From Bacillota bacterium (GTDB lineage Bacteria; Sysuimicrobiota; Sysuimicrobiia; Sysuimicrobiales; Segetimicrobiaceae), in the NCBI GenBank assembly GCA_021324975.1, contig JAJPIA010000043.1:1-58648 (forward strand): a DNA stretch of 58,648 bases. Direction: 5' to 3'. The position numbers were made by a program, and so were the translations under genes. This document shows, piece after piece, positions 1 to 58,648 of the stretch. Within the stretch, counting starts at the first letter, position 1; every line of letters begins with the position of its first letter. Below the pieces are notes generated by a model. The model had not been told where the DNA came from, did not search any database, and saw nothing but the letters and a program-made list of their open reading frames with translations.

Positions 1-1254
1 CGCGGCGGCTACGTGGGCCTCGCGATCTTCGTCGTGGCGTGCGCGGTCCTGTCGTGGCCGGTGCGGCGCCGCGCCTGGCCCGTCGTGCTGCTCGTCGCCC
101 TGGTCGCGGCCGCGGCCGTCGTCGCGCTTCCGAACGTCGGCGCACGGGCCCAGAGCATCGCCCCGGAGCAAGAGGATACCGGCGTCAGCCGGCTGTTCAT
201 CTGGCGCACCGCGCTTGCGATGTGGCGGGCACACCGGCTGTGGGGGACCGGGCTCGGGACGTTCAACGGCGTGTACTCGCCGTATCGCCCGCAGGGGGTG
301 CTCGAGACCTACGCCATGGTCAACCCCCCGGGGTCGGCGCATAACGACTACCTGCAGATCCTCACGACCACGGGCGAAGTCGGTGCCGGATTGCTGGCGC
401 TCGCCGTCCTCTGGGGGCTGTGGCGCGTCGCGCGCCGGTACGCGCGCGGAGGGGCGGGGGATCGGATCTGGCTCGGCGTGTGGGCCGCGGGCACGGCCGG
501 GGTCGCCGCCGTAAGCACCGTGGACGAGAATCTGTTCGTCGTCACGAACCTCGCGCTGCTGCTGCTCCTGGCCGCCGCGGTCGCGGCGCACGCAACGCTC
601 GACGATCGCCCTCGGGCGCGCGTCTGGCAGCGGCTGTTTGTGTTGCCGCTCGTCGCCGTGTTCGTCGGCCTCCGGCCGATCGTCGCGCCGCCGGTCGCGG
701 CCACGGCGCTCCACGACGAAGCGACGCGCGAGGTCGCCGCGGGGCAGCTCATCCCCGCGGTGCGGACGTTCCAGGCAGCGCTCGCGGCGGACCCGCTCGA
801 CAGCACGGCGCCCGCGTACTTCGGAGATCTCCTCGCCGACCTCTACATCCGGCGTCTCGACAATCCCATGGGTCCGTGGCAGACGATGCGGGCGCGGGCG
901 GAGGAGCTCTACCGCTACGCCATCCGGGTCAATCCCTGGGACGCGTATCCTCTCGCGGAACTGGGGCGCCTCGAGCATGCCGAGAAGCGCGAAGACGCGG
1001 CCGCGGCATCGCTCAGCGCCGCGATCCGGCTCGATCCCTACACGCCGCGCTACCGTCTCTGGCTCGCGGAGGCCTACGCCGCCGGCGGCAATCGGACCGA
1101 GGCCGCCAAGCAACTCGGGCAGGCGGTGCGGCTGTTCGATGTCGATCTGCTCGTGATCGAGCACCACGACGGACGGGGGGCCCGGTATGAGGCGTCCGCG
1201 GCCCAGCTCGCGGCGGCGGAGCGACTCCTCGCGGAGGTAACGTCGGCGCGATGA
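1..1254 (+). CDS. O-antigen ligase/polymerase family membrane protein with C-terminal TPR repeats (5' end missing)
   Basis: The frame is open to the first base of the window, so the N-terminus is cut off; the GTG at 13 is only an internal codon as far as can be seen. The visible part has hydrophobic helices, then the WRTALAMWRAHRLWGTGLG and HNDYLQ block typical of Wzy/WaaL-type O-antigen ligases, two more membrane segments, and from about residue 225 of the visible part a TPR-like region (repeated A..Y..A...P pattern, one unit at FQAALAADPLDSTAPAYF). The family joins or polymerises surface glycans on the periplasmic side of the inner membrane. Acceptor and substrate cannot be told. A small hairpin separates it from the convergent DUF2182 gene. 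Confidence 0.8.
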   Translation, partial: RGGYVGLAIFVVACAVLSWPVRRRAWPVVLLVALVAAAAVVALPNVGARAQSIAPEQEDTGVSRLFIWRTALAMWRAHRLWGTGLGTFNGVYSPYRPQGVLETYAMVNPPGSAHNDYLQILTTTGEVGAGLLALAVLWGLWRVARRYARGGAGDRIWLGVWAAGTAGVAAVSTVDENLFVVTNLALLLLLAAAVAAHATLDDRPRARVWQRLFVLPLVAVFVGLRPIVAPPVAATALHDEATREVAAGQLIPAVRTFQAALAADPLDSTAPAYFGDLLADLYIRRLDNPMGPWQTMRARAEELYRYAIRVNPWDAYPLAELGRLEHAEKREDAAAASLSAAIRLDPYTPRYRLWLAEAYAAGGNRTEAAKQLGQAVRLFDVDLLVIEHHDGRGARYEASAAQLAAAERLLAEVTSAR

Positions 1255-1255
1255 C

Positions 1256-1272
1256 ACGCCGACCACCGGCGT
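1256..1272. terminator. Small hairpin between convergent genes
   Basis: ACGCCG (1256-1261), loop ACCAC, CGGCGT (1267-1272): a perfect 6-bp stem lying between the stop of the O-antigen ligase gene and the stop of the DUF2182 gene. No T-run follows on either side, so its role as a bidirectional terminator is an inference. Confidence 0.3.
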
Positions 1273-1296
1273 AAGGCGTTGCTGCGTCAACCAGGT

Positions 1297-2097
1297 TCAC
1301 CCGCCGAACATCGCGGCCACGAGTGGCACCCGGTAGACCAGCGCGACCGCGAGCAGTACAAGAAGTAGCCCCACTGGAGCCGTGAGGTGCCGTCGCCACC
1401 GGGACGTTTTCTCCACCGTCATGACCGCAGCCAGCGCCAGCATCCACCCCAGATTGACTCCGCCAATGGCGAACATCAGCAGCATGAGCGTCCAGCAGCA
1501 TCCGACGCAGAACAGGCCGTGGCGCATGCCCAGACGGAACGCGTCACGGCCCGCCTGCCGTCCCCGCCAGTGTTCCACGAGAAACGAGTACGGGGATCGG
1601 CACTTTACCAGACACATGTCCTTGACTGGAGTCACCTGGTACACGCCGGCGACGAGCAGGACGGCGGTACCAATCCACTGCGCCAGGCCGGCGAAGGTCC
1701 AGCTTCGTTCAATCGCCCGATGCAAGGCGGCGTCTCCGAGAAACGCCGCGATGCCAAACGTCACCCACACGGCCAGGTATCCGAGCACGAAATCGAGCGT
1801 AAGGACCGACCGGTCGGACCGCCCTGAGACGAGCCGGCCGAAGAGATTGACAAGGGGGAGGGTGCTCGGCAGCATCATCGCGATGGTCATAAGCAGCCAT
1901 CCTGCGGTGAACGCGACCAGCCGGAAGGGGGTGAGGCCGCGGCTCGCCAGCTCACGATGGGTCAGGAGCCCCGCGTAGGGCGACGTCCCCCAGGTGAGCA
2001 GCGCGGCCCACGCGGCGAGCACGAGCGCCGCAAGCGCGAGCCGGTGCCATCGGCCATCGCCAGGCGTGCGCAACGCGCCGATCATGAGAGGCCTCAC
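1297..2097 (-). CDS. DUF2182 family integral membrane protein
   Basis: A 266-residue protein with about six hydrophobic segments and the DUF2182 features: a WLLMTIAMMLPST motif in an early helix and a late helix with LFCVGCCWTLMLLMFAIGG, whose paired Cys and Met residues led to the family's description as a predicted metal-binding membrane protein. It starts at GTG 2097 (an in-frame ATG is at 2085) and lies 15 bp downstream of a DUF1326 gene on the same strand; these two families are commonly neighbours. The biochemical role is not known. The family call is firm, any function is not. Confidence 0.85.
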   Translation of the reverse strand: MRPLMIGALRTPGDGRWHRLALAALVLAAWAALLTWGTSPYAGLLTHRELASRGLTPFRLVAFTAGWLLMTIAMMLPSTLPLVNLFGRLVSGRSDRSVLTLDFVLGYLAVWVTFGIAAFLGDAALHRAIERSWTFAGLAQWIGTAVLLVAGVYQVTPVKDMCLVKCRSPYSFLVEHWRGRQAGRDAFRLGMRHGLFCVGCCWTLMLLMFAIGGVNLGWMLALAAVMTVEKTSRWRRHLTAPVGLLLVLLAVALVYRVPLVAAMFGG

Positions 2098-2112
2098 CCC
2101 CTCGGCGCCGGC

Positions 2113-2715
2113 TCAGGCTTCGAACTTGAACTGTCCCAGCACGGCGTTGCGGCCCGTGAACTCCCAGCTCATCTTGTGCTGCGGCAGGTTGACGCGGTGG
2201 GACGTGGCCTTGCCGACGTAGGCCGGCGAGCCCGGAATGGTGCTGAAGACGGTGTCCACGAGCGTGGTCGGCCGACCCTGGGCGTCGGTGTACGGCTGCA
2301 TGTCGGCGGCGAGCACGTCGCCCACGCGGATCGTGCCCTTTCCTTCGGTGAAGTTGAATTGAATCGGCGCATCATATACGCCGACGACCTCGCCGACGAG
2401 TTCCGACAAGTCGGCGAGCGGGCCGCCGAGCTTCCCGGTGTGCACGGCCAGGATGGCCTCTTTCTGTTTCGGCGACGCGTTCTTATCGACGAAGGCGGCG
2501 ACCTTCCAGTTGCCCTTGAGGACGTTGCCGGGGATGCGCGCCACGAGCGCGAGCGTGAGACCGCTCACATCGATGTCGTTGATGTGGCCCCGGTCGTAGT
2601 GATACGCGAGGAATGCGTCGCACGACCCGCCGTCGGGATTGTCGCCGATCCAGCACGGACAAGGTGCGCCGCAGGAGCAGGCCTCCAAGAGACGTCCTTC
2701 GATCGCGTATGCCAT
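2113..2715 (-). CDS. DUF1326 family protein
   Basis: About 200 residues. The start MAYAIEG at 2715 is chosen because AAAGGAGGG stands about 8 bases upstream; a longer frame to 2799 has no such site. The N-terminal LLEACSCGAPCPCWIG holds four cysteines spaced as in DUF1326 and followed by DPD/HIN-type conserved acidic and His residues, suggesting a metal or redox site. No signal peptide or membrane helix is seen, so it is probably cytoplasmic. It is the first gene of a two-gene operon with DUF2182. No reaction is established for the family. Confidence 0.88.
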   Translation of the reverse strand: MAYAIEGRLLEACSCGAPCPCWIGDNPDGGSCDAFLAYHYDRGHINDIDVSGLTLALVARIPGNVLKGNWKVAAFVDKNASPKQKEAILAVHTGKLGGPLADLSELVGEVVGVYDAPIQFNFTEGKGTIRVGDVLAADMQPYTDAQGRPTTLVDTVFSTIPGSPAYVGKATSHRVNLPQHKMSWEFTGRNAVLGQFKFEA

Positions 2716-2843
2716 CCTGCGCTCCCTCCTTTTTCGGCCTGTCGCCACCCACGACAGATACTCCTTGCAGGTGGCGATCCTAAGGCCGGTGGTCATCACG
2801 CGAAACTGCGTTACGGTGGAGGATACAGCCGGGAAAGCGCGCC

Positions 2844-2867
2844 GCCATCGGGAGTTCTCCCGATGGC
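2844..2867 (-). terminator. Strong hairpin downstream of the LuxR-type ATPase gene
   Basis: GCCATCGGGAG (2844-2854), TT, CTCCCGATGGC (2857-2867): a perfect 11-bp stem. It lies 34 bp past the stop codon of the LuxR-type regulator on the minus strand. The following minus-strand bases include only TTT, so it is a weak intrinsic terminator or a stabilising 3' hairpin. On the plus strand it is followed by ATTTTC. Confidence 0.55.
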
Positions 2868-2900
2868 AGTACGGATTTTCACCGCGGTCGATCGGGCGCG

Positions 2901-5423
2901 TCAGCCGGAGGACTTCTCCACGAGGCCGTGCTGGGTGGCCCAGACGGCGGCCTGGGCGCGGGAGCGGACGCCGAGCTTGTGCAGGATGTGCTCGACGTGG
3001 GTTTCGACCGTTCGCTCCGCCACGTAGAGTTCCTTGGCGATTTGGCGGTTCGTGAGACCGCGGGCGATGAGCATGGCGACCTCGCGCTCGCGGGACGTCA
3101 GCGGCGAATCCCCGTGCGCGCCCGGTCCTCCGGCCGTGCGAGGCGCAACCGGCGATCGCGGCGGCTGCATCCTGGACGAGAGCGCGTACTCGATCATCGC
3201 CGGGATCGACAGGCCTGCCCCGGCGGTCCAGGCGGAGTGGAACGCCTTGTCGCCCAGCGCCGAGCGGCTGGCTGCGCAGGCCCGATCATGGTCCGCGCGC
3301 TGTCCAGGCACGAGCGTGATTCCGATGCTCTCGCGCACCGCCTCCGCAGAGGCCAGGAGGCACGCGGCGCGCGCTGATTGGCCGGCGGCGGCGGCCACCC
3401 ATCCCAGTCCTTCCAGCTGGACGGAGATGACCCGGCGATGGTCGAGCGCCCACAGCCCCCGGAGCGACTCCCGCATGTACCCGCCCGCGCGTTCGTGGTC
3501 GTCGCAACTCCACGCCACGCGTCCGAGGATGCTGAAGTGGAGCGTGACGCACCAAAGATCCTGTTCGGCTTCGGCGAGGCGTAGCGCTTCGCCCAGTAAC
3601 GCCTCCGCGCGACCGTATTCGCCGCGCTGCCGCGCCACTTCGCCGAGGTTCGCCAGAGCCATGCTCGCGAGAATTCGGTCGCCCGTCTCGTGCGCGGCGA
3701 GCAGGGCCTCGTCCAGCAGCGCCGCGGCGCGATCGAGTTGGCCCATCCAAAGCTGCACGAAGCCGTACTGTCGGGCAACGCGGGCACGGGACGGCAGGTC
3801 CCCGCGCGTCCTCGCGAGCGCGAGGCCTTCCTCACCGAACGCCGCCGCCTCCGCCTGATTCCCCAACCAGAACGTCAGATAGCTTGCGGTCCCGAGAGCC
3901 CGTGCCCGGACAACTGCGGCGCCCTCGCCGATGAGTGGGAGGAACTGCGCCAGCCAGTCTCGCCCCTCGCGCAGATGCCCTCGGGTGTCCCAGAAGCGGA
4001 ACAGCGCGTCCGCCAGTCTGAGGCCCATCGTTGCGGCACCGGACTCCCTGCGACACCAGTCCAGGGCGCCCCGCACATTGTCGAGTTCGCGCTCCAAGCG
4101 CGCGAGCCACGGTCCGAATTCCGGGCCGAGCTGCTCGCGATCGGCTCGCTCTGCGTATGCGAGAAAGAAGTCGCGGTGCCGACCGCGGGCCGACGTTTCC
4201 TCGCCGGCTTCCTGCAGCCGTTCATGTCCGTACTCGCGAACGGTTTCCAGGAGACGGTAGCGCGTCTCTCCGTCGTGTTCCTCGGAGATGACGAGCGATT
4301 TGTCGACAAGCCGGGCGAGCAGGTCGAGGACGTCCGCGGGGGCGATTGTATCGTCGACGCATACGCCTTCTGCCGCCTGGAGCGTGAATCCGCCGGAGAA
4401 CACCGAGAGCCGCCGGAATAGGGTTTGCTCGGACTTGGAGAGCCAGTCGTAGCTCCAGTCGATCATACGCCGAAGCGTTTGGTGGCGGGGCAGCGCGGCG
4501 GCGTTCCCTTGGGCGAGGAACCGGAACCGGTCCGTGAGCCGGTTGGCGATCTCTTCGGCGCTCAGGGCCACGACGCGCGCGGCCGCAAGTTCGAGTGCCA
4601 GCGGGATGCCGTCAAGCCGCCGACAGATGGCAATGATCGCGCCGGCGGCGGTGTCGGTGATGGTGAAATCGGACCGTACCGACTGAGCCCGCTCGGCAAA
4701 GAGGCGGCCCGATTCGCTCCGCGTCACGGCATCGGCCGTTGCATGGTCTTGGACGCCGGGCACCGTCAGCGACGGCACGCGCCAGGCCACTTCGCCCGCG
4801 CTGCGGAACGGCTGACGACTGGTCGCAAGAATCCGCAGCTCCGGACAGGTCTGTAAGAGGGAGTCGGCCAGCCGCGCACAGGCGTTCACCATGTGCTCGC
4901 AGTTGTCGAGGACCAACAAGAGTCTTCGGGACCGAAGATATCCTGCGAGACGCTCGACAAGCGGCCGCGAACCCGCATCGCGGAGTCCGAGCGTGCGTGC
5001 CAGCGTGGGGACGACCAGTTGCGAGTCTGTGAGAGGCGCGAGGTCCACGAAGGACACTCCGTCGGGAAACTCGTCCCGCAGCCTGGCTGCCAGCTCGATA
5101 GCCAGCCGAGTCTTGCCGACGCCCCCAACTCCGGAGAGCGTGAGCAGGCGCGTTCCCGCGAAGAGCCGCCGGATCTCAGTCAGTTCCGGTTCGCGCCCGA
5201 TGAAACTCGTCGGAGGGGCTGGGAGGGCGCCGGACGAGGTTCCCAGGAAGACGGCAGGCGGCACGCGCGTTCCCAGCGATCGAACGCGCGGCCGGTCGGG
5301 CGCGCTTTTGGAGGCTCGCCGGGGAGTCGTTCTCCGGGTCCGTCGCCGACGAGGAAGCCGTCCCGCACCGGACGAGCGCCGCGCGCGGGACGGCCGCCGG
5401 ACCTGCGACCGCCATGTCCGCAT
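2901..5423 (-). CDS. LuxR C-terminal, NB-ARC/AAA-type ATPase transcriptional regulator
   Basis: A multi-domain regulator of up to 840 residues. A P-loop GVGGVGKTR is at about residue 98-106, followed by LLLVLDNCEH (Walker B) and GIPLALELAAARV, the NB-ARC/STAND signature. The middle has TPR-like helices (ELDNVRGALDWC and following A/L-rich repeats). The last 65 residues form a LuxR-type helix-turn-helix, PLTSREREVAMLIARGLTN. Proteins of this plan bind ATP and an inducer and activate promoters. The Arg-rich first 50 residues look non-conserved; GTG at 5264 (VPPAVFLG) is a credible alternative start. Targets are unknown; the nearest genes are the DUF1326 pair and the molybdenum hydroxylase. Confidence 0.88.
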   Translation of the reverse strand: MRTWRSQVRRPSRARRSSGAGRLPRRRRTRRTTPRRASKSAPDRPRVRSLGTRVPPAVFLGTSSGALPAPPTSFIGREPELTEIRRLFAGTRLLTLSGVGGVGKTRLAIELAARLRDEFPDGVSFVDLAPLTDSQLVVPTLARTLGLRDAGSRPLVERLAGYLRSRRLLLVLDNCEHMVNACARLADSLLQTCPELRILATSRQPFRSAGEVAWRVPSLTVPGVQDHATADAVTRSESGRLFAERAQSVRSDFTITDTAAGAIIAICRRLDGIPLALELAAARVVALSAEEIANRLTDRFRFLAQGNAAALPRHQTLRRMIDWSYDWLSKSEQTLFRRLSVFSGGFTLQAAEGVCVDDTIAPADVLDLLARLVDKSLVISEEHDGETRYRLLETVREYGHERLQEAGEETSARGRHRDFFLAYAERADREQLGPEFGPWLARLERELDNVRGALDWCRRESGAATMGLRLADALFRFWDTRGHLREGRDWLAQFLPLIGEGAAVVRARALGTASYLTFWLGNQAEAAAFGEEGLALARTRGDLPSRARVARQYGFVQLWMGQLDRAAALLDEALLAAHETGDRILASMALANLGEVARQRGEYGRAEALLGEALRLAEAEQDLWCVTLHFSILGRVAWSCDDHERAGGYMRESLRGLWALDHRRVISVQLEGLGWVAAAAGQSARAACLLASAEAVRESIGITLVPGQRADHDRACAASRSALGDKAFHSAWTAGAGLSIPAMIEYALSSRMQPPRSPVAPRTAGGPGAHGDSPLTSREREVAMLIARGLTNRQIAKELYVAERTVETHVEHILHKLGVRSRAQAAVWATQHGLVEKSSG

Positions 5424-5507
5424 GGTTAGGCTATCTTCGAATCGATCGCCCGCCCGCCCTCCGGTTCAGCGTAGGGCGGGCGGCCTGAGCTTAGGGCGCG
5501 GGTGCGC

Positions 5508-7808
5508 TCACCGGAGGCGGCCGAGCGCCCCGAGCACTTTGGCCGGCGTAATCGGGAGCGACGTCACGCGCGCACCCGTTGCGTTCGCCACGGCGTTCGC
5601 GATCGCGGCGGGGGTCGGGATGATCGGCGGTTCGCCGACGCCCTTCGCGCCGAGGTTGTTGGCGATGGGATCCGGCTTGTCCACCGCCAGCGCGACGATC
5701 TCCGGGATCACGGACGAGCGCGGCACGGCGTAGCTGTCGAACCCGAGATCGAGGACGGTGCCCGTGTCCGGGTCGGTGAGGTGCTCCTCGCGAAGCGCCA
5801 TGCCGAGCCCCTGGATGACCCCGCCTTCGATCTGGCTCGCGTACACCAGCGGATTGATGACGCGGCCGACGTCGTGGCACGCGACCACCCGCAGCACCGT
5901 CACCTCGCCGGTGTCGAGATCCACCTCGACCTCCGCGATCTGCGCGCCGAACGTTCGGATCGTCACGCCGTCCGGGTTGGCGCCGCGAAACCCGCGGCCG
6001 CTCAGCGCGAAGTTGCCCATGCGACCGGCGACCTCGGCCACCGTCATCCCGCGCTCCGGGACCCCCGCCACGAACAGCCGGCCCGCCTCGAGCCGGATGT
6101 CGTTCGGCGCGGCCTCGAGCACCGACGCGGCCGCGTCCAGCAGGTGCCGGCGCACCTCGTCCGCGGCCATGCGCACGGCCGGGCCGCAGGAGGTGATCGT
6201 CTGGCTTCCCGCGGACAGCGGCGCGTACGGAAAGTCGGTGTCGCCGAGCGACACCGAGACTCGGTCGACCGGCAGCGTCAGGACCTCGGCCGCGATCTGC
6301 GCCAGCGCGGTCTTCGCCCCGGTCCCGATCTCTTGCGTGCCGATGCGGATCTCGGCCGTGCCGTCGGGGTTGAGCCGCATCTCCGCGTACGCGGGAGGGG
6401 AGCCCGCGCCGCCCCAGATCTGTGTGCCCATGCCCAACCCGCGGCGGCGCCCGTGCCCGGCCACGGCCGTGGCCGGCGCCGGGGCCCGGCGCTCCCAGCC
6501 GGCCGCCTTGGCGACGCGCTCGTAGGCGTCGCGGAGGAACTTGCTCGAGTACGGACGGCCGAGGACCTGATCGGTCTCGGCGTAGTTGCGGAGACGGAAC
6601 TCCAGCGGATCGATGCCGAGCTTGTCGGCGAGCGCCTCCACTGCGGCCTCGAGTGCCACCGTGCCCTCTACGAATCCGGGCGCCCGAAACGCGGCGCACG
6701 GGGCGGTATGGGTGAATACGTTCACCACCTCGGTGCGCACATTCGGGCAGGCGTACAGTTCCTTGGCCGGCCCCGCGAGCGGCGATCCGATCGCCCGGTA
6801 GGCGCCCAGGTTCGACGCCCCGCGGTAGTCGATCGCGACGAGCGTCCCGTCGCGCTTGGCCCCGAGACGGATCTGCTGGGCGCTCTGCGGCCGCTTACCC
6901 GCGGCCTGGCTCTCGTCGGCGCGGGTGAACATCAGCCGGACCGGCCGGCCGAGCTGCCGCGAAGCCAGCGCGGCGATGATCGTGTACTTGCCGGCGCCGT
7001 TCTTGCTGCCAAACCCGCCGCCCATGAACGGGCTCATGACGCGCACGTGGTCCAGCGGGATCTTGAGCGCCGCGGCCACCTGCCGCCGCACGCCGAAGAT
7101 GTGCTGCGTCGAGTCCCAGACGGTGAGCCGGTCGCCGGACCAGTGCACGACCGAGCCGTGCGTCTCCATGCTGTGGTGCAGCACGTCCGGCGTGTCCGCG
7201 TGCATCTCGACGGTCGCGTCCGCCTCGCGGAAGCCCGCCTCGACATCGCCTCGCTCGTATTGTTCGGGCCCGCCGAGCACGTTGCCCTCGGCGTGGACGA
7301 GCACCGCGTTCGGGGCGAGCGCGGCGTCGATCGTGAGCACCTGCGGCAGCGGTTCGTATTCCACCTCGATGAGATCCAGCGCGTCGCGCGCCTGCGCGGC
7401 CGTGTCGGCGACGACCACCGCCACCTCGTCGCCGGCGTAGCGCAGCTCCGGATCGAAGAGCCAGCTCTTGCCGTTGTACCACGGGATCCTGGGGGCATTG
7501 GCCGCCGACAGGACCAGCCGCACGCCCGGCGCCCGCTCCGCGGCGTCCGCGTCGAACTTCGTGATGCGGGCGTGCGCGTGAGGGCTGCGCAGCACTGCGG
7601 CGTGCAGCAGGCCCGGCGGGTCGAGGTCCGCCGTGTACCGGGCGCGGCCGCTTACCCGGTCGCCGCCGTCGACGCGGGGCACGCGGGTCCCGACGATCGC
7701 GAGCGTCTCGGTGGCGCCCCAGACCGGCAGATCATCGCCCTCGATGACAACGTCGCGCTCCTCGATCCGCCCCTCAAACTCGATCTTCTGCCTGACGATC
7801 CGTGGCAT
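5508..7808 (-). CDS. Xanthine dehydrogenase family molybdopterin-binding subunit
   Basis: A 766-residue large subunit. The start ATG at 7808 is preceded by GGAGGAG at 5-6 bases. VPRVDGGDRVSGRARYTAD begins the a/b hammerhead domain; the Mo-pterin domains show GGGFGSKN, AAFRAPGF, the pterin-binding MGTQIWGGAG region, and near the C-terminus GAKGVGEPP with the catalytic glutamate. Such enzymes hydroxylate N-heterocycles or aldehydes with water as oxygen donor. It lacks the AYRCSFR active-site loop of aerobic CO dehydrogenase, so CO oxidation is unlikely. The [2Fe-2S] subunit gene sits 31 bp upstream; no FAD (medium) subunit gene is nearby. Confidence 0.92.
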   Translation of the reverse strand: MPRIVRQKIEFEGRIEERDVVIEGDDLPVWGATETLAIVGTRVPRVDGGDRVSGRARYTADLDPPGLLHAAVLRSPHAHARITKFDADAAERAPGVRLVLSAANAPRIPWYNGKSWLFDPELRYAGDEVAVVVADTAAQARDALDLIEVEYEPLPQVLTIDAALAPNAVLVHAEGNVLGGPEQYERGDVEAGFREADATVEMHADTPDVLHHSMETHGSVVHWSGDRLTVWDSTQHIFGVRRQVAAALKIPLDHVRVMSPFMGGGFGSKNGAGKYTIIAALASRQLGRPVRLMFTRADESQAAGKRPQSAQQIRLGAKRDGTLVAIDYRGASNLGAYRAIGSPLAGPAKELYACPNVRTEVVNVFTHTAPCAAFRAPGFVEGTVALEAAVEALADKLGIDPLEFRLRNYAETDQVLGRPYSSKFLRDAYERVAKAAGWERRAPAPATAVAGHGRRRGLGMGTQIWGGAGSPPAYAEMRLNPDGTAEIRIGTQEIGTGAKTALAQIAAEVLTLPVDRVSVSLGDTDFPYAPLSAGSQTITSCGPAVRMAADEVRRHLLDAAASVLEAAPNDIRLEAGRLFVAGVPERGMTVAEVAGRMGNFALSGRGFRGANPDGVTIRTFGAQIAEVEVDLDTGEVTVLRVVACHDVGRVINPLVYASQIEGGVIQGLGMALREEHLTDPDTGTVLDLGFDSYAVPRSSVIPEIVALAVDKPDPIANNLGAKGVGEPPIIPTPAAIANAVANATGARVTSLPITPAKVLGALGRLR

Positions 7809-7839
7809 GGACTCCTCCGGTGGTGGGATAACGCCGGCG

Positions 7840-8346
7840 TTACGCCGGGCGGCCGGGCCGCCGGGCTTCCGCGGTGCGGGCGATCTCGAGCGCCGCGGCC
7901 TGGATGCGAAGGTAGGCGCCGCACCGGCATACGTTGCCGTCCAGGGCGCGCCGGATCTCCTCCGCCGACGGATCGGGTTGCCGGCGCAGCAAGCCCTGGA
8001 GCGCCATGATCTGCCCAGGGGTGCAGAACCCGCATTGAAACGCGTCGTGCTCGATGAAGGCCCGCTGCACCGGGTCGAGGACGCCGTCCCGCGTGAGCCC
8101 TTCGATCGTCTCCACGCTGCGGCCGTGCGCCTGCACCGCCAGCATTAAGCACGCGAGCACCGGCCGGCCGTCGACCAGGACGGTACAGGCCCCGCACGTG
8201 CCGACGCCGCACCCCTCCTTGGCGCCGGTCAGATGGAGGTCTTCGCGCAGTGCGGCGAGCAGCGTCCGCCTCGGGGAGACACGGACTTCTTCGGCGCGGC
8301 CGTTGACCGTGAAGGTGACGCTGTCGGTGCGAGACTCCAAGCTCAT
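7840..8346 (-). CDS. (2Fe-2S)-binding small subunit of xanthine dehydrogenase family
   Basis: 168 residues from ATG 8346, which has GGAGG about 6 bases upstream; longer frames to 8445 lack support. The plant-type ferredoxin domain carries EGCGVGTCGACTVLVDG and a fourth cysteine (C-x4-C-x2-C-x11-C), and the helical second domain carries CGFCTPG and NVCRCGAY, giving two [2Fe-2S] clusters. It passes electrons from the molybdenum centre of the neighbouring large subunit. The gene order small then large in one operon fits the family. The partner that takes the electrons is not encoded here. Confidence 0.93.
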   Translation of the reverse strand: MSLESRTDSVTFTVNGRAEEVRVSPRRTLLAALREDLHLTGAKEGCGVGTCGACTVLVDGRPVLACLMLAVQAHGRSVETIEGLTRDGVLDPVQRAFIEHDAFQCGFCTPGQIMALQGLLRRQPDPSAEEIRRALDGNVCRCGAYLRIQAAALEIARTAEARRPGRPA

Positions 8347-8404
8347 CCACGCCTCCATTCTTCGGGGCCGGTTCGACGGAAACTCGGAAGCGCACAGCCT
8401 CGCT

Positions 8405-8433
8405 TTGACACCAACACCGAGGCTTCCTACACT
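8405..8433 (+). promoter_or_regulatory. Sigma-70-type promoter of the DUF971 gene
   Basis: TTGACA at 8405-8410, a 17-bp spacer, and TACACT at 8428-8433. The ATG at 8444 is only 10 bases past the -10 box, so the transcript would be leaderless or nearly so; the alternative ATG at 8459 would have about 15-20 bases of leader. Confidence 0.7.
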
Positions 8434-8443
8434 CGTATACGTC

Positions 8444-8779
8444 ATGCCCCGAAGGCCGATGCCCGTCCCGGCGACCGTGCAGCAGGAGGCCGCAACCCGC
8501 GAGCTCGTCGTGACGTGGACCGACGGCCACGTGAGCCGCTACGCGTATCGTGCGCTGCGCCAGCGCTGCCCCTGCGCGATGTGCGTGCACGAATGGACCG
8601 GCGCGCAGCTGCTGGATCCTGAGCGCGTGGCCCCCGACATCCACCCGAAGGAAGTCACGCAGGTCGGCGCGTACGCCCTGCGGTTTGTCTGGTCCGATGG
8701 ACACGCCACGGGGATCTACCCGTTCACGCTGCTGCGCAGCCTCTGCGCGTGCGAGGACTGCACGCGTGCGCGCTCGTAG
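8444..8779 (+). CDS. DUF971 domain protein
   Basis: 111 residues. The core from about residue 14 (RELVVTWTDGHVSRY, then ALRQRCPCAMCVHEWTG, and the C-terminal SLCACEDC) is the DUF971/GBBH-like N-terminal domain, with four cysteines in CxxC-like pairs that probably bind a metal. Free-standing DUF971 proteins often occur with Fe-S cluster assembly genes of the Mrp/ApbC type, so a role in Fe-S or metal handling is possible but not shown. It is divergent from the [2Fe-2S] subunit gene and 139 bp before the thioredoxin-like gene. The start ATG 8444 matches the promoter; 8459 is possible. Confidence 0.82.
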   Translation: MPRRPMPVPATVQQEAATRELVVTWTDGHVSRYAYRALRQRCPCAMCVHEWTGAQLLDPERVAPDIHPKEVTQVGAYALRFVWSDGHATGIYPFTLLRSLCACEDCTRARS

Positions 8780-8918
8780 TCGCATTCCCCTGAGCCGGCC
8801 ACGCCGTCGCCGCTCCGGGAATCGCGTGCGCCGGCCGCGACGTTCGGCCTGGATGTGACGGGACCGCACCACCCAGCACGGCGCCGGCCCGCCCGGACGC
8901 CGCGGAGGAGGCGAGGGC

Positions 8919-9479
8919 ATGGAGTGGGGGCACGAGTTTGCGGAAGCGCTCGGCTACAAGGAGTTCCTGCAGCGCCACGCGACGCCGGAGCAGCAGGCGC
9001 GCTGGCAGGCGGTGTACGACAAGGTGACGCTCACGCCCGCGCAGCGGGAACTCCTCGGCGGATTCGTGCGCGACATGCACGTGCTGTGTGTGGCCGGCGC
9101 GTGGTGCGGGGACTGCGTGAACCAGTGCCCCATCATGGCGCGCATCGGCGAGCAGAACCCGCGAATCGTGGTCCGTTTCGTGGACCGGGACGCGCGACCG
9201 GAAGCGCAGCGGGCGCTTGCCATGAACCTCGGCCATCGCGTGCCCGCGGTGGTGTTTCTCAGCGAGGATGACCAGGAATGTGGACGGTACGGGGACCGGA
9301 CGCTCGCCACGTACCGGCAGATGGCGGCGGACCGGCTCGGGCCGGCGTGCCCGACCGGCATCGTGCCGCCCGGGGCCGAACTCCTGTCCGCGGTGACGGC
9401 GGAGTGGGTCGGGCAGTTCGAGCGCATTCAGCTTATGCTGCGGCTATCCAAGCGTCTCCGAGAGAAGCACGGAGATTGA
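8919..9479 (+). CDS. Thioredoxin-fold protein with CGDC active site
   Basis: 186 residues from ATG 8919, preceded by GGAGGAGGCGAGGGC. After a helical 55-residue N-terminus, MHVLCVAGAWCGDCVNQCPI gives the thioredoxin-type C-x2-C (CGDC) and a second nearby cysteine, and HRVPAVVFLSEDD gives the cis-proline loop. No signal peptide is seen, so it should act in the cytoplasm as a thiol reductase or oxidoreductase. Its place just ahead of paaABCD may be chance, since a separate promoter stands between them. The exact partner is unknown. Confidence 0.85.
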   Translation: MEWGHEFAEALGYKEFLQRHATPEQQARWQAVYDKVTLTPAQRELLGGFVRDMHVLCVAGAWCGDCVNQCPIMARIGEQNPRIVVRFVDRDARPEAQRALAMNLGHRVPAVVFLSEDDQECGRYGDRTLATYRQMAADRLGPACPTGIVPPGAELLSAVTAEWVGQFERIQLMLRLSKRLREKHGD

Positions 9480-9500
9480 GCCAGGGGCCACGCGCGTCGT

Positions 9501-9529
9501 TTGACATGCAGCCATGAACTCGCTAGCAT
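9501..9529 (+). promoter_or_regulatory. Promoter of the paaABCD operon
   Basis: TTGACA (9501-9506), 17-bp spacer, TAGCAT (9524-9529). Transcription would start near 9536, about 50 bases upstream of the paaA ATG. Confidence 0.72.
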
Positions 9530-9531
9530 AA

Positions 9532-9571
9532 GTGTGACGGAATTGCGATCTTCGGACAGAAAACGTCACAC
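9532..9571 (+). promoter_or_regulatory. Inverted repeat at the paa transcription start (candidate operator)
   Basis: GTGTGACG (9532-9539) and CGTCACAC (9564-9571) are perfect 8-bp inverted arms, 24 bases apart, spanning the expected transcription start of paaA. Position suits repression by a PaaR/PaaX-like regulator or a 5'-UTR hairpin; no such regulator is encoded in the window, so the link is inferred. Confidence 0.5.
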
Positions 9572-9586
9572 ATCAGGGGCGCGCTG

Positions 9587-10549
9587 ATGCCCGAGACGAC
9601 GCCGGTCGTGGCGGAAGACCCCGAAGCGTTGGCTGATTTTACGGCGCGTGTCCGCGCGGGGGAGCAAATCGAAGCCGGGGAGTGGATGCCCGAGGAGTAC
9701 AGGTTCGAGGCGCTCCGCCTCATCAACATGCACGCCAACTCCGAGATCATGGGGGCGCTCCCTGAGCGCGAGTGGATTCCGCGCGCGCCGAGCCTGGCCC
9801 GGAAGATGGCGCTCACGGCCAAGGTGCAGGACGAGGTCGGGCACGGCATGCTGCTCTACCGGGTCGCCGAGACGCTCGGCCGGTCGCGCGACGAGATGAT
9901 TGCGGAGCTCGTCGCCGGGCGGGCGCGCTTTCACAACGTGTTTCATTACCCCGCCGAGACGTGGGCCGACGTGGCGATCATCCAGGTGTTTGTGGACGGC
10001 GCCGCGATGCAGACACAGGGCGCGCTCCGCTCATGCTCCTACGCGCCATACTCCCGTGTGCTGAAGCGGATCTGCTACGAGGAAGACTTTCACATCCAGC
10101 TCGGCCTGGACGTCTGGCGGGCGCTCGCGGAGGGCACGCCGAGGCAGCGTGCGATGCTTCAGGACGCGCTCTGCCGGTGGTGGACGCCGATCATGCACTT
10201 CTTCGGGATGCCCGATCGGGTGTCGCCGCACACGGAGAAGATGCTCGCGTGGCGGATCAAGGTCAAATCCAACGAAGAGCTGCGCCAGCAGTTCCTCCGC
10301 AAGTTCGTGCCGATCATCCTCGAGTACGGCCTCGACGTGCCCGACCCGAACCTCCGCTGGGTGGAGGACGAGCAGCGGTACGTCTATACCGAGCCGGACT
10401 GGGAGGAGCTCCGGCGGGTCGGCCGCAACGGAGGACCGAAGAGCGCGGAGCGGCTGGCGCTGCGGCAGCGCTTCCACGCCCAGCATGCCTGGGTGCGCGA
10501 GGCAATGAGCCGGTGGCGCGCCGCGCGCGCGGACGGCGCCGTCGCGTGA
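9587..10549 (+). CDS. paaA: 1,2-phenylacetyl-CoA epoxidase catalytic subunit PaaA
   Basis: 320 residues. PaaA is the diiron subunit of the oxygenase that epoxidises phenylacetyl-CoA. The protein shows the di-iron helix motifs HANSEIMGALPEREW, QDEVGHG and YEEDFHIQ, with conserved Glu/His ligands, and the C-terminal NEELRQQFLRKFVP. Length is as expected for PaaA. It starts at ATG 9587 with a modest AGGGG site and ends in a GTGA overlap with paaB. A promoter and an inverted repeat precede it, so it leads the operon. Confidence 0.95.
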   Translation: MPETTPVVAEDPEALADFTARVRAGEQIEAGEWMPEEYRFEALRLINMHANSEIMGALPEREWIPRAPSLARKMALTAKVQDEVGHGMLLYRVAETLGRSRDEMIAELVAGRARFHNVFHYPAETWADVAIIQVFVDGAAMQTQGALRSCSYAPYSRVLKRICYEEDFHIQLGLDVWRALAEGTPRQRAMLQDALCRWWTPIMHFFGMPDRVSPHTEKMLAWRIKVKSNEELRQQFLRKFVPIILEYGLDVPDPNLRWVEDEQRYVYTEPDWEELRRVGRNGGPKSAERLALRQRFHAQHAWVREAMSRWRAARADGAVA

Positions 10550-11001
10550 TCTCGCCGGACGGCCGAGCGGCGACCTCGCCGGGGGAGCACGGACAAGACC
10601 GCGGCGACCCCAGGCGGGGCGGTCCACACGGCGGCACGGGCGCGTCGCGTCCTGAACAGGATGGCGAACGGGGCTGGCAGCGTCCGCTCGGCGCGGCGCC
10701 CGATGTCTGGGCGGTCTTTGTGCAGGGCCGGCACCGCGACGCCCACGTCCACGCCGGTGACGTCCACGCGCCGGACGCGGAGATGGCGCTCGTGCTGGCC
10801 AAGGAAAACTATACGCGCCGGGACCCGTGCGTCAACCTGTGGGTCGTGCGCGCGGACCAGATTCACGCCACCACGCGCCCGGCCGCGGAGATGTTTGTGC
10901 CCGCGACCGACAAGAGCTACCGGTTCGGCGGGTCGTACCGCCAGCAGCGCCGCGTGCTGCAGAGCTCCTACAAGGCGTCGTACCGCGACGAGGATCAATA
11001 G
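10546..11001 (+). CDS. paaB: 1,2-phenylacetyl-CoA epoxidase subunit PaaB, with N-terminal extension
   Basis: 151 residues from GTG 10546, which overlaps the paaA stop (GTGA). The core DVWAVFVQGRHRDAHVHAG, then AKENYTRRDPCVNLWVVRADQ, is PaaB, a small structural subunit that bridges PaaA-PaaC units. The first ~50 residues are Gly/Arg-rich, low complexity and not part of usual PaaB (about 95 residues). No ATG, GTG or TTG lies in frame between them and the core, so the extension seems real unless an uncommon start is used. Confidence 0.9.
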   Translation: MISPDGRAATSPGEHGQDRGDPRRGGPHGGTGASRPEQDGERGWQRPLGAAPDVWAVFVQGRHRDAHVHAGDVHAPDAEMALVLAKENYTRRDPCVNLWVVRADQIHATTRPAAEMFVPATDKSYRFGGSYRQQRRVLQSSYKASYRDEDQ

Positions 11002-11784
11002 GTGCCGGACGCGCGCGCCGCGATCGCGGATCCCGCCGTGCGGGCGGCGTACCGGGAATGGCTGCTCCGCATCGCGGACGATGAGCTCGTCATCGGGCAC
11101 CGGCACTCCGAGTGGACCGGGTTTGGGCCCGATATCGAGAGCGACGTGGCGATGAGCAGTATCGCGCAGGAAGAACTCGGCCACGGCCGCGCATGGTACG
11201 AGCAGATCGCGGCGGACGACGGCGGCGACGTCGACCGGCTGGCGTTCGGACGGGCCCCTCGCGAGTACCGGCACGCCGCGCTGCTGGAGCAGGAAAACGA
11301 CGGGTGGGAGTACTCCATCGTCCGGCTGGTGCTGTACGAGGCCTTCGAGGTCGCCCGGCTGCGCCTCGTGGCCGCGAGCGGGCACGAGCCGGCCGCCGGG
11401 CTGGCACAGACCCTGTCCCGCGAGGAACGCTACCACGGCCTGTTCGCCGACACCTGGCTGACCCGTCTCGCCGGGGCGCCGGACGGCCTGGAGCGCGTGC
11501 AGGCGGCGCTCGACCGGGCGTGGCCCGACGCGCTGGGGCTCTTCGAGTCCACGGCCGCAGACGACGTCCTGCGGCGCGCAGGCGTGCTCCCTAGCTCGCC
11601 GGGTGCCCTGCGAGAGACATGGGTGGACACGGTCCGCCCCGTACTCGAGCAGTGCGGCCTCGCCGTCCCGCCGAGCGCCGGGGCACGCGAGGGCGGCCGC
11701 CGCGGCGTGCACACGGCGGCGTTCGAGCCGCTCCTCGTGCAGCTGACGGAAGTGTGGAAGTCGGACCCGGAGGCGCGGTGGTGA
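11002..11784 (+). CDS. paaC: 1,2-phenylacetyl-CoA epoxidase subunit PaaC
   Basis: 260 residues, GTG start directly after the paaB stop. Ferritin-like helices with LADDELVIGHRHSEWTG-type opening (here RIADDELVIGHRHSEW), MSSIAQEELGHGRAWYEQ and RYHGLF mark PaaC, the inactive-diiron structural subunit paired with PaaA. It overlaps paaD by the GTGA junction at 11781-11784. Length is normal. Confidence 0.94.
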   Translation: MPDARAAIADPAVRAAYREWLLRIADDELVIGHRHSEWTGFGPDIESDVAMSSIAQEELGHGRAWYEQIAADDGGDVDRLAFGRAPREYRHAALLEQENDGWEYSIVRLVLYEAFEVARLRLVAASGHEPAAGLAQTLSREERYHGLFADTWLTRLAGAPDGLERVQAALDRAWPDALGLFESTAADDVLRRAGVLPSSPGALRETWVDTVRPVLEQCGLAVPPSAGAREGGRRGVHTAAFEPLLVQLTEVWKSDPEARW

Positions 11785-12263
11785 CGGGCGCGGCGATCAC
11801 GCTGGAGACGGCGATCTGGGACGTCCTCCGGTCCGTGGAGGATCCGGAGCTGCCGATCTCGATCGTGGATCTTGGACTGGTCCGAGACGTGCAGGTGGAG
11901 GGCGGCCGCGTCGCGGTGCGGCTCGTCCCCACGTGGGTGGCCTGCCCGGCGCTTGCGGTGATCCGCGGGCGGGTTCAGTCAGCGTTGCTCGCGTTGAGCG
12001 GTATTCGGGAGGCGACGGTCGAGTACGCGTACGACGCACCGTGGTCGCTCGACCGCATGTCGGAGCGTGGCCGGGCACAGCTCGCGTCGCACGGCCTGTC
12101 CGTCCCGCGGTGCCGGTTTGCGGAGCCTCCGGTGTGCCCCTATTGCGGTTCTCGCGACGTGGTCCAGGAGAGCATGTTTGGACCGACGCTCTGTCGCGCC
12201 ACGTACCTGTGCCGGAGCTGCCGGAACCCGTTCGAGCGATTCAAGCCGCCGGCCGACGCCTAG
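11781..12263 (+). CDS. paaD: Phenylacetate-CoA oxygenase assembly protein PaaD (DUF59)
   Basis: 160 residues. GTG 11781 is chosen because GGAGG lies 7 bases upstream and the codon overlaps the paaC stop (GTGA); GTG 11778 is equally possible by frame. The N-terminal DUF59/MIP18 domain has VEDPELPISIVDLGLVRDV, and the C-terminal zinc ribbon has CPYCGS and CRSCRNPFERFKP. PaaD is thought to help mature the Fe-S cluster of PaaE. Here paaE, the reductase, does not follow: the operon stops and 200 bp without a gene come next. Confidence 0.92.
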   Translation: MTGAAITLETAIWDVLRSVEDPELPISIVDLGLVRDVQVEGGRVAVRLVPTWVACPALAVIRGRVQSALLALSGIREATVEYAYDAPWSLDRMSERGRAQLASHGLSVPRCRFAEPPVCPYCGSRDVVQESMFGPTLCRATYLCRSCRNPFERFKPPADA

Positions 12264-12465
12264 CCCTCCGCGTTAGCCGCATGTTTTACCAAGACGCTGA
12301 GGCTCATCGTCCAACGCTGTAGTCGTCAGCGTCGATCGCGGGCTCGGCGGCCCTTCCCGTCGCTTCAGCGGCTGGACTGATGCCGGATCGCTCCGTCCAG
12401 GCCCGCCTGCGCCCGCTACCTGCATGCCTGCCAAAACGCTGAGGCTCCCCGTCGTCGATGGACAC
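12264..12465. other. Gene-free stretch with a short direct repeat
   Basis: No gene is seen between paaD and the convergent secreted-protein gene. The stretch has ACGCTGAGGCTC twice in the same orientation (12294-12305 and 12436-12447), each preceded by CCAA; a terminator with a T-run is not evident. Confidence 0.4.
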
Positions 12466-13026
12466 CTAGCCGCCGCTACCGCTCGGCTGCGTCGGCTGCC
12501 GGAAGATCTTCGCGTACTGTCCCGGCCCGAAGACGTAGACCTCCGAAACGCGCCCGAGGAGTGGCCCGCTCGTGTCCACGGCGAACGCGATGCCGAGCTT
12601 GTCGTACACGAGCACGTTGTGGTCCTGGCCGCTGTCCGTGGTGTCCTCGGTCCCGTACGCGCTGTGGATCGCGTCGAGCGCGGCACCCGCCCCGATACCC
12701 TTGTCCGTGCGGTATCCGTCGTCCATGGAGACGACGAGCGCGATGATCTTGTTGGTCGAGGCATCGGTCACGGTGCCGATCCGCCGCAGCGGCCAGTACT
12801 CGACCTTGAGCGCCTTGCCGACCGCGTCCTCAGAATGCACGGGACCCAGCGTGCTGACCGCCTGGCCCACGTCCTCTCCGAGTTGAAAGGTCCCGATCGC
12901 CTGCCCGGGCACGATCCCGCCGCCCGCGCCCTGCGGCGCCGCCGTAGGCGTCCCCTGACCCCACGCCATGGTCGCCATGCTCAAACCCGCGAGAAGCATC
13001 ACGCCGATCACCGCGCAACGGCGCAT
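12466..13026 (-). CDS. Secreted hypothetical protein
   Basis: About 186 residues. ATG 13026 (MRRCAVIGVMLLAGLSMA) is preferred, with GAGGTG about 8 bases upstream; GTG 13035 is the alternative. An N-terminal signal peptide with cleavage near AWGQG is clear. The mature part contains IGTFQLGEDVGQAVSTLG, a pattern seen in secreted proteins with SmpA/OmlA-like or beta-rich repeats, then alternating hydrophobic strands and a Pro/Ser/Gly-rich tail. No family is recognised with confidence. It is followed by gene-free DNA and stands alone. Confidence 0.75.
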   Translation of the reverse strand: MRRCAVIGVMLLAGLSMATMAWGQGTPTAAPQGAGGGIVPGQAIGTFQLGEDVGQAVSTLGPVHSEDAVGKALKVEYWPLRRIGTVTDASTNKIIALVVSMDDGYRTDKGIGAGAALDAIHSAYGTEDTTDSGQDHNVLVYDKLGIAFAVDTSGPLLGRVSEVYVFGPGQYAKIFRQPTQPSGSGG

Positions 13027-13117
13027 CCCGTTCACCTCACCATCGATCGCGCTTGATTAGTGCACATTTACCCGAGCGGGGCATAGTTTGACACGCGCCC
13101 GGGTGCCGCGCGGAACG

Positions 13118-13133
13118 GTTGCTGGAGAGCAAC
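13118..13133. terminator. Small hairpin downstream of the 77-residue hypothetical gene
   Basis: GTTGCT (13118-13123), GGAG, AGCAAC (13128-13133): a 6-bp stem with a 4-base loop, about 60 bp past the stop of the minus-strand gene at 13191. There is no T-run; a weak terminator role is inferred. Confidence 0.3.
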
Positions 13134-13190
13134 GCATCCCGCCGGCGCCCAAAGCTCGTGTGCGGTCTGCCGATCCGCAGTTCACTCGGC

Positions 13191-13424
13191 TCAGTGGGTC
13201 GGAACTTTCGTGTACTCCCATTCCGTGGATAGCGTCAGGCTCGCCAAACGCTCCGCCTCGTCGATAGAATCTGCCTGGCCCTTGCCGAGCACCTGCGGGT
13301 CCGATTCACCGATCGGAAGCCTGATGACCAGCCAATCCCAGCGACCGCTGTTTTCCTCATGCTCGTCTGCGACGAACAAGTACCGCCAGTTGCCGTACCG
13401 GACCAGCTCAGCCTGGGGTCCCAC
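13191..13424 (-). CDS. Small hypothetical protein (77 residues)
   Basis: GTG 13424 is preceded by GAGGAGG at 6 bases, a strong ribosome binding site that supports expression. The protein begins MGPQAELVRYGNWRYLF and is acidic, with Trp/Tyr-rich strands and a central IRLPIGESDPQVLG. No signal peptide, membrane helix or known domain is recognised. It lies downstream of the DapE-like gene on the same strand, 128 bp away. Real by ribosome site and composition, function unknown. Confidence 0.6.
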   Translation of the reverse strand: MGPQAELVRYGNWRYLFVADEHEENSGRWDWLVIRLPIGESDPQVLGKGQADSIDEAERLASLTLSTEWEYTKVPTH

Positions 13425-13552
13425 TGCCCACCTCCTCGAGGTACGCTTTAGGCCACTGCGCAGACCCCTGTCGCGAGAGACACGTACTCAAGATCTTCCC
13501 CGGGGACACGGCAAGCAAACGGCAGCACGACCGCGCCGGGCCGGGCGGCCGG

Positions 13553-14662
13553 TTACATCGCTTCGATGATCGCCTTGAGCGCCGCGGCGGCGGCGACCAT
13601 GCCGGCCACGGTGGCATACTCGCCGGCATTGTGGGCCTGGCCGACGGTCCCGGGGCCGATGTTGCAGAAGTCGCGCATGCGCTCCGCGAAGATCGACAAG
13701 TCCTGGCGGCCCTGGGAGAACTGCAACGGCGCGTGCCCCTGCAGGCCCGCCACGACGTCCGTCGCCACCTTGAGCGTGTGGCCGTCGCGGTCGGCGAGGG
13801 TCGGCAGGCAGAGCCGGCTGATCTCCAGCTCGTGCGCCACCCCGTCCACCGCCGTGCGAAGTTCCGCCTCGAACGTCCCGTAGTCCTCGCCCACCGACAA
13901 CCGCCGGTCCACGGTGAGCTTGAGCCGGTCAGGGATGACGTTTTCCGCGATGCCCGCGTGCGCCGCCACCACGGACAGCGACGGGACGCTCCTGACCCCC
14001 GGCGCGACCTCAACCGGCTTGAGCTGTTCGGCGGTGGCCGCGATGCGGCGAACGACCTCCACGCCGCGGTAGATCGCATTATCCGCGCGCCGCCAGTCCG
14101 AGGAGTGCCCGCTGCGCCCGAGGATCGCCAGATATCCGATCGCGCGCCCCTGGCAGCCGATCCCAACGTGAAGGCGTTTCCCGCCGGGGTCGTACGATGG
14201 CTCGGTCGTGATCGCGTAGTCTGGCGTCACACGCCCGATGAGGCGTCGGACGCCGTTGCGCGGCGTCTGCGATCCGCCTTCCTCATGGTTCGTGAACGCG
14301 AACCACGTGCGCACCCGCGGCGAGACGTGCTGCGCGAGCCACAGCATGCAGGCGAGGCCGGCCTTCATGTCCGAGGCGCCGAGTCCGATCACGCGGCCGT
14401 CTTCCACGCGCGGCGAGAACGGATCGGACGCCCAGCCGTCCACGGGTGGCACGGTGTCCATGTGGCCGTTGATCACGAGCAGCCGCGGGCCGCGGCCCAC
14501 TTCCGCGGTGACGTTCCCCTCGGCATCGCGGTCGACCGCAACCCCGGCGCGGGCCAACGCGTCATAGATGTACTGCGAGAGCGCGGCCTCCTCACCGGTT
14601 ACGCTGCGAATGCCGACGAGGTCACACAGTGTGCGCTCGAGATAGGAGCCGGGATCCGCCAT
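13553..14662 (-). CDS. M20 family peptidase, DapE/ArgE-like
   Basis: 369 residues. The di-zinc site motifs are INGHMDTVPP, LGASDMKAG and the catalytic TNHEEGG, with a late GQAHNAGEY histidine; the dimerisation domain includes ILGRSGHSSDWRRADN. The family removes acyl groups or cleaves dipeptides (succinyl-diaminopimelate desuccinylase, acetylornithine deacetylase, carboxypeptidases); which substrate applies cannot be told. It starts at ATG 14662, 3 bp after the stop of the RibD-C reductase, so the two are co-transcribed. Confidence 0.88.
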   Translation of the reverse strand: MADPGSYLERTLCDLVGIRSVTGEEAALSQYIYDALARAGVAVDRDAEGNVTAEVGRGPRLLVINGHMDTVPPVDGWASDPFSPRVEDGRVIGLGASDMKAGLACMLWLAQHVSPRVRTWFAFTNHEEGGSQTPRNGVRRLIGRVTPDYAITTEPSYDPGGKRLHVGIGCQGRAIGYLAILGRSGHSSDWRRADNAIYRGVEVVRRIAATAEQLKPVEVAPGVRSVPSLSVVAAHAGIAENVIPDRLKLTVDRRLSVGEDYGTFEAELRTAVDGVAHELEISRLCLPTLADRDGHTLKVATDVVAGLQGHAPLQFSQGRQDLSIFAERMRDFCNIGPGTVGQAHNAGEYATVAGMVAAAAALKAIIEAM

Positions 14663-14665
14663 ATA

Positions 14666-15583
14666 TCAGGGCTTCGAGCCGGGAGCGGGGGAGGCCTCCG
14701 GATAGACGACCCGGAGCCGCTCGAACGCTTCGACGAGCGAGGCACCCGTCGCCGGGTCCATGAACCGGTGTTCGATCCGGCTCGTCCGGCTCAGGAACAC
14801 CGGCCCGTCGACATCCCCGGCCATCGGCCGCAGCCCGTTGTCGCTACCGACCACAAACGGCGCCGTCGTCAGGAAGTACTCGCGCAGGAGGCGCGCCCGG
14901 ACGAAACTCGCCAGGACATGTGGTCCGCCCTCGGTGACGACGCTCCGGGCGCCCCGGGCGGCTAAGACGCCGAGCGCGGCGGCCGGATCCGGCCGGCCGT
15001 CCGCGCCGGTCCGCACGCGCACGACCTCGATGCCGAGGCCCGCGATGCGGCGTGCCGTCTCGGGAACGTCGGGCGGGCGATCGCCGGCGATGATGAGCCG
15101 CTCGAACCGCGGGTCGGTGAAGAGCCGGCGGGACAGGAAGTCGGCCGGCCAGGCGAGCCGCGACGCGAGGACCGCGACCGTGAGGCGGGGTGACCGGCCG
15201 GCCGCTGCGCGCCGTGCGGCCTCGGACTCCGAGAGCACCGCGGTCACATCCTCGGCCAGGACCGTGCCGATGCCCGTCAACACCACGTCCGTCGCGACTC
15301 GGAGCCGTGTCAGCGCCAGGCCGTCGACACGGGTGCCGATCACCGCGGCCTTGCCGCCGACCGCGGCCTCGCCGTTCTGGGTCATAACCATGTTCGCGAC
15401 CAGATAAGGCAGACCACCGGCCGGACCTGGAAACACGAGGTCGGCATAGAACTCGCCGATCGGGACATCCCGGGGAAACGGCTCCGACGCGTGCCAGACG
15501 AGACGCACGTGGCTCGGCAGCGGGACCGTTTGCTTCCACCCGGGGCCGACGACGGGCCGTGCGCGACGGGGCTCCGATGCCAC
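14666..15583 (-). CDS. RibD C-terminal/dihydrofolate reductase-fold reductase
   Basis: 305 residues, with no deaminase domain. The RibD-C signature is present: YLVANMVMTQNGEAA (substrate loop), VLTGIGTVLAED, and VVTEGGPHVLASF (NADPH pyrophosphate loop). Members reduce pteridine or pyrimidine intermediates with NADPH; the true substrate here is unknown. The GTG 15583 has no ribosome binding site but has TATCAT exactly 6 bases upstream, so a leaderless transcript is likely. It heads a two-gene unit with the M20 peptidase. Confidence 0.82.
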   Translation of the reverse strand: MASEPRRARPVVGPGWKQTVPLPSHVRLVWHASEPFPRDVPIGEFYADLVFPGPAGGLPYLVANMVMTQNGEAAVGGKAAVIGTRVDGLALTRLRVATDVVLTGIGTVLAEDVTAVLSESEAARRAAAGRSPRLTVAVLASRLAWPADFLSRRLFTDPRFERLIIAGDRPPDVPETARRIAGLGIEVVRVRTGADGRPDPAAALGVLAARGARSVVTEGGPHVLASFVRARLLREYFLTTAPFVVGSDNGLRPMAGDVDGPVFLSRTSRIEHRFMDPATGASLVEAFERLRVVYPEASPAPGSKP

Positions 15584-15589
15584 GTCCCG

Positions 15590-15595
15590 ATGATA
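15590..15595 (-). promoter_or_regulatory. -10 box giving a leaderless GTG start
   Basis: On the minus strand TATCAT is followed by six bases (CGGGAC) and then GTG 15583, placing the transcription start on the start codon. No clear -35 match is seen at 16-18 bp. Confidence 0.5.
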
Positions 15596-15605
15596 GCATG
15601 CGGCC

Positions 15606-15634
15606 TTGTGCGTTCCGGATCTGCTGCGTATGAT
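15606..15634 (+). promoter_or_regulatory. Promoter of the hypothetical gene at 15673
   Basis: TTGTGC (15606-15611), 17-bp spacer, TATGAT (15629-15634). The start point would be near 15641, 32 bases before the ATG, leaving room for the GGGAGG ribosome site. Confidence 0.55.
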
Positions 15635-15672
15635 GGCGCACGGATCACGACGTACCTTGGGAGGTCCGCGGG

Positions 15673-16197
15673 ATGCCAGACTCGTCCGAATCAGAGGCCG
15701 CCGCCGGCCTGTGGCGGGCGCTCACACCGCTCCACGACGCCGCGGCGATGCTTCGGAGTCTCTCGCAGCAGGAGCCGCTGCTCCAAGCGCGCCCCGATTA
15801 TCCGCGGGGCCCGACGCCGCACCGATCGTACGCGGATGAGCTCCGCAAGACGCTGGAGACGATCCGCGACGGCATCGCCGCCGTGAGGCGGCTCCTCCCG
15901 GCCGCGCTCCCGGGATCCGCACCGGGGCTACTGCCGGACGAAACCGCGGACGCCTTGGAGCGGTGGCTCGCGGCGCTGGCCCGGCTGACCGACACGCTGC
16001 TCGTCGAAGCGTTCGAGCCGCCCCCGACGCTTCCGAAGCACGCGCCGCCCTACGTGCTGGAATCGCCGCGGCGCGACCTCGCGGGCGCGAAGGCCATTCA
16101 CCTCAGCTACGGATTGGAGGAAGCCGCGGCGTCGATCCGCAACGGCCTTCTGAGCCGCGCCAATGCCGGTGCCCGCGCGGCGGGACCGCCGGCTTAG
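15673..16197 (+). CDS. Hypothetical helical protein (174 residues)
   Basis: ATG 15673 follows GGGAGG at about 8 bases and a good promoter. The protein is almost wholly helical by pattern, with LWRALTPLHDAAAMLRSL, ELRKTLETIRDGIAAVRRLL and ERWLAALARLTDTLLVEAF as amphipathic stretches separated by Pro-rich turns. There is no signal peptide, membrane helix or catalytic motif that I recognise. It is divergent from the reductase gene and convergent with DUF1501. Confidence 0.6.
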   Translation: MPDSSESEAAAGLWRALTPLHDAAAMLRSLSQQEPLLQARPDYPRGPTPHRSYADELRKTLETIRDGIAAVRRLLPAALPGSAPGLLPDETADALERWLAALARLTDTLLVEAFEPPPTLPKHAPPYVLESPRRDLAGAKAIHLSYGLEEAAASIRNGLLSRANAGARAAGPPA

Positions 16198-16337
16198 CGG
16201 GATCGGCCGACGCGGGCCCGCCCCGCATTCTGCAGGCCCACGGGACGCGGCGCGCCGCGGCCGCGCGCCGGTGACGGAGCGGGCGTCGGCGTGTTGCGCC
16301 GCGGTGTGCCGGAACGTGCGCGGGCGGCGCGCGTCGC

Positions 16338-17627
16338 TTAGACGCGCGCCATGGTACCGGCGTGAGGCTTTACGACATCCAGGACCGGGAATTGCCCGGC
16401 GAGGATCGGCCCGCTCTTGACGCCCATCCACCGCTCCAGCACCGTGGCATACACGCTGCGGAAATCGATGCCGAACTTGAGGTCGCCCATGTCGAGGTCT
16501 GTGAGGCTCGGTTGCGTGCCGTGCACGCCCGCGACCGCCGGGCCGCCGACGAGCAGCATCGGCGCCGCGGTCCCGTGGTCGGTGCCCGCGGACGCGTTTT
16601 CCGCGACGCGCCGGCCGAACTCTGAAAAGGTCATGGTCAGCACACGGTCGTCGAGCCGCTTCTGCTTGAGATCGGCGACAAACGCCGCCAGCCCGGCACC
16701 GAGCGTCGCCAGCAGCCGGTCCTGACGCCCCTCCTGCGCGGCGTGCGTGTCGAACCCGCCCAAGCTCACGTAGTAGACGCGCGTCGGTGCGTCCGCCGCG
16801 ATCAGGCTGGCGACGATGCGGAGCTTTTGGCTGAACGGATCGTGCGGGTAGCCGGTGCCGGTATCGCTGCTCAGCTTCCCGGCGATCCGCCGGATCTCGG
16901 AGGCGGCGACGATGGCGTTCATCTCCGTGTGCGTGAGGAAGTCCACCATCGGCTCGTCTCCCGTCACCGGCTGGAGCAGTTGCCGGAGCGCTTCCTGCTC
17001 CGCGGCGCCCCCGCCGGCCAGCGGATGGAATCCGAAGCGGTCGGGGGTGTCAAAGGCGACGACGCGCCCGCCGGTCCCCTGCATCGCGAGGGGCATCTCC
17101 GGGGAGAGCGTGATCCCCGCGGTCTGACCGCAGTCGGGGCACTCGCTGTCGAACAGGCGGCCGAGCCACCCGGTCCTGGGGCCGTGGCCCGTAGGATCGG
17201 CCGTCTGCCAGATCTCCATCGATCGGAAGTGGCTGCGGTTCGGATTCGGATAGCCGACCCCCTGCACGACGCTCACCCGGCCGTCGTCGAACAGCGCCTT
17301 GAGCGGCTTGAGCACGGGATTCAGGCCCACCTCGTCGTTGAGGCGCAGCACGGTGCCCTGCGGGACCGCAAGGCGCGGCCGGGCGCGATAGTACTCGTCG
17401 TGCGCGAACGGCACGATCGTGTTGAGCCCGTCGTTGCCGCCCCCCAGCTGGATGACCACGAGCACGGGCCAGTCCGGCCGCCCGGGTGCCTGCGCCGCAA
17501 GCGACTGATCCCACGGGTTGTTGAGGGCCAGCGCGGTGCGGGTGAGGAACATCGGGGCCGTCACGCCGGCCGAGACGATCGTGAGGCCCTTGGCCAAGAA
17601 CTCGCGGCGCGTCATCATGTCGCGCAT
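16338..17627 (-). CDS. DUF1501 family protein, Tat-exported
   Basis: 429 residues. MTRREFLAKGLTIVSAG is a twin-arginine signal, so the folded protein is exported. VLVVIQLGGGNDGLNTIVPF and the late DHGTAAPMLLVGG with the SEFGRR motif are the DUF1501 (alkaline-phosphatase-like/sulfatase-related) hallmarks. DUF1501 genes are regularly paired with DUF1800, and here the DUF1800 gene ends only 14 bp upstream, on the same strand. Biochemical function is not established. Confidence 0.93.
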   Translation of the reverse strand: MRDMMTRREFLAKGLTIVSAGVTAPMFLTRTALALNNPWDQSLAAQAPGRPDWPVLVVIQLGGGNDGLNTIVPFAHDEYYRARPRLAVPQGTVLRLNDEVGLNPVLKPLKALFDDGRVSVVQGVGYPNPNRSHFRSMEIWQTADPTGHGPRTGWLGRLFDSECPDCGQTAGITLSPEMPLAMQGTGGRVVAFDTPDRFGFHPLAGGGAAEQEALRQLLQPVTGDEPMVDFLTHTEMNAIVAASEIRRIAGKLSSDTGTGYPHDPFSQKLRIVASLIAADAPTRVYYVSLGGFDTHAAQEGRQDRLLATLGAGLAAFVADLKQKRLDDRVLTMTFSEFGRRVAENASAGTDHGTAAPMLLVGGPAVAGVHGTQPSLTDLDMGDLKFGIDFRSVYATVLERWMGVKSGPILAGQFPVLDVVKPHAGTMARV

Positions 17628-17641
17628 GCTCGGGTGCCTCC

Positions 17642-19033
17642 TCAGGCGACCTGATATTCAGGCAGTGTCATCACCAGGTGCGCGACGGCGTCGGGCCCGA
17701 GGCCGGGCCGGGCCAACACCGCGCGGCGCGCCGCCGGCAGCGGCCGGCCCAAGAGCCGCGCGGCCGCCGCGTCCGGCGAGCTCACCGCGGCGAGGTCCGG
17801 TGTCCCCAGCCGGCCCGTGGTCAACCCCGCCGCCACGTCGCTCCGCGCAAACACCGTCCCGGCGTTCATCCACCGCTTGCCGCCGTCCCAACCCGCCACG
17901 GTGGGTGGAAAGAAGAGGTGCTGCCCCATGAGCGCCATCGCGCCGGACAGGCGCTCCCAATCCGGCTGCCGGACGCCCAACTGCCGCACCGCGCCCACGA
18001 CAAACTCCGTCGGGCTCTTGACCTGGGCGTGCATGACGGCCGGCTGATAGAACGCGCGCGAGCGGAACAGCGAGCGCAGCACCGGCTTGAGCTCGTAGTT
18101 GCGGGCGGTCACCTCGGCCGCAAGCGCGTCCAGGAGCCCTGCGGGCGGCTCCGGCGCCACGAAGAACGCCGCGAGCTTGCCGGCGATCCAGCGCGGGGCG
18201 GCGGACGTCGCCAGGATGATGCGCATGATGTCGCCGCCATCCCAGGCGCCCGTCTGGCCGAGAAACGTCTTTTCACCCGCGTCGTGGAGCTGCGGTTTGA
18301 ACGCGAACGACCGGCGCCCTTCGAATGTGCGGTAGTCGCGCAGCGTCCATCCCGTCCACGCGCGCGCCGACTCCCGCACGTCCGTCTCGGTGTAGTGGCC
18401 GATCCCGAGCGTGAAGAGCTCCATCAGCTCGCGCGCCCAGTTCTCGTTCGGGTGGCCTTTGTGGTTCTGGTCGTTGTTGAGGTAGCGCAACATCGCGGGA
18501 TCGCGGGCGACGCCGTCGAGGAGCCGCGCGAAGTTCCCGGCCGCGGCCCGGCGGAACAGGGCATTTTGATAGTACATCGCCATCGCATCGTGCACGTCGC
18601 CGAACGAGCTGGTGAAGTGGCCGTGCCAGAACAGCGTCAGCTTCTCCTGCAGCGGGGCGGGGGAGCTTGCCATCCGATCGAGCCACCACGCGGTGAGCGC
18701 GCCGATCGCGCGCTGGTGGGCGCGATTGACCTCCTCGAACAGGGGGCGAAGCTCAGGATGGTCCCTGGGGCGCTCGCGTCGCACCAGAATCCCATCGAGC
18801 GCGAGGTCGGCTTCGCGCTCGGCGCCGATCGCGTCGCCGAAGATCGACGGCATCGGCGGCTCCGGGGGAAATTTGAACAGGCGGTCCACGGCGCGGTCCG
18901 GCCCCGCGGCGACCGCGGCCGCAACCTCCTCCGGCAGGGGACCGAATCCCGCGCGGCGCAGCAGGTGCCCGGCCTTGGCGGCGTCCCATGGATCGCCGGT
19001 CGACAGGACAAACGGCTCGAGCCCCGTAGGCAT
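17642..19033 (-). CDS. DUF1800 family protein
   Basis: 463 residues from ATG 19033, which has GAGGAGG 8 bases upstream; a much longer frame reaching 19552 runs through the interspersed repeat and is not credible. AAKAGHLLRRAGFGP at the N-terminus, LTLFWHGHFTSS, NENWARELMELFTLGIGHYTE-like and AWTGWTL motifs are typical of DUF1800. No signal peptide is seen at the chosen start. It forms an operon with the DUF1501 protein and probably a complex with it; the process is unknown. Confidence 0.92.
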   Translation of the reverse strand: MPTGLEPFVLSTGDPWDAAKAGHLLRRAGFGPLPEEVAAAVAAGPDRAVDRLFKFPPEPPMPSIFGDAIGAEREADLALDGILVRRERPRDHPELRPLFEEVNRAHQRAIGALTAWWLDRMASSPAPLQEKLTLFWHGHFTSSFGDVHDAMAMYYQNALFRRAAAGNFARLLDGVARDPAMLRYLNNDQNHKGHPNENWARELMELFTLGIGHYTETDVRESARAWTGWTLRDYRTFEGRRSFAFKPQLHDAGEKTFLGQTGAWDGGDIMRIILATSAAPRWIAGKLAAFFVAPEPPAGLLDALAAEVTARNYELKPVLRSLFRSRAFYQPAVMHAQVKSPTEFVVGAVRQLGVRQPDWERLSGAMALMGQHLFFPPTVAGWDGGKRWMNAGTVFARSDVAAGLTTGRLGTPDLAAVSSPDAAAARLLGRPLPAARRAVLARPGLGPDAVAHLVMTLPEYQVA

Positions 19034-19170
19034 CCCAGACCTCCTCGAATCGTCGGGTACTGGGTCCGGGACGGCAACCTCCGGCGGCGAGCGCGTCCGG
19101 CCGTGGTGCCCGGTCCCCGGCACCGGTCTCCAAGCGCCGCGCCGTGCGAAAAAGTTCCTGTGCGCGCTGG
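19034..19170. other. Gene-free leader before DUF1800
   Basis: 137 bp between the DUF1800 start codon and repeat copy A. It is GC-rich and I see no gene or clear promoter hexamers in it. Confidence 0.4.
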
Positions 19171-19380
19171 TGCGCCATCGCATTACTTCGACAAGGGCTC
19201 GGGCCGGGCGGACCTGTCCTCCGCTCCACGCACCGACGCCTGACCAGTGCCGTGCCTTCGCATGATCCGCATCGCAAGTAAAGTGATGCCACGCAGCTGT
19301 GAGCATCGCGGGCGTCGAACGCCCGCTCCGGCCAGGCCCGCCCGGCCCGACTACACTCGTCGCACATACGAGATGAGGCG
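19171..19380 (-). repeat. Interspersed structured repeat, copy A (210 bp)
   Basis: This segment, read on the minus strand, matches 33021-33230 (plus) along its full length at well over 80% by eye, and 35452-35755 partly. Outer arms GCCGGGCGGACCTG (19203-19216) and CAGGCCCGCCCGGC (19333-19346) pair over 14 positions with one mismatch, which becomes G-U on the minus-strand RNA. Inside is the hairpin GCGGGCGTCGAACGCCCGC (19308-19326), and near the end CTCGT/ACGAG. It abuts the stop codon of the M20 amidohydrolase, so it would form its 3' UTR. Confidence 0.85.
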
Positions 19381-20565
19381 CTAGGCTTGCCGAAAGTCGG
19401 CCCACGCGCGCTCGACCGTGGCCGGCGAGGCGAGCAGGTCGATTGCGGTCATCACCATCACCTTGGCGTCCTGGATCATGCCGGCAAGGCCGATCTCGGC
19501 CTTGCCGGCCTCGAGCGCTTCGCGCGTGTGCATGCCGACGCCGCGGGGGCACGTCGGTAGTGTGTAGCTGATCGTCGGCAGCGCCTGGCTCAGATTGCCG
19601 AGATCCGTCGACGCGCCCACGAAGCGCTCGTCGATCGCGAAGCCCAGGGCCTCCGCGTTGGCCGTGACGAGCGCCCCGAGCGTCCGATTGTACTTGAGCG
19701 CGTCAAAGAGCATCCCCTTGGAGGTCGTCACCGTCGTCCCGGTGGCGTCGGCCGCGGCGCGGCCGCACGCCTCCACCCGCGCCATGAGCTCCTTGTGGTA
19801 CGCGCTGTCGGCGGAGCGGACCCCGAACGCCGCGGCGGCGCGCTCCGGCACGATGTTCACCGCCTGGCCGCCGTCGGTGATGATGCCGTGGATGCGCGCA
19901 TCCGGCCGCATCTGCTGGCGCATGGCGTTGACGGCGTTGAACAGCTGGATCACGGCGTCCAGGGCGTTGAGCCCGTTCCACGGCGCCGCGGCGGAGTGCG
20001 CCGGGCGTCCCGCGTACTGGAACTCGACGCCCTGCACGGCGAGGCACCCGGTGGCCACGGACGCGTGGTCGCCGGCATGGTACTGGATGGCCGCGTCGCA
20101 TCCTTGAAAGGCGCCGCGCTCCAGCATGAGGATCTTGCCGCCGCCCCCTTCCTCCGCCGGCGTCCCATAGTAGACGACCGTGCCGGCGAGATCCGGGAGC
20201 ACGGTCTGGAGCGCGATCGCGGCCGCGGCCATGCCCGCGCCCATCAGGTTGTGCCCGCAGGCGTGCCCGAGCCCGGCGAGCGCGTCGTACTCCGCGATCA
20301 GCCCGACCGTAGGGCCGCTGCCGCAGCCGCGGGCGCGCGCGATGATGGCCGTCGGGATGTCGGCGGCTCCGACCTGAACGTCGTAGCCGTGGCGGCCGAG
20401 CGTCTCGGTGATCCACCGGACGGCCTGCGTCTCCTGAAAGCCGATCTCGGGATGCGCGTGGATGCGAAGCGCCAGCTCGCGCGCCTCGGCCTCGTGGGCG
20501 TCGAGCGCGGCGAGCGCGCGCGCCTTGAGCGCGGCGGTGTCGGACGCGGCGTGCGTCGTGGCCAT
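19381..20565 (-). CDS. M20D-type amidohydrolase/aminoacylase (AbgB/HipO-like)
   Basis: About 394 residues from ATG 20565, which has AAGGAGGAG 6 bases upstream. LRIHAHPEIGFQETQA, GHACGHNLMG (metal Cys/His), GTPAEEGGGGK (catalytic Glu pair) and GRPAHSAAAPWNGLNALDA mark the M20D amidohydrolases, which cleave N-acyl amino acids or p-aminobenzoyl-glutamate in the cytoplasm. The neighbouring peptide importer and M24 peptidase suggest a role in amide or peptide use. Repeat copy A follows its stop codon directly. Confidence 0.88.
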   Translation of the reverse strand: MATTHAASDTAALKARALAALDAHEAEARELALRIHAHPEIGFQETQAVRWITETLGRHGYDVQVGAADIPTAIIARARGCGSGPTVGLIAEYDALAGLGHACGHNLMGAGMAAAAIALQTVLPDLAGTVVYYGTPAEEGGGGKILMLERGAFQGCDAAIQYHAGDHASVATGCLAVQGVEFQYAGRPAHSAAAPWNGLNALDAVIQLFNAVNAMRQQMRPDARIHGIITDGGQAVNIVPERAAAAFGVRSADSAYHKELMARVEACGRAAADATGTTVTTSKGMLFDALKYNRTLGALVTANAEALGFAIDERFVGASTDLGNLSQALPTISYTLPTCPRGVGMHTREALEAGKAEIGLAGMIQDAKVMVMTAIDLLASPATVERAWADFRQA

Positions 20566-20578
20566 GACCTGCTCCTCC

Positions 20579-20601
20579 TTGGTGACGACGGGTGTCACCA
20601 A
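20579..20601. promoter_or_regulatory. Dyad upstream of the M20 amidohydrolase
   Basis: TTGGTGAC (20579-20586), GACGGGT, GTCACCAA (20594-20601): perfect 8-bp arms. It lies just upstream of the ribosome site of the M20 gene and downstream of the recombinase stop, so it could be an operator, a 5'-UTR hairpin or a terminator; the sequence does not decide. Confidence 0.45.
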
Positions 20602-20638
20602 GGTTCGGCAGGCGGCGCGGGGTCGCCTTTGCCCGCGG

Positions 20639-21631
20639 TTAGCCGGTGCGGCGCGCCAGCCCCGGCGGCGCCGGAGTGGGGCGGCGCACCGGTCGGGCGC
20701 GACCGGCCTCGCCGTAGCGCAGCCGTTGCACGGCCCGGCGAAGCCGGGCGTCCGTGACCTCGTAGTAGACTTGCGTGGTCACCGGGCTCTCGTGGCCGAG
20801 GAGCCGCTGCGCCTCCTCGATCCCGAGGCCGACGTTGGCCATCTGCTGTCCGGCCGTGTGCCGGAGATGGTGAAACGCGATCCCCTCGGGTATCGGCACG
20901 CGCGCCCGGGCCGCGTACTGCTTGAAGATGCGCTCCACGCTGGCGTAGTGCAGCCGCGCGCGGCGGCGCTGAAACGGCAGCCGGAAGAACAGGGCGGTCG
21001 TGGGCGCCGCCGGGCGGGCCTCGAACCACCGGAGGAGGGCCGTCCTCGCGTCCGCCGTGAGGGGCAGCACCTGCTCCTTGCTTCCCTTGCGCCACACGAC
21101 GATCGCGGCCTGCTCCGGATCCGTGAGGCGGATCACCCGCTCGGTGTCCAGGCGGGTGACCTCGCTCACGCGCAGTCCCATCAGTCCCAACTCCGCCATC
21201 GCTCGATCCCGCAGGACGCGCGGATCGTCGCCCTCAAACGCCGCGCGAAACCGTGCAACCTGCTCCTCGGTCCACCATCGGTGCACGCGCCGCGTGCGGC
21301 GGGGCGGGCGGATGTCCTGCGCGACCGAGAACGGACGGCGCTGCCGCCGCCGCAGCCACTCGTAAAAGCACCGCAGCGCCGTGATCCGGCGGGCGCGAGT
21401 GGCCACGGACAGCCCGGCCTCCGTCAGGTGGCGGCTGAAGCGCAGGAGATCGTCGCTCGATGCCTGTTCGAGGCGGTTGTCGACGTACTCGGCAAACTGC
21501 TGCAGATCTCGGATGTACGCGAGGCGGGTGTTGAGACCGCGATTCTCTCCCTCGAGGTCCGTCCACCACTCGAGGAGGAGCGGGTGACTCGACGGCACGG
21601 GCGAGCGGAGCGACCGACGGCGTGCTGGCAT
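20639..21631 (-). CDS. Tyrosine recombinase (XerC/XerD-like)
   Basis: 330 residues from ATG 21631. The N-terminal SAM-like DNA-binding domain (LLLEWWTDLEGENRGLNTR, then ITALRCFYEWL) is followed by the catalytic domain with Arg in LGLMGLRVSEVTRLD, Lys in WRKGSKEQ, HHLRHTAG (His-x-x-Arg), LLGHESPVTTQVYY with the His and the nucleophile Tyr. All key residues are present, so it should be active in strand exchange. No att-like direct repeats, excisionase or phage genes are seen beside it; a Xer-type housekeeping role or a relic integrase both fit. Confidence 0.9.
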   Translation of the reverse strand: MPARRRSLRSPVPSSHPLLLEWWTDLEGENRGLNTRLAYIRDLQQFAEYVDNRLEQASSDDLLRFSRHLTEAGLSVATRARRITALRCFYEWLRRRQRRPFSVAQDIRPPRRTRRVHRWWTEEQVARFRAAFEGDDPRVLRDRAMAELGLMGLRVSEVTRLDTERVIRLTDPEQAAIVVWRKGSKEQVLPLTADARTALLRWFEARPAAPTTALFFRLPFQRRRARLHYASVERIFKQYAARARVPIPEGIAFHHLRHTAGQQMANVGLGIEEAQRLLGHESPVTTQVYYEVTDARLRRAVQRLRYGEAGRARPVRRPTPAPPGLARRTG

Positions 21632-21757
21632 GATGTCGACCCCCGAAAGGTGCCACGATGATAGCGTCGATCGTTGCGGCGGAGCGTCTGTCTCACCGTC
21701 CGTTCGGCGCGTGGTGTTCGCAGGCACCCAGGGATTCTCCTGCGCTCACACCGGACC

Positions 21758-22492
21758 TTAGGTGGGGCCGATCCGGCGGACTTCCGCTACCGCCGCGGCG
21801 AGCGTGGCGGTCCACGGCGCGCCGTGCCCGCACAGCGCCACCGACACGTCGAGCTTCCGGAGGCGATCGAGCGACGCCAGCGCCTGCGCCGAATCCACGT
21901 TGAACGACCGCGGCAGCAGATGCGGACCGGTGCGTCCCGTGACCGGGTGCCAGGTGCAAAACGCGTCGCCCACGGCGAGTACCCCCCGGTCCGGAAACAC
22001 GAGCGCGCTGTGCCCGCGCGTGTGCCCGGGCACGTGAATGACGGTCGGCGTCCCCGGGACGTCGAGGGTCTCGCGGTCGGTGAACGTGCGCGTCTCCCTG
22101 ATGGGCTCGATCCGGGGACCATACGTCATGAAGTGCGCGAGCAGGCGATACGTGCCGGCGTACTTAAGGTAAGGGAGCATCGACTCTTCGGGCTTCTGCA
22201 CCCGGCCGGTCCGCGCGGCTTCCTCGTCCGCCGCGTGCACGTACACGGGAACTTTGAGCTCTCGCCGCCACGATTCCGCGAACCCCATGTGATCGGCGTG
22301 CGCGTGCGTGAGCACGATGGCCCGGACATCTGCGGGCGTGCGGCCGATCATCCGCAGCACGTCGGGGAGTTGCACTCGGTACTTGGGCAGCCCGGCGTCG
22401 ACCACCGTCACGCCGTCCCGCACGCTCACCAGGTACCAGTTCACGAACGGCGTCCCGCATCGAAAGATGCCCGGCGCCACCTCGCTCGTCAC
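21758..22492 (-). CDS. MBL-fold metallo-hydrolase
   Basis: 244 residues, GTG 22492 with GGAGG upstream. The di-metal motif is THAHADHMG, with HVPGHTRGHSALVF, VLAVGDAF (bridging Asp) and a late CGHGAPW histidine: a glyoxalase-II/lactonase-like metallo-beta-lactamase fold. No signal peptide. Substrate is not predictable; candidates are thioesters, lactones or phosphodiesters. It lies upstream of the recombinase on the same strand, 126 bp apart. Confidence 0.9.
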   Translation of the reverse strand: MTSEVAPGIFRCGTPFVNWYLVSVRDGVTVVDAGLPKYRVQLPDVLRMIGRTPADVRAIVLTHAHADHMGFAESWRRELKVPVYVHAADEEAARTGRVQKPEESMLPYLKYAGTYRLLAHFMTYGPRIEPIRETRTFTDRETLDVPGTPTVIHVPGHTRGHSALVFPDRGVLAVGDAFCTWHPVTGRTGPHLLPRSFNVDSAQALASLDRLRKLDVSVALCGHGAPWTATLAAAVAEVRRIGPT

Positions 22493-22720
22493 GCCCCACT
22501 CCTCCAGCTCGCGTCGCCAACCCGCGCCTCAGCGATCAGGCGCGCCCGCGCGGCACAGGTCCCGGGCCTCGGCGCTATCCGGTCGCGTCGGCTCGCATAT
22601 TGGGCCGCAAGTGACTTGTTCCCTGCGCCGCCGATCCAGGTCAGGATAGCGGGCTCGGGAGCGGAGCCCTCGCAGTGTATCATCTCTGGTGACGGCACCC
22701 GATCACCAGGAGGACACGAC

Positions 22721-22957
22721 ATGGCGACCTGCGCCAAGTGTGGAAAGGAATACGTGCAGGGGATGAAGGGCTGGTTTGCGCGTATCGAAGGATTGGGCCC
22801 GGGCGGGCGGGGGGATGGTCCGCTGGCGCGGGTCCTCCTCTGCCGGGACCACTTCGCGGAGATCCCGCGCGCCGAGCGTGCCGCCTGGCACGAATACACG
22901 GGCGCCCCCTCGGGTCCCACCCGGGAGAAGCGCGTCGGCCGGCTCACCGGCACGTGA
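22721..22957 (+). CDS. Small CxxC protein (78 residues)
   Basis: ATG 22721 with AGGAGG 7 bases upstream. The protein opens MATCAKCGKEYVQGMKGWF, a C-x2-C half of a zinc knuckle, and has a second Cys-His pair in LLCRDHF, giving a plausible CCCH zinc site. The tail EKRVGRLTGT is basic. No family is recognised. It precedes the Dpp-like solute-binding protein by 146 bp on the same strand. Confidence 0.6.
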   Translation: MATCAKCGKEYVQGMKGWFARIEGLGPGGRGDGPLARVLLCRDHFAEIPRAERAAWHEYTGAPSGPTREKRVGRLTGT

Positions 22958-23045
22958 CGCCGACCCGGACGGACAACTCGTTACACGGCCGCGGCCGCTT
23001 GGAAAAAGGGGGAGAGACCCACGGAGCGAACCTGACCGTACCATA

Positions 23046-23057
23046 TCTAGATCTAGA
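23046..23057. promoter_or_regulatory. 12-bp palindrome upstream of the Dpp-like importer
   Basis: TCTAGATCTAGA is a perfect palindrome in an AT-richer island, with another CTAG ten bases on. It stands 46 bp before the start of the solute-binding protein gene, where a repressor site would be expected. No cognate regulator is recognised. Confidence 0.4.
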
Positions 23058-23103
23058 CCGAACTAGGCCACTACACGCTACATCGCCGGAGAGGGGGTCT
23101 GCG

Positions 23104-24726
23104 ATGATGGCCCGGTTCACGCGTCGCGAGTTTCTACGGCATACGGCTGTAGCCGCGGGCGCGGGCCTGGCGGCGACCTACGCCGCCGGGGTGCGCGAGG
23201 CCGGCGCCGCTGCGTCCGTTCCCAACGCCGACACGCTCTTCTACGGCGTGTATTGGGAGCCCGTGAACCTCGACCCGCACGCGATCACGGACTGGGGCAG
23301 CATGTGGATGCTCGACAACATCTACGAGCCGCTCCTGCGATACCAGACCAAGCAGGTCAACGGGCAGACCGTGGGGACGGCGGACGTAGGACCGCACCTC
23401 GCTCGGGACTTCAACGCCTCCAAGGACGGCAAGACGTACACCTTCCGGCTGCGGCAGGGCGTGAAGTTCCACTCCGGCGATCCGCTCACGGCGGACGCGG
23501 TCAAGTACTCCATCAACCGCATGCTCACCGTGAACCTCGGTCCCGCCAGCCTGATCTCGAAGTTCATGGACCAAAAGAGCACCACCGTAGTGGACCCGCA
23601 GACGGTGCGGGTCGCGCTCACGCGGCCCTGTCCGTTCTTTCTCAAGCTGCTCGCCGCCACCAACACCGGCGCGATCGTCAACCCGAAAACGGTCGAGGCG
23701 CACGGCGGCACGCAGCCGGGCAAGTTCAACGAGTGGATGTCGCGCAACACCGACGGCACCGGGCCGTTCAAGTGGGGCACGTGGACCGCCGGCCAGGAGT
23801 TCGATCTCGTCGCGAACGATCAGTATTGGGCGGGCACGCCAAAACTTCGCCGCGTCGCATTTCGGGTCATCAGCGACTTCGCCACCCAGTTCCTGCTCTT
23901 GAAGCGCGGCGAGCTGGACATCGTGTACCGCCTCCCGCCGGACATGACGACGCAGCTCATCGGTAACCCGGACATCGTGATCAGCCGCGACAGCGGCATC
24001 GGCATGCACCAGATCTACATGCAGAACCGCATGAAACCGTTCGACGACGTGCGGGTGCGCCGCGCGATGGTGTACGCGGTCGACCCGTTCGCGATCAACC
24101 GCGCGGCGGCGTTCGGGCTCGCCACCGTCGCCCGCAGTATGCTCCCGAGCGGCCTCGAGGGGTTTACGCCGTCGCTGTGGCCCTACAAGCACGATCCCGA
24201 GAAGGCGAAGGCCCTCCTCTCGGAAGCCGGGTACGCGAAGGGATTCGCCACGACGATCGCGTTCAACGCCGGTAACACCGAGCGTGAGCAGACCGCCGTG
24301 CTCGCGCAGGCGTCGCTGCGCAACGTGGGGATCGACGCCAAGGTCGAAGGGATCCCCTGGGGCACGTTCGTGACCAACTATCAGGACGGCAAGATGCCCT
24401 TGTTTGTGCTCAGCGGGCTCGAGCTGCCGATTGTGGACAACTACGTCAACAACATCTTCTACTCGAAGAGCGCGGGCGCCAAGGGGAACTTTGCCTTCTA
24501 CAGCAATCCGCAGGCGGACCGGCTCATCGACCGCCTGCTCGCGACGGTGGATCCGCAGGCGCGCAAGCAGACCGTCACGGAGCTGCAGCGCGTGCTGAAC
24601 GCGGACGTCCCGAGCGTGCCAATCTACGACTCACTCCTCATGTACGCGCACCGAGGTTGGGTCAAGGGGTGGGTGCTCTACCCGTCGGGGAACTGGTACT
24701 TCTTCCCCGTGGAGAAGCGCGCCTAG
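23104..24726 (+). CDS. ABC transporter substrate-binding protein, family 5 (peptide/nickel type)
   Basis: About 540 residues from ATG 23104 (ATG 23107 also possible) after GGAGAGGGGG. FTRREFLRHTAVAAGAG is a Tat signal, then the SBP_bac_5 core: EPVNLDPHAITDWGSMWM, YTFRLRQGVKFHSGDPL (family signature) and AKALLSEAGYAKGF. Such proteins capture oligopeptides, nickel-peptides or glycosides outside the membrane and deliver them to the DppBC-type permeases that follow in the same operon. Confidence 0.92.
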   Translation: MMARFTRREFLRHTAVAAGAGLAATYAAGVREAGAAASVPNADTLFYGVYWEPVNLDPHAITDWGSMWMLDNIYEPLLRYQTKQVNGQTVGTADVGPHLARDFNASKDGKTYTFRLRQGVKFHSGDPLTADAVKYSINRMLTVNLGPASLISKFMDQKSTTVVDPQTVRVALTRPCPFFLKLLAATNTGAIVNPKTVEAHGGTQPGKFNEWMSRNTDGTGPFKWGTWTAGQEFDLVANDQYWAGTPKLRRVAFRVISDFATQFLLLKRGELDIVYRLPPDMTTQLIGNPDIVISRDSGIGMHQIYMQNRMKPFDDVRVRRAMVYAVDPFAINRAAAFGLATVARSMLPSGLEGFTPSLWPYKHDPEKAKALLSEAGYAKGFATTIAFNAGNTEREQTAVLAQASLRNVGIDAKVEGIPWGTFVTNYQDGKMPLFVLSGLELPIVDNYVNNIFYSKSAGAKGNFAFYSNPQADRLIDRLLATVDPQARKQTVTELQRVLNADVPSVPIYDSLLMYAHRGWVKGWVLYPSGNWYFFPVEKRA

Positions 24727-24762
24727 GCGGGGCACCGGCGCGCTGCTCGCGAGGGGACAGCT

Positions 24763-25776
24763 CTGACCGGGTTTGTTGCACGGCGGTTCGCGGCCGTCCC
24801 GCCGATCCTCGTCGGGATCACGCTCGTCACGTTTTTGCTGCTTCACGTGGTGCCCGGCGATCCGGCGCGCATGTACCTCGGCGAGGGCGAGCAGGATCCC
24901 GGGGTCGTTGCCGCGCTCCGCCACCAGTGGGGGCTCGACCGCCCGCTCCCGGTGCAGTACGTCGATTACCTGCGCAACGCCCTCTCCGGTAACCTGGGGT
25001 TCTCGATCCACTCCGGCCGGCCGGTCGCAGACGACCTGCGGCATTATATGCCCGCCACGGTCGAGCTGAGCCTGCTCAGCTTCGTGATCGCGGTCGTCCT
25101 CGGCATCCCGCTCGGTGTGCTCTCCGGTGCGCGCGTCAACACCGCGACGGATCACGCGAGCCGCGTCGGCTCGCTCCTGTTTCTGTCAATGCCGAGCTTC
25201 TGGTTCGGCCTGATCGTGATCTACGTCGGGTACTTCGTGCTCGGCTGGCTGCCGTCGCCAACGGGGCGCCTGGGCATGACCGATACCGCGCCGCCGCCCG
25301 TGACCGGGCTCTACCTGATGGACAGCCTGCTGGCCGGCGATCCCGGCGCGTTCGTGCGGGCGCTGTGGTACCTGCTGCCGCCCGCGTTCACGCTCGCGCT
25401 GCCCTCGCTCGGCCTCGTGGTGCGCATGCTGCGCAGCAGCATCGTCGAGGTGCTGGGGCAGGACTACATCCGCACCGCCCGCAGCAAAGGGGCGGCGGCC
25501 CGGAGCGTGCTCTACCGTCACGCGCTCCGCAATGCGCTCATCCCCACGGTCACGGTCCTCGGCGTGCAGTTCGGCCTCTTGTTCAGCGGCAACGTTCTGG
25601 TCGAAACCGTCTTCTCGTGGCCGGGCATCGGCGCCTACCTCGTGCAGGCGATCTCGTGGCTGGACTACTCCGCTGTCATGGGCTGCACGCTCCTCATCGC
25701 CGTGCTGTTCGTCGCCGTCAACGTGCTCGTGGATCTCAGCTACGCCGCGCTGGACCCTCGCGTGACCTATGGTTGA
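24763..25776 (+). CDS. ABC transporter permease, DppB/OppB type, probable CTG start
   Basis: 337 residues if read from CTG 24763. From that codon the sequence is (M)TGFVARRFAAVPPILVG, the usual positively charged start and first membrane helix, and GAGGGGA lies 6-11 bases upstream. Between the previous stop and here there is no in-frame ATG, GTG or TTG; the first TTG (24835) would remove most of helix 1. LLLHVVPGDPARMY, GFSIHSGRPV and the EAA-loop ALRNALIPTVTVLG are family hallmarks. It overlaps the next permease by 8 bp. Confidence 0.85.
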   Translation: MTGFVARRFAAVPPILVGITLVTFLLLHVVPGDPARMYLGEGEQDPGVVAALRHQWGLDRPLPVQYVDYLRNALSGNLGFSIHSGRPVADDLRHYMPATVELSLLSFVIAVVLGIPLGVLSGARVNTATDHASRVGSLLFLSMPSFWFGLIVIYVGYFVLGWLPSPTGRLGMTDTAPPPVTGLYLMDSLLAGDPGAFVRALWYLLPPAFTLALPSLGLVVRMLRSSIVEVLGQDYIRTARSKGAAARSVLYRHALRNALIPTVTVLGVQFGLLFSGNVLVETVFSWPGIGAYLVQAISWLDYSAVMGCTLLIAVLFVAVNVLVDLSYAALDPRVTYG

Positions 25777-26680
25777 CGCGGTCCGCGACCGGCCGCGCTC
25801 CGACGCCGCGGCGGCGTGGCCGGTCGCTCGGATCGGCGAGTGGTGGGTCGCGGCGCATCGCCTCGGGCGCAACGCGCTGTCGCTCGCCGGGCTCGCGATC
25901 CTCGTGCTGTGGGCCGTCATCGCGCTTGCGGCCCCGGCGGTGGCGCCCCACGATCCCGTCGCGGTGGACGTCGCCGCCCGGCTCCGGCCGCCTGACGGAG
26001 TGCATCCCCTCGGGACCGACTTCTACGGCCGGGACATCCTGAGCCGCATCGTGTACGGCGCCCGGTACGATCTCATGATCGGCATCGTCGCCGTCGGCAT
26101 CGCCGCCGGCGCCGGCACACCGTTCGGGGTTGTGGCCGGGTACTACCGCGGATACCTCGACGACGCCATCATGCGCGTGTGCGACGTGCTGCTCGCGTTC
26201 CCGAGCCTCGTGCTGGCGCTCGCGCTGGGCGCCGCGCTCGGCCCCGGCCTGTGGAAAGCCGTCGTCGCGGTGGCGATCACCAGCATCGCCGGCTACGCGA
26301 GGCTCGCGCGCGGCTCCACGCTCGTCGGCCGCGAGGAGACCTATGTCGAGGCCGCGCGGGCCCAGGGCGCCTCGGATGTGCGGATCCTGGCCCGCTACGT
26401 GCTCCCGAACATCGTGTCGCCCATCGTGGTGCGGGCCACGATCGGCATGGGCTTCAGCGTGCTGCTCGCGGCCAGCCTCAGCTTCGTGGGGTTGGGCGCG
26501 CAGCCGCCCACGCCCGAGTGGGGGGCGATGATCAACGAGGGCCGCAACCAGCTCGTGACCGGCGTCTGGTGGATCTCGACGTTTCCCGGCCTGGCCATCA
26601 TGTCTGTCGTGCTGGGATTCAACCTGCTCGGTGACGGGATCCGCGACGTGCTTGACCCCCGCGGCGCGACCCGAATATAG
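25769..26680 (+). CDS. ABC transporter permease, DppC/OppC type
   Basis: 303 residues, ATG 25769 inside the end of the preceding permease gene, so translation is coupled. After helix 1 comes HPLGTDFYGRDILSRIVYGAR, the DppC signature, then the EAA loop EAARAQGASDVRILARYVLPN and VGLGAQPPTPEWGAMINEG. With the preceding permease it forms the membrane channel of the importer. No ATP-binding subunit gene follows; the next gene is an M24 peptidase. Confidence 0.92.
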   Translation: MVDAVRDRPRSDAAAAWPVARIGEWWVAAHRLGRNALSLAGLAILVLWAVIALAAPAVAPHDPVAVDVAARLRPPDGVHPLGTDFYGRDILSRIVYGARYDLMIGIVAVGIAAGAGTPFGVVAGYYRGYLDDAIMRVCDVLLAFPSLVLALALGAALGPGLWKAVVAVAITSIAGYARLARGSTLVGREETYVEAARAQGASDVRILARYVLPNIVSPIVVRATIGMGFSVLLAASLSFVGLGAQPPTPEWGAMINEGRNQLVTGVWWISTFPGLAIMSVVLGFNLLGDGIRDVLDPRGATRI

Positions 26681-26806
26681 CCTGCCCGGAGCCCGCGGGC
26701 AGGACTCCCGCGAGGCGTCGTGGGAGTGTAGCGCGCAAACATCGCCGGCGCACATCGCCGCCGGGCCGCACCGGCGGCACTTCGGCACGGGGCAGGGGAG
26801 GCACCC

Positions 26807-27907
26807 ATGGACTACACGGCGCGCATCGAGGCGGCACGGCAGCGCATGGCCGCCCGGGAGATCGATCTCCTCGCGGTCGCCCCCAGCGACGATCTGCGCT
26901 ACCTCTGCGGCTATTCCCCCACCGCGGACGAGCGTCCATGCTACCTGCTCGTCAATGCGCGCGCGGCGGCGTTCGTCGTGCCCAGCCTGAACGCCGCGCA
27001 GGCCGCCAAGCACGTGCGCGTCCCGACCTTCGTGTACACGGATGCCGACGGCCCGGACGCGGCGCTCGACGGCGCCCGCCGGCACCTCGGCCCCCCGAGC
27101 CCACGCCGGCTTGCCGTGGGCGACACCATGCGGGCCGACTTTGTCCTCGCGCTGATGGGCGCGTACCCTGATGCGCGCCTCGCCGCGGGGTCCGAGGTCC
27201 TCGCGGAGCTGCGGATGCGCAAGTCGCCGGAGGAGCTCGACGCGCTCCGGCGGAGCGCCCGGCACGCCGATCAGGCCATGCGTGAGGCATGGGCGGCCTG
27301 CCGCGCGGGCGCGACGGAACGGGAGATCGCGGACGTGGCGGCGGCCGCGTTCAAGCGCGCAGGATCCCAGGAGGTCTTGTTCACGAGCGTCGCGTCGGGC
27401 CCGAACGGCGCGTTTCCGCACCATCACGTCACGGGCCGGCGGCTCGCCGTGGGGGACGCCGTCACCCTCGATCTCGGCGGCCGGCTCCAGGGGTACGCGT
27501 CGGACATCACGCGCATGGCCTTCGTGGGCGAACCCAGCGCGCGATACATGGAGGTGCACCGCGCGGTCGACGAGGCCGTCCGGACGGCGATCGCCGCGAT
27601 CCGCCCCGGCGTGCCGCTCCGCGACGTGGACCTCGCCGCGCGGGGCGTCATCGAGCGCGCCGGTTTCGGGGAGTACTTCATTCACCGCGTCGGGCACGGC
27701 CTCGGGATCTCGGGGCACGAGCCGCCGAGCGTAACGCACCTCAACGCGCTCCCGATCGAGGCCGGGTTTGTGTTTTCCGTCGAGCCCGGGATCTACCTCC
27801 CGGGTGAGCTGGGCGTGCGCCTGGAAGAGATCGTGTACGTCGACGGCGGCGGGGCGCGCGTGTTGAGCGAGCTGCCCCGCGAAGTCTACCGGGTCCGCGC
27901 CGCGTAG
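26807..27907 (+). CDS. M24 family aminopeptidase (Xaa-Pro peptidase type)
   Basis: 366 residues, ATG 26807 after GGGGAGG. The N-terminal creatinase-like domain (LAVAPSDDLRYLCGY) is followed by the pita-bread catalytic domain with metal ligands in DLGGRLQGYASDITRM (two Asp), HRVGHGLGISGHEPP (His), SVEPGIYLP and VRLEE (two Glu). It should remove N-terminal residues ahead of proline or act on related bonds, in the cytoplasm. Its place behind a peptide-type importer points to peptide breakdown after uptake. Confidence 0.92.
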   Translation: MDYTARIEAARQRMAAREIDLLAVAPSDDLRYLCGYSPTADERPCYLLVNARAAAFVVPSLNAAQAAKHVRVPTFVYTDADGPDAALDGARRHLGPPSPRRLAVGDTMRADFVLALMGAYPDARLAAGSEVLAELRMRKSPEELDALRRSARHADQAMREAWAACRAGATEREIADVAAAAFKRAGSQEVLFTSVASGPNGAFPHHHVTGRRLAVGDAVTLDLGGRLQGYASDITRMAFVGEPSARYMEVHRAVDEAVRTAIAAIRPGVPLRDVDLAARGVIERAGFGEYFIHRVGHGLGISGHEPPSVTHLNALPIEAGFVFSVEPGIYLPGELGVRLEEIVYVDGGGARVLSELPREVYRVRAA

Positions 27908-27931
27908 CCGCGGCGCGCGCGGCGACGGCCG

Positions 27932-29284
27932 TCAGCGCACGGCCGCGGCGATTGCCTCCCGCAGCACGGCCACGACCCGATCGAGCGTCTCGGCCGGCGT
28001 CATGAGCGGCGGCGCGAGACAGATCGTGTCGCCGATCGGCGGGTCCGCCGATCCCGCACGGAGCCGCGGGAGCAGCCCGCGCGACATGGACTCGCGCACC
28101 ACCTTGGGGCCGAGCCCGAGCGCCGGCTTCTTCGTGGTCCGGTCCTCCACGAGCTCCACGCCGCACATCAGGCCGAACCCGCGCACGTCCCCGACGGCCG
28201 GGAGATCGCGAAGCGTCTCGAGGCCGGTGAGCAACCGGCGCCCCATCTCACCGGCGCGCTGCACGAGGCCTTCGCGCTCGATGATCTCGACGTTCTTGAG
28301 GCCGACCGCGCAACACACCGGATGTCCGGAGTATGTCGCCGCGTGCATGAACTTGCGATCGAGCGGCGCTTCCTGGATGGCCGCGTGCACCCGCTCGGAG
28401 ATCAGGATGCCACCGAGCGGCAGGTACGCGCTGGTCACGCCCTTGGCGAACGAGACGATGTCCGGCTCGACTCCCCAGTGCCCCATGGCGAACCAGCGGC
28501 CGGTGCGGCCGAAGCCCGTGATCACCTCGTCCGCGATCAGGAGTACCTCGTACTTGTTGCAGAGCTCCCGCACGCGGGGCCAGTAGGAGGGCGGGGGCGG
28601 GATTACGCCGCCGGCGCCCATCACCGGCTCGCCGATCACGGCCGCCACCGTGTCGGGACCCTCCTCGAGGATGACCCGCTCGAGCGCGTTCGCGGCCTCC
28701 AGCCCGACGTCGCCGCCCCCCGGCCAGCGATACGCGTAGGGCGCGGGGGCCTGCACGAAGTTCGGGACGAGGGGGCCGAACATCTTGTGGTATGAGGCCA
28801 TGCCCGTCGCGCTCATGGCCGCCATCGTGACGCCGTGGTACCCGTGCACGCGCGAGATGATCTTCACCTTGTCCGGCTTGCCGAGCACCTTCCAGAAGAA
28901 CCGCGCCGTCTTGAACGCCGACTCGTTGGACTCGGCGCCGCCGGTGGTGAAATAGACGGCCGAGGTGCTCGGATACGCCAGCTTCACCAGGCGCTCGGCG
29001 AGGCGGATCATCGGCTCGTTCGATTGACCGGCGTACGACGAGGCAAACGCGATCTTGCGCATCTGCTCGGCGGCGGCCTCCGCGAGCTCGGCGCGCCCGT
29101 GCCCCACGTTGACGTTCCAGAGTCCCGCGAGGCCGTCGATGTACTCGCGTCCGCCGGCGTCTCGGAGCATGGCGCCGCGGCCCTCGACGAAGAGCAGGGG
29201 ACGCTCGTGGTCCTTCGGGTGGTGGAGCGGGTGGATCAGGTGGCGCCGATCCTCCTGGATCAGCAGCTGCGTGTCGTCCGTCAT
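27932..29284 (-). CDS. Class III aminotransferase (aspartate aminotransferase family)
   Basis: 450 residues from ATG 29284 with GGAGG close upstream; the longer frame to 29686 overlaps the preceding gene and is rejected. PLP-domain motifs are GLWNVNVGHGRAEL, FTTGGAESNESAFKTAR, LIADEVITGFGRTGRWF and the lysine in VSFAKGVTSAYLPLGG. The group includes omega-amino acid:pyruvate, GABA and putrescine aminotransferases; substrate cannot be fixed. It is 23 bp downstream of the solute-binding protein gene, probably co-transcribed. Confidence 0.92.
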   Translation of the reverse strand: MTDDTQLLIQEDRRHLIHPLHHPKDHERPLLFVEGRGAMLRDAGGREYIDGLAGLWNVNVGHGRAELAEAAAEQMRKIAFASSYAGQSNEPMIRLAERLVKLAYPSTSAVYFTTGGAESNESAFKTARFFWKVLGKPDKVKIISRVHGYHGVTMAAMSATGMASYHKMFGPLVPNFVQAPAPYAYRWPGGGDVGLEAANALERVILEEGPDTVAAVIGEPVMGAGGVIPPPPSYWPRVRELCNKYEVLLIADEVITGFGRTGRWFAMGHWGVEPDIVSFAKGVTSAYLPLGGILISERVHAAIQEAPLDRKFMHAATYSGHPVCCAVGLKNVEIIEREGLVQRAGEMGRRLLTGLETLRDLPAVGDVRGFGLMCGVELVEDRTTKKPALGLGPKVVRESMSRGLLPRLRAGSADPPIGDTICLAPPLMTPAETLDRVVAVLREAIAAAVR

Positions 29285-29307
29285 GACGCCTCCCTCCGTG
29301 TCCTCGC

Positions 29308-30885
29308 CTACTGGACAGCCGTACCCTGGAAGAACAAGTAGAAGGTCGGGGAGAGCACGAAGCCGTGCTCCCGCCGGGTCGTCGCGGCCGTCTGCAGCGC
29401 GTTGTCGATGAAGATCCACGGCGCGTCCTGGGCGATGATCGCGCTGGCCTGCCGGTACAGCGCGCCCCGCTTCGACTGGCTCTCGACGGTGGACGCCTGC
29501 TGGAGCAGCCGGTTCACCTTCGGGTCGTCGTAGTAGCCGCTGTTGAATCCCTTGGGCGAGATCGCCGCGCCGTCGACCACGAGGCTGAGCATCGGGGCCG
29601 GGTCGCCGGGATCGAGCATGAACGACATGGCGCCCATCTCCGCGCTGCCGAGTCCCTTGCCGTATTGGTTCAGGTACGCGCCCCACTCGTAGGTTTGGAT
29701 CGACACCTTCACCCCGACGTTGGCCAGATCGGCCTGGATCGCCTCCGCCATGATCTTCGGCGACTGCATGCCGGAGCCCGACTCCGGAATCCAGAACGTC
29801 CCGCTGAAGCCGCTCGGATACCCCGCTTCGCCGAGTAACGCCTTGGCCTTTGCCGGGTCGTAGGGGTAGCCCTTGACCTGCGGATCAAACGCCCACGTCA
29901 CCGCCGGCGGAATCGGCCCGTCGGCCGGCGTGCACGTCCCCTTGAGCACGTCGCGACAGATCGCCGCTTTGTTCACCGCGTAGTTGACCGCCTGGCGAAC
30001 GCGGACGTCGTTGAACGGCTTGATGCGGGTATTGAGGGTCACCCACCAGATGTGCGGCCCCGGCGCCTGGTAGACCTGGAATCGAGCGTCCTTCTTGAGT
30101 TGCGCCAGGTTGTCCGGCGGGACGTCAACGATAAAGTCCACGCCACCGTTGAGCAGCTCCGTCACGCGCGTCTGGTCGTCCGGCAGCGGCCGGAAAATGA
30201 GCTGGGCGAGTTTCGGTGCGCCGCCCCAGTACCGCGGATTCCTCTGGAGCACGATGCGCACGTTCTTCTGCCAGCTCACAAAGGTGAACGGCCCGGTCCC
30301 GACGGGATGGCTCGCGAAGTCCTTGCCCCACTTCTTGACTGCGGCAGGACTCACAATACGACCCGTGTTGAGCGTGAAGTTATGCAGCAGCGGCGAGAAG
30401 GGATGCTTCAAGGTGAACCGCACCGTGGAGGAGTCGATCACGGCGGTGGACTGAATCGCGCCGTAGTAGAACGGTGCAAACGGGAACGGTCCGGTGTCGT
30501 GGTACGGGTTTTGCGGATCCAGGAGCCGATCGTAGGTAAACTTCACCGCGGCGGCGCCGAACGGTGTGCCGTCCTGAAAAACGACGCCGCGCCTGAGCTT
30601 GAACGTGTACTGCAGACCGTCGGGCGAGATGCTCCACGACGTCGCCAGCCCGGGCTCGAGGGTAAACGTCCCCGGGGCGAACTGCACCAGCGTGTCGTAC
30701 ACATTTGAGAGGACGCGCATGGAGTTGATGTCCGTCAGCTGCCCCGGGTCCATCGACGTCGGCTCGGCGACGAGGCCCACGACGAGGGTCCCCGGCGTCA
30801 CGGCGCCGGTTGGGGACACCCACAGGGTTCCTCCGGCCACGGCACACACCGTCGCGACAACGATCAGGAGCCGTCTCACGCGCAT
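29308..30885 (-). CDS. ABC transporter substrate-binding protein, family 5
   Basis: 525 residues, ATG 30885 after GAGGGAGG. A Sec signal peptide (RRLLIVVATVCAVAGGTLW) is followed by LVAEPTSMDPGQLTD, YTFKLRRGVVFQDGTPF and AKALLGEAGYPSGFSG, the SBP_bac_5 marks. It is transcribed away from the two permeases that start at 31080, an unusual arrangement, and towards the aminotransferase. Likely ligand: peptide, opine or amino-sugar acid; not certain. Confidence 0.92.
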   Translation of the reverse strand: MRVRRLLIVVATVCAVAGGTLWVSPTGAVTPGTLVVGLVAEPTSMDPGQLTDINSMRVLSNVYDTLVQFAPGTFTLEPGLATSWSISPDGLQYTFKLRRGVVFQDGTPFGAAAVKFTYDRLLDPQNPYHDTGPFPFAPFYYGAIQSTAVIDSSTVRFTLKHPFSPLLHNFTLNTGRIVSPAAVKKWGKDFASHPVGTGPFTFVSWQKNVRIVLQRNPRYWGGAPKLAQLIFRPLPDDQTRVTELLNGGVDFIVDVPPDNLAQLKKDARFQVYQAPGPHIWWVTLNTRIKPFNDVRVRQAVNYAVNKAAICRDVLKGTCTPADGPIPPAVTWAFDPQVKGYPYDPAKAKALLGEAGYPSGFSGTFWIPESGSGMQSPKIMAEAIQADLANVGVKVSIQTYEWGAYLNQYGKGLGSAEMGAMSFMLDPGDPAPMLSLVVDGAAISPKGFNSGYYDDPKVNRLLQQASTVESQSKRGALYRQASAIIAQDAPWIFIDNALQTAATTRREHGFVLSPTFYLFFQGTAVQ

Positions 30886-31079
30886 CGCCTCCCTCGGCGC
30901 TCGGCATAGCGAGTCGTGTTATTGCAGGAGCTTCCGGCGTACGCTAGGATCTGAGAAGTGGTTCACTGGGTCGCTCAGATGCACCTCCTCGCGCTCGCGG
31001 CCGCGCCCCGAGCGCACGATGCGGGTGCCGCTCCGCGGGCGACACTGCTGCGCCGCACGCGCCACGGAGCGGGGTAGGC
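30886..31079. other. Divergent control region between importer genes
   Basis: 194 bp between the start codons of the solute-binding protein (minus) and the permease (plus). It must hold both promoters. AT-richer bases sit around 30918-30960 (TTATTGCAG, CTAGGATC), but no hexamer pair at 16-18 bp is convincing on either strand. Confidence 0.35.
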
Positions 31080-32030
31080 ATGTCCCGCTATCTCGTGCAC
31101 CGCCTGGCATGGGTCGGCCTCGTGCTGTGGGGCGTCTCCGTCGTGACGTTTATCCTCATCCGGATGACGCCGGGCGACCCCGCGGAAATTCTGCTCGGTC
31201 CGCTGGCGACGGCCCGAGATATCTCCCAATTGCGGCGCGAGCTTGGGCTGGACCGGCCGCTCGCCGTCCAGTACGTCCTATGGCTCGGGCACATCCTTCA
31301 CGGCGACCTGGGGCGTTCCATCACCCTGCATCGCCCCGTGCTCGACGAAGTCCTCCGGCGCTTCGTGGCCACCCTCGTGCTCAGCGCCGGAGCGGTCGTG
31401 TTCGCGTTCGGCCCCGGCATCGCGCTCGGCATCGGCGCCGCGCGCCGGCCGGCCGGGATCGCCGATCGCACGGCCCTCCTGATCGCCGTCGGCGGTGTGA
31501 GCGTGCCGTCGTTCTGGCTCGGGATGCTCCTGATTATCCTGTTCTCACTCCGACTGGGGTGGCTCCCGGGCGCCGGGATGTACTCGCCGTCCGGGCAGCC
31601 GACGGTGCCGGACCTGCTGCGTCACCTGATTCTGCCGGCCGCTGCGTTGGGCGCGCTGCCGCTCGCGGTGATCACGCGGGTGACGCGCACGGGCATGGCC
31701 GACGCCATGCGCGAGCAATACATCCGCACCGCTCGATCCAAGGGGCTCGATGAGCGCGCCGTGGCGCTGCGTCACGCCTTTCGCAACACGATGGTAGGGA
31801 TCGTCACCGTCGTCGGCCTCGAAATGGGCTTTCTGCTTGCCGGCGCCGTGTACGTCGAAACCGTCTTTAGCTGGCCGGGGGTCGGCTCGATGCTCGTCAA
31901 TGCCATCCTCACGCGAGATTTCCCAGTCATTCAGGGGACGGTGCTGCTGGTGGCACTCGCGTACGTGCTCATCAACTTGCTGACCGACCTGCTGTACGCG
32001 TATCTCGACCCGCGGATCCGGTTCGAGTAG
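31080..32030 (+). CDS. ABC transporter permease, DppB/OppB type
   Basis: 316 residues with ATG 31080. MSRYLVHRLAWVGLVLWG leads into helix 1; LIRMTPGDPAEILLG, GRSITLHRPVLDEVL and the EAA loop ALRHAFRNTMVGIVTVVG are the family hallmarks, and the C-terminus NLLTDLLYAYLDPRIRF is typical. It pairs with the DppC-like permease starting 2 bp after its stop. About six membrane helices are apparent. Confidence 0.93.
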   Translation: MSRYLVHRLAWVGLVLWGVSVVTFILIRMTPGDPAEILLGPLATARDISQLRRELGLDRPLAVQYVLWLGHILHGDLGRSITLHRPVLDEVLRRFVATLVLSAGAVVFAFGPGIALGIGAARRPAGIADRTALLIAVGGVSVPSFWLGMLLIILFSLRLGWLPGAGMYSPSGQPTVPDLLRHLILPAAALGALPLAVITRVTRTGMADAMREQYIRTARSKGLDERAVALRHAFRNTMVGIVTVVGLEMGFLLAGAVYVETVFSWPGVGSMLVNAILTRDFPVIQGTVLLVALAYVLINLLTDLLYAYLDPRIRFE

Positions 32031-32031
32031 C

Positions 32032-32922
32032 ATGCTCGAGCGAGCGACGACGCGCCCGGCGACGGCACTACCCGCGAGCCAGCCCGCGCACGCCTACGCC
32101 CGAGCGCTCGTGCGCCTGCGCCGGAACCCGCCGGCCCTGGCCGGGCTCACGGCGGTCCTGGCCATGGCGGCACTCGCCGTCGCCGCGCCGCTCCTGCCGC
32201 TCGCGCCGCCCGACCAAACGCATTTCGTCTCGCGCCTCGCGGGCCCGCTGTCCTCCGGCTACCTCGCCGGCTCGGACCAGCTCGGCCGTGACCTCCTGAG
32301 CCGGGTGATCTGGGGCACCCGAACGTCCCTCGTCGTCGGCATCGGCGCGGCTCTGCTCGCGCTCGTCATCGGCGCGTTGGTCGGGATCACGGCCGCCTAC
32401 TACGGCGGGTACGCCGACAACCTCCTGATGCGCGGCATCGACATTCTCTTGGGCTTTCCGGAGATCTTGCTGGCGATCGCGATCGTGGCGGCCTTGGGCC
32501 CCGGTCTCATCCACGCGATGATCGGCGTGGCGCTCGCCAACGTGCCGTTCTACGCGCGCGGGATTCGCGGCGCCGTCCTCACCCTGCGCACTCATGAATT
32601 CATCGACGCGGCGCGTGCGGCCGGGGCGAAGAACCTCCGCATCATGAGCCGGCATCTATTGCCCAATATCGTCGGCGCGATGGCCGTGTTTGTCTCGCTC
32701 AACGTCGGGTGGATGCTGACGGAGACGGCCGGCCTCAGCTTCATCGGGCTCGGCGCTCAGCCCCCGACGCCCGACTGGGGGACAATGCTCGCGGACGGCC
32801 GCAGCGTCATTACGGTGGCGCCCCACGTGGCCACGGTGGCGGGGGCGGCGATTGTCCTCGCGGTGCTCGGGCTCAACATCTTCGGCGAAGGGCTCCGCGA
32901 GATCATCGACCCACGCCGGTAG
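32032..32922 (+). CDS. ABC transporter permease, DppC/OppC type
   Basis: 296 residues, ATG 32032 one base after the upstream stop. LAGSDQLGRDLLSRVIWGTR is the DppC signature; EFIDAARAAGAKNLRIMSRH is the EAA loop that contacts the ATPase; IGLGAQPPTPDWGTMLADGR follows. No ATPase gene is present in the cluster. Repeat copy B lies between this gene and the dehydrogenase downstream. Confidence 0.93.
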   Translation: MLERATTRPATALPASQPAHAYARALVRLRRNPPALAGLTAVLAMAALAVAAPLLPLAPPDQTHFVSRLAGPLSSGYLAGSDQLGRDLLSRVIWGTRTSLVVGIGAALLALVIGALVGITAAYYGGYADNLLMRGIDILLGFPEILLAIAIVAALGPGLIHAMIGVALANVPFYARGIRGAVLTLRTHEFIDAARAAGAKNLRIMSRHLLPNIVGAMAVFVSLNVGWMLTETAGLSFIGLGAQPPTPDWGTMLADGRSVITVAPHVATVAGAAIVLAVLGLNIFGEGLREIIDPRR

Positions 32923-33020
32923 CCCCGCGTCCTTTCCATTCCGCGTGTCGAACATGCTACAATCGGGAGCGCGATGCGACGTCAAGAAACACGGGCGTCG
33001 TATGCGCAGGCAGAACCAGT

Positions 33021-33230
33021 GCCTCATCTCGTATGTGCGACGAAGGGTAGAGAGCCGGGCGGGCCTGGCCGCAGCGGGCGTTCGACGCCCGCGATGCTTG
33101 CAGCTGCGTGCCATCACTTTACTTGCGCCGCGGACGAAACGAAGGCATGGCATTGGGCGGGCGTCGGTGCGTGGAGCGGAGGACAGGCCCGCCCGGCACC
33201 AGCCCGTGTCCGAAGTAGTGCGATGACGCA
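33021..33230 (+). repeat. Interspersed structured repeat, copy B (210 bp)
   Basis: Plus-strand copy of the element seen inverted at 19171-19380. Outer arms GCCGGGCGGGCCTG (33054-33067) and CAGGCCCGCCCGGC (33184-33197) are perfectly complementary over 14 bp; the inner hairpin GCGGGCGTTCGACGCCCGC is at 33074-33092. It starts 98 bp after the permease stop and ends 27 bp before the dehydrogenase ATG, in the same orientation relative to transcription as copy A. The 98 bp before it (32923-33020) show no gene. Confidence 0.85.
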
Positions 33231-33257
33231 CTAGCTGTAGAGGAGAGTGATCGCCGC

Positions 33258-34316
33258 ATGCCAGGCCGGTTCCGTCCCGATGCCCTCACCGCGCTGGGGA
33301 CGAAGATCTTTGAGGCGGTGGGCGCGCCCAGCGACATCGCCGCCATCGTCGCCGGCTCGCTGGTCGACGCGAATCTGACGGGCCACGATTCGCATGGGGT
33401 GCTGCGGATCCCGCACTACGTCCAGCGCATCCGCGACGGACGCGTCAGGCCGGCCGTGCGGCCGAAGGTGATCGAGGACCGCCACGCGATCGGCGTCGTG
33501 AGCGGCGAGTGGGGCTTCGGCCAGCTCGCCGGACGCCTCGCGATGGACGACGCGGTGCGCCGGGCGCAGGAGTTCGGGGTCGGTGCCGTCGGCGTCGTGC
33601 GGTGCAACCACTTCGGCCGGATGGGCGAGTACATGGAGCGTGCGGCAGCCGGGGGCTGCGTGGGCTTTGTGTGGGTCGGGGGGCTCGGACAGCGCGCGGC
33701 GGTGCCGCACGGCGGCAGCCGGCCCACGCTGGGCACCAACCCGATCGCGGTCGGCTTTCCCGTGGCGGGCGAGCATCCCGTGGTCGTCGACTTCGCGACG
33801 ACCGCGGTCGCCGCGGGGAAGATCATGGTGGCCCGCGCACGTCACGTGCCGCTTCCCCCCGGGTGCATCGTCGACCGCGATGGCCGGCCGACGACGGATG
33901 TCGAGGACTTCTACGCCGGCGGGGCGCTGCTGCCGGCGGCCGCGCACAAGGGCTTCGGCCTCTCGGTGGCGGCGGAGTTGCTTGGCCAGGCGCTGACCGG
34001 CGCGGATGCCATCCACGACGCGCCCGGCACAGAGGCCGTGCACGGCCACTCGGGCGCGTTGTTCATGGCGCTCGATCCCGGGGTGATGCGTCCCGCCGCC
34101 GACGCGAGGGCGCAGGCGCGCCGGATCGTGGACCGCATTCGCGGCATTCCGCCCGCCGACGGCGTCGACCGCGTCCGCACGCCGGGGCAGCCCGAAGTCG
34201 AGTCGCGGCGGGCGCGCGCCGGGGGCGTTGAACTCCCGGACGATACATGGAGCGCGCTTGCGGAGTGCGCGCGAAGCGTGGGGCTTCGCGAAGACGACTT
34301 GCCGAAACCGGCCTAG
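33258..34316 (+). CDS. Ldh2 family malate/L-lactate/sulfolactate-type dehydrogenase
   Basis: 352 residues, ATG 33258 after GAGGAG. Signature pieces are GHDSHGVLRIPHYVQRI (substrate and catalytic His), VVRCNHFGRMGEYMERA, LGTNPIAVGFPVAGEHP and DFATTAVAAGKIM. The family reduces or oxidises 2-hydroxy acids (malate, lactate, ureidoglycolate, 2,3-diketogulonate) with NAD(P). The gene is followed 24 bp later by an enolase-superfamily enzyme, suggesting a hydroxy-acid or sugar-acid pathway supplied by the adjacent importer. Exact substrate unknown. Confidence 0.92.
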   Translation: MPGRFRPDALTALGTKIFEAVGAPSDIAAIVAGSLVDANLTGHDSHGVLRIPHYVQRIRDGRVRPAVRPKVIEDRHAIGVVSGEWGFGQLAGRLAMDDAVRRAQEFGVGAVGVVRCNHFGRMGEYMERAAAGGCVGFVWVGGLGQRAAVPHGGSRPTLGTNPIAVGFPVAGEHPVVVDFATTAVAAGKIMVARARHVPLPPGCIVDRDGRPTTDVEDFYAGGALLPAAAHKGFGLSVAAELLGQALTGADAIHDAPGTEAVHGHSGALFMALDPGVMRPAADARAQARRIVDRIRGIPPADGVDRVRTPGQPEVESRRARAGGVELPDDTWSALAECARSVGLREDDLPKPA

Positions 34317-34340
34317 GCCATCGTCGCGGAGGAGCGCCCG

Positions 34341-35438
34341 ATGAAAGTCACCCGCGGCGAGGCGGCGTGTTACCGGATCAAGCTCCGCGAACCGTGGCAG
34401 AGCGCAAATCACGTCATCACCACCTTCGAACTGATCACCGCCCGGCTGTGGACGGACACGGGACAGGAGGGTGTGGGCTGGGCGTTCACCGTCGGTGCCG
34501 GCGGGACGGCGATCGCCGCCTTCCTGACCGACGACCTGCTCCCGGCCGCGGCGGGTGCCGACCCGGTGCTGGTCGAGCGTGCCTGGCACCGGCTCCACAG
34601 TACGGTGCGGGACGCGGCGCCGGGCGGGCTGGCGTTGCTCGGGCTCTCCGCGGTCGACGTCGCGCTGTGGGATCTCAAGGCGCAGGCGGCGGGCGAGCCG
34701 CTCTACCGTTTGCTCGGCGGCAGTCGCGACCGCGCCGAGGCGTACGGGAGCGGCATCAACCTCAACCTCTCGATTCCGGATCTGCTCGCGCAGTTTCGCC
34801 GCTGGAAGACGCGCGGGTTCCGCGCCTTTAAGATGAAGGTCGGCTCCGACGATCCGCGCACGGACCTCGAGCGCGTGCGCGCGGTGCGCGAGGAGATCGG
34901 GCCCGGCGCGCTCTTGATGCTTGACGCGAATCAAAAGTGGACGGCCGGCGAGGCGCTCCGGCGGATTCGCGGGTTCGAGCCGTACGATCCGTACTGGATC
35001 GAGGAGCCGCTGCCGGCGGAAGACGTTGGCGGCCACGCGTGGCTGCGCGCGCAGGCGCGGTGCCGGATCGCGCTCGGCGAAAACCTCTTCTCGCCCGCCG
35101 CGTTCAACGAGTTTCTGCGCCACGACGCGGTCGATATCGTGCAGCCGGATGTGCTGCGGGTCGGCGGCATCACGCCGTTCCTCAAGATTGCGCACCTCGC
35201 CGAATCGTACGGCACGCCGACGGCGCCGCACCTTGTGCTCGAGCTGTCCGGGACGCTGTGTTGCGCGATCGGGCATGCATCCATGATCGAGGACCTCGAC
35301 GGCGGCAACCTGACGGAGCTCGAGGCGCTGGAAGAGCCGATCCGCACGGAACAGGGCTATTTCACGCCGCCGCCCCGCCCGGGGCATGGGGTGCGGTTCG
35401 ACTGGGACGCGCTCGCCCGGTGGCGCGTCCGTAGCTGA
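34341..35438 (+). CDS. Mandelate racemase/muconate lactonizing enzyme family protein
   Basis: 365 residues, ATG 34341 with GGAGGAG upstream. Enolase-superfamily features: LRFLG-type barrel start, K-x-K in AFKMKVGSDDPRTDL, metal ligands in LMLDANQKWT, WIEEPLPAEDV and ALGENLFS, and APHLVLEL with the general-acid His. This combination fits the MR/MLE subgroup (sugar-acid dehydratases, racemases, cycloisomerases). It forms an operon with the dehydrogenase. Repeat copy C starts 13 bp after its stop. Confidence 0.92.
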   Translation: MKVTRGEAACYRIKLREPWQSANHVITTFELITARLWTDTGQEGVGWAFTVGAGGTAIAAFLTDDLLPAAAGADPVLVERAWHRLHSTVRDAAPGGLALLGLSAVDVALWDLKAQAAGEPLYRLLGGSRDRAEAYGSGINLNLSIPDLLAQFRRWKTRGFRAFKMKVGSDDPRTDLERVRAVREEIGPGALLMLDANQKWTAGEALRRIRGFEPYDPYWIEEPLPAEDVGGHAWLRAQARCRIALGENLFSPAAFNEFLRHDAVDIVQPDVLRVGGITPFLKIAHLAESYGTPTAPHLVLELSGTLCCAIGHASMIEDLDGGNLTELEALEEPIRTEQGYFTPPPRPGHGVRFDWDALARWRVRS

Positions 35439-35451
35439 TCTCGCCGATTCA

Positions 35452-35755
35452 CGCGCTACTGGAAACAGAATTCGGCAAGGGTTGGAGCTGGGCGGACCTG
35501 TCCTCCGCTCCTGTGCCCACGGCGTGAGCCAGCACGCCCCGACACCTGACCATTGCCGTGCATTCGCCTCGTCCGCAGGGCATGTAACGTGAACCCACGC
35601 AGCTAGCGCATCGCGGGCGTCGACCGGAGGCGGCCCAAGCCGCCGGAGGGGTCGAGGCCCTCATTGGATTGGCTTCATGAGGGCCGAGACCAACCCCGCT
35701 TCGGCCATGTCCGCCCAGCCCGCCTACCCTCGTGGCACATATGGCACGAGGCGCT
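35452..35755 (-). repeat. Interspersed structured repeat, copy C (diverged, about 304 bp)
   Basis: Same orientation as copy A and matching it in blocks: GGCGGACCTGTCCTCCGCTC, CACCTGACCA.TGCCGTGC, CCACGCAGCT, CATCGCGGGCGTCGA. Outer arms changed to GCTGGGCGGAC (35487-35497) and GTCCGCCCAGC (35709-35719) yet still pair perfectly over 11 bp. A terminal hairpin CTCGTG/CACGAG is kept. It carries an extra ~90 bp with two new hairpins (35629-35644 and 35650-35691). It lies between the convergent MR/MLE and GlgX genes, 15 bp from the GlgX stop. Confidence 0.75.
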
Positions 35756-35770
35756 CGGCGTGTCCGGCGC

Positions 35771-37873
35771 TCACTCCGTGCGCCGGAGGACGACGATCGA
35801 GCGAGCGGCGCACGGCACCTGTTCGCCGGCCCGGAAGCGGTCGGTGCTCGGCCGCTCATCCGCGGCAGTATCCAGCACGACGCTCCAGCGCCGTCCCCAG
35901 TCGCGGTCCGGCAGGGTAAAGGGCAGGGGTTCATGGTGCGCGTTGAACAGGAGGTAAAAGCTGTCGTCGGCGATGCGTTCGCCCCGACGTCCGCGGCTCG
36001 CGATGGCGTCGCCGTTGAGGAAGACGCCGAGTGACTTCGCAAAGCCCGTCTGCCAGTGCTCTTCCGACATCTCCCGGCCGTCCGGGGTGAACCAGGCGAT
36101 ATCCAGGACGTCCGCACCGTGCAGCGCGCGCCCCTGAAACCAGCGTGGACGTCGAAAGGTCGGATGAGCCCGCCGTAGCGCGATGACCGACCGCGTAAAC
36201 TCCAGGAGCTCCCGGCCGGCCTGCCCCCAGTCCAGCCACGACACCTCGTTGTCCTGACAGTACGCGTTGTTGTTCCCCCGCTGCGAACGCCCCAGTTCGT
36301 CGCCGGCGAGCAGCATGGGGACCCCTTGGGACAACAGGAGCGTCGCAAGTAGATTCCGCATCTGCAGCGCCCGCAATGTGTTCACTGCGGGATCGTCGGT
36401 CGGTCCTTCCGCTCCACAGTTCCACGACCGATTGTCCGACGTCCCGTCGCGATTGTCCTCGAGGTTGGCTTCGTTGTGCTTCTCGTTGTACGAGACGAGA
36501 TCGCGCAACGTGAACCCATCGTGCGCCGTGACAAAATTGACGCTCGCGTACGGGCGGCGTCCCGTGGACTCGTAGAGGTCCGGGCTGCCGGTAAACCGCC
36601 GCGCGAACTCGGCCAGCGTTTGGTCCGCGCTGCGCCAATAATCGCGGAGCGTGTCCCGGTACCGGCCGTTCCACTCCGACCAGTTCACGGGAAAGTTGCC
36701 GACTTGGTAGCCGCCCTCGCCGAGGTCCCAGGGCTCGGCGATGAGCTTGATGCGGCTGAGGACCGGGTCCTGCTGGATGATGTCGAAGAACGCCGACAGA
36801 CGGTCGACTTCATGGAGCCCGCGGGCCAACGTGGCGGCGAGATCGAACCGGAAGCCGTCCACGTGCATCTCCTGCACCCAGTAGCGAAGGCTATCCATGA
36901 CCAGCTGCAGCACGTGCGGGTGCCGCATGTTGAGGCTGTTCCCTGTGCCGGTGTAGTCCATGTAGTAGCGGGGATCCGTTGCGACCAGGCGGTAGTAGGC
37001 GGCGTTATCGATCCCCTTGAACGCGAGCATCGGCCCGAGATGGTTGCCCTCGGCCGTGTGGTTGTAGACGACGTCGAGAATGACCTCGAGCCCTGCGGCG
37101 TGAAGCGTCTTGACCATCTGCTTGAATTGCGTCACCTGTGCGCCGCGCTGGTCGCCACAACTGTACTCGTTGTGCGGCGCAAGGTAGCCGAGTGAATTGT
37201 AGCCCCAGTAATTGCGCAGGCCGTGTTGGACGAGGCGGTCGTCGTGCACAAACTGGTGCACGGGCATGAGCTCGATCGCGGTAACCCCGAGGGCCCGCAG
37301 ATGGTCGACCGCGGCCGGGTGGGCGAGCCCCTCGTACGTGCCGCGGAGACCTTCCGGGATCTCCGGGTGCCGCATCGTAAATCCTTTCACGTGCGCCTCA
37401 TAGATGATCGTCTCGTGCAGCGGCGTCCGCGGCGGGGCATCGCCACCCCAGTCAAACGCCGGGTCGACGACGATGCACCGCGGGACGTACGGGGCGCTGT
37501 CGTCCTCGTTCGGCGGCCCCGCCGGATCGCGAAACCGGTGGGCATAGACGGCTTCGTTCCAGGAGACCTGGCCTTCGATCGCCCGGGCGTATGGGTCGCA
37601 GAGTAGCTTGGCGCGGTTGCACCGGTGGCCCCGCTCAGGCGCCCACGGGCCGGTGACCCGGTACCCGTAGCGCTGCCCCGGACGGACGCCAGGCATATAT
37701 CCATGCCAGCGGAACCCGGTCACCTCCGGCAACAACGTGCGGTGCTCCGTGCCGTCGTCGTCGAACAGACAGAGCTCCACCTGCTCCGCGACCTCGGAGA
37801 AGAGGGCGAAGTTCGTCCCGTTACCGTCGAAGGTGGCCCCGAGCGGAAGCGGCCGCCCCGGCCACACCGTCAC
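35771..37873 (-). CDS. glgX: Glycogen debranching enzyme GlgX (isoamylase type)
   Basis: 700 residues from GTG 37873 (VTVWPGRPLPLGATF), chosen because GGAGGGG lies 5 bases upstream and the homologous domain begins there; the frame runs on to 38074 with Arg/Pro-rich, non-conserved sequence. An N-terminal CBM48 is followed by the GH13 barrel: DVVYNHTAEG, GFRFDLAATL (nucleophile Asp near 344), LIAEPWD (acid Glu near 380) and VTAHDG (Asp near 452). It hydrolyses alpha-1,6 branches of glycogen. It stands alone; repeat copy C follows its stop. Confidence 0.95.
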   Translation of the reverse strand: MTVWPGRPLPLGATFDGNGTNFALFSEVAEQVELCLFDDDGTEHRTLLPEVTGFRWHGYMPGVRPGQRYGYRVTGPWAPERGHRCNRAKLLCDPYARAIEGQVSWNEAVYAHRFRDPAGPPNEDDSAPYVPRCIVVDPAFDWGGDAPPRTPLHETIIYEAHVKGFTMRHPEIPEGLRGTYEGLAHPAAVDHLRALGVTAIELMPVHQFVHDDRLVQHGLRNYWGYNSLGYLAPHNEYSCGDQRGAQVTQFKQMVKTLHAAGLEVILDVVYNHTAEGNHLGPMLAFKGIDNAAYYRLVATDPRYYMDYTGTGNSLNMRHPHVLQLVMDSLRYWVQEMHVDGFRFDLAATLARGLHEVDRLSAFFDIIQQDPVLSRIKLIAEPWDLGEGGYQVGNFPVNWSEWNGRYRDTLRDYWRSADQTLAEFARRFTGSPDLYESTGRRPYASVNFVTAHDGFTLRDLVSYNEKHNEANLEDNRDGTSDNRSWNCGAEGPTDDPAVNTLRALQMRNLLATLLLSQGVPMLLAGDELGRSQRGNNNAYCQDNEVSWLDWGQAGRELLEFTRSVIALRRAHPTFRRPRWFQGRALHGADVLDIAWFTPDGREMSEEHWQTGFAKSLGVFLNGDAIASRGRRGERIADDSFYLLFNAHHEPLPFTLPDRDWGRRWSVVLDTAADERPSTDRFRAGEQVPCAARSIVVLRRTE

Positions 37874-38181
37874 CGCGGCCCCTCCGCCATGACCGGACGC
37901 ATACCGGCGACGTTTTACCCAGCGGGCCAACATTTTCGGCGCCGGACTCCGCTGGATCTTCGACCCGCACCCGCGGCCGCGCGTCGCCGAAGGTACCCGG
38001 AGACCCGCCGCGGCGCCGGGTGAACCTGCCGCGGCGCTCAGCCGTTTCGTAAGGAAGGGAGACGGGAGCCCCACACACCGTGGAAAACTCCGATCAAATC
38101 CTGCAGCGTATTGTCCATGCGCCGGCGCCGGGCGGTGCGTAGGCCCGCCCGGCCCGGTTGGGGGCCATCCCCGCCGCTGGA

Positions 38182-39291
38182 ATGGCCCCCGTCGGCCGTG
38201 CGCCGGTGGCGGTGAGCCTCCGGCGCACGGCCAAATCGTTTCCTCCCGGCTCGTTCGCCCCCGTGATGGCGACCGGAATCGTCTCGCTTGCCGCGTGGTC
38301 CGCGGGCTGGCACGGGGTCGGCTCGGCGCTGTTTCAGATCAACAAGGCCGCCTACGCGGCGCTGGCATGCCTGGTGGTGCTGCGGGTCGCGTGGCATTGG
38401 CCGGGCGTGCTCCGCGACATCGTGGACCACGCTCGGGGGGCGGAGTTTTTCACGATGGTTGCCGGCACGTGTCTGCTCGGCATGCAGTACCTCGTCCTCG
38501 GTCACGATGCCCATGCTGCGCTCCGGCTCTGGGCCGTCGGCGCCGGATTATGGGTGGTGCTGACGTACACGTTTCCGGCGGCCGTCGTCGTGCCGGACTC
38601 CAAACCGGACATCGGCCGCGGGCTCAACGGGAGCTGGCTCCTGCTGGCCGTGGCGACGGAATCCGTCGCCGGGTTGGGCGCAAGTTTGGCGCCCGGCCTG
38701 GACGGTGCACGGGTCCTCATGCTCTTTGTCACGCTCGTGCTCTTTTTCGTCGGCGCGGCCATGTACGGAACGATCATTGCGCTGATCGTGTACCGGCTGA
38801 TCTTCATCCGGCTCGCACCGGAGACGCTGACGCCCTTGTACTGGGTCAACATGGGTGCGGCCGCGATCACCGCGCTGACGGGCACCTTGATCGCCGCGCA
38901 GGCGTCGGGCTGGGGCTTCCTCCATGATTTGCTCCCCGCGCTCGACGGCCTCACGCTGCTGGCGTGGTGCGCGGCCACATGGTGGATTCCGCTCCTCCTC
39001 GTGCTGGGCATCTGGCGGCATGCCATACGCCGCGTGGCCCTCCGCTACGACCCGGAGTACTGGGGGCTCGTCTTTCCGCTCGGCATGTACAGCCAGGCAA
39101 CGCTGGCTCTCGGCGGCATGACGGGCCTCGCGTTCCTCTCGAAGATCGCGCGGGTGTTCGTCGATGCGGCCTGGCTCGCGTGGCTGGCAAGCGCCTTTGG
39201 TCTCGTCCTACGAGTCGGCGGCGAGCTGGTGGGCAGGCGTGGCCGGTCCCGGCCTGCTACAAGGCCAGGCGCATCTGCTGCGGAGCGTTGA
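38182..39291 (+). CDS. TDT family (tellurite-resistance/C4-dicarboxylate/SLAC1) transporter
   Basis: About 370 residues with ten hydrophobic helices. FPPGSFAPVMATGIVSLAAW is the opening signature of TDT/SLAC1 channels and transporters, and the C-terminal YWGLVFPLGMYSQATLALGG is also typical. The start is uncertain: TTG 38158, ATG 38182 or GTG 38206 are in frame and none has a strong ribosome site. Substrate (dicarboxylate, tellurite, sulfite, anion) cannot be assigned. Its 3' end overlaps the convergent radical SAM gene by 35 bp. Confidence 0.85.
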   Translation: MAPVGRAPVAVSLRRTAKSFPPGSFAPVMATGIVSLAAWSAGWHGVGSALFQINKAAYAALACLVVLRVAWHWPGVLRDIVDHARGAEFFTMVAGTCLLGMQYLVLGHDAHAALRLWAVGAGLWVVLTYTFPAAVVVPDSKPDIGRGLNGSWLLLAVATESVAGLGASLAPGLDGARVLMLFVTLVLFFVGAAMYGTIIALIVYRLIFIRLAPETLTPLYWVNMGAAAITALTGTLIAAQASGWGFLHDLLPALDGLTLLAWCAATWWIPLLLVLGIWRHAIRRVALRYDPEYWGLVFPLGMYSQATLALGGMTGLAFLSKIARVFVDAAWLAWLASAFGLVLRVGGELVGRRGRSRPATRPGASAAER

Positions 39292-40144
39292 CGCGTGCGG
39301 GATAGCGTGCCGCATCCACCCCGGCGTCGACCTTTTCTCTTTCAACCATGCGGCCCACCGCCGTCCGGTACGGCTGGGGCGCATACTTCCCGCCGTACAT
39401 CTCGCCGTACCGCGGTAGGAGATCCGGACGGTACCCCTTAAGAAACCGCATGAAGGAGTCCCGGGTCACCGGGCCCAGGTGGAGCACGTTGTGTCCGATG
39501 AAGCGCGCGCCGTGGTCGGCGGCCGCGTTGACCACCGCCTTGAGACTGCCGGGCGAGTCGGTCAGCCCGGGGAGGATGGGCGCCACGAGCACGCCGCACC
39601 TGATGCCCGCGTCGACGAGCAAGCGCACCGTTCGCAGCCGCTGCATGGGCGGGGCGGCGTGCGGCTCGATTTTCCGGGCGATCGACGCGTCCACGGTGAC
39701 CACGCTCAGGCAGACCGTGACGTCCGTCGTCCGACCCAGCTCGGTAAGCAGATCAACATCGCGCCGGATGAGCGGCGAGCGCGTCACGATGCCGACGGGA
39801 TTCCGAACCTGCACAAACGACTCCAGGATCTTCCTCGTCAGGCGGTAGCGGCCCTCGACAGCCTGATATGGGTCGGTCGCCGTGCCGAGCGCCACAGTCT
39901 CACGGCGCCACGAGGGGCGGGCAAACTCCCGGCGCAACACCTCGGGCGCATTGACCTTGGCGAAGATTTTTGTGGACCACTGATCGAGACCGTCCTCGTC
40001 GAGGAACCAGTGCGTCCGCCGCGCGTAGCAAAACGGGCACCCGTGCGAGCAGCCGCGGTAGGGATTGATCGACCACGCAAACGGCATGCCCGTGACCCTG
40101 TTGAGGACAGATTTGACCTGGATCTCGACGATCTCTCGCGGCAC
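39257..40144 (-). CDS. Rv2578c/SPL-like radical SAM protein
   Basis: 295 residues from GTG 40144. YRGCSHGCPFCYARRTH holds the C-x3-C-x2-C cluster ligands; FARPSWRRETVALGTATDPYQ is the Rv2578c-family hallmark, and the protein is related to spore photoproduct lyase, which repairs UV-damaged DNA. The start is set by a promoter: TTGAAA-17-TATAAT ends 6 bases before this GTG, so the mRNA is leaderless. The frame does extend to ATG 40207, but that would overlay the promoter. A LexA-type palindrome in the spacer suggests control by DNA damage. Its enzymatic role is not proven. Confidence 0.88.
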   Translation of the reverse strand: MPREIVEIQVKSVLNRVTGMPFAWSINPYRGCSHGCPFCYARRTHWFLDEDGLDQWSTKIFAKVNAPEVLRREFARPSWRRETVALGTATDPYQAVEGRYRLTRKILESFVQVRNPVGIVTRSPLIRRDVDLLTELGRTTDVTVCLSVVTVDASIARKIEPHAAPPMQRLRTVRLLVDAGIRCGVLVAPILPGLTDSPGSLKAVVNAAADHGARFIGHNVLHLGPVTRDSFMRFLKGYRPDLLPRYGEMYGGKYAPQPYRTAVGRMVEREKVDAGVDAARYPARVNAPQQMRLAL

Positions 40145-40150
40145 GGTGTG

Positions 40151-40179
40151 ATTATATGCGAACGTACGTTCGATTTCAA
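40151..40179 (-). promoter_or_regulatory. Promoter of the radical SAM gene with LexA-type operator
   Basis: Minus strand: TTGAAA (40179-40174), 17-bp spacer, TATAAT (40156-40151), then CACACC and GTG 40144. The spacer contains the 14-bp perfect palindrome CGAACGTACGTTCG (40159-40172), matching the Gram-positive/actinobacterial SOS box core CGAAC-N4-GTTCG. An operator between -35 and -10 would block RNA polymerase. Confidence 0.78.
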
Positions 40180-40420
40180 CGCCCGCATCCGCCGTCGCCT
40201 CGAGCATATCACCCCGATTCGAATAGTAGCGACTTCGGGGAGCCAGGCCTCTGGGCCCACGGTCTCGGCAGGACGTGACGCACCCCATCGTCGAGCGCGG
40301 CGTAACGACGCAAGCCCGACGTCACGCGCGCGAAGACGCGTGCCGCGGACGCGCCGCATCGTCGGGGTCCCAGGGTAACGGTCGCCGTTTAAATCAGGAC
40401 CGCGGGTCCGCGACGGTGAA

Positions 40421-40426
40421 TAGTCT
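40421..40426 (+). promoter_or_regulatory. Possible -10 box of the phosphate transporter gene
   Basis: TAGTCT lies 5 bases upstream of GTG 40432 and no ribosome site precedes that codon, so a leaderless transcript is possible. A matching -35 box is not seen. Confidence 0.35.
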
Positions 40427-40431
40427 ACAGC

Positions 40432-41412
40432 GTGGTACCTCTCATCATCCTCATCGCGCTTGGCTTCAACTTCATCAACGGGTTCCACGACGCCGCCAAT
40501 TCGATCGCGACCGTCGTCAGCACACGCGTCCTCAACGTCCGCTGGGCCGTGGTGTGGGCGGCGCTTTTCAACTTTGTCGCATTTCTCCTGGGCGTGCACG
40601 TCGCTGCGACCGTGGGGAAGGGCATCGTCGACCCACATGCGGTGACCAACCTCGTGGTGCTAGCTGGGCTCGCCGGGGCGATTGTCTGGGACCTCGTGAC
40701 GTGGCTCTACGGGCTTCCCGTATCCTCATCCCATGCGCTGATCGGCGGCTTGATTGGCGCGGCACTGGTGGCCCGCGGACCGCGCGTATTGGTATGGGAC
40801 GGCATCAGCAAAACGCTCGTGTTTATGGTGTTGTCCCCGGTCATCGGGCTTATCCTCGCGCTCGTGCTGATGCTGGTCGTGATCCTTCTCTTCCGGCGGT
40901 CGTCGAACGCCCGGGTGGATCGTCTCTTTCGCCGGCTCCAGCTGCTGTCGTCGGCCCTGGTCAGCCTCGGCCACGGCGCCAATGATGCGCAGAAGACGAT
41001 GGGGGTCATCGCGCTCCTGCTGTTCATGAACGGGTATCTGGGAGCGACATTCTTCGTGCCGGTGTGGGTTGTCGTGGTGTCCAATCTCGTCATGGCCGCG
41101 GGAACGGCCGCGGGCGGGTGGAGGATCGTCAGGACCATGGGCATGCGCATCACCAAACTCCAGCCGGTCGGCGGCTTTGCGGCCGAGGCGGCGGCCGCCG
41201 CCTCCATCCTCCTCGCGTCGTTTGGCGGCATTCCGGTCTCCACGACGCACACCATCGCCGGCGCCATCATGGGAGTCGGCGCGACCCACCGCCTGTCCGC
41301 GGTCCGGTGGGGCGTCGCCACCCGGATCGTGTGGGCGTGGATCATCACAATGCCCGCCGCCGCGGCCGCGGCGGCCATCGCATACCTACTCGCGCGCGGC
41401 ATCGGCGTTTGA
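40432..41412 (+). CDS. pit: Inorganic phosphate transporter, PiT family
   Basis: 326 residues. Both PiT signature repeats are present: FNFINGFHDAANSIATVVST near the N-terminus and SLGHGANDAQKTMGVIAL in the middle, with YGLPVSSSHALIGGLIGAAL and GIPVSTTHTIAGAIMG as the paired SS/T-H motifs. About ten membrane helices. It takes up phosphate (as metal phosphate or with protons) at low affinity. The DUF47 gene 81 bp downstream is the usual partner. GTG 40432 is the start. Confidence 0.95.
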   Translation: MVPLIILIALGFNFINGFHDAANSIATVVSTRVLNVRWAVVWAALFNFVAFLLGVHVAATVGKGIVDPHAVTNLVVLAGLAGAIVWDLVTWLYGLPVSSSHALIGGLIGAALVARGPRVLVWDGISKTLVFMVLSPVIGLILALVLMLVVILLFRRSSNARVDRLFRRLQLLSSALVSLGHGANDAQKTMGVIALLLFMNGYLGATFFVPVWVVVVSNLVMAAGTAAGGWRIVRTMGMRITKLQPVGGFAAEAAAAASILLASFGGIPVSTTHTIAGAIMGVGATHRLSAVRWGVATRIVWAWIITMPAAAAAAAIAYLLARGIGV

Positions 41413-41493
41413 CGGTCCGCCGGCAGCACTCGCCACGAGCGGCGCCCGAGAACCGGTGCCGGGCCGGATTGAACAGAGGAGGGAGATGCGCAG

Positions 41494-42111
41494 ATGGTGC
41501 TCAGGTTTTTCCCGCGGGAGGAGAGCTTCTTCGACCTCTTTGCCGAGGCGACCGACAACGTCCTCCACGCCGCGCGTCAGCTCCGGGAGCTGGCGGACGA
41601 CTACCGCGACGTGGACGCGCGCGCGGCCGGGATCAAGGCGACGGAGGACCGGGGAGACGACCTGACCCATGCGTTGATCGAGCGGCTCAACCGCACCTTC
41701 GTGACGCCGTTCGACCGCGAGGATATCTATAACCTGGCCAAGCAGCTCGACAACGTCCTCGACTGGATCGAGGCGGCCGCGGCGCGGATGGCCGTCTACC
41801 GGATCACGCAGGTGACCCCGGCTGCGCGTGAGATGTGCCACATCATCGTCAGCGCGTGCGAGGCGCTCGTCGATGCCATTGGCAACCTGCGGGCGCTCGA
41901 CCGCATCGACGGCGCGATTCGCGAGATCCACCGCCTCGAGAATCTGGCGGACCACCTTCAGCGGGATGCTGTCGCGGCCCTGTTTGCGGAGAGCACGAAC
42001 GCGATCGAGGTGATGAAGTGGAAGGAGATCTACGAAACCCTTGAGGAGGCCACGGACCAGGCCGAAGACGCCGCGAACGTTCTGGAAGGCATCCGCACGA
42101 AGCAGCTGTGA
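41494..42111 (+). CDS. DUF47/PhoU-like protein, PiT accessory
   Basis: 205 residues from ATG 41494 after GAGGAGGGAG. The helical PhoU-like fold shows FFPREESFFDLFAEATDNVL at the N-terminus, EDRGDDLTHALIERLNRTFVTP and DREDIYNLAKQLDNVLDWIE, all standard for DUF47 proteins encoded beside pit genes. It probably regulates phosphate uptake by PiT from the cytoplasmic side. A 4-base overlap with an upstream extension of the next frame exists, but the thioesterase start is further on. Confidence 0.93.
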   Translation: MVLRFFPREESFFDLFAEATDNVLHAARQLRELADDYRDVDARAAGIKATEDRGDDLTHALIERLNRTFVTPFDREDIYNLAKQLDNVLDWIEAAAARMAVYRITQVTPAAREMCHIIVSACEALVDAIGNLRALDRIDGAIREIHRLENLADHLQRDAVAALFAESTNAIEVMKWKEIYETLEEATDQAEDAANVLEGIRTKQL

Positions 42112-42188
42112 GCTCAAACGGCGCCTGCGGCGCAGGAACGGTCACGACCGCCGGCAGAGTCGTGGCCGCCGTGAAAGAAGGTGAACGC

Positions 42189-42620
42189 ATGGCGACGCCC
42201 CGCGAGAATCACGAGCTGGCCCAGTGTTTTGCCTGTGGCCCGGCCAACCCCCGCGGCCTGATGCTGCGGTTCATAACCGAAGCCGGAACGGCCGTTGCCG
42301 AGACGCGGTGCTGCGCATCCTGGGTGAGCTGGCGCGGGATCATCCACGGCGGCATCCTCGCCGCGATGATGGACGAGGCGATGGGCTACGCGGTTGCCAC
42401 GCACGGCTGGACGGGCTTGACCGCGCGGCTGACGGTGGACCTACACCTGCCGGTGGCGCCGGGGCAGCACCTCACCGTCCGGGCCTGGGTTGAGCGTTGG
42501 CGACGCCGTCTGGCGCGAACGGCGGCGGAGCTCGTCACGCCAAACGGCACGGTCGTGGCCCGTGCCCGCGCGCACGTGCTGCTCGTGCAGGAGCTGCCGT
42601 CCGTCGAGCTTCACGGGTGA
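42189..42620 (+). CDS. PaaI/YigI-type hotdog thioesterase
   Basis: 143 residues from ATG 42189, preceded by GAAGGTGA. CFACGPANPRGLMLRF opens the protein, then WRGIIHGGILAAMMDEAMGYA with the HGG(x)5-6-D/E catalytic loop of the PaaI/4HBT hotdog family. It should hydrolyse acyl-CoA thioesters in the cytoplasm. It is far from the paa operon, so a direct link with phenylacetate is not supported. It sits 77 bp after DUF47 on the same strand. Confidence 0.88.
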   Translation: MATPRENHELAQCFACGPANPRGLMLRFITEAGTAVAETRCCASWVSWRGIIHGGILAAMMDEAMGYAVATHGWTGLTARLTVDLHLPVAPGQHLTVRAWVERWRRRLARTAAELVTPNGTVVARARAHVLLVQELPSVELHG

Positions 42621-42677
42621 CGCGGCGGCCGCGCGGCGCGGCTGCCCGCCGGCCGACCTGTCCGCCATCCCCTTGCG

Positions 42678-43520
42678 TCACGAGCTCCGCGGTCCTATGC
42701 GACGAAGCAGGGGACCGCTCCGCCGATGCACGGCCACATCGAAGGCCAAGAGCCCCACGCCCACGCCGAGAATCAAGAGGGTGGACAGCGCGGCCATCGT
42801 GGGATCCTGGAACGTCTCCATGTATAAGAACATCTGCACCGGCAGCGTCGTGACGCCGGGCCTGACGAGGAACAGCGTCGTCTCCAGCTGATCGAATGAG
42901 ATGATGAACGCGAATACGCCCGCGGCGAGAACGGGCAGCCGGATCTGCGGCAGCACGACATGCCAGACGACCTGCGGGACCCTCGCGCCCAAATCCAACG
43001 CCGCCTCTTCCAGCGACGGATCAAGATCGAGAAACGCCGCCCCCGTCACGATCACGACGAAGGGCAGGGCCACCACGAGATGGGTCAGGACGATGCTGAC
43101 GACCGTCCCGTTCAACCCCAGTCCGAGAAAGAAGATGAACATCGCCAGGCCGAACACGATCTGCGGGATCACGATCGGCGCCGTGAGGAGAGCCCGCCAG
43201 CCGTCCGCCCACCGCAGCCCCCGCCGCGTCAGGACGAACGCGGCCGGCGAGCCGATGAGGAGGGCGAGCGCCGCCGTCGCGGCCGCGATCTCCAGGCTGA
43301 CGCGGATCGCGCTCCCGAACTCCGGCAACTGGAAGAGGTGCGCGTACCACCGCGTGGTCAGGGACGGCGGCGGAAACAAGCTGTAGGCGGTCGCGTTCAG
43401 GGAGTTGATCATCACGATGGCGAGCGGCGCGAGGATGTACAGGACGGCGGCGCCGAGGTAGATCCTGAGCGCCACGCGGATCCAGTCGCGCCGCCGGAGG
43501 CTACTGAACCTGAAGCCCAC
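42678..43520 (-). CDS. ABC transporter permease, PotC-type (polyamine/thiamine/iron family)
   Basis: 280 residues, GTG 43520. Helix 1 follows RRRDWIRVALRIYLG; MINSLNATAYSLFPP and the EAA loop LEEAALDLGARVPQVVWHVV are diagnostic of the second permease of the PotABCD class. It overlaps the upstream permease by 20 bp. With the PotB-like permease it would carry a small cation, polyamine or similar ligand into the cell. No PotA ATPase is nearby. Confidence 0.9.
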   Translation of the reverse strand: MGFRFSSLRRRDWIRVALRIYLGAAVLYILAPLAIVMINSLNATAYSLFPPPSLTTRWYAHLFQLPEFGSAIRVSLEIAAATAALALLIGSPAAFVLTRRGLRWADGWRALLTAPIVIPQIVFGLAMFIFFLGLGLNGTVVSIVLTHLVVALPFVVIVTGAAFLDLDPSLEEAALDLGARVPQVVWHVVLPQIRLPVLAAGVFAFIISFDQLETTLFLVRPGVTTLPVQMFLYMETFQDPTMAALSTLLILGVGVGLLAFDVAVHRRSGPLLRRIGPRSS

Positions 43521-44397
43521 GGGCCCGGCCGCTACGCCGCGTGATCTGCAAGAGGATCAAGATCGCGCCGGTGGTCAGCATCAAAAGCGCAATCGACGCC
43601 ACGGTCGCGATCGGCCAATTCACGTCGATCGTGGTCTGATAAATGAGCGTGGAGAGCACCAGGACCCGCCCGCCGCCGAGCAGTTGCGGCGTGACGTAGG
43701 CGCTGAGCGCCAGCGGGAACACGAGCTGCGCGCCCGCCGCGAGCCCGTGCGCCGTGAGCGGCCACGTCACGGTTTGGAAGATGCGCCATCGAGGGGCGCC
43801 GAGATCGGCCGCCGCCTCCTTGAGCGCGGGGTCCACGCGATCGAGCGCCCCGAGGAGCGGAAACACCATAAACGGCAGGAGGACGTGCACCGTGGCGATG
43901 GCGACGCCGGTGAAGTTGTTGATCAACGGGAGCGGACCATGGGTCAGCCCCGCATGCTGCAGCGCGTAGTTCACCGCGCCCTGGCGCCCAAGCAGAACGA
44001 TCCAGCCATACGCGCGCACAACCACGCTCACGACGAGCGGCGACATCACCGCCAGCGACACCCACCGTCTTGCGCGCGGGCTGCGCACGCTCCAAATCGC
44101 GTAGGCGAGGGGATAACCGACAACCATGCAGACGAGGGTCACGACGGCCGCGAGCTTCAGCGTCGTCCAGACGTTGAGCCAGTAGTAGGCGTCGCCTGCA
44201 AACGCCCGATACGCATCCAGGCTGAAGCCGCGAATCAACCGGCCCTCGTGCAGCGTGTCGAAGCTAAAGCGGAAAAAATGCAGGAGCGGATACACAAACA
44301 GCACCGCGACGACCGCCACCGACGGCACGAGCGGTGCCCACGCCTTCCACCGGCGCGGGCCGGGCGCCGCGCCGGTCGCGCGCGGAGCGGGCGTCAG
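43501..44397 (-). CDS. ABC transporter permease, PotB-type, possible CTG start
   Basis: 298 residues if started at CTG 44397, 1 base after the stop of the solute-binding gene; from there (M)TPAPRATGAAPGPRRWKAW gives the normal basic N-terminus ahead of helix 1. No ATG, GTG or TTG lies in between; GTG 44328 (275 residues) is the conventional alternative and keeps most of helix 1. FSFDTLHEGRLIRGFSLDAY and the EAA loop LKEAAADLGAPRWRIFQTV are PotB-class features. Confidence 0.85.
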   Translation of the reverse strand: MTPAPRATGAAPGPRRWKAWAPLVPSVAVVAVLFVYPLLHFFRFSFDTLHEGRLIRGFSLDAYRAFAGDAYYWLNVWTTLKLAAVVTLVCMVVGYPLAYAIWSVRSPRARRWVSLAVMSPLVVSVVVRAYGWIVLLGRQGAVNYALQHAGLTHGPLPLINNFTGVAIATVHVLLPFMVFPLLGALDRVDPALKEAAADLGAPRWRIFQTVTWPLTAHGLAAGAQLVFPLALSAYVTPQLLGGGRVLVLSTLIYQTTIDVNWPIATVASIALLMLTTGAILILLQITRRSGRARGLQVQ

Positions 44398-44398
44398 C

Positions 44399-45484
44399 TT
44401 AGCGGCTGACCTTCGCTTTGATCATGGTGTCCCACAAGCGGTTCCACCCCTCGGTGTTCTTCGCCAGGCTGACCCAATCGAGGTTGATGACATGCTTGAG
44501 AGCCCCGCGGGGGTATGCCGCGGCCACGTTCGCCGGCAGCGGCAGGTGCGTGTTTGTCGGGACGTACAGCGTCGCCGCGGAGTACTTCGTCAAGGTGTCC
44601 GGCGCGATCAGCTCGTTGATCAAGTCGTCGAGCACGGCCAGTTGCGCCGGCGTCTCGCCGCGGGTCACCTCGATGAAGAGCGGCCACGCCACCGCGCCCT
44701 CCCTGGGAATCGCCGTGCCGATTGGCGCGCCCTGCTTCGCCCAGAGCATGGCGATCTGGAGGTCGAAGAAGGCCAGCGTGCCATCGCCGCTCACCAGCGC
44801 ATTTTCAAGCTCTTGGTTGGAGTGGATGAACGTGGCAATCTGATCGGCATGCTGGGACCATAGCTGGAACCCCGGCATGATGTTGGTGCCGCTGCCGCCG
44901 TTGAACAAGGCCGCCAACATAACCGGTTCGAGGACGTAGTCCCACAGCACGACCTTGTGTTGGAACGCGGCATTTGCCCACAAGTCGGCGTACGAGGTCG
45001 GTGGCCGTTTCACGAGTTGCTTGTTGTACACCAGGCCGAACGGGCCATAGGCAAACTCGACGCCGGTGTCCTGCGGCTGACGGAACTGGGGTGCGATCGT
45101 CTTGAGATTGGGAATCTTGGACGCGTCCAACGACTGCCACATCTCGTTCACGAGGCCTTTGGTCATCGTGTCGGCGTTGTAGTACCCGATGTCGATGAAC
45201 GGCTTGTCGGGCGTCGTCTTGAAGGCAGCGAGTTGCTGCGGAAACGTCTTCGCGTTGCTCGATTCGACGAAATCGATTTTGACGCCGGGATGGCGCTGCA
45301 TGTAGGTGCGGGCCACCGACTCCGGCACGTCCATATGCCCCGCGGCGGCGAATACGAACATCGTCAAGTGCACCGGCGCGTCGGCCGCGCCAGCGCCGCC
45401 GCCCCATGCCGCGAGACTCAATCCCAGGGCCATCACGCTGCCTGCCGCCAGCACGCGACACAGCGCGCGCGTTTCTCGCCGCAT
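44399..45484 (-). CDS. Extracellular solute-binding protein (PotD/family 1-like)
   Basis: About 361 residues from ATG 45484, with AGGAGG 6 bases upstream. A Sec signal peptide (LAAGSVMALGLSLAAWGGG) precedes a two-lobe binding protein: YMQRHPGVKIDFVESSNAKT, EFAYGPFGLVYNKQLVKRPP and EVTRGETPAQLAVLDDLI are typical of spermidine/putrescine or ferric-type binding proteins. It is the first gene of an operon with two permeases. Ligand unknown. Confidence 0.88.
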   Translation of the reverse strand: MRRETRALCRVLAAGSVMALGLSLAAWGGGAGAADAPVHLTMFVFAAAGHMDVPESVARTYMQRHPGVKIDFVESSNAKTFPQQLAAFKTTPDKPFIDIGYYNADTMTKGLVNEMWQSLDASKIPNLKTIAPQFRQPQDTGVEFAYGPFGLVYNKQLVKRPPTSYADLWANAAFQHKVVLWDYVLEPVMLAALFNGGSGTNIMPGFQLWSQHADQIATFIHSNQELENALVSGDGTLAFFDLQIAMLWAKQGAPIGTAIPREGAVAWPLFIEVTRGETPAQLAVLDDLINELIAPDTLTKYSAATLYVPTNTHLPLPANVAAAYPRGALKHVINLDWVSLAKNTEGWNRLWDTMIKAKVSR

Positions 45485-45556
45485 CACGACCTCCTCTCGG
45501 ACCAGGTCGTTGCGCGGCTTCGGTGCTCATCGCGCGGTCTCCTCTGCAGCGGACAC

Positions 45557-45575
45557 GTCCGAGCCGCGCTCGGAC
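45557..45575. terminator. Hairpin between cupredoxin and solute-binding protein genes
   Basis: GTCCGAGC (45557-45564), CGC, GCTCGGAC (45568-45575): a perfect 8-bp stem, 106 bp past the cupredoxin stop and 73 bp before the next ATG on the minus strand. It may end the cupredoxin transcript or structure the leader of the importer mRNA. Confidence 0.4.
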
Positions 45576-45680
45576 GGCAACCGGGCGCGGGGCAGCATGC
45601 GGCCTACCGACCGTGACCGTCGAACATCTCGGATCGCGCGATCGGACTGAAATATTCGCGCACGTGCGCGGAGCTGGTGC

Positions 45681-46124
45681 TTATGGTTTGTAACCGGCGG
45701 GCCACACGACGAACGTGCCGACCTGGCCGAGCGACGCGTGGTTGTACTGCTCACACAGAAAGTTGAACTGCCCGGCGCTCTTCGGCACGAACGACACCTG
45801 CGCTTCCTTGCCGTCGTCTATGAGCACGTACTTCCAACCGTCCTTGGCGACGCCTTGCTTGGCGTCGCCGGTTACGGTGAGATCGACCGCGGAGAACATC
45901 GGCGACGCGACGCTGTGGGCGCGGCCCGGGTGCTCCTTGTCGTCGTTCGTGATGTCCAGCGTGACCTTGTCGCCGACGTTCATCGTGAGCACACTCGGAT
46001 CGTACTTGAACGACGCCATGGATACCTTGATCACCCGCGCCGGCGGCGTCTGCGCCGAGGTCGTCCAATTGGTCCCGAACAGCAACGCCGTCGCAAGCAG
46101 CGCGGCCCACGCCGATCGCCTCAT
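45681..46124 (-). CDS. Secreted cupredoxin-domain protein
   Basis: 147 residues from ATG 46124, with GGGAGGG upstream. A signal peptide ends near TTSAQ. The plastocyanin-like fold shows FKYDPSVLTMNVGDKV, the first copper His in GRAHSVASP, and FNFLCEQYNHASLGQVG with Cys and second His, spaced as in type-1 copper or the related subunit-II-like sites. It likely carries electrons or copper outside the membrane. It stands alone, divergent from the glycosyltransferase gene. Confidence 0.85.
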   Translation of the reverse strand: MRRSAWAALLATALLFGTNWTTSAQTPPARVIKVSMASFKYDPSVLTMNVGDKVTLDITNDDKEHPGRAHSVASPMFSAVDLTVTGDAKQGVAKDGWKYVLIDDGKEAQVSFVPKSAGQFNFLCEQYNHASLGQVGTFVVWPAGYKP

Positions 46125-46127
46125 CAA

Positions 46128-46305
46128 CCCGATCCCTCCCTTGAGCGTAGTCTCGCGCGGCTACAGTACGCCGCGCCCGTAAAACTCGTGTCACGGCGCG
46201 GGCCCGCCTTGCCGGGCGCAGCGCCGCCGTTGCGTTTTTCGCCGGGCGGCCGAGGGGAAAATCTTCCCGGACCGCTCCGCAACGTACGGGCAGGGGAGTC
46301 GGTTC
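46128..46305. other. Divergent control region between cupredoxin and glycosyltransferase genes
   Basis: 178 bp holding the promoters of both flanking genes. The imperfect palindrome GGGAAAATCTTCCC lies near 46256-46269, in the one AT-richer patch. No hexamer pair is convincing. Confidence 0.35.
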
Positions 46306-48576
46306 ATGCGCAGGCACGTCGCACCCGGCGGTCGGACCACCGTGAGCGTAGCAATCAGAAGATTTTTGGCTTCGCTGTCCATGCCCCCAACCATGGCTGC
46401 GGTGGGCCTCGGCGCCTTGGCGCTGCTCGTGGCGGTACCGGCGTATAGCGAACGCATCACGGGCCATCCCATCGACGTCACGTGGCTGTTCACGATCAAC
46501 CTCGTCATCGTCTACGCGCTGCAGGTCGCTCCGCTGTTTGTGTATGCTGCGTTCGCCAGCCGCCCGGTGCGCCGTTTCCCGGCGTGCCCGCCGCGGACGC
46601 GGTTTCTGTGCGTTGTCCCCGCGCACAATGAAGAACGCGTCGTCCAGGTCTCCGTCGGCACCCTGCTGGCCCAACGGTACCCGCGCGACCTCTACGAGGT
46701 CTGGGTGGTGTCGGACGGCAGCACGGACGCCACCGAGGACGTCGCCGCGAGCCTGGGCGCCCACGTCATGAGCACGACGACCGGCGGGCTCGGCAAGGCC
46801 CGCGCCCTTGCCTACGCATTCCAGCGAACGCTCCGCGGCCCGGACGACGATCGCTACGTGTGCGTCGTGGATGCGGACAATCGCGTGGACCCGGACTTTC
46901 TCGCGGAGATGAACAACGCGATCTGCACCGGCGGCTTCCGATGCCTGCAGGCGTTTCAGGACGTCGTGAACGGACCGGCGAACTGGATCACCAAGGGACT
47001 CTGGATCACCACCCTGGCGTCCTCACGATTCTACAACATCGGCCGCTCCGAAGGCATCGGCAACGCGCTCATCTTCGGGACCGGGTGGTGCTGTCAGGCC
47101 GGGCTCCTCCACCGGTACTGGCCGCGGATCCAGACGCAGACCGAAGACATCGAGCTCAACGGGCTGTTGCTCTTGCACGAGGGCATCGGGGTGCCGTGCG
47201 TACCCGGCGCGCGAATCTACGACGAGAAGCCCACGAACCTCTGGATCGCGATTCGCCAGCGCCACCGGTGGATGACCGGCCACATGCGGACGGCCGGCGT
47301 GCTCTTTTGGCCGTGCCTGCTCGCGGGGCTGCGGCGGCGCGACGTGCGGCTGGTTGAGCTCGCCCTGTACTACCTGCTGCCGTTCGTCATGAACCTGGGG
47401 AATCTTCAGGTTCTGCTCTCCACGGGGCTGCAGGCCCGGTTGCTTGCGGTGCACGGTCCGGCCGCATCGCCCATCGTGCAGACGTGCGTGTTGAGCCTCA
47501 CGTTCCTGTACCTCTTTGGGTACCAGGTCATCGGCTTTGCGCTGGAAACACGGCTCTGGGGCCGGGCGCCACTATACAGCATCATGGCCGCGATCTCCAG
47601 CTTCATCACGTGGACGCCGGCGCTCGTGTGGGCGTGCTTCACCATCTCGCGGACGGACTGGATGTTTCACACCCCGCACACCGGCGCGACCGAACCCAGT
47701 GCACCCGCGATGGTACGTGTGCGGGGCGCGCTCGCGCGAGGGTGGGGAAGGGGGCTTGCACCAGCGCCGCTGCTCCGCGTGACCGCCGCCGCGGTCGCCC
47801 TGCTCGCGCTCCTGCCGGTCGCCGGACTGGGTTCAGAGGTCCCGACCGGCGGCCTGGGTGCCGCGCCCGTCATGGCGCCGGTGATCGCCGCTGCGCCCCT
47901 GGACGCGCCCTTCGGCCACGTGACCCGCGCCAAGGAAGGTTCGACGCTGGCCCGGGCGTTGGAAGCGATCCTCGCGGGGCACGCGGCGCAGGCAGTCACC
48001 TTGTTGGAACCGTTCGTGGCCGCGGATTCGCATAACATGGAAGCGGAAGGGTTGTTCGCGGCCGCCCTCTACGTCAGCGACCGTCGCGTCCAGGCGGAGT
48101 GGCAGGCGGCCGTCCTGCGGCGCCAGGACCCGTCGGGGCGGCAGACCGCGTTCCTGGTGGCGCGAGATCTGCTTCCCGCGTTCGCGAACCGTCTGCCGAT
48201 GGCGGACCAGCTCGTGGACCTGCTGACGCCGGCCGGCGGACCCGATGGGTACGTGTGGCTCGGGCAGCTCTTCGCGGAGCGAGGACGCTACGATGACGCC
48301 AGCACGATCCTCGCCTGCGGCGCCGCCGCGCTGGACGACCCGGCCGACCCGTCGTCCGCGTCGCTCCTGTCGGCGCTCGGGTTCAATGCCTGGAAGGCCG
48401 ACCTGCCGGCCACCGCGGTGACCGCGTACTGGCAGGCCATCCGGCTACGCCCGCGATCGTGGCAGCTGTACTTTGGTCTCGGCCGTGCCTACTACGCGTG
48501 GGGGCAGTACGGAGCAGCCACCGCCGCGTGGACGACGGCAGACCGGCTGCGCCACGGTGATCGAGCGACGCCCTGA
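46306..48576 (+). CDS. Processive family 2 glycosyltransferase fused to a C-terminal TPR-like domain
   Basis: 756 residues, ATG 46306 after GGGGAG. Two membrane helices (to about residue 85) lead to the GT2 domain: FLCVVPAHNEE, SDGST (Asp near 137), VDADNRVD (DxD at 189-191), TED at 279-281 and QRHRW at 318-322, the Q-x-x-R-W of polysaccharide synthases. More helices follow (to about 480), then a signal-like hydrophobic segment and a periplasmic TPR-like tail (GLGRAYYAWGQYGAATAAW). It should polymerise and export a glycan. The fusion of synthase and TPR in one chain is uncommon. Confidence 0.88.
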   Translation: MRRHVAPGGRTTVSVAIRRFLASLSMPPTMAAVGLGALALLVAVPAYSERITGHPIDVTWLFTINLVIVYALQVAPLFVYAAFASRPVRRFPACPPRTRFLCVVPAHNEERVVQVSVGTLLAQRYPRDLYEVWVVSDGSTDATEDVAASLGAHVMSTTTGGLGKARALAYAFQRTLRGPDDDRYVCVVDADNRVDPDFLAEMNNAICTGGFRCLQAFQDVVNGPANWITKGLWITTLASSRFYNIGRSEGIGNALIFGTGWCCQAGLLHRYWPRIQTQTEDIELNGLLLLHEGIGVPCVPGARIYDEKPTNLWIAIRQRHRWMTGHMRTAGVLFWPCLLAGLRRRDVRLVELALYYLLPFVMNLGNLQVLLSTGLQARLLAVHGPAASPIVQTCVLSLTFLYLFGYQVIGFALETRLWGRAPLYSIMAAISSFITWTPALVWACFTISRTDWMFHTPHTGATEPSAPAMVRVRGALARGWGRGLAPAPLLRVTAAAVALLALLPVAGLGSEVPTGGLGAAPVMAPVIAAAPLDAPFGHVTRAKEGSTLARALEAILAGHAAQAVTLLEPFVAADSHNMEAEGLFAAALYVSDRRVQAEWQAAVLRRQDPSGRQTAFLVARDLLPAFANRLPMADQLVDLLTPAGGPDGYVWLGQLFAERGRYDDASTILACGAAALDDPADPSSASLLSALGFNAWKADLPATAVTAYWQAIRLRPRSWQLYFGLGRAYYAWGQYGAATAAWTTADRLRHGDRATP

Positions 48577-48645
48577 CAGGAGCAAGACAACCACATTCGT
48601 AACCGCGCCGGCCAGGGAAGCGCCCAGCGCAGCGCCGCTCGACCC

Positions 48646-50205
48646 TCAGGTTTGCCGGCCGAGGTACGCGCGCACAGCACCGCCGGCGGTGACGATCCAC
48701 CGCGGCCCGCCGAGCAGCACCCCTAAGATGTCGTACCAGCTCCAATGGTACCAGGCGAAGGCCTGGGGAAGCAGGACGCGCGGCTCGGCGCCGCGGTGCA
48801 CGTCCGCGGCCGCGCGATTCGTAATGGCGACCGCTGCGACAAAGCCTGCGTACGGATCGTCGCCGAGCGACACCAGCCCGTAGTTCGAGTTTTCACCGTC
48901 CCCGCGGCCCTGACGGGGCTCGTCGGCCCAGCGGAACCAGTGATATCCGATGGCTTCCGGCAGGCTCTCCAGCCTCGTCACATAGTCGACGTAGGCCCAC
49001 GCACGCGTCCACTCGTTGAACACCCATGGCCCCGCTCCCACGGTGTTCGGGAGACCCGAGTCGAGCGCGCGAAACGAGAATTCGCTAATGAGGATCGGCC
49101 GCCCCGTCACGGCGTAGGAGCGCTCCACCGCCGCGCGAGGATCGCGGTCGTACAGATTGAGCGACACGACATCGGCCGCGCGGGCCGCGACGAGCACGGG
49201 TGTCGGGGGTAGCCCCACGAATCGGGCTCCGAGGTACAGGTGGTTTGGATCCGCTCGATGGATGGCCTCGGCCGACACCGCGAAGTAGCGCTCGGCGACC
49301 AGAGCGAGAAACGCGTCGGCGTCTGCGCGGTACGCCGCCGCCGGCGCCTGCGCCGGCAGGTCCCAGAAGTCCAGGGCCGCCACGCCCCAGGCGCGGTCCA
49401 GCGCCGCGATGTTATCCTGATACCGGGCCCGGAGGAATTGCACGGCCCGCCTGCGCCCGGGGGCGGTGGGGGCCATCTCGAGGTAGGCGCCCAAGACAGT
49501 CCCGCGGTGACGCCAGTCCGTCCCCCACCATAGCTCGTTGTCGCTGAAATAGCCGACGAGCATCCGGTCGTGCGAACGCGGCGCCGCGTCGTGCGCAGCA
49601 ATCGCGGTGGCGGTCCGCTTGAATCTCGGATCGAACACGTCCGCCGGCCAGCCCTGCGCCGAGACGGCACCGGATCGGGCCGCGAAGTCGAGAATGACCG
49701 TGTAGGGGACGCGCTGGGACCAGAGGGCCTCGTCGGACCACGCTCCGAGCGTGTTGAAGCCCCATCCGTGCAAGCGCGCCATGGCCGCCCGAATCCACGC
49801 CTGCGGTCCGTGATACCGCCGATCGGCCGCTTCCTGGTAGGGAGAGGGCCCGCTCCCCAGAATCCGGTCGCCGTCGTAGGTGACGTTGTCGATGCCGATG
49901 GACAGCGTCGCGTGGCCGTCCGGGTCCACGAGCCACCACACGCCCTGGTGCTCCTCGACCCGGAAGTACCCCGGAGGGTACGCGGGCGGATTCAGCACCG
50001 GGACGCCGTCGAACGGCGCGGCCGTGGTGAGGCCGAGGCCAAACAAGCCGATGAGCATCGCCGCGGTCGCCCGCGGCAAAACGGCGCCCGCCCACCGGCC
50101 CCACAGACGCGCACTGATCCCGCGCCCGGCCTTCCGGGCTGTCCGAATCAGTGTCCACAACGCTTGGCCTACGCGCGCGGTAGAAACAAGCCGTGGTGCG
50201 ATCAT
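48646..50205 (-). CDS. Agarase-like (GH50/GH-A clan) glycoside hydrolase
   Basis: About 519 residues from ATG 50205, which has AGAGGT upstream; GTG 50220 is the alternative. One N-terminal hydrophobic segment suggests membrane anchoring or export. LVGYFSDNELWWGTDW supplies the acid/base Glu (about 224) and RPILISEFSFRALDSG the nucleophile Glu (about 375); both resemble GH50 beta-agarases. True substrate may be another beta-linked glycan, perhaps the product of the convergent synthase. Confidence 0.78.
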   Translation of the reverse strand: MIAPRLVSTARVGQALWTLIRTARKAGRGISARLWGRWAGAVLPRATAAMLIGLFGLGLTTAAPFDGVPVLNPPAYPPGYFRVEEHQGVWWLVDPDGHATLSIGIDNVTYDGDRILGSGPSPYQEAADRRYHGPQAWIRAAMARLHGWGFNTLGAWSDEALWSQRVPYTVILDFAARSGAVSAQGWPADVFDPRFKRTATAIAAHDAAPRSHDRMLVGYFSDNELWWGTDWRHRGTVLGAYLEMAPTAPGRRRAVQFLRARYQDNIAALDRAWGVAALDFWDLPAQAPAAAYRADADAFLALVAERYFAVSAEAIHRADPNHLYLGARFVGLPPTPVLVAARAADVVSLNLYDRDPRAAVERSYAVTGRPILISEFSFRALDSGLPNTVGAGPWVFNEWTRAWAYVDYVTRLESLPEAIGYHWFRWADEPRQGRGDGENSNYGLVSLGDDPYAGFVAAVAITNRAAADVHRGAEPRVLLPQAFAWYHWSWYDILGVLLGGPRWIVTAGGAVRAYLGRQT

Positions 50206-50410
50206 GCGACCTCTATGCACATCCTCATGCCGACTATTTACAACGCGCGGCCCGTGCGTTCGGTTCCCGTCCGATTGCCCATTCCGGCCTCACTGTAGCG
50301 GCCAAGCGGCAGGGCAGGGGGTGGGGCCCAGCGGTGCCGGCTCTCCCGAAGGCCGGGCGAGGATACTGCGTGCGTGTCTGGCTTAGAGTGGGTTTGCAGA
50401 CGGTCGTGTT

Positions 50411-50451
50411 TGATGCTAATATTGCATCAGTATGATGCAACCATGATGCAA
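50411..50451 (+). promoter_or_regulatory. Phased operator of the toxin-antitoxin operon
   Basis: Four half-sites at exactly 11-bp steps: TGATGCTA (50411), TTGCATCA inverted (50422), TGATGCAA (50433) and TGATGCAA (50444). The first two form the palindrome TGATGCTAATATTGCATCA, which contains a -10-like TAATAT (50417-50422). One helical turn between sites fits cooperative binding of ribbon-helix-helix dimers and autorepression. Confidence 0.72.
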
Positions 50452-50462
50452 GGGGGACCGTA

Positions 50463-50723
50463 ATGAAAGTGATAACCTTACGCAATCTCCCTCCGGACCT
50501 TGCCCGAACGATCCGGCGAAGAGCCGACGAGAGCCGGACGAGCGTCAGCAAAACGATCCTGACGCTCCTGGAGGAACACCTCGGCACCGTCGGACGCTCC
50601 GGGAGTCGCCGGGTCTACCACGATCTCGATGCCCTATACGGCTCCTGGGCCAAGGACGAGGCCGAAGCGCTAAGCGCGTCCCTCGCCAACCAACGTGCGA
50701 TCGACGAGGACGTCTGGAAGTAG
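50463..50723 (+). CDS. FitA/VapB-like ribbon-helix-helix antitoxin
   Basis: 86 residues. MKVITLRNLPPDLARTIRRR is the ribbon and first helix of an RHH/Arc-type DNA-binding domain in FitA-like antitoxins; the C-terminal part (DALYGSWAKDEAEALSAS, then DEDVWK) is the toxin-binding tail. It should neutralise the PIN toxin encoded 2 bp downstream and repress the operon through the phased sites upstream. ATG 50463 follows AGGGGG. Confidence 0.93.
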   Translation: MKVITLRNLPPDLARTIRRRADESRTSVSKTILTLLEEHLGTVGRSGSRRVYHDLDALYGSWAKDEAEALSASLANQRAIDEDVWK

Positions 50724-50725
50724 GC

Positions 50726-51115
50726 ATGCGGATTATGCTCGACACCTCAGCATACTCAGCCTTCATGTCGGGGCATCCCGACGCGAAGACCGTCTTGCAG
50801 CAGGCTGATGCCATCTACGTTAGTCCGATCATTCTCGGTGAGTTGCGGGCGGGGTTCCTGCGGGGTCGGTGGAGGAAGAAGAACGAGCGCGAGCTGAGTA
50901 CGTTTCTCGAATCGCCCCGCGTGCGCGTCGTCGATCTGACCGACGCGACCGCAGAGCGGTATGCTGCAATCCTGCACTTCCTCTGGACCAACGGCACCCC
51001 GATTCCCACCGACGACATCTGGATCGCGGCCAGCGCCATGCAGCACGGCCTCAGGATTGTCACAACCGACGCGCACTACGAGAAGATCCCACAGGTCATA
51101 AGCCAGCGCCTGTAG
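50726..51115 (+). CDS. vapC: VapC/FitB-type PIN-domain toxin ribonuclease
   Basis: 129 residues. PIN-domain acidic residues are complete: Asp6 in MRIMLDTSAY, Glu39 in IILGELRAGF, Asp96/Asp97 in IPTDDIWIAA, Asp115 in IVTTDAHYEKI. Such toxins cut tRNA or rRNA with Mg2+ when free of antitoxin. ATG 50726 is 2 bp after the antitoxin stop, so the pair is translated from one mRNA. The residues suggest an active toxin. Confidence 0.95.
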   Translation: MRIMLDTSAYSAFMSGHPDAKTVLQQADAIYVSPIILGELRAGFLRGRWRKKNERELSTFLESPRVRVVDLTDATAERYAAILHFLWTNGTPIPTDDIWIAASAMQHGLRIVTTDAHYEKIPQVISQRL

Positions 51116-51661
51116 CGGCCGGGCGGTTACGGGGGTTCCCGGCCCCGGGCCCGACTTCCACGGATTGATTGTACGCCTGGCTCGAGAAACCCGGGATGGC
51201 GGCGCCATGACGACGCGCCTGCGGGCGTAGGAGGGGCGGTGCACGCGCGCCGAGCGCGGCCCGGGGTGTCGCGGCGTACCCGCGCCGGAACCGACGTTTA
51301 AATTTGGAGAACGGTTCGAGATCGGCGATGCCGAGGCGCCGGGAAACACGGCTCGAGGCTGGGACCGCGGACAGATGGCTAGATCACATAACGGCGATTA
51401 CGCCACCTAGAAATCCTGAAATGGAAAGCGAACCGTGGCCGCCTCGGTCACCTGGTAATCTTCGCATCACACTCCCCCTCGTCGCCCGGTCGACATGGTC
51501 GCGGGCGCGTCGGTCCGATAGGAACGACGCTCGGCGGGTGTGGAAAGACACGCGCTGGTGGTGTGCGGCGGATCGCACGACCCGTGTACGATATGGACAC
51601 CACGGAGGACGATTACGGTCGCAGAGTGTATGCCTCCGACAACGGCTCAAGGAGGACTGTG
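51116..51661. other. 546-bp gene-free stretch
   Basis: Between the toxin and DUF2066 genes I find no credible gene: the open frames present lack ribosome sites and recognisable sequence. It includes an AT-rich spot GTTTAAATTT (51296-51305). It may hold the remains of a decayed gene and the promoter of DUF2066. Confidence 0.45.
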
Positions 51662-52558
51662 ATGGCGGATCGGCGGCCGCCACGGCGGTGTGTACTCGCG
51701 GTCGTTCTCGGCATGCTCGTGGCGCTATCCAGCGGGGCAACTCCGTCGTCGGGGGCGCCCGGCGGCGGCTTCGTCGGCGCCGCCAACCCGCCCAAGCCGG
51801 GCGACTCCCCATATTCCTACGTCTCGCAAAATCTGTCCAGCATGTACCAGGCCACCGTTGTCGTCACGGGCTCTGACCGGCGGTACCGGAGCGCCGGGTT
51901 CGCCCGATGCCTGCGGACGGTGCTGGTCAAGGCCTCGGGCAATCCACGGCTTGCCGCCGACCCGAGGGTCGATCGATTCGCGCACGAGGCAAACCTCTTC
52001 ATCGCCTCCTTTGACTACGTGGATCAGCTCGCGGCGTACCACATCCACGATGACCAGGGAACCTACGACCGGCCGTTCAACCTCACGGTGCGCTTCGTCC
52101 CCGCGATGATCGACCGGCTGCTGGCGGACCTGGGCGACCGGCCGTGGCGGGGAGACCGGCCCGTCATCGTGCCGGTGCTCGCCGTGCGTGGTGTGACGAC
52201 GGCCTACGTTCTCAGCGCCGAGGTCGCCACCGGCGCCGATCAGCGAGGTTCGCTCGAGGAGAGCGCGAGCGAGCTCGGCCTGCGCGTCCGTTTTCCCACG
52301 GATGCGGAGTTGGCGGGCTGGGGCGTGACGGTCGACGGGTTCCCCTCGCCTCATGTGGCGCCCCCGGCCGACTGGGCGCTCGTGACCGGGACGCTCGAGT
52401 TCGAGCCGGCGGCGCCGGGCTGGACGGGATCGTGGAAGACGCGTTACCAGGACCGTGAGTATGTGTGGGGCATCCGCGGCGTGAACTTCGACAAGGCGTT
52501 TCAGAATCTCGCCGCCGGCGTCGCGCAAATCGCATCTGGGCACGGCGTCCCGGAGTAG
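51662..52558 (+). CDS. DUF2066 family secreted/lipid-anchored protein
   Basis: 298 residues from ATG 51662, with AGGAGG 7 bases upstream. A signal peptide (CVLAVVLGMLVALSSG) is followed by a Gly/Pro-rich stretch and the DUF2066 core: TVVVTGSDRRYRSAGFARCL and TVLVKASGNPRLAADPRV. The C-terminal half has beta strands and ends in VGIASGHGVPE-like sequence. The family is periplasmic and of unknown role. It is convergent with the AddA-like gene. Confidence 0.82.
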   Translation: MADRRPPRRCVLAVVLGMLVALSSGATPSSGAPGGGFVGAANPPKPGDSPYSYVSQNLSSMYQATVVVTGSDRRYRSAGFARCLRTVLVKASGNPRLAADPRVDRFAHEANLFIASFDYVDQLAAYHIHDDQGTYDRPFNLTVRFVPAMIDRLLADLGDRPWRGDRPVIVPVLAVRGVTTAYVLSAEVATGADQRGSLEESASELGLRVRFPTDAELAGWGVTVDGFPSPHVAPPADWALVTGTLEFEPAAPGWTGSWKTRYQDREYVWGIRGVNFDKAFQNLAAGVAQIASGHGVPE

Positions 52559-52592
52559 CAGGAACAAGCACGATCAAGGCCGCAGCGCAATT

Positions 52593-55500
52593 TCATATCT
52601 GAAGAAGGACGCCGGTGGCTTTCTTCGCGGTAGCCTGGGCGACGGCGGCGGTATAAAGATAGACTTGGCGACGATAATGCCGTTCGCCGCCTCTAATCTC
52701 AATATCGGTCTTGAAGTCGACGATCGTCCATCGGTCCCGTTCTTCGAACGCCAGATCGAGGACGCCCTCGATGAGTTGGCCGTTCTCGTCCATCCACGTG
52801 ACCGGCGCTTCCCGCCGGCATTTTCCGACGGCCCACGCCGCTTGCGCGCGCTGTAGCAGCGGATGCGCGAGTAAGCCTTCGACGATGCGGCGGGCAACGT
52901 CGACTTCGATGTCGGGGGCCCCGACGATGCGGCCTTGCGTTGCGGCTGCCGCGGCGACCTGTTCATGCGATGCGTCCAGCGCAACTGTCGCCAGGATGGC
53001 GTGGACAAGGGTTCCAAACCGGCGGCCGCCGGGTTTGACGATGCCGAGGTTCGCGTCGAGAAGTTGGACCGCGGCCGCGGCTTCATCCAGGTCCGGCGTT
53101 CCTCGGCGGGCCGCCGCGGCGGCCGCGTCGACGGCGACGCTGGGCTGCTGCCCCCGTTCTCGGACGCGGTCGCGCTCCTGCCGCCACTCTTCGTACGCCC
53201 GCAGGCTGGCAGCGACGGTCTCCCCATCGGTGTCGACGATGAGGTCCTCACCGCGAACACCCGCGGCCGGCGGAGCATCGAGGCGCAGCGCATGGGCGTC
53301 CCACCAGACGACGTCGTAGCGGGTCCCCGCGTTCTCACCAAGGACGTGGAGGCCAGGTCGGATCGTCCGAGGTCCCGCGGACTCGCCGGATGGACGGTGC
53401 ACGACGCCGTCGTCGCCGAACGCCGGGCAGCCGCACGGAGCGGTTGACTCGCGGCGCATCGCGCGGGCCGGGTAGAGAGCGCGCTGAACCGTGGCCATCC
53501 AACTATCGTCGGCCGCCTGCCAGCCGCCGTCAAACGGGTCGTCCCCGAGGGCGGGAATGACGAGCAGGTCGCGGGCGCGGGTCGCCGCGACATACGCAAT
53601 GCGCAGCCCCTCCGCCCTCTCGCGGTCCAGTTCGTCGGTTTCATGATCGAGCAGGTCCCACGGCGCCCAGCCGCTGAGGCGAAGGGCGCATAGCGCGGCG
53701 TCGTTGTCGACGTACCGAGAGGCGCCGGTCCACACGAGGTTTGCGGTCGGGTCGGCCAGGATGACGACGGGGAATTCGAGCCCCTTGGCCTTGTGGACCG
53801 TCATGATCCGTACCCCTTCACTGCCCTCTTCCAAGACCGGGGCTTCCGGCGCCTCGCCTTCTGCGTCGCGCTCGAGACGTTCGACGAAGCCGCGGAACGA
53901 GAGGCCGCCCGTGGCCTCGTAGGCGCGGGCGAGGTCGGCGACGCGCATCGCGTTGGCGAGGGCCTGTTCGCCGTGCGGCCGGAGGACGAGGCCGGCATGG
54001 GCACGGGTGGCCACGAACAGATCGTTGATGGTCTCTTCGACCGGCCGGCCGTTGCGCCGGCGGTGCAAGGTGCGGAGGAGCGTGAGCGCGCGCGCGATCG
54101 GGGCAAGGTGTTCCGGTAGTGCCGCCTCCTCGGCAGGCAGGCGATACGGGTGCAACCGGCCGAACCCGTGGCGCCATTCGAGCAGCTCGGCGTCGCCGAT
54201 CGCAAAAAACGGTCCCTTGAGAGACGCGAAGACCGCCAGCTGATCATCGGGCCACTCGATCGCGGTGAGGACGGTCCGGAGGCTCTCGACCTCCTCGCGC
54301 GCGTGGAACGATTTGCCGCCGACGAGCAGTTGCCGGATGCCGCGCGCTTCCAGGGCATCGACGTATGCCTGCGTGCTGTCGGCGCCCCAGTCGGAGAACT
54401 TGCGGAACAGCAGACACACATGCCGGGCTTCGACGGGCACCGGGTCCGGCTGGTCGCGCTCCGTCACGGTCCAGCGGCTTTCACGGATGAGCCAGTCCAC
54501 AAAGGCCGCCACCGCGTGCGGGACGGACGCGCCGATGGCCTTCTTCGTGACGCATCCCTGCCAGCCGTGCGGCGACGGCACGGGAAGCGCCACGATCGAG
54601 ACCTGGTCACGCGCCGGCCGGTGCGGCGCGAGCGGGACGTAGGCGGCCTGCAACGTGCGACGGTCCTCGGCCATCACGGAGCGGAAGGCCCGATTGACGA
54701 GGCGCTGGAGCGGCGGGACCGCGCGAAAGCTCGTCGTCAGTTCGAGCGGCGTCGCGCCTCGGCCGCAGAGGAGCGCCTTGATGGCCTGGTACATGCCGAC
54801 ATCGGCGCCGCGAAACCGGTAGATGGACTGCTTCGGGTCTCCGACGACGAAGAGTTTGCCGAGGACCGGGGCGACTTCGCGCCAGTCAGACACGGCCGGA
54901 TCCGCCGCGGCGAGCAGCAGCAGGATCTCGACCTGTAGCGGGTCCGTGTCTTGGAACTCGTCCACGAAGATGTGGGTGAAGCGGCGCTGCATCGCCGCGC
55001 GCACATCGGCGCGGTCTCGAAGCAGATCACGCGTTTTCACCAGCAGATCCGCGAAATCGAGGACGCCCTGCTGTGTCTTCAATGCATCGTACCGGTCGAG
55101 CGCGGACCGGAACTCCGCCTGCAGCACCGCGGCAAGATCGGCGTCGGCGTCTCGTTTGAACTCGTCGAGGGCCGCGACGAACGCCGCATGGTGCCGAAGA
55201 ATGTCGGCGCGCGTCACGCCGCCCTGGTAATTTCGATCGCTGCCCGGGCCGGGCTTTCGAAGGGTCTTGTCGTTTGCCAACGTGACCAGCGCGCTTTCCA
55301 GCGCGTCAACGTCGCGCGGCTGCTCGCGTTCGGCGAACTCGATGTGGTCGCACAATTGCCGGGCGGCCTCCGTGTCGGCGAAGAGCCGATCATCCCGCCG
55401 CGCGCAGGTCCGCAGTTGCCGGACGAGATCGCGCAGTTGATCGACAAGCGCGGCGATGCGCGCCTCGCGGTCAAACGGCGGTCGCCGCCAGGGGGCCCCG

Positions 55501-56078
55501 AGATGGCGCCACTTCGCCAGTTCCCACCCCGCCCGCCGCAGGCGCTCCGTGGCCCGGCCGTCGCCGTCCGGGTCGTCGCGCAGGTTGGGGCGGCTGAGCG
55601 CGCGGCGGACGCCCGCGGGGGGGTCATCGAGACACGTCTGCATCCAGGCGTCGAAGGCGCGATCGTTGAGGTCCCGCGCTTCGGAATCTTCCGCGACGCG
55701 GAAAGCCGGGTCCACGCGGGCTTCGACCGGCCGTTCGCGAAGCAGGTCGGCGCAGAAGGCGTGGATCGTGCCGAGACGGGCTTCCTCAAGCCGAGCGATG
55801 GCGTCTCCCAGGTAGCGGCGCCGGTCCGGTGCGTCGGTGCGCTGCCGTTCGGTTTCGAGGCCGGCCCGCAGCCGCAGTTTCAACTCCCCGGCCGCCGCGT
55901 CGGTAAACGTGACCGCGACGATCGACTCGACGGTGCCGCGGCCGGCGGCGAGGACGTTGATCAGGCGGCCGACAAGCGCCGTGGTCTTGCCGGTGCCGGC
56001 GGCCGCTTCTACGATCAGCGTCTCATCGAGCGACGTGCAGATGCGCTCGCGCACCGCCCGATCGGCGGGATCTGTCAC
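52593..56078 (-). CDS. AddA-like UvrD/Rep-family helicase with C-terminal PD-(D/E)XK nuclease
   Basis: 1161 residues from GTG 56078, which overlaps the stop of the AddB-like gene (GTGA). Walker A VEAAAGTGKTTALVGRL at residues 23-39, VTFTDAAAGELKLRL (motif Ia), FVDEFQDTDPLQ (Walker B), GDPKQSIYRFRGADVGMY (motif III), MTVHKAKGLEFPVVILADP (motif V) and VAATRARDLL (VI). The C-terminal nuclease shows VDFKTDIE. Together with AddB it resects double-strand ends for recombination. Confidence 0.92.
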   Translation of the reverse strand: MTDPADRAVRERICTSLDETLIVEAAAGTGKTTALVGRLINVLAAGRGTVESIVAVTFTDAAAGELKLRLRAGLETERQRTDAPDRRRYLGDAIARLEEARLGTIHAFCADLLRERPVEARVDPAFRVAEDSEARDLNDRAFDAWMQTCLDDPPAGVRRALSRPNLRDDPDGDGRATERLRRAGWELAKWRHLGAPWRRPPFDREARIAALVDQLRDLVRQLRTCARRDDRLFADTEAARQLCDHIEFAEREQPRDVDALESALVTLANDKTLRKPGPGSDRNYQGGVTRADILRHHAAFVAALDEFKRDADADLAAVLQAEFRSALDRYDALKTQQGVLDFADLLVKTRDLLRDRADVRAAMQRRFTHIFVDEFQDTDPLQVEILLLLAAADPAVSDWREVAPVLGKLFVVGDPKQSIYRFRGADVGMYQAIKALLCGRGATPLELTTSFRAVPPLQRLVNRAFRSVMAEDRRTLQAAYVPLAPHRPARDQVSIVALPVPSPHGWQGCVTKKAIGASVPHAVAAFVDWLIRESRWTVTERDQPDPVPVEARHVCLLFRKFSDWGADSTQAYVDALEARGIRQLLVGGKSFHAREEVESLRTVLTAIEWPDDQLAVFASLKGPFFAIGDAELLEWRHGFGRLHPYRLPAEEAALPEHLAPIARALTLLRTLHRRRNGRPVEETINDLFVATRAHAGLVLRPHGEQALANAMRVADLARAYEATGGLSFRGFVERLERDAEGEAPEAPVLEEGSEGVRIMTVHKAKGLEFPVVILADPTANLVWTGASRYVDNDAALCALRLSGWAPWDLLDHETDELDRERAEGLRIAYVAATRARDLLVIPALGDDPFDGGWQAADDSWMATVQRALYPARAMRRESTAPCGCPAFGDDGVVHRPSGESAGPRTIRPGLHVLGENAGTRYDVVWWDAHALRLDAPPAAGVRGEDLIVDTDGETVAASLRAYEEWRQERDRVRERGQQPSVAVDAAAAAARRGTPDLDEAAAAVQLLDANLGIVKPGGRRFGTLVHAILATVALDASHEQVAAAAATQGRIVGAPDIEVDVARRIVEGLLAHPLLQRAQAAWAVGKCRREAPVTWMDENGQLIEGVLDLAFEERDRWTIVDFKTDIEIRGGERHYRRQVYLYTAAVAQATAKKATGVLLQI

Positions 56079-58648
56079 CGGAGCCCCCTCATCCGGTTCA
56101 GGTCGGCGAGGCGGCTCTGGGCTTTTCGGGCGATCCGCCGCTCCTCGTGGTGACCGCAGACCTCGCGGACATCGCACCATCGACACGCTCCGGGCCGCGG
56201 CGCGGGAGCGAGAAACCCCGTCGCGACGGCGTTGTCGATGGTTGCGAGGACCTCCTGCGCGCGCGCGGCGGCACCCGTCCCGGCGATGCGGACGACCCGC
56301 TCTTCGAACGCCCCATCGCGGGTGCAGTAAAAGAGGCGGGCCTCGACGACGGGCGTCCCGAGGACGTCCTGCACGGCCAGCGCGTAGAGGACCGGCTGAA
56401 GCACCCTCCCTCCCCCGACCACGACGCCCTTCGGTGTGCGGACCTTTCCGGTTTTGTGGTCGGTGACGCGGAGCACGGCCTCATGACGATGCCGTTCGAT
56501 GAGGTCGGCGACCCCGCGGATCCTGTACCCGCCGTCAATGACCACCTCGTGCGGCACGCTGCCTTGGTCAAGCCCTGCGATCTCGTCCACCGGGAGACCA
56601 AATGCCAATTCAAAGGCGATTGGATCCCACGTCGCGTGCGCATCGATCATGCGTTCAAGCCACATCCGAAGGTCGACGCGGAGGGCCTCGACCGACGACT
56701 CCCACACTCGAGGAATCGCCGGCGCGAGCTGCTCACGGTAGCGCGCCGCGACCTCTGCCAGCGTAGCATCGAGGGCCTGCCGCGCCGCAGCGGCACGATC
56801 CGGGCTCAGGGGCAGCAGCCCGTCCGCCCGCAGGCGCCGCATCAACTGGGCCTGCACATCGTGAAAGAGCGCGCCACGGGTCATCGGGTCGAGGTGCTCA
56901 AGCGGCGCCGGCTCCTCCCGCGGTTCGAGCCGGTGGATGGCCAGCAAGAGAAAACGGTACGGGCACTCCGCGAAGTGCTGGAGCGCGCCGACAGAATAGG
57001 CGCGGGCGGTGAGCCGGGCCGCCTCCAACGCGGGGCGGATCGCGTCCGTCGGCTCGACGAGACCGTCGGCGGGCCTCCATTCGGGCCGCCACCGGCGCCA
57101 GCGAGCCCGCAGCGAGCGCGCGAGACAGTCGTTGAGGGCGAGCAGGTAGCGGGCGCGTCCGCGGCGCCGGTCGTCGGACTCGTCGAGAAGAATGCGCAGC
57201 GTCGCGAGGTCGTGCTCGATCTCGTCGATGGCGACGCTCGGGATGTCGGGGGCGGGCCACGCCAGCCGGGTCCGGCCGGTGTCGGCCGCCGTGCGGGCCA
57301 GGGTCTCGGGATCCGGAATGTCGCCGGTGAGGGCCCGCTGGACCTCGAGCGCGTAAAAGGAGGCGACCCGTGGCCGGCCTTTGTCGACGTCGAGGCGGGG
57401 GTACGAGAGGTACAGGCGGCGCATCGCGGCGCCAGCCGTCAGGCGCAGCAGGAGCCGCTCGTGGTCGCTGCGGTCTCGCTGCGTCACAAGGGGAAGCGCG
57501 AGCGCCTCGCGGACCTCATCGAGCAGAATGGGATCCTCACGCAGTTTCTGCGGAAAGCCCCGTTCGGCGAGACCGGGGGCGAAGACGACCTCAAACGCGC
57601 GTCCTCTCGCCTCCTCGATCGTGCCGACGAAGAGCCGCCCGTACCGGTCAGCCGGCGGCCGTTGTTCCAGGTTGGCAAGGTGTGGAGCCAGGACGGCGCG
57701 CACCTCGCCGAGGTCCGCCGGACCGACGGGACCGAGCGGCCGCAGCTCCGCGAGGACCGCGAGCACACGCTCGGGCCGACGGAGGACGCGGGGTGCCAGC
57801 GTTTCCAGCGCGGGCAGCCACTCGGCCCATGTGGCGCGATTGGGAAGCGCCGCGAGCGCGTCGATGACAGGCAGCGCAAACGTCCGCAGTTCATTAAGCC
57901 GGCGGAGATCGCGCTCGACGGCGGCGGCGCGGCTTGCGTCGTCCGGGTCGCGGGCGAGCGCGCGGATCTTGAGTCGCATCTCCGCGGCCAGACCATCGAG
58001 CCGGCGGCGCCATCGGTCCGCGCCGCCCACCACGGCGGACTCGACGAGGAGGTGCTCCCATTTCCACGGCGCGTGGAGGCCACCGTCTCCCCTGCCCCTC
58101 TCCCCTTCCTCTTCCGCCGCCGAGGGAGAAGCCTCTGTGCCCGTGTGGTCGACGATGCTGGCGCCAGTTGCCGAAGCAGGCTCGGTCCCGAACTGGACCG
58201 CGGCGCCCATCGTCTCGTCCTCGGGAGGCATCCACGGAGCCTCGCCGCCGGCCGGCACCGATCCGCCAACCGGGACTTGGCCGAATGCGAGGTACTCGGC
58301 GAACCGCTTCGCGGAAAACCGTTCCAGCGCGCAGTCCAGCAGGGTAAGAAACGCCCGGCCGGCCGGATCCGGGCGCAGCGTGCCGCGGGCGAAGTAGGCT
58401 GGAACGCCTGCTCGGGCGAGCGCGGTCTCGAGCAGCCGCGTGTACCTCGCCGGATCGCGCAGCAGGACGGCCATCTGATCGAAGGCCACTCCGTTGCCGG
58501 CTTCCTCCAGCGCCCGCCGCGCGATCTCGATACACTCGCGTCCCTCGCCCGGCGCCGAGAACAGGACGACGTCGCCGCGGCGGACGTCGGCGGGCGGCGG
58601 CTCGGGCGCGAACAGGTACGTCCGCACGCGCCCGAGTTCGTCGTGCCC
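56075..58648 (-). CDS. AddB-like PD-(D/E)XK nuclease/inactive helicase subunit (5' end outside window)
   Basis: At least 857 codons; the frame is open to the last base, so the N-terminus is missing. The C-terminal nuclease domain shows YSVGALQHFAECPYRFLLLA, GALFHDVQAQLMRRL, the catalytic DHKTGK, and CRWCDVREVCGHH, giving four cysteines (one in AECPYRF, three at the end) that should hold a [4Fe-4S] cluster as in AddB. It overlaps the AddA-like gene by 4 bp. A Glu/Gly-rich linker near 58080-58200 appears inserted in the helicase-like part. Confidence 0.9.
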   Translation of the reverse strand, partial: GHDELGRVRTYLFAPEPPPADVRRGDVVLFSAPGEGRECIEIARRALEEAGNGVAFDQMAVLLRDPARYTRLLETALARAGVPAYFARGTLRPDPAGRAFLTLLDCALERFSAKRFAEYLAFGQVPVGGSVPAGGEAPWMPPEDETMGAAVQFGTEPASATGASIVDHTGTEASPSAAEEEGERGRGDGGLHAPWKWEHLLVESAVVGGADRWRRRLDGLAAEMRLKIRALARDPDDASRAAAVERDLRRLNELRTFALPVIDALAALPNRATWAEWLPALETLAPRVLRRPERVLAVLAELRPLGPVGPADLGEVRAVLAPHLANLEQRPPADRYGRLFVGTIEEARGRAFEVVFAPGLAERGFPQKLREDPILLDEVREALALPLVTQRDRSDHERLLLRLTAGAAMRRLYLSYPRLDVDKGRPRVASFYALEVQRALTGDIPDPETLARTAADTGRTRLAWPAPDIPSVAIDEIEHDLATLRILLDESDDRRRGRARYLLALNDCLARSLRARWRRWRPEWRPADGLVEPTDAIRPALEAARLTARAYSVGALQHFAECPYRFLLLAIHRLEPREEPAPLEHLDPMTRGALFHDVQAQLMRRLRADGLLPLSPDRAAAARQALDATLAEVAARYREQLAPAIPRVWESSVEALRVDLRMWLERMIDAHATWDPIAFELAFGLPVDEIAGLDQGSVPHEVVIDGGYRIRGVADLIERHRHEAVLRVTDHKTGKVRTPKGVVVGGGRVLQPVLYALAVQDVLGTPVVEARLFYCTRDGAFEERVVRIAGTGAAARAQEVLATIDNAVATGFLAPAPRPGACRWCDVREVCGHHEERRIARKAQSRLADLNRMRGLR

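Follow-up and report, generated by a model that had tools for sequence, protein, structure and literature searches.

A radical SAM gene under putative SOS control: a LexA-type operator inside its promoter and retained across several phyla

The radical SAM protein gene at positions 39257–40144 (minus strand) of the window, the 58,648-nucleotide stretch of DNA analysed here, is very likely a single-gene member of the SOS regulon, encoding a LexA-repressed, damage-induced radical SAM enzyme that probably acts on damaged nucleic acid. The palindrome in its promoter had been read as a LexA box from the letters alone, and that reading is now supported by the boxes that lexA and recA carry in the same genome and by conservation in front of orthologues. 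Because the box also changes from group to group together with that of lexA, SOS control of the gene is strongly supported. From these patterns in the DNA we infer binding, repression and induction, as well as the LexA protein that acts and the repair reaction. In undamaged cells, a LexA dimer bound to CGAACGTACGTTCG, which the -35 and -10 hexamers flank, would block RNA polymerase. Upon DNA damage, RecA filaments would lead LexA to cleave itself and the promoter would fire, giving a leaderless or near-leaderless mRNA that begins at GTG 40144. Its product, a radical SAM enzyme with a fold predicted to resemble that of spore photoproduct lyase (SPL), would probably act on damaged nucleic acid and very probably helps cells to cope with DNA damage.

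A direct reading of the minus strand from 40179 to 40142 gives TTGAAA T CGAACGTACGTTCG CA TATAAT CACACC GTG. The -35 hexamer TTGAAA occupies 40174–40179, a place where orthologues mostly have TTGAC, TTGAA or TTGAT, and the -10 hexamer TATAAT occupies 40151–40156, six bases before the GTG start codon (40142–40144). The putative LexA operator, the 14-bp perfect palindrome CGAACGTACGTTCG (40159–40172), lies wholly between the two hexamers, i.e., it is placed to block the promoter. The sequence-only reading had given exactly this arrangement, with a 17-base spacer enclosing the palindrome. TTGAAA-N17-TATAAT with at most one mismatch has its sole match in the window here and none in 100 shuffles. 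For CGAAC-N4-GTTCG without mismatches, the window likewise has a single site and the 4.43-Mb genome 13, versus 2 for the reversed control pattern. Because TATAAT is only six bases from the GTG, a transcript started at the usual distance would have little or no leader; similarly short spacings between the -10 hexamer and the start codon were found in three relatives (G002, G005 and G006). At its other end the gene converges with a SLAC1/TehA-family channel gene (38158–39291, plus strand), the two 3' ends overlapping by about 35 bp.

LexA is the master regulator of the response to DNA damage in bacteria, and the DinR box of Bacillus is CGAACRNRYGTTYG. The palindrome had been likened to this box and to the LexA operator of actinobacteria, and it does share core, length and spacing with both (actinobacterial operator tCGAAC-N4-GNNCGa; PMC9380542). 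As in those systems, the operator lies inside the promoter and both lexA and recA of the same genome carry the box; here, however, the palindrome is perfectly symmetric and the host has two LexA proteins of different half-site habits. The motif of the lineage was checked in its own lexA and recA promoters. In the window's genome (G000), canonical lexA (contig C3, gene at 15523) has CGAACAGGTGTTTG upstream of a TATAAT, and the recA promoter (contig C119) has the box CGAACATATGTTTG, its upstream sequence being read as TTGACAAACGAACATATGTTTGGTACAGT. These two boxes and the CGAACGTACGTTCG of the radical SAM gene all fit the consensus CGAACRNRYGTTYG. A counter-point is that the radical SAM operator is symmetric, with GTTCG, whereas the lexA1 and recA boxes end with GTTTG.

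Two further genes of G000, one uvrA-like and the other for a Y-family polymerase, are likewise preceded by symmetric boxes, and, judging from positions and ORF lengths, both sites recur correspondingly in G002. A box near the start of an rmuC-containing ORF in G000 is a less clear case. Genome G001 has boxes before a Y-family polymerase gene, the polymerase being confirmed by Pfam, and before an MrfA-type helicase, while G026 has one before a pair of ORFs whose second member is ImuB-like. The uvrA-like, polymerase, helicase and ImuB-like genes are typical damage-response genes. Several other CGAAC-N4-GTTCG sites, which lie inside genes or before genes that do not look SOS-related, are probably due to chance. 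In a separate observation, the box CGAACGTGCGTTCG (G000:C41:18632-18645, L006) precedes an ORF of about 190 residues that is possibly an unknown SOS gene.

The window comes from an uncultured lineage, and the labels given to its close named relatives are Armatimonadota, CSP1-3, ANGP1 or, either mistakenly or provisionally, Bacillota. Orthologues of the radical SAM gene were sought in 61 genomes, and 23 upstream regions could be read in the same order. Eighteen of these 23 hold a perfect CGAAC-N4-GTTCG in the promoter, whereas copies of these regions made with a first-order Markov model would give 0.008, so the palindrome is indeed present before the orthologues of close relatives. The boxes are preceded by TTGA and followed by a TAT-like -10 element; the remaining flanking bases and the start sites of the proteins differ. 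Two near misses keep the left half (G014, CGAACGTATGTACG; G028, CGAACAGATGTACC), and G017, G026 and G032 showed no box in the upstream region examined. Where a family has a longer N-terminus, the box lies some 100 bp farther from the conserved protein, indicating that the box tracks the promoter and not the coding sequence. The 66 neighbouring genes surveyed are mostly epimerases, transporters and metabolic genes; because they vary and have no common repair theme, the box can be assigned to the radical SAM gene itself.

Beyond the order, we analysed 80 further loci from many phyla. A box matching at least 9 of the 10 consensus positions lies upstream in 25 of the 80, compared with 79 of 1600 random 360-base windows. 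In Eremiobacterota, Chloroflexi and genomes labelled as actinobacteria, GAAC-N4-GTTC palindromes precede the radical SAM gene; in Chloroflexi alone, 16 of 30 upstream regions have one (0.1 expected). The Melghirimyces orthologue has the box GGAACAAATGTTCC. None of 27 acidobacterial radical SAM upstream regions contains GAAC-N4-GTTC. Instead, the direct repeat GCGAACAAANRGCGAA (CGAA-N7-CGAA) is found in 22 of the 27 (loci L122-L194) against an expected 0.38, a figure that is optimistic because the repeat was noticed in these same sequences before counting, although the excess is still about 60-fold.

The lexA promoters of these genomes were also read, and most have a group-specific box that corresponds to the one before the radical SAM gene. 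The Eremiobacterota lexA promoter has CGAACGTATGTTTG, those from genomes labelled Thermoleophilia or actinobacteria have CGAACATACGTTCG, CGAACAGACGTTCG or CGAACGTATGTTCT, and three from Chloroflexi/Dehalococcoidia have AGAAC-N4 followed by GTTCG or a GTTCT ending; two other Chloroflexi lexA promoters that were read showed no good box. By eye, four acidobacterial lexA promoters (L262, L264-L266) have sequences like TTCGCYTTTTGTTTG; read on the other strand, this is the motif found before acidobacterial radical SAM genes, suggesting that the GCGAACAAANRGCGAA-type repeat is the acidobacterial LexA box. On this comparison of promoters, operator and LexA have changed together without the radical SAM gene leaving the regulon.

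Two LexA proteins occur in the order: LexA1 has the helix SSSTVHSHL and LexA2 the recognition helix SPSTVHQHL. Inspected by eye, LexA2 of G000 (gene at C43:5914) retains the Ala-Gly cleavage site as well as the S24 peptidase's serine and lysine. Two lexA genes per genome are also known from bacteria such as Leptospira (PMC3789691); in this order, however, the two lexA promoters differ in box type, and the lexA2 boxes are arranged in tandem, usually about 34 bp apart (G000:C43:5795-5842, L107; also L043, L111, L112 and L195-L214). Among the boxes tallied, the GTTTG ending is shared by all 53 from lexA1 and recA, whereas all 38 lexA2 promoters have the GTTCG half-site, mostly as tandem CGTAC-N4-GTTCG, and the radical SAM boxes have GTTCG in 18 of 20 cases, with GTAC. 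in the other two. This suggests a refinement of the SOS explanation, rather than an alternative to it, in which the response is split: LexA1 would control itself and recA, and LexA2 itself and effectors like the radical SAM gene. In family f4, the recA boxes became CAAAC-N4-GTTTG and the lexA1 boxes changed as well, while the radical SAM genes kept CGAAC..GTTCG or CGAAC..GTACG and the lexA2 boxes also kept GTTCG. Furthermore, in G017 and G028, which have the radical SAM gene, no LexA2 was detected and the box is missing or disrupted, although G017 is only 72% complete. However, symmetric boxes with a promoter-like centre are still present in G024 and G027, two genomes without LexA2. In Eremiobacterota genomes where a single LexA was detected, the half-site is GTTTG before lexA but GTTCG before the radical SAM gene, so one LexA could plausibly bind both. 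The half-site evidence thus leans towards LexA2 at the radical SAM operator, and we consider the chances of a LexA2-specific operator to be evenly balanced. An isolated LexA2-type box, CGTACATATGTTCG, was also observed in G000 (C55:25503-25516, L251), followed by an ATATAT-like -10 element; no recognised gene start is nearby, and the next long ORF, 203 bp away, encodes a solute-binding protein.

SOS control of genes of this general type has precedents. In alpha- and beta-Proteobacteria, predictions place genes named splB (COG1533) in the SOS regulon (PMC3323433), splB-type SOS genes have been predicted in Bacteroidetes (PMC8565304), and the radical SAM gene vnz_31145 of Streptomyces venezuelae is LexA-bound and induced about 20-fold by mitomycin C (PMC9380542). 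With these predictions and one measured case, the gene in the window would add to the known SOS radical SAM genes. All are SplB-group radical SAM genes under measured or predicted LexA control, but the earlier ones belong to other phyla with other box sequences, and the likeness is drawn at the level of the group.

The radical SAM ORF encodes 295 residues from the GTG start and is real, as shown by its match to Pfam Radical_SAM (PF04055; E=8e-16, 59 bits against a cut-off of 29.5). The cysteines of its CxxxCxxC cluster motif (C32, C36 and C39) are the sole invariant cysteines among 41 relatives, in which the motif GTATDPYQ (residues 87–94) is likewise invariant or nearly so. The sequence-only reading had placed the protein in the Rv2578c family. 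This family (NF038135) is indeed the top NCBIfam match (300 bits, E 1.8e-89), but the score falls below the curated cut-off of 430, and the third match, the PA0069 family (NF033668; 243 bits, E 4e-72), likewise misses its cut-off of 360. All 41 aligned relatives match both profiles, and from these scores the group looks like a sister of the two families. Among the matches listed, phage copies are remote, with 26-31% identity. Six orthologues (L053, L058, L062, L065, L067 and L068) are ORFs of 503-691 residues whose match begins at residue 38, next to the first cysteines of the cluster; they probably contain inteins inserted in the radical SAM motif.

The fold of the protein points to SPL. An AlphaFold2 model was obtained with good confidence (pLDDT 89.5), and its six best PDB matches are all SPL structures (PDB 4FHC series), with TM scores of 0.67-0.70 and E values of about 3e-9. 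A phmmer search of the PDB with the single protein found nothing at E<10, and the alignment profile gave a weak SPL match that includes the motif EPGTxxxxxRLxAxxxxAxAG. The proposed kinship with SPL therefore stands in that SPL is the closest solved fold, with a common radical SAM core and an EPGT-type motif, but the relation is remote and the donor cysteine is absent. When motifs rather than superposed structures are compared, the SPL donor motif CTSDP (from the Melghirimyces SPL) aligns with the TATDP of GTATDPYQ, whose positions are invariant or nearly so among relatives. This correspondence implies that the donor cysteine of SPL (C140/C141) is replaced by the invariant Thr88. With the relation remote and this key cysteine missing, repair by the enzyme remains a deduction, plausible from the regulation together with the distant similarity of fold.

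The substrate could be something other than a DNA lesion, the gene being under SOS control while the enzyme modifies, for example, a tRNA, a protein or a cofactor during the damage response. The Rv2578c and PA0069 families have no established function, a 2026 paper describes as unproven the SplB label given to an Rv2578c-family protein from Streptomyces, and as speculative the link to repair (PMC12924846), and the neighbouring genes offer no repair theme. Against this, the nearest solved fold belongs to an enzyme of DNA repair, and DNA is what the majority of known SOS effector genes act on; we regard a substrate other than a DNA lesion as a real but minority possibility. Somewhat more tentative still is the fuller proposal, in which this radical SAM enzyme is widespread, is induced in the SOS response, repairs a DNA lesion through non-SPL chemistry, with the invariant GTATDPYQ in place of the donor cysteine, and is controlled by a dedicated second LexA splitting the SOS response of this phylum into two branches. 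That the enzyme is a true SPL is improbable, in spite of the similar fold and the profile match over the EPGT-type motif. A search of the window's genome with the Pfam SPL family (PF20903) gave no match, whereas Melghirimyces gave one at E 2.5e-190, and this organism has both the present protein and a genuine SPL. The relatives have only the three invariant cysteines, the donor-cysteine motif reads T-A-T-D-P, and spore formation is not known for most of the hosts. By the tests run the enzyme is thus not an SPL, although its modelled fold is SPL-like.

Two further explanations concern the palindrome. As a simple palindrome, GAAC-N4-GTTC could also serve unrelated repressors, but a repressor other than LexA is very improbable here, considering that the lexA and recA promoters of the same genome share the box and that across phyla the operator of the gene shifts with that of lexA, including the acidobacterial direct repeats. 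Least credible, to the point of being negligible, is the notion that the palindrome arose by chance or is a coding part of an N-terminally longer protein, for which the mechanically called ORF, open through the palindrome to an ATG at 40288, might speak: homology begins only at the GTG, and the region upstream of it has no coding conservation, with a stop just before the box in G005 and the box-containing frame interrupted upstream in G006. Both coding-sequence conservation and chance were therefore rejected, the box being kept while the frame is lost and its frequency lying far above the Markov expectation.

The evidence for SOS control of the radical SAM gene is broader than could have been seen from the window alone. 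Retention of a LexA operator in several phyla, following the LexA motif of each group, is strong evidence that the enzyme has a role in the DNA-damage response. Because the operator has been kept so widely, the long-open function of Rv2578c- and PA0069-type proteins becomes directly testable in ordinary laboratory bacteria, Streptomyces among them. The presence of two LexA proteins with distinguishable half-sites is a further testable point, and the substrate of the enzyme is the part of greatest interest.
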